A stretch of 36,729 nucleotides of DNA from Oscillospiraceae bacterium (GTDB taxonomy: Bacteria > Bacillota > Clostridia > Oscillospirales > CAG-272). A program made the translations under genes and the position numbers. The notes beneath the pieces were generated by a model. The model made no database searches. It was given only the letters and a program-made list of their open reading frames with translations, and was not told where the DNA came from. Where the stretch lies: contig SVTX01000018.1 in NCBI GenBank assembly GCA_015063545.1, positions 1 to 36,729 on the forward strand, given 5' to 3'. Positions 1-36,729 of the stretch are shown here, in pieces; positions within the stretch are counted from its first letter, which is position 1, and every line of letters begins with the position of its first letter.

Positions 1-24
1 ACTCGTATAATCAAAGTGGCGCAT
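1..24 (-). CDS. Start of an unidentified gene, cut by the window edge
   Basis: A minus-strand ATG at 24-22 is preceded by GGAGG (36-32) seven bases upstream. A good sigma-A promoter lies further upstream at 53-81. Only eight codons are inside the window (MRHFDYTS), so no family can be named. The promoter, ribosome site and start make it likely to be a real gene start. The sequence to the left of this window would settle what it encodes. Confidence 0.5.
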
Positions 25-52
25 CTCGTCACCTCCAATAGTATTCTCATCA

Positions 53-81
53 ATTATACCACGTTTGACGAGAAATATCAA
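53..81 (-). promoter_or_regulatory. Sigma-A promoter for the gene at the left edge
   Basis: On the minus strand there is TTGATA (81-76), a 17-base spacer and a perfect TATAAT (58-53). Transcription would begin near 46, about 20 bases before the ATG at 24. Confidence 0.65.
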
Positions 82-144
82 GTGCTGACGGGAAACTTGT
101 TGGCGATTTTTGTAAACTTTTTTCGCCTGTTCTTCTTATTTGTA

Positions 145-177
145 TAAAAAGTTCCCGACGCGCGGGCGCCGAGAACT
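145..177 (-). terminator. Intrinsic terminator of the excisionase-like gene
   Basis: Read on the minus strand, bases 177-150 form a 12-bp GC-rich hairpin (AGTTC...GAACT outer arms, loop CCGC, two G-T wobbles). A run of five T follows at 150-146. It sits 18 bases after the stop of the 195-419 gene. Confidence 0.8.
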
Positions 178-194
178 TCCTTTGGTGTGCTTAT

Positions 195-419
195 TCAGTT
201 GTTGGTCTTTGCTGTCGGTGACTGCTGCTCCTCATCGAATCCGATGACGCGAAGGAAATCGTCCAGACTTACCAGCGTTTTGTTTCCGGTTCGAACACTG
301 CGCACGGTGCCGTTCTTGCAAAGTGATCTGATGCAATTTGCTGTGATCGCTGATTCCGGATCGGCCTCTTGGATAATTCGCAGCACCTCGTTGATGGTTC
401 TCATTCTGTGTAATGCCAT
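195..419 (-). CDS. Small excisionase-like helix-turn-helix protein
   Basis: This 74-residue protein matches the general pattern of small MerR/excisionase-type DNA-binding proteins found in clostridial integrated elements: a start like MRTINEV, a predicted helix (EVLRIIQEAD), a second helix (TANCIRSLC), and a short wing leading to 'VRTGNKTLVSLDDFLRVIG'. Such proteins usually bend DNA during excision of an element or act as small regulators. A strong site (AAGGAGGG) lies just upstream. Either Met1 or Met6 could be the start; the ribosome-site spacing favours Met1. It has its own terminator at 145-177. The nearby tRNA fragment at 734-777 supports an element context, but no intact integrase is visible here. 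The family assignment rests on pattern recognition only. Confidence 0.7.
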   Translation of the reverse strand: MALHRMRTINEVLRIIQEADPESAITANCIRSLCKNGTVRSVRTGNKTLVSLDDFLRVIGFDEEQQSPTAKTNN

Positions 420-434
420 AATCTTACCCTCCTT

Positions 435-692
435 TCAGGGAAGGCAATTATCGCACACAAAACCGCAAAAGTCCAGACGAAATTCACATTGTTTGCAAAG
501 AGTTAGCAAACGCGATTTTACGCACCGATACCAAGCCCTCTCAAAATGGCTGCAAAATTTGGCACCATTTTGGGCACCCTGTTTGGCACCACGCCGTTTT
601 TTTACGAGAAAAAAGCTAAAAATTTTAGAAAAGATAGTGAATTTCCTGCATTTTATGGTATAATTATAGCGAAGATACGCAAGACATGTATT
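435..692 (-). pseudogene. Possible remnant of an integrase C-terminal tail
   Basis: The minus strand has an open frame of 85 codons between stops at 695-693 and 437-435, with no ATG. It contains GAKQGAQNGAKF (590-555) within a Lys/Arg-rich segment. The DNA shows this as three near-copies of GGTGCC(A/C)AA. Low-complexity basic tails of this kind occur at the ends of tyrosine recombinases in clostridial elements. Position supports the idea: the stop overlaps the region just before the excisionase-like gene, and a tRNA att-like scar lies about 40 bases away. No catalytic domain is present, so at most this is a fragment, and it could be non-coding. Confidence 0.22.
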
Positions 693-733
693 TTAAGCAT
701 GTCCTGCACGAAAGGCAGGAATCCCGACTGTGC

Positions 734-777
734 CTCCTAAGGGTTAGTTATGGGTTCGATTCCCGTTGGGGGTGCCA
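734..777 (+). other. 3' half of a tRNA-Arg(CCU) gene, putative attachment-site scar
   Basis: The bases fold as the 3' half of a class I tRNA. The anticodon loop CTCCTAA (734-740) has anticodon CCT at 736-738. It is followed by the 3' anticodon strand GGGTT, a 4-base variable loop, and a T-stem ATGGG/CCCGT around TTCGATT (750-766). The acceptor strand TGGGGGT (767-773), discriminator G and encoded CCA (775-777) complete it. The 5' half is missing: the preceding bases do not pair with GGGTT, and no D-arm or matching acceptor strand is found. A break inside the anticodon loop is what integration by a tyrosine recombinase into tRNA-Arg leaves at the distal end. By that logic the element lies to the left and ancestral chromosome to the right. 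Confidence 0.65.
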
Positions 778-826
778 AAAGGGTGCATACACCATGCGTG
801 TATGCACCCTTTTGGCATCCCCAACG
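764..826. terminator. Bidirectional terminator-like long inverted repeat
   Basis: Arms 764-792 and 798-826 are 29 bp with a single G/T wobble, around loop CATGC. The inner part, GGGTGCATACAC and its complement, is perfect and is followed by TTTT on the right and preceded by AAAA on the left. It would terminate transcription from either side. The left arm includes the acceptor end of the tRNA-Arg fragment, and the right arm carries a degenerate inverted copy of that end. Confidence 0.7.
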
Positions 827-829
827 TCA

Positions 830-873
830 GAATCGAACTCATTGCATCGCTTGTCGATGCGAAAGTTCGATTC
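830..873. repeat. Second inverted repeat with T-arm motifs
   Basis: GAATCGAACT (830-839) and AGTTCGATTC (864-873) are inverted copies. They flank a perfect 6-bp hairpin GCATCG/CGATGC (844-849, 855-860) with loop CTTGT. Together with GTTCGATTC at 754-762 this makes three T-arm-like motifs in +, -, + orientation. Confidence 0.6.
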
Positions 874-890
874 CTGTTAAATAATGTGTA

Positions 891-919
891 TTGACAAAAC
901 AGATAAAAAGTGGTATAAT
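891..919 (+). promoter_or_regulatory. Consensus sigma-A promoter of the structured RNA
   Basis: TTGACA (891-896), a 17-base spacer and TATAAT (914-919) are full consensus. Transcription is expected at about G926, which is the first base of the long hairpin described next. Confidence 0.9.
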
Positions 920-925
920 GTACGT

Positions 926-1077
926 GCTACACAAACTGCATATTTTTCTCTCAGTAATGGGAAAATACTTTGGTAAAAAGTGTTTTCTCTCTTTTCTCAT
1001 ACCATTACTGAGAGTTTGTGTAGCAACATTCGAGGGGAACATTTTTTCGGTGCATTCCTTCGGGAGTGCACTTTTTT
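926..1077 (+). ncRNA. Structured RNA or leader of the SLOG-like gene
   Basis: Starting at the predicted transcription start, GCTACACAAA (926-935) pairs with TTTGTGTAGC (1015-1024). CTCTCAGTAATGG (948-960) pairs with CCATTACTGAGAG (1002-1014). Inside, GAAAATACTTT (961-971) pairs with AAAGTGTTTTC (977-987), one wobble, around loop GGTAA. An unpaired segment (938-947) interrupts the 5' side. A purine-rich linker (CGAGGGGAAC, 1031-1040) precedes an intrinsic terminator at 1050-1077. The product is a discrete RNA of about 150 nt, or a terminated leader for the gene at 1102. AAAAAGTG (975-982) could alternatively pair with CACTTTTT (1069-1076) of the terminator. I do not recognise a known riboswitch, 6S, SRP or tmRNA signature. 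Confidence 0.6.
1050..1077 (+). terminator. UUCG-loop intrinsic terminator
   Basis: A 9-bp stem GTGCATTCC/GGAGTGCAC (one wobble) closes on a TTCG tetraloop (1059-1062). Six T follow at 1072-1077. It stands 24 bases before the ATG at 1102, so it could act as an attenuator or simply end the upstream RNA. Confidence 0.85.
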
Positions 1078-1101
1078 ATTTTGAATTTTGGAGTGTTATT
1101 T

Positions 1102-1557
1102 ATGATTATTACATTTTGTGGGCACTCACAATATACAGAAACGATAGAAGACGAGCAAAAAATTATATCCTTTTTAAAGGAGTTAGTAGGAGACCAACAT
1201 GCTGAGCTCTATTTAGGCGGTTATGGTTCTTTTGATGCCTTTGCCCGAAAATGTGGGAGAAAATATCAAGAGACTCACCCAAACACCAAATTAATTTTCA
1301 TTACTCCGTATATCACCGTAGAGTATCAAAAAAATTATTTGGATTACAACAAGGATTTGTATGATGAAATTCTTTACCCTAACTTGGAAGATAAACCCCT
1401 GAAATTTGCAATTTCATACAGAAACAAGTGGATGGTTGAACAAGCTGATTATGTAATCGCATATATAACTCGCGATTATGGAGGGGCTTATCAAACATAT
1501 AAATATGCAAAGAAAAAGAAAAAATATATATTAAATCTTACAGGCAAGCAACTTTAA
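1102..1557 (+). CDS. SLOG/DUF1273-like nucleotide-binding protein
   Basis: This 151-residue protein begins MIITFCGHS. It has the alternating beta/alpha layout of the SLOG (Smf/DprA-LOG) Rossmann-like superfamily: an N-terminal strand, the glycine-rich LGGYGSFDAFA segment near residue 40, the strand LIFITPYI, and a late segment MVEQADYVIAYITRDYGGAY with bound-nucleotide-type glycines. Members bind nucleotides or NAD-related ligands. The substrate here is unknown. The chosen ATG follows GGAG (1090-1093) by eight bases; an upstream in-frame ATG at 1066 lies inside the terminator and is unlikely to be used. The preceding structured RNA and terminator make regulated read-through plausible. The gene stands alone, next to an integration scar. 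Confidence 0.7.
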   Translation: MIITFCGHSQYTETIEDEQKIISFLKELVGDQHAELYLGGYGSFDAFARKCGRKYQETHPNTKLIFITPYITVEYQKNYLDYNKDLYDEILYPNLEDKPLKFAISYRNKWMVEQADYVIAYITRDYGGAYQTYKYAKKKKKYILNLTGKQL

Positions 1558-1574
1558 GCAACTCCCAAATATTT

Positions 1575-1602
1575 AAGTGTGTGTGTCTTTTTACACTTTT
1601 TT
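1575..1602 (+). terminator. Weak terminator after the SLOG-like gene
   Basis: AAGTGT (1575-1580) and ACACTT (1593-1598) can pair around a 12-base loop and are followed by a T-rich run. The stem is short, so this is tentative. Confidence 0.3.
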
Positions 1603-1670
1603 ATATTCCCTCTCCGCATACATCGCAAATTTCTTGTCCATACTTCCCTATATAAAACTTGGAGGTGTGC

Positions 1671-3170
1671 ATGGCAAGGATACTTATAATCGGCGGCGGA
1701 GTTTCGGGCTTGTCGGCGGGGATATATGGGCAGATAAGCGGTCATGAAACGGTGATTTTTGAGCAGAACCATATTGCGGGCGGCAATCTTACAGGTTGGA
1801 GCCGCGGCGGTTATCATATTGACAACTGTATTCATTGGCTTACGGGCACAAATCCCAATACCGATACCTACAAAATGTGGGAGACGCTTGGGGCGCTCGG
1901 TGGCGTGGAGATAGTACAGGCACAGTCGCTTTTTACCTATGACAGAGACGGCCGAAGGCTGTCCTTGTGGCGGGATCTTGATAGGTGCGAGCGCGAGATG
2001 CTGGAGTTGTCTGAACGCGACGGAAAAGAGATAAAAAGCTTTTTCTCAGCTGTCAGAATACTGCAAGGCATGTCGGGCATCGCGCTTGATACTCATGAAG
2101 GCAAAAATACAGCGGCACAAAAAATCAAGTCACTTCCCCTGCTATATAAATACTACAGTCTGAGTACAGGTGAGCTCGCTCGCAGATTCTATCATCCATT
2201 GATACGTGAATTTATAACTTCGTTTTTGGGTGATGATTTCGGAGCGCTGGCGCTACTCTTTATTTATGCACATTTTTGCGGAGAAAATGGTGGAATACCT
2301 CGCGGCGGCTCTTTGGGCATGGCTACGCGCATGAGCGAAAGACACAAGCAGCTTGGCGGAAACTTGCTTACGGGGAAAAAAGTAAAAAAGATATGTACAG
2401 ACGGAAAAAGAGCAAGCTCGGTTATTTTGTCCGACGGTAGCGAATATGCTGCGGATTACGTAATAGTCACTACTGATCCAGCGGTGGTGTTCAAAGAGCT
2501 TTTGGATATACCTATGCCGCGCAAGTTTGCAAGGCTTTACAGTGATGACAGTCTTATGCGATTTTCGGCGTTTCATTGCGCATTTTCTTGTGATATGCCG
2601 ACAGTTCCATTTAAGAGTGATATTATTTTCGAGATACCCTGCAAATTTCAGATGCGGCTTGGCGCAAAAAATCTCGTTGTGCGTGAATTTTCCCATGAGC
2701 CGTCTTTCTCACCCGAGGGTAAGAATATTTTGCAGAGCGTGATATTTTGCAACGAAATAAATTCTTTGGAGTTTATTGAGTTAAAAAAGAATAAGGCTGA
2801 ATATGAAAATGTTAAATTGGAAATTGCTGATATCATAGAAAAAATAATAGTTGGCAAATTTCCTCAAATGCAAGGTAAGCTTGAGTGTATTGACGTATGG
2901 ACCCCCGCGACATATAAGCGTTATATTGATTCGGAGATCGGATCGTTTATGAGCTTTGCTCTGCCGAAAAAACGTCTCCCGTTACGGCTAAACAACAGAA
3001 TAGACGGAGTGGAAAATGTTATCCTGGCAACCCAGTGGCAGCAGATTCCCGGAGGATTACCTATTGCGGCGGGCGGCGGCAGAATAGCCATTGAGACTGT
3101 AAATGCCATGGAACGCAAGCACGCGCGCCATCAACCGCAAACTTATAAAAAAATATTCTCGGAAGCATAA
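1671..3170 (+). CDS. FAD-dependent oxidoreductase, phytoene desaturase (CrtI)-like
   Basis: This 499-residue flavoprotein opens with an ADP-binding Rossmann motif (IIGGGVSGLSAG, then an acidic residue in VIFEQ about 20 residues on). It ends with the C-terminal FAD-contact segment of the CrtI/amine-oxidase group, where VENVILATQWQQIPGG is followed by GGGRIAIE. This group oxidises or isomerises lipophilic substrates such as carotenoid precursors. Clostridial paralogues without carotenoid genes nearby have no known substrate, and no pathway genes adjoin this one. The start ATG at 1671 is preceded by GGAGG at 1661-1665; an in-frame TTG at 1659 overlaps that site and is rejected. No transmembrane or signal segment is evident. 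The gene ends at a strong shared terminator. Confidence 0.8.
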   Translation: MARILIIGGGVSGLSAGIYGQISGHETVIFEQNHIAGGNLTGWSRGGYHIDNCIHWLTGTNPNTDTYKMWETLGALGGVEIVQAQSLFTYDRDGRRLSLWRDLDRCEREMLELSERDGKEIKSFFSAVRILQGMSGIALDTHEGKNTAAQKIKSLPLLYKYYSLSTGELARRFYHPLIREFITSFLGDDFGALALLFIYAHFCGENGGIPRGGSLGMATRMSERHKQLGGNLLTGKKVKKICTDGKRASSVILSDGSEYAADYVIVTTDPAVVFKELLDIPMPRKFARLYSDDSLMRFSAFHCAFSCDMPTVPFKSDIIFEIPCKFQMRLGAKNLVVREFSHEPSFSPEGKNILQSVIFCNEINSLEFIELKKNKAEYENVKLEIADIIEKIIVGKFPQMQGKLECIDVWTPATYKRYIDSEIGSFMSFALPKKRLPLRLNNRIDGVENVILATQWQQIPGGLPIAAGGGRIAIETVNAMERKHARHQPQTYKKIFSEA

Positions 3171-3206
3171 AAACTCCGCTGTGACGTTATCACAGCGGAG
3201 TTTTTT
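3169..3206. terminator. Bidirectional terminator between the oxidoreductase and folD
   Basis: A perfect 11-bp stem CTCCGCTGTGA (3174-3184) / TCACAGCGGAG (3190-3200) with a 5-base loop has A-runs on the left and six T on the right (3201-3206). It serves both convergent genes. Confidence 0.9.
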
Positions 3207-3207
3207 A

Positions 3208-4059
3208 TTATTTTCCGTAGATTGTTGCTGCGGTAAGAGTATTCTGCATAAGCATTGTGATGGTCATAGGACCAACACCGCCGGGCACGGGTGTGATGTA
3301 GGATGCTTTGGGCTCGACCTCGGAGAAGTTTACGTCTCCGCAAAGCTTGCCGTCTGGAAGACGGTTTATTCCAACGTCTATAACGACAGCGCCTTCTTTA
3401 ACCATGTCTGCGCCAACAAAATTTGCACGTCCGACACCTGCAACCAAAATATCTGCTTTAGCACATATTTCTTTGAGGTTTTTCGTTCTGCTGTGGCAAA
3501 TAGTTACTGTGCCGTTGGCGTGCAATAAAAGCATAGCCATGGGCTTTCCTACGATATTGGAACGTCCGATAACAACACAATCCTTCCCTGCGACTTCAAT
3601 TCCACTACGCTTTATAAGCGCCATAACACCTGCGGGTGTGCAGGGCAGAAAATTGTAGTCTCCTATCATTATTTTACCTACATTGTAAGGGTGGAACGCG
3701 TCTACGTCCTTTTCGGGCTTGATGCGCAACAAAACAGAGGTTTCGTCAAGATGCTTTGGAAGCGGGAGCTGTACGAGTATACCGTGTATGTTTTCATCGG
3801 CATTCAGTCTGTCGATAAGCGCGAGAAGCTCGTTTTGTGTTGTGGCCTCGTCAAGCTCGTAGGATTCGGAATAAAAGCCTACCTCCTCGCATGCTCTCTT
3901 TTTATTTCTGACATATACCTGTGATGCAGGATCCTGTCCTACGATTATTACTGCCAGACCGGGTGCGTAGCCACGCTTGGATTTGAATTTTGCCGTTTCT
4001 TCTGATATCTCTGCTCTTATCTGCGCGGAGATTGCTTTGCCGTCAATTATTTTTGCCAT
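3208..4059 (-). CDS. folD: Bifunctional methylene-THF dehydrogenase/cyclohydrolase FolD
   Basis: This 283-residue cytosolic enzyme of one-carbon metabolism interconverts 5,10-methylene-, methenyl- and 10-formyl-tetrahydrofolate using NADP. Visible family motifs are the catalytic Tyr49/Lys53 pair in YVRNKKRACEEVG, LVQLPLPKHL, PCTPAGVM, the dinucleotide-binding GRSNIVGKPMA, DVGINRLPDGKLCGDV and the C-terminal TPVPGGVGPMT. Length is normal for bacterial FolD. Its first 17 bases overlap the end of lgt, and AAGGAAG sits upstream of the ATG, so it is probably translationally coupled as the last gene of the yfmF-yfmH-lgt-folD operon. Confidence 0.97.
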   Translation of the reverse strand: MAKIIDGKAISAQIRAEISEETAKFKSKRGYAPGLAVIIVGQDPASQVYVRNKKRACEEVGFYSESYELDEATTQNELLALIDRLNADENIHGILVQLPLPKHLDETSVLLRIKPEKDVDAFHPYNVGKIMIGDYNFLPCTPAGVMALIKRSGIEVAGKDCVVIGRSNIVGKPMAMLLLHANGTVTICHSRTKNLKEICAKADILVAGVGRANFVGADMVKEGAVVIDVGINRLPDGKLCGDVNFSEVEPKASYITPVPGGVGPMTITMLMQNTLTAATIYGK

Positions 4060-5026
4060 TTTTGATCGCTTCCTTTGCGGGTTTATTGTTTTTCTTGAAC
4101 CATTTGCTGTAAAATCTGTCGGGATCCTGTACTACTTCGGGCTTGAGCAGCTTGTCAAATTTATTCAGCTCTGCATCGGGATTGTTGAATTTTTTGGAGT
4201 AGATAAGTCCCCAAACAAGCAAGCTGCCGAATATGATAAAGCAAGCCGCGCCAACCACCTGGGATATTCTGAACGGACCGACATACAGACTGTCGGTGCG
4301 AAGACCTTCGATAAAGAATCTTCCAAAGCCGTACCATGCAAGATACATGCATGCTATTTGTCCGTTGAATTTCTTTTTCTTGTAGAGAATGTTTATAAGA
4401 ATAAATCCGCAAATGTTCCAAAGTGATTCATAGAGGAATGTAGGGTGGTAATATACCATGGAAAAAATGCTGTCCTCATTGGGATAAAGTCCCATGCGGA
4501 GGAAATGCAGAGGATGACCTTCAGACACTATGCCGCCGTGAGCCTCTCCGTTTACAAAGTTTCCCCATCTGCCTATTGCCTGTGCGATCATAACACCGGG
4601 AGCAACCGAGTCCACAAGTTTCAAAGTGTTTATCTTTTTGATAAACGATGCTATAATAACACCTGCCGCGCCGCAAATTATTCCGCCGTATATGGCAAGG
4701 CCGCCGCCGCGGATATTGAATACGTTTTTCATGAATTCGCCAAAGCTGAAGGGCTCCGGAATAAAGTCTTCAAGTGAGGTGAGGACGTAATACAAGCGCG
4801 CACCTATAACACCGAGGATGACTGTCCACAGACCTACGTCAATAAGGTGGTCTTGATTTATCATTTCATTCTTGGCTCTGTAGAATGTGTATATGAATGC
4901 CGAGATTATTCCCAACGTGATGATTATACCGTACCAATACACAGCGAATCCATCGCCTATGGTAAATGCCACGTTATCTACTTCAAAAGTATCTATCCCA
5001 ATACCGGGAAATGAGATTTGTGTCAT
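4043..5026 (-). CDS. lgt: Prolipoprotein diacylglyceryl transferase Lgt
   Basis: This 327-residue integral membrane enzyme transfers diacylglycerol from phosphatidylglycerol to the lipobox cysteine of prolipoproteins. Family signs are the N-terminal AVYWYGIIITLGI segment, RLYYVLTS, GGLAIYGG, the signature GRWGNFVNGEAHGG and the later HPTFLYES and GFGRFFIEGLRTDSL motifs. Seven or so hydrophobic spans are visible. The C-terminus carries a Lys/Asn-rich tail (KKNNKPAKEAIKNGKNN) slightly longer than usual. AAGGAGAA precedes the start. It lies 16 bases after yfmH and overlaps folD by 17. A lipoprotein that would need it is encoded at 21041-21472. Confidence 0.95.
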   Translation of the reverse strand: MTQISFPGIGIDTFEVDNVAFTIGDGFAVYWYGIIITLGIISAFIYTFYRAKNEMINQDHLIDVGLWTVILGVIGARLYYVLTSLEDFIPEPFSFGEFMKNVFNIRGGGLAIYGGIICGAAGVIIASFIKKINTLKLVDSVAPGVMIAQAIGRWGNFVNGEAHGGIVSEGHPLHFLRMGLYPNEDSIFSMVYYHPTFLYESLWNICGFILINILYKKKKFNGQIACMYLAWYGFGRFFIEGLRTDSLYVGPFRISQVVGAACFIIFGSLLVWGLIYSKKFNNPDAELNKFDKLLKPEVVQDPDRFYSKWFKKNNKPAKEAIKNGKNN

Positions 5027-5042
5027 ATATGTTCTCCTTTTT

Positions 5043-6326
5043 TTAAGTTGGATAAATTACGGAAAGAGACATGTTTTCTTCATTGAGCACTCGCTTTATG
5101 AGTTGTTCAATATATTCAATGTCTATGCTGTTCAGAATATCAAGATATTCAAAAATATTCATTTCATCCTTGCCGGATGCGTAAGACATAAGCATGAAGG
5201 ATATGTCCTCGGTGGAGTCAAAATCAGAGACGAAGCTTGCGTAATCACAGCGCAGCTCTCGCTCAAAGGCGACTGCGTCCAGGGGCTTTTGTTTGACTTC
5301 GCGAATTTTTTGGCGAATATAGCGCGCAAGCTTTTTGGGGTCATCGCTCTCACCGGAAAATGATACATACGAGAACGTCTTTGTTGTGGACGCTCCTGCG
5401 TCAAAATTGTGCGATATGAGCTTTTTATCAAGCATATCGAGATAAAAATTCTCAGATTGTGAGAATATCATTCGGCAGAAAATATCCAGCGCCGCGCTTT
5501 GCTTGAGCCTCTCCCTTTTATCTGTCGGAATATCGTTTATCTTTATTCCAATACAGAAAATAGGCTTGCCAAGGGGCATTTGAGCCGAAACGAATTTTGA
5601 TGCTACGCTTTGAGGTTCGGTTTCGTTGATCTCACGTGCGTCGAATTTTGAAAAATTAGGTAGCACAGCATCAACCGTTTCAACTATTTTATCTACGTCA
5701 AGATCGCCCGAAATGCAAAGAGACATGTTTTCAGGGGTGTAAAAATGTTCACAGCATTTGTACAGTATCTCAGGAGTTATGCGGGATATTGATTCTTCTG
5801 TGCCGCATATTTCATTTTTTGCCGTGTTTTTGTGATACATTGCGGACAAAAGATTAATGTGGCATCTATCGTACGGATCGTCAACACAACCGCGTATTTC
5901 TTCCGCTATAATTCCCACCTCCTTCTCTACAGATTGCTCTGTAAAGTACGGAGTTGTAACGAATTTTATAAGATGTGACAGACACTCGTAAAAGTTCTCG
6001 GTAGTGCTGAAGTAATATGCAGTTTTTGTGCTTGACGTAAAGGCATTGCAATACCCTCCAAGAGAAGTTATTATTGCGTCCGAGCTTTTGCCGTCGGGAT
6101 TATCAAACATTTTATGCTCCAGAAAATGAGCGCATCCCATAGGAAGCGTGACGTCTTCTCCGTTTATGGAGTATCTTTCATGTCTGCCACCGAAATTAAC
6201 GTAAAGAACAGCCTGAAACGCGGCTTTCTTTTTTGGCACGTAAGAGATGAACAATCCGCTTTTGTGATATATGTGATACGTTGTTTCCGAGAGTTGCTCC
6301 GATACGAATTTGATTATTTTATTCAT
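5043..6326 (-). CDS. M16-family metallopeptidase, YfmH type (catalytic partner)
   Basis: This 427-residue zinc peptidase of the pitrilysin/M16 family carries the inverted zinc motif HFLEH (about residues 67-71) and a distal acidic cluster EVGIIAEEI about 70 residues later that supplies the third zinc ligand. The N-terminal half holds the active site, and the C-terminal half is the usual inactive M16C-like domain. With the next gene it forms the two-subunit arrangement known from the Bacillus YmfF/YmfH pair, which RefSeq naming links to EF-P 5-aminopentanol modification. That functional link is not shown here. GGAGG is nine bases before ATG 6326; the in-frame TTG at 6332 lies only three bases from it. 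The start overlaps the yfmF stop by eight bases. Confidence 0.87.
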   Translation of the reverse strand: MNKIIKFVSEQLSETTYHIYHKSGLFISYVPKKKAAFQAVLYVNFGGRHERYSINGEDVTLPMGCAHFLEHKMFDNPDGKSSDAIITSLGGYCNAFTSSTKTAYYFSTTENFYECLSHLIKFVTTPYFTEQSVEKEVGIIAEEIRGCVDDPYDRCHINLLSAMYHKNTAKNEICGTEESISRITPEILYKCCEHFYTPENMSLCISGDLDVDKIVETVDAVLPNFSKFDAREINETEPQSVASKFVSAQMPLGKPIFCIGIKINDIPTDKRERLKQSAALDIFCRMIFSQSENFYLDMLDKKLISHNFDAGASTTKTFSYVSFSGESDDPKKLARYIRQKIREVKQKPLDAVAFERELRCDYASFVSDFDSTEDISFMLMSYASGKDEMNIFEYLDILNSIDIEYIEQLIKRVLNEENMSLSVIYPT

Positions 6327-7668
6327 CGTCAAAATCCTCCGTATCGTATTGAGTAGCGTCCTGCGTTTCCGACGAGGTCAAAAAGAACACAGAACAAAGG
6401 TTTACTTTTTCGGCAACCTCTGTAAGTTGTTTACGAGTTACTGCCAAAATGTCTTTTTTGCGTTGTTCTACGGATATTGGCTTGTCTGTCAGTATTCTGT
6501 ATCTAAAGTCGGATAGAGAGAGCGCGGACACGGTATCGGTAACTTGATTAAGCCCGTTGACAATGCTCTTTTTGGCGCACTGTATCTCTTCGTCCGTAAT
6601 ATTGCCCCGTTTCATTTCTTCAATTTGTAGAAGGATGCTTTCCAAAGCGCGGTCTTTGTTTTCCGGCTTGATCCCGCAGGATATTATCAGCGCGCCGGTA
6701 CACATATCTATTCTTGAATCACAGTAATAGCACAGGCTGTTTTCCTCGCGCACTTTTACAAAGAGTTTTGATGCGGCGCTGCCGCCGAGTATTTCGTTGT
6801 AAAGAAGTATGGCCGCGCTGTCACGGTCTCCGATAACCGTACCGCAGGTAAGTCCGAGCTTAAGGATTCCCTGAGAGAGATTAAATTCTTCTTGCTTTTG
6901 TGAGAGAGTAACAGGAGAAACAGGACGTTTTTGCGCGGGTAGTATAGGAGTTCTTTCTCCTATGTCTTCAAACAGAGGACGCACAATTTCAGCCACACGC
7001 TCGGAAGTATGAGTTCCGACGTAATAAACGTCTATTGCCGAGTTCTTTAAAAAATATTCTCTGGCTGCTGTTATTTCTTCTCGCGTATAGTTTCGCAAAA
7101 GCTCTTCAGTGCCCTCTATATTGGTGCCTTCGATCTGGTCTCCAAACAGCATTTCACTACATCTGATTGAAGAATACGCCTTGGGAGAATTCAGACGGGC
7201 GCGAATATTGTCGATTGTGAATTCCCTCTCGCTTTCAACGTATTTTTTAGTGAGCAAGCCTTGGCTATCCAGAAGAGGGCAAGTCAGAATATCACGGACT
7301 ACCTTAAAGCTTTCTGCAATTAGGTCAAGATCCTTATGCTTTTGCGGAAGATATTTGTTGTCTATAGTATAGCATGACAGGCGAAAAACATGATTTGCTC
7401 CTATACGGTAATCCCGTGTGTAGAATGATGAATCGTAAAGATTATCCAAGTGTTTGCTGATGTGTGTGATGGTTGGGAAATTTTTACTTCCTCTGCATAT
7501 TACGGCAAACATCAACCGAATAAGAGGCGAGTTATATTTATCCATTGGGAGGGTGAAGAAAATATCCAGCCCGGATCTTTTATATTGGTCGGTGTTACAG
7601 TAATACAGATAAGAGCCGTGTGAAAGCTCTGTTTTATGTTCGTCGCAAAAGAAAAGTCCGTCTTTCAT
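6319..7668 (-). CDS. M16-family peptidase-like protein, YfmF type (non-catalytic partner)
   Basis: This 449-residue M16-fold protein lacks the HxxEH zinc motif at the expected N-terminal position. It keeps the second-half features of the family, such as RPVSPVTLSQKQEEFN and SLCYYCDSRID, a typical '(S/N)LCY' substrate-contact region. Such proteins form the inactive half of a heterodimeric M16 peptidase, as in mitochondrial processing peptidase or YmfF with YmfH. It is the first gene of the operon, directly behind a consensus promoter (7702-7730), and overlaps the catalytic partner by eight bases, which favours equal production of the two subunits. Confidence 0.85.
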   Translation of the reverse strand: MKDGLFFCDEHKTELSHGSYLYYCNTDQYKRSGLDIFFTLPMDKYNSPLIRLMFAVICRGSKNFPTITHISKHLDNLYDSSFYTRDYRIGANHVFRLSCYTIDNKYLPQKHKDLDLIAESFKVVRDILTCPLLDSQGLLTKKYVESEREFTIDNIRARLNSPKAYSSIRCSEMLFGDQIEGTNIEGTEELLRNYTREEITAAREYFLKNSAIDVYYVGTHTSERVAEIVRPLFEDIGERTPILPAQKRPVSPVTLSQKQEEFNLSQGILKLGLTCGTVIGDRDSAAILLYNEILGGSAASKLFVKVREENSLCYYCDSRIDMCTGALIISCGIKPENKDRALESILLQIEEMKRGNITDEEIQCAKKSIVNGLNQVTDTVSALSLSDFRYRILTDKPISVEQRKKDILAVTRKQLTEVAEKVNLCSVFFLTSSETQDATQYDTEDFDDE

Positions 7669-7701
7669 AAATTTTTCTCCCTTCTTTGATAATCAAATTA
7701 T

Positions 7702-7730
7702 ATTATACACCACTTAGCCCGTTTTTTCAA
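7702..7730 (-). promoter_or_regulatory. Sigma-A promoter of yfmF-yfmH-lgt-folD
   Basis: On the minus strand there is TTGAAA (7730-7725), a 17-base spacer and TATAAT (7707-7702). Transcription would start near 7695, about 27 bases upstream of the yfmF ATG. Confidence 0.8.
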
Positions 7731-7797
7731 GAGCTTTTTGCATCTTCTTTGATAAAAAGCCTTTTTGAGAATATTGAAATAAAGATATAAAAATAAC

Positions 7798-7826
7798 TTG
7801 TAATAACTCACCGTTTATGATATAAT
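7798..7826 (+). promoter_or_regulatory. Upstream promoter P1 of the histidine operon
   Basis: TTGTAA (7798-7803), a 17-base spacer and TATAAT (7821-7826). It lies about 80 bases upstream of the second promoter and would give a longer leader. Confidence 0.55.
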
Positions 7827-7879
7827 TATAAAGTATATTTCTGTTTTTCGGAAAATATAAAAAATTTTTAAAAATCCTA

Positions 7880-7908
7880 TTGACACAGTCAAATATTTGT
7901 AGTAAAAT
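7880..7908 (+). promoter_or_regulatory. Proximal promoter P2 of the histidine operon
   Basis: TTGACA (7880-7885), a 17-base spacer and TAAAAT (7903-7908). Expected start near 7915, giving a leader of about 47 bases. That is too short for a T-box. Confidence 0.8.
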
Positions 7909-7921
7909 ATGAGATATAACA

Positions 7922-7945
7922 CTTTAGCGTGCTAAAACACTAAAG
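7922..7945 (+). promoter_or_regulatory. Palindromic sequence in the his leader, possible operator
   Basis: TTTAGCGTGCTAAA (7923-7936) is a palindrome with a 2-base centre. CTTTAG (7922-7927) can alternatively pair with CTAAAG (7940-7945). It lies just after the P2 start and before GGAG (7951-7954). It could bind a repressor or form a small RNA hairpin; which of these is unknown. Confidence 0.4.
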
Positions 7946-7961
7946 CGAACGGAGATAACAC

Positions 7962-9017
7962 ATGAAAAACGTAAAGAACATTCCCGCAGGATCACGAGAT
8001 TTGATATACGAGGAAGCAATAGCTACAAGACAGATTGAAGATACTTTGCTTTCGCTTTTTTATAAGCTGGGTTACAAACCCGTGGCAACACCTGTGCTTG
8101 AGTATTATACCACTTTTAATCACGATAAAAACGACATAAAGGAAGAAAGCATATTCCGTTTTTCCGATATGGACGGTCGTACGCTTGTTTTGCGTCCTGA
8201 CAACACCTCGCCTGTAGCGCGCGTAGCGTTGTCTAAGCTCAAGGACGAGGAGCTTCCGCTTCTTCTCTGTTATTCTCAGGATGTATTCAGAAATCGCACG
8301 GCATTTCATGCAAAGCGTTCTCAGATGCTTCAGGCAGGAGTTGAAATAATCGGTGGAGATTCCAAGGAAGAAGATCTTCGCTGTATCTTCACAGCACTTG
8401 AATCACTCAAGGCAAGCGGAAACGGTGCGAAGCTTGAGATAGGACACGCGCTCTTTTTTGAAACTCTTGCTCTTGAATGCGGACTTGACGGTGATGACGT
8501 TGAAAATCTTCGCACATATATAGCGGCAAAGAATTCGGGAGAGTATCCCTTCACTACCGCGCTGAAAAACCCCAAGGCGGTTGAGCTTGCAGGAAAGCTT
8601 CAGCGCCTTTACGGAAGTTCTGACGTTATCAGTGAGGCTCGCATTCTTGCCGAGGGCAATCGAGGCGCATGTAGGATACTTGATGAAATAGAGAGAATAA
8701 TAAACATATTCACACAAGCGGGATATGGCGATATGCTTTTGGTGGATCTCGGAATCGTACAGAAGATAGAATATTATACCGGAATAGTTTTCCGTGGATA
8801 TGTTGACGGAATCGGCGAGGCGGTGCTTTCGGGAGGAAGATACGATAGCTTGCTTGAGGCTTTTGGTTCAGATATGTCTGCATGTGGCTTTGGTCTTAAT
8901 ATATCCGCATTGGCTGAGCTTTCGAGTTATTCTCTGCCCGAGACGCAAAAGCTTTCTTTTGCAAACGGCGTAGCGGATATAGTTGCCGCAGCAGATTACC
9001 TCAAAGAAGAAATTTAA
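7962..9017 (+). CDS. hisZ: ATP phosphoribosyltransferase regulatory subunit HisZ
   Basis: This 351-residue HisRS-like protein lacks tRNA-charging activity and forms a hetero-octamer with the short form of HisG, activating it and mediating feedback inhibition by histidine. Class II synthetase-like landmarks are visible: PAGSRDLIYEEA at the N-terminus, a motif-2-like region around LRPDNTSPVARV and CYSQDVFRNR, and motif 3 with GLGIVQ/DLGIV, YYTGIVFRGY and LSGGRYDSLLEAFG. The anticodon-binding domain is absent, which separates it from true HisRS. It is the first gene of the his operon, with GGAG seven bases before the ATG. The adjacent short HisG confirms the assignment. Confidence 0.93.
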   Translation: MKNVKNIPAGSRDLIYEEAIATRQIEDTLLSLFYKLGYKPVATPVLEYYTTFNHDKNDIKEESIFRFSDMDGRTLVLRPDNTSPVARVALSKLKDEELPLLLCYSQDVFRNRTAFHAKRSQMLQAGVEIIGGDSKEEDLRCIFTALESLKASGNGAKLEIGHALFFETLALECGLDGDDVENLRTYIAAKNSGEYPFTTALKNPKAVELAGKLQRLYGSSDVISEARILAEGNRGACRILDEIERIINIFTQAGYGDMLLVDLGIVQKIEYYTGIVFRGYVDGIGEAVLSGGRYDSLLEAFGSDMSACGFGLNISALAELSSYSLPETQKLSFANGVADIVAAADYLKEEI

Positions 9018-9029
9018 AGAAGGTGCTTT

Positions 9030-9674
9030 ATGATAAAATTAGCTCTTACAAAAGGCAGAATTGAAAAGAAGGCCATTGAAATACTCCGCTGTTGCGGTTA
9101 TGATATGAGTGACCTTGACGACAAAGGAAGAAAGCTTCTCTTTAACTGTCCGTCAAATAACGGAGACGATGACCTCCAGATAGTTCTTGCAAAGGCGGCA
9201 GACGTTATAACTTACGTTGAACATGGAACTTGTGACGTTGGATTTGTCGGCAGAGATACCATTATGGAAATGGGCGGAGATTTTTATGAGGTCATTGATC
9301 TCAACTTTGGTATTTGCAGGTTTGCTCTTGCAGGAATCAAGGACAAGGATTTTTACGCGGGATACGGACACAAAGTCATAGCTACAAAATATCCCAATGT
9401 AACGAAGAAATTTTTTGCGGCAAAGGATATTGACTGCGAGATCGTAAAGATAGAAGGATCTGTTGAGCTTGCTCCCATTCTCGGGCTTGCGGATGCTATC
9501 GTTGATATAGTCGAGACGGGCGCTACGCTCAAGGAAAACGGACTTGACGTTTATGAGGACGTGGCGTATATATCCGCAAGATGTATTGCGAACTCTGCGG
9601 CAATAAAACTTAAAAACTGTGAATTAAACAAATTCTTTAAAAAGATCGAGGCCGAGGTACAGGCTTCCAAGTAA
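9030..9674 (+). CDS. hisG: ATP phosphoribosyltransferase catalytic subunit HisG, short form
   Basis: This enzyme condenses ATP with PRPP in the committed step of histidine synthesis. At 214 residues it is the short form, which lacks the C-terminal histidine-binding domain and needs HisZ; hisZ lies 12 bases upstream. Motifs include LALTKGRIEKKA at the start, DVGFVGRDTI, GICRFALAG, IATKYPNVTKKFF, EGSVELAPILGLADAIVDIVETG (the PRPP-binding region) and TLKENGL. The bipartite substrate-binding fold of the family is complete. Confidence 0.95.
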   Translation: MIKLALTKGRIEKKAIEILRCCGYDMSDLDDKGRKLLFNCPSNNGDDDLQIVLAKAADVITYVEHGTCDVGFVGRDTIMEMGGDFYEVIDLNFGICRFALAGIKDKDFYAGYGHKVIATKYPNVTKKFFAAKDIDCEIVKIEGSVELAPILGLADAIVDIVETGATLKENGLDVYEDVAYISARCIANSAAIKLKNCELNKFFKKIEAEVQASK

Positions 9675-9692
9675 GAAAAAGGACATAGAACC

Positions 9693-10976
9693 ATGAAGAT
9701 ATACAGAACCGAACTTGGTGAGGAAAAACAACTTTTTGCGCTTCTTGATAAGCGCGCGGAATCTTCCTCTGCAGATATAACCGAAAAGGTACGCGATGTT
9801 ATAAATAACGTAAGGATCGGCGGTGATGCCGCGCTTCTTGATTATTGTGAGAAGTTTGATAGATGTCGCCCCACTTCCCTTGTCGTATCCGATGAGGATA
9901 TAAATGAAGCGGCTGCAAAGGCACCCGAAGAACTTTGGGAAATAATGCGAGAGGCTGCTGACAACATAAGAATTTATCACGAAAAGCAGCTTTCCGAGGG
10001 TTATGAATTTCACTCCAAGGGCAAAAAGCTTGGAAGAATCGTCCGTCCTCTTAAGAGGGTGGGCGTATATGTCCCCGGTGGCACTGCGGCATATCCTTCC
10101 ACTGTGCTTATGAACTGTATTCCCGCAAGAGTTGCGGGTGTTGAGGAGATAATCCTTGTCACTCCCCCGAAGGCTGACGGACTTAATCCTGTTATAGCGG
10201 CTGCGGCAAAAATAGCGGGAGTGGATAAGGTAATTTCAATTGGCGGCGCGCAGGCGGTCGCGGCTTTGGCTTACGGAACCGAATCTGTTCCTAAGGTAGA
10301 TAAGATAGTCGGACCCGGTAACATGTTCGTGGCGGAAGCAAAGCGACAGGTTTACGGAATAGTAAATATTGATATGATAGCAGGTCCTTCCGAGGTTTGT
10401 GTTGTGGCTGATGCTACTGCAAATGCCGATTACATAGCGGCTGACCTTCTCTCTCAGCTTGAGCACGACAGAGCCGCAAGCGCGGTGCTTGTAACTACTG
10501 ACGAGGGGCTGGCAAATAAAGTTGACAAGGCTATATATGAACAGCTTGCAAAGCTCAACCGTTGCGAGATAGCCTCAGTATCTCTGGAAAATTGGTCAGC
10601 TTGCGTTATTGCAAAGGATATAGAGGATGCGTTCCGCGTTGCTAACGTTATTGCTCCCGAGCATCTTGAAATTGCTACGGAAAATGCCGAGGACAATCTT
10701 TCACTTGTAGAAAATGCGGGAAGCATTTTTATAGGAGAATATTCTCCCGAACCGATGGGCGACTACTTTGCGGGAACGAATCACGTGCTTCCCACGTCGG
10801 GTACGGCAAGATTTTCTTCTCCTCTTTCAGTTGATGATTTTATAAAGAAAATGAGCTATCTGTCATACTCAAAAGACGCATTCCTTCGCGATGCTGACTC
10901 CGTTATAAAGTTTGCAGAGGTAGAAGGACTTGACGCTCATGCAAATTCTGTAAGAATAAGAATTGAAAAAAAGTAA
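9693..10976 (+). CDS. hisD: Histidinol dehydrogenase HisD
   Basis: This zinc-dependent NAD enzyme oxidises histidinol through the aldehyde to histidine, the last two steps of the pathway. The 427 residues are normal length. Signature regions are GGDAALLDYCEKFD, RPLKRVGVYVPGGTAAYPST, VDKIVGPGNMFVAEAK, DMIAGPSEVCVVAD, AADLLSQLEHD with the zinc-contact Gln/His, IAPEHLEI with the catalytic Glu/His pair, and NHVLPTSGTARF. It lies 18 bases after hisG. Confidence 0.96.
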   Translation: MKIYRTELGEEKQLFALLDKRAESSSADITEKVRDVINNVRIGGDAALLDYCEKFDRCRPTSLVVSDEDINEAAAKAPEELWEIMREAADNIRIYHEKQLSEGYEFHSKGKKLGRIVRPLKRVGVYVPGGTAAYPSTVLMNCIPARVAGVEEIILVTPPKADGLNPVIAAAAKIAGVDKVISIGGAQAVAALAYGTESVPKVDKIVGPGNMFVAEAKRQVYGIVNIDMIAGPSEVCVVADATANADYIAADLLSQLEHDRAASAVLVTTDEGLANKVDKAIYEQLAKLNRCEIASVSLENWSACVIAKDIEDAFRVANVIAPEHLEIATENAEDNLSLVENAGSIFIGEYSPEPMGDYFAGTNHVLPTSGTARFSSPLSVDDFIKKMSYLSYSKDAFLRDADSVIKFAEVEGLDAHANSVRIRIEKK

Positions 10977-10989
10977 GGTTAGATAAACA

Positions 10990-12024
10990 ATGAACTACGT
11001 TTCAAAAAAAATGATGGGCAAGGTTCCCTACGAGCCCATTCAGGGTGATTATAAAGTTCGCCTTGATGCAAATGAATCGCCATTTCCGGTCTCTAAGGAA
11101 ATAATTGAAAAATTTACGGAATGGCTTTCGGATAATTCCCTTAACAGATACCCGGACCCTTGTTGTAAGGCGCTTCGCGCGGCATTTGCAAAAAGATACG
11201 GTGTGGATGTGAATTGTGTTGTGGCGGGTAACGGTTCGGATGAGCTTATAAGTGTTATAATGACATCGCTGTTTGACAGCGGAGATTCACTTATTGTCGC
11301 TACACCGGAATTTTCCATGTATGCGTTTTACGCGGGACTTTCGGAAAACACCGTGTACTATACACAAAAGGGTGAAAATTACAATCTCGATTCCCTTCTT
11401 GAATTTGTCAAGGAAAAAGGCGCGAGAGCCGTTGTGTTCTCAAATCCCTGTAATCCTACGGGACAGGGCTTTGACAGAGCGTCGGTTTTAAGCTTTGTGG
11501 AGAAATGCCCTGCTCTTTGTATTGTTGACGAGGCATATATGGATTTTTGGAATCAGTCTATACTTGATATGTGTGACAGATATGAAAATCTCTTGGTGCT
11601 CCGCACGCTTTCAAAGGCATTTGGCGCGGCGGGACTTCGTCTCGGATTCGCGGTAGGACATAGAAGTCTTATAAATGCGCTTGATGTAGCGCGCTCACCT
11701 TATAACGTAAATTCACTTTCTCAACAAATGGGTAAGCTAATTCTTGAAAGTGATATAAATAACGGAGCATTTCTTGCCGCGCAGGCTCAGAAGCTTTCTG
11801 AGAGATTAGCGGGACTTCTTCCCGAAGCGAAAATATATCCCACATGTGCAAATCTTGTATATCTTGAACACAAAAATTCAAAACAGATATACGAGGGGCT
11901 TTTGGAGCGAGGTGTTGCGGTGAGATTTTTCTCTCCTGACAGACTTCGGATTACGGCTTCTACCGATGATGAGCTTGACGTGCTGTATTCGGCTATCTCG
12001 GATATTATGAAAGGCTTGGAGTAA
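10990..12024 (+). CDS. hisC: Histidinol-phosphate aminotransferase HisC
   Basis: This 344-residue class II PLP aminotransferase converts imidazole-acetol phosphate to histidinol phosphate with glutamate. Family marks are RLDANESPFPVS near the N-terminus, LNRYPDP, AGNGSDELI (phosphate contact), SNPCNPTGQG, VDEAYMDF and the PLP lysine Lys209 in TLSKAFGAAGLRLGF. The conserved Arg of LRITAST lies near the C-terminus. The ribosome site overlaps the hisD stop, and the stop lies three bases before hisB, so translation is coupled. Confidence 0.95.
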   Translation: MNYVSKKMMGKVPYEPIQGDYKVRLDANESPFPVSKEIIEKFTEWLSDNSLNRYPDPCCKALRAAFAKRYGVDVNCVVAGNGSDELISVIMTSLFDSGDSLIVATPEFSMYAFYAGLSENTVYYTQKGENYNLDSLLEFVKEKGARAVVFSNPCNPTGQGFDRASVLSFVEKCPALCIVDEAYMDFWNQSILDMCDRYENLLVLRTLSKAFGAAGLRLGFAVGHRSLINALDVARSPYNVNSLSQQMGKLILESDINNGAFLAAQAQKLSERLAGLLPEAKIYPTCANLVYLEHKNSKQIYEGLLERGVAVRFFSPDRLRITASTDDELDVLYSAISDIMKGLE

Positions 12025-12027
12025 ATT

Positions 12028-12618
12028 ATGAGAACATCAAATATTGTAAGAAATACAACAGAAACACAGATTGACCTTACACTTGCAATACTTTCGCAGG
12101 ACGATGCCGGCAGCTTTACCGGTACTACGAATATTGGATTTATGGATCACATGATGAATGCATTCTGTGTACACGGTCATTTCAGAATCGACCTTAAAAT
12201 GACGGGAGATCTTGAGGTTGACGACCATCACTCTGTAGAAGATCTCGGTATAGTGCTCGGACAGGCATTTGCGCAGGCTGTAGGTTCAAAATCAAGTATA
12301 AACCGTTTCGGTTGCTCGTATGTTCCTATGGACGATTCCCTGTCAAGATGTGTTATTGATATATCGGGACGGCCTTATCTTGTTTACAGTGCTCTTTACG
12401 ATTATCAGATGATCGGTGAGCTTGAGTCAGCTATCATTCGTGAATTTTTCTATGCGTTCGCTATGAATGCGGGAGTTACTCTCCACATAGAGAATTTTTA
12501 CGGCGAGAATGACCACCACAAGGCGGAATCTATATTTAAAGCATTTGCAAGAGCGCTTTCCGATGCATCAACACTTCGAGAAGGTGATATTCTCTCCACT
12601 AAAGGAACTCTCGGATAA
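12028..12618 (+). CDS. hisB: Imidazoleglycerol-phosphate dehydratase HisB, monofunctional
   Basis: This Mn-dependent dehydratase turns imidazole glycerol phosphate into imidazole acetol phosphate. At 196 residues it is the dehydratase alone, without the N-terminal histidinol-phosphatase of enterobacterial HisB. The metal-binding repeats are visible: GFMDHMMNAF, DDHHSVEDLG near residue 65 and NDHHKAESIFKAFARAL near the C-terminus. The dehydratase signature MDDSLSRCVIDISGRPYL is present. Its stop and the hisH start share one base (TAATG). Confidence 0.96.
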   Translation: MRTSNIVRNTTETQIDLTLAILSQDDAGSFTGTTNIGFMDHMMNAFCVHGHFRIDLKMTGDLEVDDHHSVEDLGIVLGQAFAQAVGSKSSINRFGCSYVPMDDSLSRCVIDISGRPYLVYSALYDYQMIGELESAIIREFFYAFAMNAGVTLHIENFYGENDHHKAESIFKAFARALSDASTLREGDILSTKGTLG

Positions 12619-13226
12619 TGATTACTGTAATTGACTACAAAATGGGAAATTTGCATTCTGTTATGAATGCATTAAGCTTTATCGGAGCCGATGCCATTGT
12701 ATCTTCGGATATTTCTGATCTCAGGCGCGCGGATAAGCTTATTCTCCCCGGTGTGGGAGCATTTCCGGACGCCATGGCGGCTCTTGAAGCATCCGGACTC
12801 AAAAATGAAATAATATCGGAGTGCCGTGACGGTAAGCCGCTTCTCGGAATTTGTCTTGGCATGCAGTTGCTTTTTGAGGAAAGTCTTGAATTTGGAGTGA
12901 CTAAAGGTCTCGGTCTTATTCCCGGCCGTGTTATTCCCATTGATGCAAAGGGACAGAAAATTCCTCATATGGGTTGGAACAGCCTTACGCATCACTGTGA
13001 GGATAAGCTGATAGACGGTGTTGAGAACGGTGAGTACGTATATTTTGTGCATTCATTCCGCGCAGACACTTCCGATGAATATATCGTTTCGTCATCTTTT
13101 TACGGTGAGAAGATTCCCGCCATCGTTAAAGCGGCGGATATGAACGTAAGAGGCGCACAATTTCATCCCGAAAAGAGCCATAATTCCGGGCTCACAATGT
13201 TTAAAAATTTTGCTGATATTAAGTAA
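12618..13226 (+). CDS. hisH: Imidazole glycerol phosphate synthase glutaminase subunit HisH
   Basis: This class I glutamine amidotransferase of 202 residues releases ammonia that tunnels to HisF. The catalytic triad is visible: Cys79 in GICLGMQ, and His183 and Glu185 in AQFHPEKS. The oxyanion strand is LPGVGAFPDAM. The start overlaps hisB by one base and is preceded by AAAGGA inside the hisB coding end. The partner hisF is two genes downstream, with hisA between. Confidence 0.95.
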   Translation: MITVIDYKMGNLHSVMNALSFIGADAIVSSDISDLRRADKLILPGVGAFPDAMAALEASGLKNEIISECRDGKPLLGICLGMQLLFEESLEFGVTKGLGLIPGRVIPIDAKGQKIPHMGWNSLTHHCEDKLIDGVENGEYVYFVHSFRADTSDEYIVSSSFYGEKIPAIVKAADMNVRGAQFHPEKSHNSGLTMFKNFADIK

Positions 13227-13241
13227 ATTCGGAGAAAAATC

Positions 13242-13961
13242 ATGATTATTTTCCCTGCTATTGATATGCTTGACGGAAACTGTGTCCGTCTCTATAAAGG
13301 TGAATATTCAAGCGCCGGCAAGGTCGCAGAAGATCCTATACTTACGGCGCAGAGATTTTGCGATGCGGGCGCGGAATATATACATATGGTCGATCTTGAC
13401 GGAGCGAAAAACGGAGAGGGCGCTATGAAAAACAGACGCGCAGTTTACGCCATTACAGAAAAGTTCGGTATTCCCGTAGAGCTTGGCGGCGGTATACGCA
13501 CCATGAAGGATATTGAAGAGGCAAACGCTTGCGGTGTCGCAAGAATGATACTCGGAAGCGCGGCGACAGATCTGTCTTTTCTCGCTAAGGCTGTTGATAA
13601 ATACGGCGACAAGATAGCTGTTGGGATAGACGCAAAAAACGGCTACGTTGCGACTGCGGGTTGGATTGAGGCAACAGGTCTCTATTATACGGATTTCGCG
13701 CGTGACGTTGAAAAAATAGGCGTAAAGACTATAATATTTACCGACATTGGTCGTGACGGCACGCTTGAAGGGCCAAATCTTGATATGCTCAAAACTCTCT
13801 CTGACACCGTTTCATGTGACATTACGGCATCGGGCGGAATTAAGGATATTAATGATATACGCGCAATAAAGGACATGGGACTTTACGGAGCTATTTGCGG
13901 AAAGTCGATATATGCGGGAACGCTTGATCTCTCCGAAGCAATAAAACTTTCGAAAGAATAA
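13242..13961 (+). CDS. hisA: ProFAR isomerase HisA
   Basis: This 239-residue TIM-barrel enzyme carries out the Amadori rearrangement of ProFAR to PRFAR. Key features are the catalytic aspartate in [15 protein letters not shown], phosphate-binding loops ELGGGIRT and [12 protein letters not shown], and the second aspartate in [13 protein letters not shown]. The internal half-barrel duplication typical of HisA/HisF is apparent. A close paralogue, hisF, follows 11 bases downstream. GGAG precedes the start. Confidence 0.95.
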
Positions 13962-13972
13962 AGGAAAAATAT

Positions 13973-14743
13973 ATGCTTGCAAAAAGAATAATCCCCTGCC
14001 TTGACGTCAAGGACGGACGTGTGGTCAAGGGTGTGAATTTTGTCGGTCTGCGTGATGCGGGCGACATAGTTGACAACGCAAAATATTATAACAGTTGCGG
14101 CGCCGATGAGGTATGCTTTCTTGATATTACGGCAACTCACGAAGGAAGAAAGACCTTTGCGCTTCAAGTAGAGCGCGCGGCTAAAGAGTTGTTTATTCCC
14201 CTTACCGTCGGTGGCGGTATTGGCTCGGTTGAGGACTTCCGCACAATGCTTTTAGCGGGCGCGGACAAGGTATCCGTAAATTCCGCGGCGGTCAAAAACC
14301 CGAAGCTCGTATCTGACGCGGCGGAAAAATTCGGATCGCAATGTGTTGTAGTCGCTATTGATGCAAAGAGAGTTGACACGGATTCGGACGGAAACGGAAT
14401 ATTCCACGTTTTTGTCCACGGAGGGCGGATAGATACCGGAATTGACGTCTTTTCATGGGCTCGCGAAGTAGCAGACAGAGGCGCAGGCGAGATATTGCTC
14501 ACGTCAATGGATGCCGACGGCACTAAATGTGGATTTGACAATGAGCTTACAGGTAAGGTATCAAACATGCTTTCCATTCCCGTTATAGCGTCAGGTGGCG
14601 CGGGAGCTCCCTCTCACTTCCTTGATACGTTTAACGCGGGTGCGGATGCGGCGCTTGCCGCGACACTTTTCCATTTCAGACAGCTTGAAATACTTGACCT
14701 CAAGAGATATTTGAGAGATAATGGAGTGGAGGTAAGACTTTAA
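13973..14743 (+). CDS. hisF: Imidazole glycerol phosphate synthase cyclase subunit HisF
   Basis: This 256-residue TIM-barrel cyclase combines HisH-derived ammonia with PRFAR to yield imidazole glycerol phosphate and AICAR. Signatures are [19 protein letters not shown] with the catalytic Asp, [23 protein letters not shown] with the second Asp, [15 protein letters not shown] and [13 protein letters not shown]. Length and motif order are standard. Its stop overlaps the hisI start by one base (TAATG). Confidence 0.97.
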
Positions 14744-15081
14744 TGGATATAAAATTTTTGTTTCATAAGAGCGATCTTATTCCTGCCATAGTTCAGGATA
14801 AAAACAGCGGCGAGGTGCTTATGCTCGCGTATATGAACGAGGAATCGCTTCAAAAAACGCTTGATACGGGCAAGGCTACCTTCTGGAGCCGTTCGCGAAA
14901 CACACTTTGGTGCAAGGGCGAGACGTCGGGCAATTTCATGCTTGTTGACAGCATAAAATTTGACTGCGACTGTGATACGCTTCTCGTCTCGGTCACTCCC
15001 TGCGGCCCCGCGTGTCACACGGGACATACAACATGCTTTTTCAGAGAGCTTGACGAGAATACCGACAAAACCGTTATGTAA
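14743..15081 (+). CDS. hisI: Phosphoribosyl-AMP cyclohydrolase HisI
   Basis: This 112-residue zinc/magnesium enzyme opens the adenine ring of PR-AMP. Family motifs are [32 protein letters not shown], the Mg-binding DCDCDTLL and the zinc-binding [15 protein letters not shown]. It is a free-standing cyclohydrolase, with the pyrophosphohydrolase encoded separately by the next gene rather than fused as in enteric bacteria. GGAGG lies before the start within the end of hisF. Confidence 0.96.
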
Positions 15082-15095
15082 TAAGGAGAAATAAA

Positions 15096-15422
15096 ATGAA
15101 CAATACACTTGAAAATCTTTACGCAGTAGTTATGGACAGAAAGAAAAATCCCCAGGAGGGATCTTACACCTGCTATCTTTTCGACAAGGGGCTTGATAAA
15201 ATACTCAAGAAGGTTGGCGAGGAATCTGCCGAGACCATAATTGCCGCCAAAAATGACAATCAGGAAGACCTTTGCGGTGAGGTCTGCGACCTTATCTATC
15301 ATCTTATGGTAATGTGCGCCGAGCGTGGACTTGATATCAAGGACGTGCTTTCTGAGCTTGACCGCAGAGCCGAGAAGATAGGTAATCTTAAGGTTATGAA
15401 AAACGTTGATAGGAATACGTAA
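15096..15422 (+). CDS. hisE: Phosphoribosyl-ATP pyrophosphohydrolase HisE
   Basis: This 108-residue all-alpha MazG-like enzyme removes pyrophosphate from PR-ATP. The metal-binding helices are clear: KKVGEESAETIIAAKN and DLCGEVCDLIYHLMVM, which give the EExxE and ExxD pattern. AAGGAG precedes the ATG. It is the last gene of the operon and is followed after five bases by a strong terminator. Confidence 0.95.
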   Translation: MNNTLENLYAVVMDRKKNPQEGSYTCYLFDKGLDKILKKVGEESAETIIAAKNDNQEDLCGEVCDLIYHLMVMCAERGLDIKDVLSELDRRAEKIGNLKVMKNVDRNT

Positions 15423-15427
15423 AAAAA

Positions 15428-15458
15428 GACACCGCATGGAAGTGCGGTGTCTTTTTTT
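15428..15458. terminator. Terminator of the his operon
   Basis: A 9-bp stem GACACCGCA (15428-15436) / TGCGGTGTC (15443-15451) has seven T after it. A run of A before it also allows it to end the convergent gene at 15465. Confidence 0.92.
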
Positions 15459-15464
15459 CGCGAA

Positions 15465-16133
15465 TTATTGCATAGTAGTATGTGTTCTATGGTTTCTTCT
15501 TTCTTTGATTGTGTGACGAATAATGGTAACAAAAGACATTATAATGATAACTACACAAGCAAGACAAACAGATGCAGATACAGCAACAACAGTACCTGTG
15601 ATTATTGCCGATTGCTTATAATTGTTATCAACACAACCTTTTTTGACTCGTTCAAATTTTATTTCTTCTCCAACTGAAAATTCTTCAAGCTCAGATTGTT
15701 CTATAATAGCAGAAAACCTTTTGTTTGAAAAATATGTATTGGCTTTCCAAACCAAAACATTCTCGTGTGTTGCAAATACTTGGTCGTTTACAGACGAGGG
15801 ACGAGGATTACCTTCGATGCAAGAGTACATATCATAGTAGTCATCACCAACAATGAAAGCGTATTCCTCTATAATGCCATTGTTTCGTGTAATTCTAACT
15901 GTTCCATCATGATAGTCTTCAAAATTAGAATTGTTGGCATTATTGAAGGTTTCACTCTCGGAGCGTATGACTATTTCTATGGTTTTATCAGTAGACATCC
16001 ATACACTGTCGTATTGATTCTTGGGCCCAAGCAACGACGGGACAGCACCTCTAATGGTACAGAAAATTAAGGTGAATGGAATGAGAATAAGTAAAATGCA
16101 GAATGATACAATGATTTTTACAAATTGTCGCAT
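15465..16133 (-). CDS. Unidentified bitopic membrane protein
   Basis: I do not recognise this 222-residue protein. It has one hydrophobic span near the N-terminus (FVKIIVSFCILLILIPFTLI) and another near residue 185 (ITGTVVAVSASVCLACVVII). About 150 polar residues lie between them, rich in Asp, Glu and Asn, so the middle is probably extracytoplasmic. The short tail is basic and His-rich (KERRNHRTHTTMQ). The start ATG at 16133 lies seven bases after GGGGG; an in-frame GTG at 16139 is the alternative. A consensus promoter lies at 16163-16192, so it is probably transcribed alone. No neighbouring gene suggests a role. Confidence 0.75.
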   Translation of the reverse strand: MRQFVKIIVSFCILLILIPFTLIFCTIRGAVPSLLGPKNQYDSVWMSTDKTIEIVIRSESETFNNANNSNFEDYHDGTVRITRNNGIIEEYAFIVGDDYYDMYSCIEGNPRPSSVNDQVFATHENVLVWKANTYFSNKRFSAIIEQSELEEFSVGEEIKFERVKKGCVDNNYKQSAIITGTVVAVSASVCLACVVIIIMSFVTIIRHTIKERRNHRTHTTMQ

Positions 16134-16162
16134 ATTCACACCCCCATAATCTAGGTGCTTTT

Positions 16163-16192
16163 ATTATAACATAAAAAAGGCAGTATTGTCAA
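16163..16192 (-). promoter_or_regulatory. Sigma-A promoter of the bitopic membrane protein gene
   Basis: Minus strand TTGACA (16192-16187), an 18-base spacer and TATAAT (16168-16163). Confidence 0.75.
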
Positions 16193-16250
16193 GTTGACAG
16201 AAATAAGAGGAGCTATCCGTATTTAACATTTTTTGACCATAGGTTGCTGG

Positions 16251-16871
16251 TTAGTTCAAAAATACAAGATCCTTAAATCTCGCAAGTATCTCTCGTAAAC
16301 CGTTCCATATAGGCTTGTCGTATTTGTCAAGTGTGGAGGATATCCCGATAGCATCATCAATCCCCTGTTCCTTGCACAGATAAAGTGAACGGTACAGATG
16401 ATATTCTTGTGTGACGACTATGACAGAGGCATTCTTGTGCTCGTTTTTGAAATTGTACATGCTCTCGTGTGTAGAATACCCTACATAGTCGCATATAATA
16501 TCGCTTTCGGGTACACCGAGCTGTATGGCATAATTTTTCATGGAGGTTGGTTCGTCGTAATTTTCTCCCGAACGGTCCCCCGACATGATTATCTTGCCGG
16601 CAAGGCCTTTCTTGTAAGCTTCTACTCCGACTTCAACTCTATCTGCAAGTCTGTTTATAGGTGTGCCGTCGGGGTTCAGGCCCGTGCCGAGAATAAGTAT
16701 ATAATCGTAATTTTGATTAATCTTACTCATATCCGACGGCGCGTATATTTTATCCTTTGTGGAATCAATCATCGCAAGATTAACGATAAGCACCGAAAGG
16801 CATAAAAGCACAATGGCACTGAGCAGAACGGCGGATATTTTAAGTAATAGAACCTTATAATTCTTTTTCAT
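16251..16871 (-). CDS. SanA/YdcF-family (DUF218) membrane-anchored protein
   Basis: This 206-residue protein has one N-terminal membrane span (LLLKISAVLLSAIVLLCLSV) followed by a DUF218 domain. Family marks are YDYILILGTGLNPDGTP, RLADRVEVGVEAYKKG, IIMSGDR, EPTSMKNYAIQLGVP, THESMYNFK and VVTQEYHLYRSLYLC with the conserved His. SanA-type proteins act at the cell envelope and influence vancomycin or detergent tolerance in enteric bacteria. Their biochemical activity is not settled, and the role in this cell is unknown. GGAG sits five bases before the ATG. Confidence 0.87.
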   Translation of the reverse strand: MKKNYKVLLLKISAVLLSAIVLLCLSVLIVNLAMIDSTKDKIYAPSDMSKINQNYDYILILGTGLNPDGTPINRLADRVEVGVEAYKKGLAGKIIMSGDRSGENYDEPTSMKNYAIQLGVPESDIICDYVGYSTHESMYNFKNEHKNASVIVVTQEYHLYRSLYLCKEQGIDDAIGISSTLDKYDKPIWNGLREILARFKDLVFLN

Positions 16872-16890
16872 ATTTCTCCAATTTGAGTTA

Positions 16891-16927
16891 AGTAAAACAC
16901 CGAACGTAAAGGTTGCGAACGGTGTTT
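16891..16927 (-). terminator. Terminator after the Mrp-type ATPase gene
   Basis: AAACACCG (16895-16902) pairs with CGGTGTTT (16920-16927) around a 17-base loop. Read on the minus strand it ends in TTTTA. It separates the ATPase gene from the SanA-like gene. Confidence 0.55.
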
Positions 16928-16938
16928 ATACTTCAAAG

Positions 16939-17772
16939 TTATTGTTTATTGCACTTCTCTATTATCTTCTTTGCGGCGTCCTCAAGGTAGTTAGCTTTTG
17001 TAAGCTCTATCCAACCTTTATCAACGTAGGATGCGACCTCGGTATCAATAGGCATTTTTGCAAGCAGATCGTAGCCGAATTCGTCAGCGATCTGTTCGAT
17101 ATGCGAGTCACCGAATATGTGAAGTTCCTTACCGCAGTCGGGGCATTTTACGTAGCTCATATTCTCTACAAGACCAAGCACGGGAACCTTCATCATATCA
17201 GCCATGTTAGCAGCCTTTTTAACTATCATTGAAACAAGTTCCTGAGGTGAGGAAACTATAACTATACCGTCGATCGGGATATACTGGAATACGGTCAGAG
17301 GCACATCGCCTGTACCGGGAGGGCAATCTATAAAGAGATAGTCGATCCCATCCCAAATTGTATCCTTCCAGAACTGACGGACAGTTGTGGATATGAGCGA
17401 TCCGCGCCATACTACAGGAGCGCTCTCATCGTTGAGCATAAGGTTTACGGACATCATCTGAATACCCGTGGTGGTCTGAGGCGGTATCATGCTACCCTCT
17501 CCGTCTCCCTCAACCTCATCGTGAAGTCCGAAAGCCTTGGGGATAGATGGACCTGTGATATCCGCGTCAAGAATACCTACGCGGTATCCGAGACGGCTCA
17601 TGTGAACCGCAAGCATTGACGTGACGAGGGATTTACCAACGCCGCCCTTGCCGCTTACTACTGCTATAATATGTCCTACCGAGCTTTTTTTATTGGGAGC
17701 GTCCTTCTGTATCTGGGACGAGCAATTACCCGAATGAGCGCAGGTGGAACAGTCGTGTGTACATTCTGACAT
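16939..17772 (-). CDS. Mrp/Nbp35-type Fe-S cluster carrier ATPase
   Basis: This 277-residue P-loop NTPase of the ParA/MinD group delivers Fe-S clusters to apoproteins in the cytosol. It shows the deviant Walker A GKGGVGKS (41-48), a dimer-type ILDADITGPSIPKAFG, Walker B-like LFIDCPPGTGD, and the cluster-bridging CPDC (Cys210, Cys213). A short N-terminal Cys cluster (Cys4, Cys8, Cys11, Cys17) resembles Nbp35, which binds an extra 4Fe-4S cluster. Many bacterial Mrp proteins instead have a DUF59 domain there; this one does not. It has its own promoter, divergent from gpmI. Confidence 0.92.
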   Translation of the reverse strand: MSECTHDCSTCAHSGNCSSQIQKDAPNKKSSVGHIIAVVSGKGGVGKSLVTSMLAVHMSRLGYRVGILDADITGPSIPKAFGLHDEVEGDGEGSMIPPQTTTGIQMMSVNLMLNDESAPVVWRGSLISTTVRQFWKDTIWDGIDYLFIDCPPGTGDVPLTVFQYIPIDGIVIVSSPQELVSMIVKKAANMADMMKVPVLGLVENMSYVKCPDCGKELHIFGDSHIEQIADEFGYDLLAKMPIDTEVASYVDKGWIELTKANYLEDAAKKIIEKCNKQ

Positions 17773-17810
17773 TTTTTATATTCTCCATTCAATTTATATT
17801 CGCATAGGAT

Positions 17811-17839
17811 ATTATACACCAAATAAAATTAAAATGCAA
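17811..17839 (-). promoter_or_regulatory. Promoter of the Mrp-type ATPase gene
   Basis: Minus strand TTGCAT (17839-17834), a 17-base spacer and TATAAT (17816-17811). The -35 is weak, the -10 perfect. Confidence 0.55.
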
Positions 17840-17876
17840 TAGAAAATAAAATTTTGTAAATTTTTTCTTTTTCCAC

Positions 17877-17905
17877 TTGAAAAATATATAAATTAGGGTT
17901 ATACT
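17877..17905 (+). promoter_or_regulatory. Promoter of gpmI
   Basis: TTGAAA (17877-17882), a 17-base spacer and TATACT (17900-17905). AAAGGA (17930-17935) then precedes the ATG at 17946. Confidence 0.75.
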
Positions 17906-17945
17906 CATAAAGATAATATTTATATAACCGAAAGGACATATTTTT

Positions 17946-19610
17946 ATGGCACTTACTTTGAAAAAATCAGCTGCCTTTGAAGGCGTAAAGGGCCCTGTTG
18001 TAACCATCGTTATGGACGGAGTTGGCCTCGCTCCCGACACTGTATCAAATGCCGTTGCAGGAGCTTATACACCCAATCTTGACAGCCTTATGGCAAATTA
18101 CCCCACCGTTTCCCTCAAGGCTCACGGTACGGCGGTAGGTCTTCCCTCCGACGACGATATGGGTAACTCCGAGGTAGGTCACAACGCTCTCGGAGCAGGT
18201 CAGGTATTTGCGCAGGGCGCAAAGCTCGTTACACAGTCTATTGAGACGGGCAAGATGTTCGCGTCAAGCACATGGCAGGAAATCACCTCTAACGTAAAGA
18301 ACAATAACTCTACCCTTCATTTCCTCGGTCTTTTCTCGGACGGTAACGTTCACTCTCACATTGACCACCTCAAGGCGATGATAGTTCGCGCAAAGGAAGA
18401 AGGAATCTCAAACATCAGAATTCACATTCTTATTGACGGACGTGACGTTGGTGAGACCAGTGCTCTTGAATACATCAATCCCTTTGAGGAGTTTATTGCT
18501 TCCCTTTGTGATGCAACCTGCAATATCAAAATTGCGTCCGGCGGCGGCAGAATGAAGATAACAATGGACAGATACGAGGCTAACTGGGCTATGGTCGAGC
18601 TTGGTTGGAAAACTCACGTGCTTGGAGAGGGCAGACAGTTTGCATCTGCTGCCGAGGCTGTTGAGACGTACAGAGCCGAATACAAGGTCATCGACCAGGA
18701 TCTTCCTCCCTTCGTTATTGCCGAGAACGGCAAGCCCGTCGGCACCATCAATGACGGCGACAGCGTAGTATTCTACAACTTCCGCGGCGACCGTTCTATT
18801 GAGATCTCCAAGACCTTTGACGCACCTGTTGGCGAGTTTGATAAGTTTGACAGGGTTCGCGTGCCCGCAGTAGTTTATGCGGGTATGCTTGAATACGACG
18901 GCGACCTTCACATTCCCCACAAGTACCTCGTTTCTCCCCCCGAGATCACAGAGACTATGGGCGAATACCTTGCAGGCACTGGTGTGAAGCAGTACGCAAT
19001 CTCCGAGACACAGAAGTACGGTCACGTAACGTATTTCTGGAACGGAAACAAGTCCGGCAAGTTCTCTGATGAGCTTGAGACTTACGTTGAGGTTCCCTCT
19101 GACGTAGTTCCCTTTGAGCAGAGACCTTGGATGAAGTGCGCGGAGATCACCGACAAGCTCATCGAGGCTCTTGAGGCGGGCGAATACGACTACTATCGCG
19201 TAAACTTCCCCAACGGCGATATGGTAGGTCATACGGGCTCTCTCGCGGCTACACGTTGCTCTATGGAGGCTCTTGATCTTCAGCTCGGCAGAATCCTTCC
19301 CGTAATCGACAGACTCGGCGGTGTGGCTGTTATTACCGCAGACCACGGAAATGCTGACGAGATGTATGAGATGGACAAAAAGTCGGGTCAGCCCAAGGTT
19401 GGCAAGGACGGCAAGATGAAGGCAAAGACAAGCCACACACTCAACCCCGTTCCCTGCATCATTTATGACAATACCGACGCAAAGAACCATTACACCGTAA
19501 AGGCAGACAACGGACAGTTCGGTCTTTCAAACGTTGCGGCAACTATGGTAAACCTCATGGGTTACGAAGCACCCGAAGCTTGGGATGAGAGTGTTATTGA
19601 GCTTAAGTAA
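17946..19610 (+). CDS. gpmI: 2,3-bisphosphoglycerate-independent phosphoglycerate mutase
   Basis: This 554-residue Mn-dependent enzyme of the alkaline phosphatase superfamily interconverts 3- and 2-phosphoglycerate in glycolysis. The metal-binding Asp24 (VMDGVGLAP) and phosphorylated Ser75 (DDMGNSEVGHN) are visible. So are IHILIDGRDV, IASGGGRMKITMDRYEANW, VVFYNFRGDRSIE and the second metal site MVGHTG and TADHGNADEM. It is about 40 residues longer than the Bacillus enzyme, with extra sequence near KKSGQPKVGKDGKMKAK before the conserved SHTLNPVP. GC-rich third positions and strong codon bias suggest high expression. Confidence 0.96.
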   Translation: MALTLKKSAAFEGVKGPVVTIVMDGVGLAPDTVSNAVAGAYTPNLDSLMANYPTVSLKAHGTAVGLPSDDDMGNSEVGHNALGAGQVFAQGAKLVTQSIETGKMFASSTWQEITSNVKNNNSTLHFLGLFSDGNVHSHIDHLKAMIVRAKEEGISNIRIHILIDGRDVGETSALEYINPFEEFIASLCDATCNIKIASGGGRMKITMDRYEANWAMVELGWKTHVLGEGRQFASAAEAVETYRAEYKVIDQDLPPFVIAENGKPVGTINDGDSVVFYNFRGDRSIEISKTFDAPVGEFDKFDRVRVPAVVYAGMLEYDGDLHIPHKYLVSPPEITETMGEYLAGTGVKQYAISETQKYGHVTYFWNGNKSGKFSDELETYVEVPSDVVPFEQRPWMKCAEITDKLIEALEAGEYDYYRVNFPNGDMVGHTGSLAATRCSMEALDLQLGRILPVIDRLGGVAVITADHGNADEMYEMDKKSGQPKVGKDGKMKAKTSHTLNPVPCIIYDNTDAKNHYTVKADNGQFGLSNVAATMVNLMGYEAPEAWDESVIELK

Positions 19611-19616
19611 TTATTG

Positions 19617-19654
19617 AAAAAACAAAAGGACGGCGAGCCGTCCTTTTGTTTTTT
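19617..19654. terminator. Strong bidirectional terminator after gpmI
   Basis: An 18-bp perfect stem runs from 19617 to 19634 and from 19637 to 19654, with core GGACGGC/GCCGTCC and a 2-base centre. It has A-runs on the left and T-runs on the right. It also ends the convergent regulator gene, whose stop codon it touches. Confidence 0.93.
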
Positions 19655-20261
19655 ACCTTTTCAACACTTTTTTGCACCAAGTGCGCTTGTTGCATTTAGG
19701 ACACTTTAAGTAACGCGTAAAGCCCATGTGCATAGCGTTAAGTGCCTGAGCATAGGTAGGCACAATTTCGTGTCCGCAATTTTTACACTTATATGCACCA
19801 ACACTTATTTCAAGCTTCAATGCGTAAAAGCAAGGTATTAAAAATACAATGACAATTCCGATAACTGTAACAAGCTGCCATACTCCTTCGGGTATCAAAA
19901 ATGCAGCGATCGATACGCCTCCCAGCAAGGCTATCACGCTTACGATCATGATCACCCACATAGATCTCCAGACAGTTTTGTTTTTTTGCTCTAATTCTTT
20001 TGCCATATCAAGCAAAAGCTGTTCGTTTTTCTGATTATTGTTTTCCATGGTAACTACCTCCCCACAAAGTAAATCGTTTACACTAATACCCAGAATATCA
20101 CACAACTCAAGCATTATTGAAGAATCCGGCAGAGATCGTCCGGTTTCCCATTTGGATACTGCTCTGTCCGTGATATTTAATTTTTCTGCCAACTGCGCTT
20201 GAGTCAAATTATTAGCTTTTCTGCGCTCTGCAATAAATTTTCCTATTTTTATCTGATCCAT
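19653..20261 (-). CDS. XRE-type HTH regulator with two membrane spans and a zinc ribbon
   Basis: This 202-residue protein has three parts. Residues 1-65 are a Cro/C1-type HTH (KIGKFIAERRKANNLTQAQL, then DRAVSKWETGRSLPD). Residues about 100-150 hold two hydrophobic spans (MWVIMIVSVIALLGGVSIAA and VWQLVTVIGIVIVFLIPCFY). The C-terminus is a zinc ribbon with CKNCGHEIVP and CPKCNKRTW. Membrane-tethered XRE regulators of this shape are widespread in Firmicutes, and their signals are mostly unknown. GGAGG lies seven bases before the start, and a consensus promoter precedes it, so it is a single-gene unit. It may regulate itself or nearby accessory genes, but no target is evident. Confidence 0.88.
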   Translation of the reverse strand: MDQIKIGKFIAERRKANNLTQAQLAEKLNITDRAVSKWETGRSLPDSSIMLELCDILGISVNDLLCGEVVTMENNNQKNEQLLLDMAKELEQKNKTVWRSMWVIMIVSVIALLGGVSIAAFLIPEGVWQLVTVIGIVIVFLIPCFYALKLEISVGAYKCKNCGHEIVPTYAQALNAMHMGFTRYLKCPKCNKRTWCKKVLKR

Positions 20262-20284
20262 GTCGAGACCTCCTTTCTGCTCTT

Positions 20285-20313
20285 ATTATAGGATATTTTC
20301 ATGCGAATGTCTA
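20285..20313 (-). promoter_or_regulatory. Promoter of the XRE-membrane regulator gene
   Basis: Minus strand TAGACA (20313-20308), a 17-base spacer and TATAAT (20290-20285). Confidence 0.75.
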
Positions 20314-20344
20314 CATACCGGTGGTTGAGTGGGGATTTTCTTTG

Positions 20345-20887
20345 TCAACGGTATAAATAACATTCCTTATCATGAGAATAAATTACCCCTATTGCTTGCA
20401 AGTAGGAGTATATAATAGTCGAACCTACAAATTTCATGCCGCGCGATTGTAAATCTTTTGAAATCGCATCAGACAGAGCGTTTGTAGTTTTACCTGTTTC
20501 ATAGATTATTGTGTTTTGAGTAAATATCTTGAGATAGTTATAAAACGAACCGAATTCATTTACAATACTTTTGAAAATTTTGCTATTATTTATGCTGGAG
20601 TTTATTTTCAGTCTGTTTCTAATGATATCTTTATTGCAGAGCAGTTCATCAATCTTTTCCTGACCGTATGAGCATACCTTGTCAATATCAAAATTGTCGT
20701 ATGCAAGTCGGAAGCTTTCCCTTTTGTTCAGAATACACTCCCACGAAAGTCCTGCCTGAAAGGATTCAAGTATCAACATTTCATACAGATACCCATCTTC
20801 AAAGTTTGGTTTGCACCACTCACTGTCGTGATATTCAATATATATGGGATTTTTGAGGTTACACCATTTGCATCTTTTTTTGTTCAT
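20345..20887 (-). CDS. tag: DNA-3-methyladenine glycosylase I (Tag)
   Basis: This 180-residue base-excision repair glycosylase removes 3-methyladenine from alkylated DNA. It keeps the family-specific zinc site: Cys6 and His20 at the N-terminus (RCKWC...YHDSEW) and His172 and Cys176 at the C-terminus (SHDKEC). The base pocket carries LESFQAGLSWECIL, with the conserved Glu and Trp. FVGSTIIYSYLQAIGV matches the family end. It is AT-rich compared with the his genes and is a one-gene unit driven by promoter module A, which suggests accessory status. Confidence 0.93.
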   Translation of the reverse strand: MNKKRCKWCNLKNPIYIEYHDSEWCKPNFEDGYLYEMLILESFQAGLSWECILNKRESFRLAYDNFDIDKVCSYGQEKIDELLCNKDIIRNRLKINSSINNSKIFKSIVNEFGSFYNYLKIFTQNTIIYETGKTTNALSDAISKDLQSRGMKFVGSTIIYSYLQAIGVIYSHDKECYLYR

Positions 20888-20911
20888 GTTTGGTCAAATC
20901 CTTTATATCAA

Positions 20912-20970
20912 AGTTTATCTACCAATTAAATTATATCACAAAATTATCCCAAAGTAAATAGGCAAAACAA
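20912..20970 (-). repeat. Repeated promoter module, copy A (upstream of tag)
   Basis: The minus-strand promoter TTTACT (20958-20953), a 17-base spacer and TATAAT (20935-20930) sits in a block of about 58 bp. That block is nearly identical to copy B (21500-21560), with only a few differences. The same core recurs in copy C (22244-22294). Each copy drives a different single gene. Confidence 0.75.
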
Positions 20971-20972
20971 AT

Positions 20973-20992
20973 GGGCAACCTCACGGTTGCCC
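20973..20992 (-). terminator. Hairpin after the lipoprotein gene
   Basis: An 8-bp perfect stem GGGCAACC/GGTTGCCC around TCAC. The following T-tract is broken on the minus strand (ATTTGTTTTG). It directly abuts promoter module A. Confidence 0.5.
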
Positions 20993-21040
20993 TGATTTTA
21001 TATCTGTTTTTGTTGGTAGATTGGAATTTAGTAATGATTT

Positions 21041-21472
21041 CTATTTTGTGATTCGTTCCCGAAAAAATTTGTGCTCATGATCTATACCACAGCCTGCTTC
21101 CACTTCACTTTCTGTGTTTTCAGGAAGCTCAATATCCACAATAATTTCTACACTCAGGCAGAGATATCCTTCGATAACCGCCAGATGGAACCCGGAGTTG
21201 TCTGGATATTGAGAGATATCTTTGCTGATTTTGATTTCAGCCTCTTTTAACATATCAAAATCAATATCATCCAAATATTTATAGTAGTGGTCATCTACTA
21301 TAACTTTTTCTTTTGAGACAGGCAAAATTATATACTGTTTACCCTGCTCTTCTATCAGATAGTTTTCGGACGGTGAATAAGAAGAGTTTTGTTTTCTTTT
21401 TTGGTGTGTATTACATCCCGACAGTGATAGCACAAATAAACACACTAAAACTATTGTCAAACACTTTTTCAT
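21041..21472 (-). CDS. Small predicted lipoprotein of unknown function
   Basis: This 143-residue protein has a typical lipoprotein signal: MKKC, a hydrophobic stretch (LTIVLVCLFVLSL) and lipobox LSGC with the lipidated Cys20. The mature part is polar and acidic, with no motif I recognise. EKVIVDDHYYKYLDDIDFDMLK and GIDHEHKFF near the end are the most distinctive stretches. It would be processed by Lgt, encoded at 4043-5026, and sit on the outer face of the membrane. It is a single-gene unit behind promoter module B. Confidence 0.82.
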   Translation of the reverse strand: MKKCLTIVLVCLFVLSLSGCNTHQKRKQNSSYSPSENYLIEEQGKQYIILPVSKEKVIVDDHYYKYLDDIDFDMLKEAEIKISKDISQYPDNSGFHLAVIEGYLCLSVEIIVDIELPENTESEVEAGCGIDHEHKFFRERITK

Positions 21473-21499
21473 TATAATTTACCTCCGTTTTTTTAATTT

Positions 21500-21560
21500 A
21501 GTTTTATCTACTAATTAAATTATATCACAAAATTATCCAAAAGTAAATAGGCAAAACAAA
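21500..21560 (-). repeat. Repeated promoter module, copy B (upstream of the lipoprotein gene)
   Basis: Minus-strand TTTACT (21547-21542), a 17-base spacer and TATAAT (21524-21519). The block from AGTTTTATCTAC to AGGCAAAACAAA matches copy A almost base for base. Confidence 0.75.
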
Positions 21561-21585
21561 AAGCCCTGCATAGCAGAGCTTTTTG
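21557..21585. terminator. Terminator hairpin next to module B
   Basis: CAAAAAGC (21557-21564) pairs with GCTTTTTG (21578-21585), and inner CTGC with GCAG, around an ATA loop with one mismatch. It is symmetric, so it works in both directions. A near copy lies at 22381-22410. Confidence 0.75.
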
Positions 21586-21642
21586 TATATCGAAATAATC
21601 CCAAATGGGTAATTATCTCTTCGAGTTTTAAGAACACTGTTT

Positions 21643-21720
21643 GATATCGTGAATATCGTGGAAATACGTGTGATATCGTGCATTTATCGTGTGTTTTCGT
21701 GCGATATCGTGAATATCGTG
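21643..21720. repeat. Array of CGTG motifs spaced by one helical turn
   Basis: CGTG occurs at 21648, 21657, 21667, 21677, 21688, 21698, 21708 and 21717, that is every 9-11 bases. Most copies are part of (A/T)TATCGTG. An exact 18-base repeat, GATATCGTGAATATCGTG, stands at 21643-21660 and 21703-21720. The array lies downstream of the HIT gene and upstream of the lipoprotein promoter. It could be an array of protein-binding sites or a decaying tandem repeat. Confidence 0.75.
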
Positions 21721-21792
21721 AGTATTGTCGCATAAAGTGTTGCACCACATTTGCACCAAAATCACACCAACATTCAACGCCTATTCAGCTCG

Positions 21793-22206
21793 TCAAATTG
21801 GAATGTATCGAATTCTAAGTTTTTGAAAGAGTTCCTCTATCTCGTGGTTCGCTCCATCAAACTTGGGCCAAGCATCAATGCTGTCGCCACTTTTCCTCGG
21901 GATGATATGGATATGGAAATGCGGCACGGACTGACCTGCACTCTCATCACTTGCGTTTAGCAAGTTCACCCCGTTATACCCACAATCATCAATACAGTGA
22001 TTGGCAACCTTTTTCACCGTCGCCATCAAGCGGGCAAGGGTCTCAGCATCGCAATCGAGAATGCATTTCACATGCTTCTTAGGTATTGCAACCATGTGTC
22101 CATCCACATCCTTAGCAATGTCCATGAAGACCAATGTATACTCATCCTCATACACTTTGAAACTAGGAATATCTCCTCTTACTATTTTGCAGAATATACA
22201 ATCCAT
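21793..22206 (-). CDS. HIT-family nucleotide hydrolase/transferase
   Basis: This 137-residue protein of the histidine triad superfamily, HINT/Fhit-like branch, begins MDCIFCKIVRGDIPS. The short zinc-type CxxC is followed by the strand YTLVFMDI, the conserved GHMVAIPKKHV, and the catalytic triad HFHIHIIP. Such proteins hydrolyse nucleotide phosphoramidates or dinucleoside polyphosphates. Start choice: GGAGG is eight bases before ATG 22206, whereas an in-frame ATG at 22221 overlaps that site. The C-terminal GANHEIEELFQKLRIRYIPI is shorter than in some homologues. It is a single-gene unit behind promoter module C. Confidence 0.93.
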   Translation of the reverse strand: MDCIFCKIVRGDIPSFKVYEDEYTLVFMDIAKDVDGHMVAIPKKHVKCILDCDAETLARLMATVKKVANHCIDDCGYNGVNLLNASDESAGQSVPHFHIHIIPRKSGDSIDAWPKFDGANHEIEELFQKLRIRYIPI

Positions 22207-22243
22207 TTTTCTTACCTCCATACCTCTTCGTCCGTCAAATTCA

Positions 22244-22294
22244 AGTTTATCGATTAGTTAGATTATACCATAAAAACGGTGAAAAGTAAATAGG
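22244..22294 (-). repeat. Repeated promoter module, copy C (upstream of the HIT gene)
   Basis: Minus-strand TTTACT (22290-22285), a 17-base spacer and TATAAT (22267-22262). It shares the AGTTTATC end and AAAAGTAAATAGG end with copies A and B, but the spacer has diverged. Confidence 0.65.
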
Positions 22295-22330
22295 ACGGCT
22301 CAATTCTTTACAAATTGAACCGCCCTTTTT
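22293..22330 (+). terminator. Plus-strand terminator-like hairpin without an obvious gene
   Basis: Bases 22293-22305 and 22313-22325 pair in 11 of 13 positions around a 7-base loop. Five T follow on the plus strand (22326-22330). No plus-strand gene ends nearby. Confidence 0.5.
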
Positions 22331-22380
22331 GATTAAAGTAAATCGTGCTCGATAGATTCAGCCATTTTGGCTTTGTAAAA

Positions 22381-22410
22381 CAAAAAGCCCTGCCGTAACA
22401 GAGCTTTTTG
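22381..22410. terminator. Terminator after rpsI
   Basis: CAAAAAGC (22381-22388) and GCTTTTTG (22403-22410) pair, with inner CTG/CAG and a 6-base loop. It lies 18 bases after the rpsI stop on the minus strand and nearly repeats the hairpin at 21557-21585. Confidence 0.8.
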
Positions 22411-22428
22411 TGTATGAGATAAAACAGA

Positions 22429-22830
22429 TTATCTCTTGCTGAACTGAGGAGCACGACGAGCGCCCTTGAGTCCGTACTTCTTTCTTTCCTTCATTCTGGG
22501 GTCTCTGGTGAGGAAGCCTGCAGCCTTGAGTGCGGGGCGGTTAGCCTCGTCAGCAGCAAGGAGAGCTCTTGCAACACCGTGACGGATCGCACCTGCCTGA
22601 CCGGAAATACCGCCACCGTTTACGTTTGCAACGATGTCGAACTTACCTGTCGTGCCTGTTACGCCGAAGGGCTGGTTGATGATGAGCTTAAGAGTTTCGA
22701 GACCGAAGTAATCGTCTACGTCTCTTCCGTTAATTGTAATTGTACCTGTGCCGGGGTAAATTCTTACGCGGGCAACAGACTTCTTTCTTCTACCTGTTCC
22801 GTAGAAGTAGGGTTTTGCACTTGTATACAT
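22429..22830 (-). CDS. rpsI: 30S ribosomal protein S9
   Basis: This is a 133-residue ribosomal protein whose basic tail reaches the decoding-centre side of the 30S subunit and contacts P-site tRNA. The signature [20 protein letters not shown] is followed by [11 protein letters not shown]-like sequence, [20 protein letters not shown] and [24 protein letters not shown], ending in the canonical SKR. The short N-terminal extension (MYTSAKPYF) is typical of clostridia. It follows rplM by 23 bases in the conserved rplM-rpsI operon. Confidence 0.98.
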
Positions 22831-22853
22831 AGTTACTTACTTCCTTTCTTCAA

Positions 22854-23282
22854 TTAAAACTCGTAAGCTTCGGGCTTCTGAGCCTCGTGCTTGTGAGCCT
22901 CGCCTGCATATACCTTAAGTCTGGTAGCTGCAGCGCGACCGAGAGAGTTCTTGGGGAGCATGCCCTTAACAGCTGTTTCCATAGCGAACTCGGGCTTAGT
23001 CTCCATAAGAGTCTTGTACTGAATGCTCTTAAGACCGCCGATGTAGCCGGAGTGTCTCTGGTAGTACTTCTGCTCAAGCTTCTTACCTGTAAGAACTGCT
23101 TTGTCAGCGTTTACTATAATTACAAAGTTTCCACAGTCAACGTGGGGTGTGAATTCGGGCGTGTTCTTGCCGCGGAGAAGGTCTGCTGCAACAACAGCGG
23201 TTCTACCCATGGGCTTACCTGCTGCGTCGATAACGTACCACTTGCGGACAACTGCCTCTTTTTTCTGCATAAATGTAGACAT
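22854..23282 (-). CDS. rplM: 50S ribosomal protein L13
   Basis: This is a 142-residue early-assembly protein of the large subunit. Family motifs are [69 protein letters not shown] and [22 protein letters not shown]. The ATG at 23282 is preceded by GGAGG with suitable spacing; the in-frame TTG at 23297 overlaps that site and is rejected. Its promoter is at 23333-23361. A leader of about 45 bases shows no strong structure that I can see. Confidence 0.98.
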
Positions 23283-23332
23283 TTTGCTATCCTCCAATAA
23301 TGGCTTTTTTTCTAGATTTTTTAACCTTGCAT

Positions 23333-23361
23333 ATTATATCATAAGGGTTTTTATTTGTCAA
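23333..23361 (-). promoter_or_regulatory. Consensus promoter of rplM-rpsI
   Basis: Minus strand TTGACA (23361-23356), a 17-base spacer and TATAAT (23338-23333). Full consensus, as expected for ribosomal protein genes. Confidence 0.9.
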
Positions 23362-23635
23362 TACCTTTTTTGAAATTTTTTTGATTATTTTGATTTAGCA
23401 ATCACAAAGCTCTTGTTTTCTCTCTTTTTCTCGCTTTTTTGAATACAATGCTCATCTTTTGTTTTGAAAAAAATTTTTTAGAAATTTTGATTTAAGACGT
23501 TTTTGGGCGATTTTTTCTTTTTTTAGCGTGTTTTTTAGATTTATCTTTGATGTTCACAGTCATTTTTTTAAAAACGCGAGAATAGTATTTAGTATTACAA
23601 ATGACAAAATATAGGAATATCGGAGGGATATGATA
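23362..23635. other. AT-rich intergenic stretch
   Basis: This is the spacer between the divergent rplM promoter and the S1-domain gene. It is dominated by T-runs on the plus strand. I see no convincing promoter for the downstream gene; TAGTAT at 23583-23588 has no matching -35. No gene or RNA is recognisable. GGAGGG at 23622-23627 is the ribosome site of the next gene. Confidence 0.5.
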
Positions 23636-24598
23636 ATGAATACATATATGCCCGAAGGGCTTTTGTTGTCAAGCGCGCAGAACCGTGAATTTTTATTTGG
23701 CCGTCAAGGCATAGAAAGAGCCATGGCACAAGGCGCAATACTCGAATCAACTGCTCTTCTCTGTGACAGTCAAATGAATCTGCACGTGGATCTTCACGGA
23801 ATTGTCGGTATAATTCCGAAGGACGAGGTAATGTATTGCCGGGACGGTGAAAAAATAAAGGATATTGCCGTTATTACGCGAGTAGGAAAGCCTGTATGCT
23901 TCAAGGTTATGAATATATATGAGCGTGGCGGCAAAAAGTACGCTACCCTTTCCAGACGTCAGGCGCAGATCGAATGCATGAGAAATTATATATCCGATCT
24001 TATTCCGGGAGATATAGTCGATGCCAGAATAACTCACCTTGAATCATTCGGAGCGTTTGTGGATATAGGATGCGGTATAATTTCCCTTTTGTCTGTTGAC
24101 TGTATTTCGGTGTCACGAATATCACACCCGTCGGATCGCTTGTACGTGGGAATGAATATAAAAGCAGTGATAAAGTCAATAGATGAGGATACGGGAAGAA
24201 TATTTGTCAGCATGAGAGAGCTTCTCGGTACTTGGGAAGAAAACGCCGCCATGTTTTCACCCGGACAGACGGTTGCGGGTATAATAAGAAGCGTGGAAGA
24301 ATACGGTGTTTTTGTTGAATTGACACCAAATCTGGCGGGACTTGCCGAGCTTCGGGAGGATATGGTCAACTCTGATGCAGCAAAACATTTATACAGCGGC
24401 AAAATGGCGGCGGTTTACATAAAGAGCATTATTCCGGAAAGAATGAAAATAAAACTTGTTCTTATTGATTCATATAAGGGAGAAACACAGAATACAAGGC
24501 TTAAATATTTTACCGACACCGACAGAATCCTTCACATTGACCGTTGGAGATATTCACCCGGAAAGTGTAATAGAGTTATAGAAACAGTATTTGAATAA
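23636..24598 (+). CDS. S1 RNA-binding domain protein, ribosomal protein S1-like
   Basis: This 320-residue protein has three OB-fold S1-type modules. The first, about residues 30-105, is degenerate (LHVDLHGIVGIIPKDEV). The second, about 120-195, shows GDIVDARITHLESFGAFVDI and the end VSMRELLGTWEENAA. The third, about 205-275, has GQTVAGIIRSVEEYGVFVEL and GLAEL. Bacterial S1-like proteins bind single-stranded mRNA and aid translation initiation, but short clostridial versions may have other RNA roles. The chosen ATG at 23636 is eight bases after GGAGGG. An upstream in-frame ATG at 23630 is only two bases from it. Confidence 0.88.
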   Translation: MNTYMPEGLLLSSAQNREFLFGRQGIERAMAQGAILESTALLCDSQMNLHVDLHGIVGIIPKDEVMYCRDGEKIKDIAVITRVGKPVCFKVMNIYERGGKKYATLSRRQAQIECMRNYISDLIPGDIVDARITHLESFGAFVDIGCGIISLLSVDCISVSRISHPSDRLYVGMNIKAVIKSIDEDTGRIFVSMRELLGTWEENAAMFSPGQTVAGIIRSVEEYGVFVELTPNLAGLAELREDMVNSDAAKHLYSGKMAAVYIKSIIPERMKIKLVLIDSYKGETQNTRLKYFTDTDRILHIDRWRYSPGKCNRVIETVFE

Positions 24599-24603
24599 AA
24601 AAT

Positions 24604-24640
24604 CAGAGCAAGATGTGGGGATTCCCTATGTCTTGCTCTG
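24604..24640. terminator. Bidirectional terminator between the S1 gene and pcrA
   Basis: CAGAGCAAGA (24604-24613) pairs with TCTTGCTCTG (24631-24640). TTTT-rich sequence follows on both strands, so it ends both convergent genes. Confidence 0.85.
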
Positions 24641-24646
24641 TGAGTT

Positions 24647-27049
24647 TTATATTTTCTTTAATTTTGCGTATGTCGCCATAAGCTTTTTGGTGCCCACGTT
24701 GTCAAAGACGACCTCATAGAGTGTGTCGGCGCCCATAGGTTTCACAGAAATTATTTCTCCTTCTCCGAACGTCATGTGACGCACCCTGTCGCCCGGGCGG
24801 AACGTCTCTTTAGAGAGGCTTTTTTGAGGAGTTATGTATGGTTTTGTTATGCCGATATCCTGCGGCTTGTAGGTGGGTTGTCTGACGTCGTAAGAGGTGT
24901 CCTTGAAATATATCTTTGCGCCTTCTGCCGTGCGGTACGGCACCTCATATCCGTGCTTCTCTATTAAGCTCTCGGGAATTTCATTTATGAAGCGGGATAC
25001 GGGATTGTGCTGTGTCTGACCGTACAAAAGACGTGTGGCAGTATGGAAAATGTATATTTCCTCTTTTGCTCGCGTAATTGCAACATAAGCCAGACGTCGC
25101 TCCTCCTCCATGTCCTCACTTGTGCCTACGATGTTTTGCATTCCGGGGAAAATTCCGTCTTCCATACCCGGAAGGATAACTATCGGAAATTCCAATCCCT
25201 TTGCGCTGTGAATAGTCATCAGAACGACCGCGTCGGCACTGTCATCATAGCGGTCCACATCTGCGACAAGCGCGTTTTCTTCAAGGAATCCCATGAGTGT
25301 GGGTTCATCGGTGTTTGAAACGTATTCTATGATACTTGATTTAAATTCATCAAGGTTATCAAGGCGGTCTTTTTCTTCTGCGCCCGCGTCTATCAGCATC
25401 TGTCGGTAGCCTGTCATTTCAAGCACCGCGTCAAAGAGATCGGGTAAGCTCTCGGTCTTGGCAATTTCAGTGAGTCCGTTGATAATTGATGCAAAACCTT
25501 CAAGAGAGCTTGCGCTACGGGATAGGGCCGTGTATTTGCTTGCGTTTTCGATAACCTCAAACATACTGCAGCCGTTTTCCATTGCGATAAGATTGACCGC
25601 GTCAAGCGTGACATTTCCTATCTTTCTTCGAGGTTCATTAATAATTCTGAGCAGTCTTTCCCTGTCGCTGTGATTTTGAATAAGCTGGAGATATGCTACG
25701 ATGTCTCGTATTTCTTTTCTGTCCGAGAAGCGTGTGCCGCCAAGCATTCTGTACGGTATCGCGCTTTTTGCCAGCGCTCGTTCAATTCCGCTTGACTGAG
25801 CATTCGTGCGGTACAAAACGGCAAAATCTCTGTAGCTTTTCCCGTCGCGCACCATTTTATAAATAGTTTCCACAATAGTCCGCGCTTCGGCATTCTGGTC
25901 GTCAAGCTTTTTAAGGAATATCTTTTTACCTTGCGCGCCGTTTGTCCAAAGTTCCTTTCCCTTTCTGCCGGAGTTGTTGGAGATAACAGCATTTGCGGCA
26001 TTGAGTATATTGGATGTTGAACGGTAGTTTTGCTCAAGTTTTATAACGGTCGCGTCTGTATACGTTTTATCAAAATCCAGAATATTTGTGATTGTTGCGC
26101 CTCGGAACTTATAGATAGATTGGTCGTCATCTCCCACAACCATGATATTGCGAAAACCGCTTGCCAATATTGACGTAAGCACGAACTGCGCGTGGTTTGT
26201 ATCCTGATACTCGTCAACGCAGACATACTTGAATTTTCGGCGGTAATAATCGCGTATCTCTTCGTTTTCACGAAGCAGAGTTACCGTGTTCATTATTATA
26301 TCGTCAAAATCCATGGCGTTAGATGCTTTAAGCTGCTTTTGATACGTAGCGTATATGCGCGCGATCTTTGATTTGCGGAAATCCTCACTGTTTTCGGTTG
26401 CGTACATTTCGGGGGTAAGAAGATTGTCCTTTGCCCTGCTTATTTCCGCGATAACACTTTTTAAGGGAAAGCTTTTTTCATCAATATTGCATGCTTTCAT
26501 AGCAGATGCAACAGCTTTTTTTGTGTCGTCTGCATCGTATATTGAAAACTGCGGCTTATATCCCAGATGCTCGTAATTTACTCGCAGTATTCGCATGCAT
26601 ATAGAGTGAAACGTTCCCGCCCAGATATCGTTTGCATATGATTCGTCACCGTTAAATGCCGCGGAGAGTCTCGCTTTTATTTCATTTGCAGCTTTGTTTG
26701 TAAACGTGATGGCAAGTACTCTGTACGGAGGACAGGGATTGTATGCAAAATCCGGAAGCATATTCTCTGCTAGCGTGATGTCCGATGAGGATAATGCAGC
26801 CTCCATTTCGGATATGTATTCGTCATCAACAAATTCAGGTATGAACGTATTCATATATGCATCACCGTACTTTATGATAAATACGATACGTTTGACTAAC
26901 ACGGTTGTTTTTCCGCTTCCCGCGCCCGCCAGCACAAGCAACGGATTATTTACGGTGTATACAGCTCTGCGTTGTTCCGAATTTAAATTTGCGTAGCACT
27001 TATCAAACAACGCTCTTTTCAGTGATAGATATTTTTCTTCTGTGCTCAT
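24647..27049 (-). CDS. pcrA: UvrD/PcrA-type ATP-dependent DNA helicase
   Basis: This 800-residue superfamily 1 helicase of the UvrD/PcrA group unwinds 3' to 5' in repair and in removing proteins from DNA. Motifs are in order: Q-motif LNSEQRRAV, Walker A AGAGSGKTT (41-49), FTNKAANEIKAR, Walker B VDEYQDTNHAQF, motif III GDDDQSIYKFRGA, motif IV QNYRSTSNIL, motif V TIHSAKGLEFPIV and motif VI RRLAYVAITRAKE. The C-terminal PGDRVRHMTFGEGEIISV module is the PcrA-type Tudor-like domain that contacts RNA polymerase. It carries its own AAGGA site six bases before the start. It is the last gene of the secA-led cluster, although the hairpin at 27075 may modulate read-through. Confidence 0.96.
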   Translation of the reverse strand: MSTEEKYLSLKRALFDKCYANLNSEQRRAVYTVNNPLLVLAGAGSGKTTVLVKRIVFIIKYGDAYMNTFIPEFVDDEYISEMEAALSSSDITLAENMLPDFAYNPCPPYRVLAITFTNKAANEIKARLSAAFNGDESYANDIWAGTFHSICMRILRVNYEHLGYKPQFSIYDADDTKKAVASAMKACNIDEKSFPLKSVIAEISRAKDNLLTPEMYATENSEDFRKSKIARIYATYQKQLKASNAMDFDDIIMNTVTLLRENEEIRDYYRRKFKYVCVDEYQDTNHAQFVLTSILASGFRNIMVVGDDDQSIYKFRGATITNILDFDKTYTDATVIKLEQNYRSTSNILNAANAVISNNSGRKGKELWTNGAQGKKIFLKKLDDQNAEARTIVETIYKMVRDGKSYRDFAVLYRTNAQSSGIERALAKSAIPYRMLGGTRFSDRKEIRDIVAYLQLIQNHSDRERLLRIINEPRRKIGNVTLDAVNLIAMENGCSMFEVIENASKYTALSRSASSLEGFASIINGLTEIAKTESLPDLFDAVLEMTGYRQMLIDAGAEEKDRLDNLDEFKSSIIEYVSNTDEPTLMGFLEENALVADVDRYDDSADAVVLMTIHSAKGLEFPIVILPGMEDGIFPGMQNIVGTSEDMEEERRLAYVAITRAKEEIYIFHTATRLLYGQTQHNPVSRFINEIPESLIEKHGYEVPYRTAEGAKIYFKDTSYDVRQPTYKPQDIGITKPYITPQKSLSKETFRPGDRVRHMTFGEGEIISVKPMGADTLYEVVFDNVGTKKLMATYAKLKKI

Positions 27050-27074
27050 TATGTATCCTTAAATATATTTGATA

Positions 27075-27104
27075 ATGGGTTGTTGCTTTTTGGCAACAAC
27101 CCAT
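27075..27104. terminator. Hairpin between the Asn/Gln-rich peptide gene and pcrA
   Basis: A 12-bp perfect stem ATGGGTTGTTGC (27075-27086) / GCAACAACCCAT (27093-27104) with a 6-base loop. It lacks a clean T-run on either strand, so it may be a weak terminator or an RNA-stability element. Confidence 0.45.
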
Positions 27105-27113
27105 GGTTTAGGT

Positions 27114-27251
27114 TCAGTTATTCTTGTTCTGTCCCTGGTTATTATTCTGATTATTGCTCTTGTTTTGACTCTGATTGTTAGAGTTGTTCTGGTTTTTGTT
27201 CTGGTTCTGATTCTGGTTTCTGTTCTGATTCTGGTTCTGTTCGTTTTTCAT
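27114..27251 (-). CDS. Asn/Gln-rich low-complexity peptide, 45 residues
   Basis: The predicted peptide starts MKNEQNQNQNRNQ and is almost entirely Asn, Gln, Lys and Ser to its last residue. The ATG at 27251 is preceded by AAAGGA at a somewhat long distance. An earlier in-frame ATG at 27305 would add 18 unlike residues and lacks a good site. The DNA is a degenerate tandem repeat based on TTCTGNTT. Similar short NQ-rich peptides are common as hypothetical proteins in clostridia, and no function is established. It lies in the same direction between a membrane protein gene and pcrA. Confidence 0.55.
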   Translation of the reverse strand: MKNEQNQNQNRNQNQNQNKNQNNSNNQSQNKSNNQNNNQGQNKNN

Positions 27252-27321
27252 TATCCGAAAATTCCTTTCAATATTTGCCATGTTGGGCAAATATAGTATT
27301 ATCACGGATAAAGAAGATTAT

Positions 27322-28665
27322 TCAGCACAGCGCATATCGGTTTGCTATTTCTTTTTTCATCAGGTCGCAAAAATGGTATGCATACGCTACAAATATCAAG
27401 TCACATACAACTGTGAATATGATTGCAAAATGAATATACCAATCATACGAATATCTTGTTATGCTGTATTTGTAATACAAGGTCATAATGCTACTGAGCG
27501 CTGCAAATATGCAAAGTATAAGAGAACTGTTGCTGAGCTCCTCGTAGTAAAGGTCATCCTTGGAAAGCTTATCCTTGGTTCGAGGCGCAGCGTGTGTCTT
27601 TGCAATATCGCTCAGCATGAGGACGCATAATACAACAAGTGCTGTAAATATAACGGCGTTGCAGATGTACGTGGAATATATAAAATTGTACATTTTCGCA
27701 GCTTCTATTTTCTTTAAAACTGATTGTGGATAATATTCTTTGAAAAATTTCAATGATTGTACCCACGAAACAAGTGAAACTCCCCCATATAATGCGGATA
27801 CTGCGAACACCGATATCCATCTGCGAGAGAATTTTTTGAGCTTGAAGCATCCAAAGCAAATGGCAGCGGCGCTTAAAAAGTCGGGAATAAAGTTATAGTA
27901 GTCTCCGTAAATGTCAAGTGAAAGCGCAAAGCCGGCAAATATACAGCCTATGCCGAACAAAAGCTGCCTTTTTGTGAATAGCCCGGGGCGGGTTATTACC
28001 ATAGACTTGTATTTTTCACTTATGCTGTCAATAAATACTCTGTCTTTTTTGATCGCGCGAACATATCCAATTATTTTAACCAGCCATATAATACCCACAA
28101 CCATGGTTATTATAAATCCGAAAAATCTTAGTATTGTGATAAATCGGTACTGCTCATTTTCTATAAGTGCGGAAAATTCGGGCAGACAGGCACATACCGA
28201 CTTTGTTATTACAAATGCTACGGTAAAGTGATATGTACGGTCGGTATATTCTCCGCGACCGTTTCTTTGAACAAACATAGCTTCCCCGTCGTTCAATGTT
28301 CCGAGGTTAATAAAGCCTTCGAAAAATTCCTTGTATGCGGGAAGAAGTATGATCAGGTCTATCACGCTGAATACGAACGCAATTATCAATGTAAACATAC
28401 TTCTCTCTGAAGGAGCAACTATGCCGAAAAGTATAAGAATTGCGGCAATTTCCGCAAAGCCTGCGTAAATAGCGTATTTGAACTTTATTCTTGCTTCTTC
28501 AAAGTGATAGTTAACGTCTGCAAGATTTACTAAGGCAAAATACAGTATAGCATAGCCTATAATGTCCGGAATGGGGTCTACTGCCGAAAAATCGGGGTTA
28601 AACAGAAAGAAGAATGACAGTATCATAGATGACAGTCCCATATTCCGTTTAGTCTTTACGTTCAT
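27322..28665 (-). CDS. Multi-pass membrane protein with an apparent internal duplication
   Basis: I do not recognise a named family for this 447-residue protein. About ten hydrophobic spans are visible. A short motif recurs in the two halves: near residue 30 as PIPDIIGYAILYFALVNL, and near residue 255 as FIPDFLSAAAICFGCFKL. Each follows a phenylalanine/aspartate-rich loop, which suggests an ancient duplication. A soluble segment of about 50 residues around 125-150 contains GEAMFVQRNGRGEYTDR. AAGGAGG sits six bases before the ATG. The next gene upstream (28684-29400) is another membrane protein 18 bases away, so the two probably act together. They follow secA on the same strand. Confidence 0.82.
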   Translation of the reverse strand: MNVKTKRNMGLSSMILSFFFLFNPDFSAVDPIPDIIGYAILYFALVNLADVNYHFEEARIKFKYAIYAGFAEIAAILILFGIVAPSERSMFTLIIAFVFSVIDLIILLPAYKEFFEGFINLGTLNDGEAMFVQRNGRGEYTDRTYHFTVAFVITKSVCACLPEFSALIENEQYRFITILRFFGFIITMVVGIIWLVKIIGYVRAIKKDRVFIDSISEKYKSMVITRPGLFTKRQLLFGIGCIFAGFALSLDIYGDYYNFIPDFLSAAAICFGCFKLKKFSRRWISVFAVSALYGGVSLVSWVQSLKFFKEYYPQSVLKKIEAAKMYNFIYSTYICNAVIFTALVVLCVLMLSDIAKTHAAPRTKDKLSKDDLYYEELSNSSLILCIFAALSSIMTLYYKYSITRYSYDWYIHFAIIFTVVCDLIFVAYAYHFCDLMKKEIANRYALC

Positions 28666-28683
28666 ATTTTGCCTCCTTTTTAC

Positions 28684-29400
28684 TTATTTTTTCTTATGCT
28701 TTTTGTTGTTTGTGTTTGAATTTCTGTTTCTTTTTTCTTCCAGCTTTTTGTTATAGTAGTCAATAGTTTCTTGCTCTTTTGCCTCGTTTCGAGCGCGTAT
28801 CTTATTTACAAATGCAAAGCGTGAGGGCTTTCTTGCCATGTCCTCCTGTCCCTGAGGGCAGATGAATGCATAACATTTGAAAATGAGCGCAAGATTTACC
28901 ACGACGTACACGAACAAAAGAATCATCAAGGTTGACATGAGAAAAGTCTTTTCCTTGTTGATAAATTCAAACGGCATGAACAAGAAAAGCTGATATGCGT
29001 TGAATATACCTACAAATATCATATTTCTGTACGCTTTGGTTCTTATCTCTGGAAAATCTACGCGGCGCGCAAGGTCGGCAATTCCGTACAGGAGCGTGAA
29101 ATTGAATGTCATTGTGATGATGAATTCAATTATAACGAATACCTGCTTGAGAGTGCCTGCATTTGTTAGCATACCAAGGTCTAAAAGCTCATTTATTCCG
29201 GCAAAACATTCAAAGAATGAGCAGAACAGCATAAGCACCGAGGCTATGATCGCATACAGGAACGTAGGACAGTATTTTCTAAGCTCAAGCAGAGCGCAGA
29301 AAATTATAAAATATCCCAAAAGCATTCCTACAAAGCTATATGACGTCAGCGTGAAAATATTGGCAATTATATATCCTATAAAAAGTATACCGAATCCCAT
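28684..29400 (-). CDS. Six-span membrane protein with a basic tail
   Basis: I do not recognise this 238-residue protein by name. Six hydrophobic spans lie at about residues 2-20, 22-40, 46-68, 85-108, 124-145 and 153-178. A strongly basic, probably cytoplasmic tail ends in KKHKKK, which could contact RNA, membrane lipid or a ribosome. The start follows AGGTGA and lies 12 bases after the secA stop. The following gene is the larger membrane protein at 27322. The segment GYFIIFCALLELRKYCPTF resembles in spacing the repeat seen in that partner. Confidence 0.82.
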   Translation of the reverse strand: MGFGILFIGYIIANIFTLTSYSFVGMLLGYFIIFCALLELRKYCPTFLYAIIASVLMLFCSFFECFAGINELLDLGMLTNAGTLKQVFVIIEFIITMTFNFTLLYGIADLARRVDFPEIRTKAYRNMIFVGIFNAYQLFLFMPFEFINKEKTFLMSTLMILLFVYVVVNLALIFKCYAFICPQGQEDMARKPSRFAFVNKIRARNEAKEQETIDYYNKKLEEKRNRNSNTNNKKHKKK

Positions 29401-29412
29401 AAGTCACCTGTT

Positions 29413-32160
29413 TTATTGAGCAGAGCCATTTGCAGCACCGCAGCAATTCTTATATTTTTTGCCCGAGCCGCAAGGACAAGGCTCATTCCTTCCCACTTTA
29501 TTGGATACCTTGGGTACGTTGACCTTTTTTACAACTGTCTTTTTCTCGCCACCCGCGAGACCTGCGGTAGTGGGGTTTGCTACCTGTACTCTCTTGATCT
29601 CCATTTTGGGCTGAGGAACTACAGTAAGCAGAGTTCTTACAGTCTTTTCGCGTATTTCCTCAATCATAACGTCAAACATATCGCCACCGATGATTCTGTA
29701 TTCAGTAACAGGATCTCTTTGCGCGTAGGATTGCAGACGAATTGTATCCTTAAGATCGTCCATGGAATCTATATGCTCCATCCAAGCGCGGTCAACGTTA
29801 CGCAAAAGAACAGCTCTCTGTATTTCCAGATACTGCGCCTCTCCGAAAAGGGCTTCCTTTTCTGCGTATATATTCAATGCTTTCGTTGCAACGTCGTGGA
29901 AGACATCTTCCTTCTTCATTGACATAAGCTCATCTGCCGAATATGCGAGATCATTTTCATCACACACGTATGTGAGGTTCGCGCGTAATGCATCAAGATC
30001 CCACATGTCGGGAGTAAGATCTCCGAGATGTACGTTAATGATATCGTTAATGCTTGATACGATGAGCTTTTTGATGGTTTCCTTGATTCCGTCTCCGCCG
30101 TCGAGAACTTCTTTTCTCTGCTTGTAGATAATGGTTCTCTGCTGATTCATTACGTCATCGTATGCGAGAACGTACTTACGGCGCTTGAAGTTAGCGTCCT
30201 CAATTCGCGCCTGAGCGCCCTCAATTCTGTTTGAGAGAATTCTTGCATCAATCGGAATGTTTTCGTCAAGTCCCATTCTGTCAACAAGACCTGCTATCTT
30301 ATCCGAGCCAAACAAGCGCATAAGATCATCCTCAAGAGAGAGATAGAATCTTGATTCACCGGGATCTCCCTGTCTTCCTGAACGTCCGCGAAGCTGATTA
30401 TCTATACGTCTGCTCTCGTGTCTTTCTGTACCAAGGATAAAGAGGCCTCCTGCAGCCCTTACCTGTTCTGCTTCGGGCGCAATGTCCAACTTATACTGTT
30501 CATAAAGCTGAGAGAATATTTCTCTGGCCTTTATGATTTCGGGATCATCGGTGACGTTTGTTCCGTTAGCCTCCGCAATTATCTCTTCGGGAATATCCAT
30601 GGAACGCATCTGCTTTTTCGCAAGATATTCAGGGTTACCGCCGAGCATGATATCCGTTCCTCTACCTGCCATGTTTGTGGAAATAGTAACGGCGCCGAGC
30701 TTTCCTGCCTGAGCTACTATCTCCGCTTCCTTTGCGTGGTATTTTGCGTTAAGAACGGTGTGAGGAATTCCTGCTCTTAACAGCTTGCGAGAAAGCTCCT
30801 CGGACTTCTCAATTGAAACCGTACCAACAAGAACAGGCTGTCCCTTTTCGTGACACTCGCGTATCTGCTCAATGATAGCGTTATACTTTCCGTTGAGATT
30901 TTTGTAAACTCTATCGGGATGGTCACGTCTTATCATAGGCTTGTTTGTGGGTACTTCCACAACGTCAAGCTGATATATTTCTCTGAATTCATTATCCTCT
31001 GTAAGAGCTGTACCTGTCATTCCCGAAAGCTTTTTGTAGAGTCTAAAATAATTTTGGAAGGTTATAGTAGCGAGAGTTTTGTTTTCCTTTTCGATCTTTA
31101 CACCTTCCTTGGCCTCAATAGCCTGATGCAAGCCGTCGGAATATCTTCTTCCGGGCATTACACGGCCCGTGAATTCATCGACTATCATTACACCCTGGTC
31201 GGTTACCATATACTGTTGGTCGCGGTGCATGGTTCCGTGAGCCTTGATAGCCTGATTTATATAGTGAGCAAGCTCTGCATTTTCGGGATCGGCATAGTTT
31301 TCAACTTCAAAATATGCCTCTGCCTTGGCAGATCCTCTGGGAGTGAGAATGGCGTTTCTCGCCTTCTCGTCAACAACGTAATCTGCATCTATATCGTCAA
31401 GCTCCTGCTTTGCATCCATTTCCTTTGTAACGTACTTTTTGAGCGTGCGAACAAATCTGTCGGCCCTGTCATACATATCGGTAGGTTCTTCGCCTTCGCC
31501 GGAAATTATAAGAGGGGTACGGGCTTCGTCTATGAGTATGGAGTCAACCTCGTCTATGATGGCGAATTCATGACCTCTTTGAGCAAGTCTTTCCTTATAT
31601 ACGACCATGTTATCACGAAGATAGTCAAATCCGAATTCATTATTCGTTCCGTAGGTGATATCTGCGTTATAGGCAGCCTGCTTTTCAGCGGGTGTCTGAC
31701 CGTGAACAACAAGACCGGTGGTAAGTCCCATAAAGCTGTATACTCTGCCCATTTCTTCACTGTCTCGGCGTGCAAGATATTCATTAACGGTTACGATATG
31801 AACACCCTTACCGGTAAGAGCATTCAGATATGCGGGAAGCGTTTCCACAAGAGTTTTACCTTCACCCGTTTTCATCTCGGCAATTCTTCCCTGATGAAGA
31901 ATTATACCGCCTATGAGCTGAACGTGGAAAGGTCTTTTTCCGAGAACTCTGTCGTCTGCTTCTCTTACCGCCGCAAAAGCGTCAGGGAGAATATCGTCAA
32001 GAGTTTCCCCATTGGCAATACGTTCTCTCAGGATGTTTGTGGTATTTTTCAATTCCTCGTCGGTCATTGAAGAATATTTAGATGCAAGAGCTTCGATTTT
32101 AGAAGCAATTTTTTCTACTTTCTTAACTTGTTTTTCGCTATATGTTCCAAACAAACCCAT
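29413..32160 (-). CDS. secA: Preprotein translocase ATPase SecA
   Basis: This 915-residue motor drives protein export through SecYEG. Walker A is MKTGEGKT (96-103). The DEAD-like box is IDEVDSILIDEARTPLIIS. The preprotein-crosslinking, helical scaffold and wing regions follow, with TNMAGRGTDIMLGG and QLRGRSGRQGDPG as motifs V and VI. The C-terminus carries the zinc-binding SEC-C motif with Cys895, Cys897, Cys906 and Cys907 (PCPCGSGKKYKNCC), which binds SecB or ribosomes. Length is normal. It leads the minus-strand cluster and has a promoter at 32235-32263. Confidence 0.98.
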   Translation of the reverse strand: MGLFGTYSEKQVKKVEKIASKIEALASKYSSMTDEELKNTTNILRERIANGETLDDILPDAFAAVREADDRVLGKRPFHVQLIGGIILHQGRIAEMKTGEGKTLVETLPAYLNALTGKGVHIVTVNEYLARRDSEEMGRVYSFMGLTTGLVVHGQTPAEKQAAYNADITYGTNNEFGFDYLRDNMVVYKERLAQRGHEFAIIDEVDSILIDEARTPLIISGEGEEPTDMYDRADRFVRTLKKYVTKEMDAKQELDDIDADYVVDEKARNAILTPRGSAKAEAYFEVENYADPENAELAHYINQAIKAHGTMHRDQQYMVTDQGVMIVDEFTGRVMPGRRYSDGLHQAIEAKEGVKIEKENKTLATITFQNYFRLYKKLSGMTGTALTEDNEFREIYQLDVVEVPTNKPMIRRDHPDRVYKNLNGKYNAIIEQIRECHEKGQPVLVGTVSIEKSEELSRKLLRAGIPHTVLNAKYHAKEAEIVAQAGKLGAVTISTNMAGRGTDIMLGGNPEYLAKKQMRSMDIPEEIIAEANGTNVTDDPEIIKAREIFSQLYEQYKLDIAPEAEQVRAAGGLFILGTERHESRRIDNQLRGRSGRQGDPGESRFYLSLEDDLMRLFGSDKIAGLVDRMGLDENIPIDARILSNRIEGAQARIEDANFKRRKYVLAYDDVMNQQRTIIYKQRKEVLDGGDGIKETIKKLIVSSINDIINVHLGDLTPDMWDLDALRANLTYVCDENDLAYSADELMSMKKEDVFHDVATKALNIYAEKEALFGEAQYLEIQRAVLLRNVDRAWMEHIDSMDDLKDTIRLQSYAQRDPVTEYRIIGGDMFDVMIEEIREKTVRTLLTVVPQPKMEIKRVQVANPTTAGLAGGEKKTVVKKVNVPKVSNKVGRNEPCPCGSGKKYKNCCGAANGSAQ

Positions 32161-32234
32161 AATTTTGTCCTCCGTAAAACCTACTTAGAGCCTCAGATAC
32201 GGCTCAAAAGCTTAAAAAACATATAATATATTTC

Positions 32235-32263
32235 ATTATACCATAAAAATAAATACAAAGTAA
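32235..32263 (-). promoter_or_regulatory. Promoter of the secA cluster
   Basis: Minus strand TTACTT (32263-32258), a 17-base spacer and TATAAT (32240-32235). The -35 is weak. The run TTTTTATGGTATAAT matches the same part of promoter module C. Confidence 0.5.
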
Positions 32264-32291
32264 CTTTTTTTTGTAAATTTTCGTAAAACAC

Positions 32292-32320
32292 TTGAAAAGA
32301 ATTACGTTTTGATATATAAT
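32292..32320 (+). promoter_or_regulatory. Promoter of trmL-mnmA
   Basis: TTGAAA (32292-32297), a 17-base spacer and TATAAT (32315-32320). AAAGGA precedes the ATG at 32357. Confidence 0.8.
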
Positions 32321-32356
32321 CCATATTAAGTCAACAGACATGTGAAAGGATAAGAC

Positions 32357-32881
32357 ATGTTACACATAAATATTATTTTACACGAACCCGAAATTCCGCA
32401 AAACACGGGAAATATTGCAAGAACGTGCGCTGCTACGGGCGCTTCCCTGCATCTTATAAGACCATTGGGATTTGAGATCGATAACGCAAAGCTCAAGCGC
32501 GCGGGACTTGATTATTGGGACAAGCTTGACATAAGATATTATGACGGTATTGAGGACTTTTATCAAAAGAATCCGGATGCAAAGGTATATTATTTTACTA
32601 CCAAAGCAAGACATACATATTCGGATGTTGAATATCCTAATGAGGCATGGATAATGTTCGGAAAAGAAACAAAAGGACTTCCCGAGGAGCTTCTTTACAA
32701 CAATCCCGATACTTGCGTAAGAATACCTATGAGAGATAAGCTACGCTCATTAAATCTTTCAAATGCCGTAGCTATTGCAACGTATGAGATACTGCGTCAA
32801 TATAATTTTGAGGGCTTGCGTGAGGACGGAGAGCTTACGTGTTATTCATGGGATAACAACGAAAAAGATACATTCAAATGA
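32357..32881 (+). CDS. trmL: tRNA (cytidine/uridine-34-2'-O)-methyltransferase TrmL
   Basis: This 174-residue SPOUT-class enzyme methylates the ribose of the wobble nucleotide in tRNA-Leu isoacceptors, using SAM bound in a trefoil knot. Motif 1 is IPQNTGNIARTCAATG, motif 2 is WIMFGKETKGLPEELL, and motif 3 is IPMRDKLRSLNLSNAVAIATYEI. Length is at the upper end for the family, with an acidic tail (SWDNNEKDTFK). It is followed 13 bases later by mnmA, which also acts on position 34. Confidence 0.94.
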   Translation: MLHINIILHEPEIPQNTGNIARTCAATGASLHLIRPLGFEIDNAKLKRAGLDYWDKLDIRYYDGIEDFYQKNPDAKVYYFTTKARHTYSDVEYPNEAWIMFGKETKGLPEELLYNNPDTCVRIPMRDKLRSLNLSNAVAIATYEILRQYNFEGLREDGELTCYSWDNNEKDTFK

Positions 32882-32894
32882 AAAGGATTTGTAA

Positions 32895-33968
32895 ATGAAT
32901 AAAAACACGAAAATAAGCGTGGCAATGAGTGGCGGTGTTGACAGCGGTGTTGCCGGTTTATTACTGAAAAACGAGGGATATGATATCGTTGGCGCTACAA
33001 TGCGGCTGTATATTCCCAACGATAGTTCTGTTCCCTGCAATACTATGCAGGATATAGCAGATGCGAAAAAAATTTGCGAAATGCTTGGCATTGAGCATCG
33101 TGTGTATGAATTTGAGGATCTGTTTTATGATCGCGTGATCCGAGACTTTACTCAGACATATATTGGTGGAGGAACTCCTAACCCATGTATTGTCTGCAAT
33201 AAGCTTATGAAATTCGGTGCGTTTCTTGATGCATCGATATCCCACGGCGCGGATAAGATCGCCACAGGACATTACGCTATTATTGAAAAAGACAGCTCCG
33301 GCAGATATTTGTTACGCAAGGCGAAAGATAAGGCAAAGGATCAGACTTATGTTCTTTGGTCGCTCGATCAGTTTCAGCTATCCCACACACTGCTCCCTCT
33401 TGGCGAATATACAAAAGAGGAGATACGTCTGATAGCTGAACAAAACAATCTTATAAATGCGCATAAGTCCGACAGTCAGGATATTTGCTTTGTTCCCGAC
33501 GGAGATTATGCCTCATTTATAAAGCGAGAATTCGGCTATACGAGTGAGCCCGGAAATTATATAGATATAGACGGAAATATTATAGGCAAACATAAAGGAA
33601 TAATTCATTATACTATCGGTCAACGCAAGGGATTGGGAATATCCGTGGGCAGACATATATTTGTCAAAGAAAAGAATGTCTTGAACAATACGGTAACTCT
33701 TGCGGATGAGGAGCATATCTTTACAAGACACGTGGTAATAAATAATATAAACCTCATTCCCTTTGACGGATTAGACGGAAAGATGCGTGTTGAAGCAAAG
33801 ATACGTTACAGTCAGAAAGCCTGTCCGGCAGTTGCCGAGCAAACCGCACATGATGAGATAACACTTACATTTGATGAGCCTCAAAGAGCAGCCGCGGCAG
33901 GACAGTCTGCCGTTATGTATGACGATGATTACGTTATGGGTGGCGGAATAATTAAAAAAGCATATTAA
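32895..33968 (+). CDS. mnmA: tRNA-specific 2-thiouridylase MnmA
   Basis: This 357-residue PP-loop ATPase adenylates U34 of Lys, Glu and Gln tRNAs and replaces O2 with sulfur. The PP-loop is SGGVDS (12-17). The catalytic cysteines are Cys98 in PNPCIVCN and Cys198 in DSQDICFVP, a pair that forms a transient disulfide or persulfide. GKHKGIIHYTIGQRKGLGI marks the tRNA-contact region, and the C-terminal beta-barrel (RYSQKACPAVAEQ) is intact. Sulfur would come from a cysteine desulfurase encoded elsewhere. It forms an operon with trmL. Confidence 0.96.
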   Translation: MNKNTKISVAMSGGVDSGVAGLLLKNEGYDIVGATMRLYIPNDSSVPCNTMQDIADAKKICEMLGIEHRVYEFEDLFYDRVIRDFTQTYIGGGTPNPCIVCNKLMKFGAFLDASISHGADKIATGHYAIIEKDSSGRYLLRKAKDKAKDQTYVLWSLDQFQLSHTLLPLGEYTKEEIRLIAEQNNLINAHKSDSQDICFVPDGDYASFIKREFGYTSEPGNYIDIDGNIIGKHKGIIHYTIGQRKGLGISVGRHIFVKEKNVLNNTVTLADEEHIFTRHVVINNINLIPFDGLDGKMRVEAKIRYSQKACPAVAEQTAHDEITLTFDEPQRAAAAGQSAVMYDDDYVMGGGIIKKAY

Positions 33969-33985
33969 AATCATTAAAAACACAA

Positions 33986-34012
33986 AAATCCCACGGGCAA
34001 CCCGTGGGATTT
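33986..34012. terminator. Bidirectional terminator between mnmA and the DUF4091 gene
   Basis: AAATCCCACGGG (33986-33997) pairs perfectly with CCCGTGGGATTT (34001-34012) around a 3-base loop. T-rich sequence follows to the right and A-rich to the left. Confidence 0.85.
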
Positions 34013-34027
34013 GTTGTTTATTGTTTA

Positions 34028-36729
34028 TTAGCCGTTACAAAGCTGATTTTCTATAAGCTGACCGATAGCTTCATGAAGAGCCGTGAAGAGCTCTGCGTCG
34101 GTCTTGTACTCTGTAACGCTGGTGGTCATTTCGTTGATGATCATATCAACTTTTTCTTTGCCGATAAGTTCTTCAAGAATTGTGAAGTATTCGAAGTCCT
34201 CGATACCGTCTCTTACACATTCAAGACGGAGAGAACCTACAGGCTCAAGATAGTCAAGAGCAACCTTGAATCCGGGATAGATAAGTACGCCGTTACCGTA
34301 AACATTGTATCCGTCGAGGGTACTTACCTCATTTTTCGAGTACCAACCGCCCGTTGCTTCGTATTCTGCACGAAGTGCACCAAGGTTATCAATGGTAACA
34401 TTATCGGATGCGGGGGTCCAGTCGGTGGAGAGATAGTAGAGGAAGGAATCCACATTGTAGAGCTTCTGTTGCCAGAACAAAATTCTGTATTCAACAGCTT
34501 CTTGGTTAATTGCGAGAGTTATCTCAGGATCATTGGGTCTACGTGTTACGTACCACCAAACCTCATTGCCTGCTTCCTGCTCTGCCGCCATTCTATCCTT
34601 GAACAGGCCAAGTGTGTTTTCTGCATAAATGGAAGTTCCCTGCTGAATGGTAGTGTCATTTGCATATTCAGTCATGGTTGTAAAGAAGAATGTCTTAGGA
34701 CACCATGCAGTTACAGAACCCTTAACGTATTCGAAAAAGTCAACTACACGGCCTTCGGAATCCGTAATATGGTTATCAATATGCATAGGAGCTATAAGGT
34801 TGTAGTCTTCGGAATAATACTGTTTGAGCATAGCCGCTTTGTAGTTTATCTCATCAAGTTTAGTTTGACTTCCGGGCTCGTCAACAGGATAGAAATAAGC
34901 CTTGTCAAGAATTGAGTTGCCTGCAGCGTCAAGTTTAGGAGTTCCGTCTGCGTTAGTGAGAGACTTATACGCATTTTGGAGGTTAGTAGCATTGTAATTG
35001 CCTGTATATCCAAGGTTAAGGAATGCTACAACTCTGGGATTATTGAGGTAAGACATAACTACACTGTTATAGTTACCCGAATCAGACATATCGGGGACGC
35101 TGTATGAGCAAACTCTGTTCTTGAGGAGGAAGTCATAGTATTTGTCGTAAGTTCTGTTGTTAACGATAAAGTTGTACGTGTCGCTCATTTCACCTGTTTC
35201 GGGATCTACGTATGAGAAACTGGGATCAAATAAGCTATATACTCCGAAGATCGAGTGATATCCTGCAAGATCCATGAGTGTCTTGCAGGAAGAAGCGTCG
35301 GGAAGCTCAAAGTTCCACACGTATGCAAATACGGTTACCTGCTTTATTGCATTTCCGTCTGCATCTTTAACAGTTACTGTAGCCGAATATTCACCTGCAG
35401 CCGTGTCAAGCTTTGAAAGCGCTTTAACAATAAATGTCTGGCTGGTGGATGCCGCTATATCGAATGTGGAGAAGTTGCCCACACCTGCGGGAGGAATAGG
35501 ATCTATTACCCACTCACCTTCTATTTCAAAGTAATAACCCTGAAGCAGTTCTGATTCCATGGTATCAATACCGTTTGTATGCATGAAATCAGTCATTTCG
35601 ATAGTAAGACCGTTCTTAGCTACATCAGAGGAAAGAATAAGCTGACATCCTTCAGTTTCATTCTTTGCGAGCAAGAGTTTGTAACTGAAAAGCTCACCGG
35701 GAGTTACCTGTGTTTGGGGAGTTCTTGTGTATGTATGATTGAACCAGAGGTTGATGTCGGCATCCTCGTTGGGTGCTGTTTCGGGCGTATAATTCTCATA
35801 TCCGCCGTCAGGTGTAGTTCCGGAAAGCAGTTCATCCTTCTCAGCTTCCTGCTCGGGGGTAAGAGTGGGAATTTCAACAGAACCTACGTTAACGCCTGTA
35901 TCACAAAGTGCATCCTTGAAAGTGGTATATCCTGTAATAGAGGAAATAAGCACTGTGTTTGTTGCACTTGCCGCGCCGTCAATGTCAAATCTGATGGTGT
36001 TGAGAGTACCGTTCCAGCTATCACACTCGGAAAGGTTGAAATATACGTAGTGCCAGCCGTCTGTACCGGGGATAAATTCACTACCGAGTATATAGGGATA
36101 CCCACCCGAGTTGCTGGTCTGAACGTATATGCTCATCGAAGAAGGCGAGCAATCGGTTGCCTTTACCTTGACTGCTATATACTTATAGTCGGAATTGAAT
36201 ACCTTTCTTGCGGCAATTTTAAGTACCCTTGTCTGATATGTCTTGATATTAAATCCAAAGTACGGGTCTGCCGATGCCGTTGTCTTAAACATGATAGCCG
36301 AATCGGTTCCGTCTGTATCAAGAGATACATCGGCTGTATTTGTTCCGAATATGTAGCTTGAGAAATTGGTTGTGTCAACGATGTTTATCTCACGTTTAAG
36401 GGATGTTTGGAAAGCAACAGATTCATTGCTGTCGGATGCTTTGCTTATGCAAACAACTATTTCATCCTTGTCAGAAACTTCCGCGGGAAGCTCTTCTGCC
36501 AATTTGCCCTCTACATATACGCTTACGTCTGCTCCCTCCGCGGTGACGTGGAACTCACCTACAGCGGTAGTTGTGTATGCATAGTACCAAGACGTATTTT
36601 CTGCGGTGAAAGTGGGAGTTTGGGTTTTGCCGAGTTCAAGAGCAAAGGGCCATTCCTGAGAACCACGACCTAAGTCACATACATCGCAAGAGGAATCGCC
36701 GTCAGCATCGACGTGGTCGCTGGGATCGG
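34028..36729 (-). CDS. Large surface or secreted DUF4091 (GH123-like) protein, N-terminus beyond the window
   Basis: The frame is open to the right edge, so 899 residues are seen and the N-terminus is missing. No start is visible; a TTG at 36502 is simply an internal Leu codon. The visible N-terminal end carries the Asp/Cys-rich motif DADGDSSCDVCD, a repeat type found in surface proteins of gut clostridia. It is followed by beta-rich, carbohydrate-binding-like regions. The second half is a DUF4091/GH123-like domain with LDLAGYHSIFGVYS-type sequence, YPVDEPGS (34891-34868) as the likely acidic catalytic pair, a Trp-rich AWCPKTFF/WWYVTRRP segment and the terminal signature RDGIEDFEYF. It probably cleaves or binds a glycan outside the cell. 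No anchor is seen at the C-terminus (IENQLCNG). Confidence 0.8.
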   Translation of the reverse strand, partial: DPSDHVDADGDSSCDVCDLGRGSQEWPFALELGKTQTPTFTAENTSWYYAYTTTAVGEFHVTAEGADVSVYVEGKLAEELPAEVSDKDEIVVCISKASDSNESVAFQTSLKREINIVDTTNFSSYIFGTNTADVSLDTDGTDSAIMFKTTASADPYFGFNIKTYQTRVLKIAARKVFNSDYKYIAVKVKATDCSPSSMSIYVQTSNSGGYPYILGSEFIPGTDGWHYVYFNLSECDSWNGTLNTIRFDIDGAASATNTVLISSITGYTTFKDALCDTGVNVGSVEIPTLTPEQEAEKDELLSGTTPDGGYENYTPETAPNEDADINLWFNHTYTRTPQTQVTPGELFSYKLLLAKNETEGCQLILSSDVAKNGLTIEMTDFMHTNGIDTMESELLQGYYFEIEGEWVIDPIPPAGVGNFSTFDIAASTSQTFIVKALSKLDTAAGEYSATVTVKDADGNAIKQVTVFAYVWNFELPDASSCKTLMDLAGYHSIFGVYSLFDPSFSYVDPETGEMSDTYNFIVNNRTYDKYYDFLLKNRVCSYSVPDMSDSGNYNSVVMSYLNNPRVVAFLNLGYTGNYNATNLQNAYKSLTNADGTPKLDAAGNSILDKAYFYPVDEPGSQTKLDEINYKAAMLKQYYSEDYNLIAPMHIDNHITDSEGRVVDFFEYVKGSVTAWCPKTFFFTTMTEYANDTTIQQGTSIYAENTLGLFKDRMAAEQEAGNEVWWYVTRRPNDPEITLAINQEAVEYRILFWQQKLYNVDSFLYYLSTDWTPASDNVTIDNLGALRAEYEATGGWYSKNEVSTLDGYNVYGNGVLIYPGFKVALDYLEPVGSLRLECVRDGIEDFEYFTILEELIGKEKVDMIINEMTTSVTEYKTDAELFTALHEAIGQLIENQLCNG

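Follow-up and report, generated by a model that had tools for sequence, protein, structure and literature searches.

A promoter-linked structured RNA of Clostridia, probably a transcription attenuator, precedes SLOG and other accessory genes

Why should a short, highly structured RNA with its own promoter and its own intrinsic terminator stand directly in front of a protein-coding gene? The question arises on contig SVTX01000018.1 of an Oscillospiraceae bacterium (assembly GCA_015063545.1), of which positions 1 to 36,729 were analyzed as a whole; we call this stretch the window. A sequence-only reading had described a full-consensus promoter, an outer, an inner, and an apical stem, and a UUCG terminator ahead of a SLOG gene, and had left it at either a stable small RNA or a terminated leader that controls this one gene. 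The features of the window copy are as follows.

891-919, + strand: promoter, with TTGACA at 891-896, a 17-nt spacer, and a TG-extended TATAAT at 914-919
926-1077, + strand: the RNA, with the SLOG gene following from 1102
926-936, + strand: 5' strand of helix P1, partner 1014-1024; putative transcript start at about 926
940-942, + strand: conserved AUA in the P1/P2 bulge, for which no pairing partner was found
949-960, + strand: 5' strand of helix P2, partner 1002-1013; hypervariable in sequence, paired within its own copy
961-971, + strand: strand A0, the 5' arm of the apical hairpin P3 (961-971/977-987 by folding)
970-973, + strand: UUGG in the P3 loop region, highly conserved
975-988, + strand: strand A, a candidate partner of A0 (P3) or of strand C (pseudoknot)
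1002-1013, + strand: 3' strand of P2, partner 949-960
1014-1024, + strand: 3' strand of P1, partner 926-936
1034-1047, + strand: strand C, a candidate partner of A (pseudoknot) or of the terminator 5' arm (antiterminator)
1049-1077, + strand: intrinsic terminator, with stem 1050-1058/1063-1071, a UUCG loop, and a U tail; the hairpin spans 1049-1072
1090-1093, + strand: Shine-Dalgarno-like GGAG of the gene behind the RNA, read from the sequence
1102-1557, + strand: gene for a standalone, YpsA-like SLOG protein of 151 aa, with its ATG 24 bases past the end of the T tail at 1077

The individual elements bore up well. The promoter boxes match the consensus at 12 of 12 letters, with TG preceding the -10 box, and the UUCG terminator does lie 24 bases ahead of the SLOG start codon. 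Perfect inverted repeats (925-937/1013-1025 and 948-960/1002-1014) underlie the stems, and folding of 926-1080 gave P1, P2, and P3 at -60.2 kcal/mol, compared with a mean of -28.0 (sd 3.1) for shuffled sequences (z -10.35; 0 of 200 as good). The protein encoded behind the RNA matches phrog_289 (E = 9.4e-7) and Pfam YpsA PF06908 at E = 5.4e-4 with 20.4 bits, which does not reach the curated cut-off of 27.7.

Positions 721-880 of the window, immediately ahead of the promoter, carry letters resembling a tRNA 3' end (GGTTCGATTCCCGTTGGGGGTGCCA), along with inverted partners at 764-792/798-826 and a repeat at 865-878. A tRNA at 721-780 was considered and set aside, as ARAGORN finds none in the window; this region is possibly an old integration site.

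We compared the window with known RNA families. Rfam 15 gives no match in the window at the gathering threshold, in line with the earlier impression that no known riboswitch class could be recognized, and the 12 weak matches at E <= 10 (best E 0.034) all lie far below their gathering scores. No 6S RNA model match occurs in the window at the gathering score or at E <= 10. In 20 loci carrying other members of the family, the only Rfam matches were Clostridiales-1, Gut-1, and two tRNAs, each at other positions. Clostridiales-1 (RF01699, 142.7 bits) lies at 12294-12461 of locus L172, a viral contig that also carries the new RNA, and Gut-1 (RF01706) lies elsewhere on locus L187, which likewise bears a copy. 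Both, like the new RNA, are structured and come from gut Clostridia or gut samples, but their occurrence at other places on shared loci argues that the families are distinct. Kinship with Clostridiales-1 was considered and rejected, the L172 copy differing in sequence and fold. A 2017 study reportedly presents a set of 224 candidate RNAs. By "new" we mean without an Rfam 15 match and not met in the literature searched; the RNA could be one of the unnamed candidates of such surveys, for example the 3161 of PMC8040213.

Searches of related genomes revealed that the window copy is one of many. BLAST of the locus returned three copies in its own genome and matches in 46 of 146 family genomes, and a profile search of 50 loci plus the window yielded 55 members at E < 1e-6. 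In the window's own genome, a covariance model built from 36 sequences (R1) found 13 copies at E <= 1.3e-4, a number that rises to 16 places when the cut-off is relaxed to E <= 0.05. The model also matched 118 of 196 family genomes and 83 of 245 order genomes at E <= 1e-3, as well as 73 of 291 class genomes at E <= 1e-5. At E <= 1e-5 a draw from the phylum gave 1 of 249, which is the window's own genome; this draw held a few other genomes of the class, and none of these matched. Because these matches are confined to Clostridia, the RNA looks limited to that class among the genomes sampled. The whole-genome searches scored 10-15 candidates per genome, so copy numbers are lower bounds.

A pattern scan of named genomes added at least 117 stretches, and the model confirms 77 of the 80 matches listed; the other three are L089 (Streptococcus), L093 (a cyanobacterium), and L110 (Oscillospiraceae). 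The 77 confirmed among the matches listed carry titles such as Clostridia, Oscillospiraceae, and Ruminococcus, with one "uncultured bacterium", and many of them were obtained from the gut of ruminants, deer, or rabbits. The pattern also occurs in 15 viral contigs, and the model confirms all 15. In phage and plasmid records, blastn of 926-1077 gave no match at E <= 1e-3. Some copies stand in tandem; at locus L120 a single gene is preceded by three of them, which have diverged to 50-76% identity and each have their own promoter and terminator.

Comparison of the copies shows what the sequence-only reading had no means of seeing: the promoter is conserved as part of the unit. Among 143 distinct copies with a recognizable P1 start and 60 nt of upstream sequence, 116 have at least five of the six TATAAT letters ending exactly 6 nt ahead of P1, against 27 at the next best gap; breaking ties towards the 6-nt gap would raise the count to 127/143, and 116/143 is the count free of that bias. 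Where a copy has a single best -10 box (102 copies), the gap is 6 nt in 89. The TG extension is present in 127/143 and the 17-nt spacer in 119/143, while the -35 box is less strictly kept (5 or 6 of 6 letters in 82/143). Given this fixed spacing, P1 likely begins at the first transcribed base. To our knowledge, riboswitches are not usually locked to their promoter at a fixed spacing.

We then asked which helices are maintained across the family. Six predicted helices are supported by swap tests, covariation, or both: P1, P2, P3, a long-range pseudoknot, the antiterminator, and the terminator. In 36 aligned members, 13 of the 19 pairs of P1 and the terminator are changed on both sides. With 109 members (107 distinct), these pairs form in 98.4% of cells and 15 of 19 are changed on both sides, whereas slid controls drop to 26-58%. 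Taken separately, the seven pairs of the outer helix P1 form in 99.3% of cells (6/7 changed on both sides), and the nine pairs of the terminator in 99.6% (6/9). The alignment model behind these counts (A6) contained the P1 and terminator pairs, so their counts lean that way; P2, P3, the pseudoknot, and the antiterminator were absent from it.

For these four helices, each strand was paired either with its own partner or with that of another member, using the 107 distinct members and 5000 permutations; related members are not independent, and the permutation counts are accordingly not probabilities. P2 scored -20.7 kcal/mol with its own partner and -8.6 when swapped, P3 (A0 with A) -12.4 and -8.0, the pseudoknot (A with C) -15.9 and -11.3, and the antiterminator (C with the terminator 5' arm) -14.3 and -10.3, with 0/5000 permutations as good in every case. 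Two control pairings, predicted not to form, showed a slight signal or none (A with the terminator 5' arm, 270/5000; A0 with C, 2941/5000). A strand-swap test on all 55 members of the profile search, with about five wrongly cut pseudoknot rows kept in, likewise supports the pairing of A with C. The arms of P2 are only 0.53 and 0.56 identical in 260 related pairs, compared with 0.78 for the whole RNA.

The pseudoknot signal depends on the type of RNA. Within type A (67 members) the swap effect is weak (own -16.0, swapped -15.4; 3/5000) because the partner strands are nearly identical there, and it is strong among the 40 remaining members (0/5000). In the alignment, its columns are 83.4% paired and 9 of 14 pairs are changed on both sides. 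On four of the five measures the column counts lie above every one of the 500 shuffles, and on the fifth 8/500 reach them. Cells changed on both sides number 43, and one-column slides score higher on this measure (50 and 54), whereas the other measures beat all slides; the types carry indels in this region.

These comparisons bear directly on an alternative pairing that the sequence-only reading had proposed for 975-982 (AAAAAGTG). That an alternative pairing exists is borne out, but not with the partner it had named, 1069-1076 in the terminator tail: own partners score -7.95 and swapped ones -8.18, with 4825/5000 permutations at least as good (n = 107), and in the 40 rows outside type A the count is 2848/5000. 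The supported partner of 975-988 is instead 1034-1047. The conservation and covariation of the stems in relatives, which had been named as a check, were found, and the search for a known family had come back empty.

Taken together, five strands form a chain of pairings, A0 with A (P3), A with C (pseudoknot), C with the terminator 5' arm T5 (antiterminator), and T5 with the 3' arm T3 (terminator), so that every inner strand has a choice of two partners. Since P3, the pseudoknot, the antiterminator, and the terminator share strands, neighbors in this chain are mutually exclusive. The unit thus has an intrinsic terminator between promoter and gene together with an evolutionarily conserved, mutually exclusive antiterminator, and we think it probable, from the pattern of base-pair changes, that it acts in cis as a self-sufficient transcription attenuator and represents a new, riboswitch-like RNA class.

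In the mechanism that we propose, transcription would start at the first base of P1. P1 and P2 would clamp the sensor, the apical hairpin P3 (A0 with A) would form next, and strand C would then emerge. If P3 held, C would be free to pair with the terminator 5' arm, and the resulting antiterminator would permit read-through, leaving the gene behind ON. If C instead took A from P3, forming a pseudoknot across P1/P2, the terminator would form and transcription would stop (OFF). P3 with the antiterminator would thus be the ON state, and the pseudoknot with the terminator the OFF state. Rough energy sums over 109 members are -22.6 for ON and -32.1 for OFF; because they favor OFF with the pseudoknot penalty omitted, the default state is uncertain. 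With P3 made first, folding speed, and not a ligand alone, could influence the outcome.

Which state a signal favors, and what that signal is, we can only infer. Across 109 aligned members, AUA (940-942) is kept at 95-96% at each position and UUGG (970-973) at 94-99%. The apex conserves UUGG together with AAAA, and the AAAA is explained by the pseudoknot. In the window copy, the UU of UUGG belongs to the P3 stem. As the helices found leave both AUA and UUGG unexplained, these would be the best candidates for a putative binding site. A small molecule bound near them would be the likeliest signal, at roughly even chances in our judgment, with a protein less so.

We next turned to the genes that the RNA precedes. 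In 80/143 copies, a start codon with an SD-like sequence, opening a frame of at least 45 codons, lies 10-39 nt past the RNA, compared with 2/143 in a control on the opposite strand upstream. These distances argue for a cis leader rather than a small RNA, so that of the two original options the leader is favored. In a pooled set with a looser SD rule, an ORF lies at 10-39 nt in 102/171 copies and elsewhere within 300 nt in 54/171; none was found within 300 nt for 15/171, two of which are at most 90 nt from the end of the analyzed stretch. In the window's own genome, a gene follows at 16-29 nt in 13 of 13 copies: six SLOG genes (one cut by a contig end), three genes for cysteine-rich small proteins, three for lipoproteins that by eye are of a single kind, and one for a GIY-YIG protein. 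The original focus on a single SLOG gene was accordingly too narrow, as the same module precedes many unrelated genes.

The own-genome SLOG genes that carry the RNA lie on contigs C33, C45, C54, C28 (two), C30, and C53. The copy at C28:662 was recognized by eye only; model R1 did not report one copy on that contig that can be seen by eye ahead of a SLOG gene. The RNA is absent ahead of the SLOG genes on C17, C21 (at 8340), and C23. Another SLOG gene, at C21:50018, begins at the contig end, and its first 20 residues are identical to those of the C53 fragment, so that the two pieces may be one gene. Contig C4 of this genome holds, at 362-565 (locus L227), what is left of a YpsA-like SLOG gene, interrupted by one stop codon. 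On contig C45 (locus L004, 1-360), a unit of about 120 bp is repeated in tandem (period by eye) ahead of a RelB/RelE-like gene pair (names by eye) and the second SLOG copy of the RNA.

Of the proteins encoded near the RNA, 92 of 113 were scanned; 21 that were truncated, near-duplicate, or of doubtful frame were left out, and some starts were re-set to ATG. Ten are SLOG proteins by reading, with 10 matches to phrog_289, 7 to Pfam YAcAr, and 4 to Pfam YpsA. At least 19 belong by motif to the cysteine-rich group. Zinc-ribbon, HipB-like HTH, PASTA-like, and lipobox proteins also occur, as does a PD-Lambda-1 defence homologue. A cysteine-rich family of about 50-100 aa (GNGEQGFECCCDECDYYLLCFPEFD) is exemplified by L003 1293-1481; the two such proteins that were compared with Pfam had no match. 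At the same locus, a 241-aa gene has its 3' end duplicated (1160-1290 and 1928-2070, by eye) beside the unit of RNA and cysteine-rich gene, as if this unit had been inserted there. Standing with its promoter ahead of SLOG, cysteine-rich, lipoprotein, regulator, and defence-like genes, the module would define one regulon per genome.

Several other explanations have to be weighed against a ligand-set attenuator. The switch could be set by a protein, with an antitermination or RNA-binding factor holding P3 or the pseudoknot; the conserved AUA and UUGG could then be protein contacts, and the heterogeneity of the downstream genes would fit. No candidate factor is known, however, and the gene behind the window copy encodes a SLOG protein, not a recognized RNA binder, so that we hold this version to be possible, with the balance tilted against it. 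A stable small RNA acting in trans, its placement before genes being incidental, would account for a dedicated promoter and a strong terminator, and for tandem copies that leave little room for a gene between them, as in the diverged array at L120. The placement of start codons, in 80/143 against 2/143 and in 13/13 copies of the window's own genome, argues the other way, and the antiterminator pairing would have no obvious use, which makes this reading unlikely. Still less probable is an explanation at the level of DNA, either a mobile element or a recombination site (cruciform, att-like), with the fold as a by-product. Many copies ahead of unrelated genes, tandem arrays, and the 15 viral contigs would suit it, but the fixed promoter spacing, the intrinsic terminator, and the mutually exclusive pairings all point to selection on RNA, as do the many G-U pairs (for example, U-G in 75/107 at one terminator pair).

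Two further readings can be set beside these. In T-box-like sensing, the UGGY of the P3 loop would bind the NCCA end of an uncharged tRNA and hold the ON state, and both the UUGGU or UUGGC found in 91/109 aligned members and the nearly constant AUA of the bulge would agree with it. T-box leaders share with the new RNA a choice between terminator and antiterminator and a conserved UGG, yet in the new RNA the UGG is not kept in five own-genome copies (C56, C14, C28, C30, and C53), whose apex reads UGAUAAAA instead. No T-box is among the 12 Rfam matches in the window at E <= 10, and no Stem I or specifier architecture was seen; we consider tRNA sensing very improbable. Ribosome-mediated attenuation through a leader peptide we would credit least. 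An ATG-started frame of at least six codons does occur in 44/109 members, but P1 starts at the inferred transcript start, and an SD-preceded upstream ORF of at least six codons (ATG, GTG, or TTG) is present in only 11/109, which makes ribosome stalling unlikely.

The ligand-responsive attenuator that we favor has parallels among known systems. Fluoride, ZTP, and preQ1 riboswitches are transcription-attenuating, pseudoknotted aptamers, and they resemble the new RNA as 5' leaders with a choice between pseudoknot, antiterminator, and terminator and a gene directly behind; the new RNA differs in having no Rfam match, a fixed promoter spacing, and downstream genes without an evident common pathway. 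Riboswitches of the c-di-GMP/GEMM type occur in many copies per genome before unrelated genes, often extracellular or lipoprotein ones, a multicopy, broad regulon similar to that of the new RNA, which has no Rfam hit. In type III toxin-antitoxin systems, a promoter, the ToxI RNA, a terminator, and the toxin gene follow one another. The new RNA shares this order, but the genes behind it are of many families, no family of direct repeats resembling the tandem short repeats of ToxI occurs within 926-1077 of the window, and no ToxN-type toxin is among the 25 commonest families per list for the 92 downstream proteins.

What the arrangement achieves can be proposed tentatively. The roughly 190-bp promoter-sensor-terminator unit might be a portable cassette, placed ahead of unrelated accessory genes across Clostridia. 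SLOG nucleotide-sensor, small cysteine-rich, lipoprotein, and defence-like genes would then all answer to a single signal sensed by the RNA, perhaps a nucleotide-derived messenger to which SLOG proteins bind as well; we rate this idea as speculative. The analysis brings to light a widespread orphan RNA switch of gut bacteria outside Rfam 15, the decision mechanism of which appears legible from the evolution of its base pairs. The set of genes it would regulate is unusual, consisting of accessory genes that share no single pathway and including two kinds of standalone SLOG proteins. Identifying the signal would give a handle on the RNA and on the genes downstream of it, and the promoter-locked design suggests a route by which unrelated, newly acquired genes may be placed under one control.
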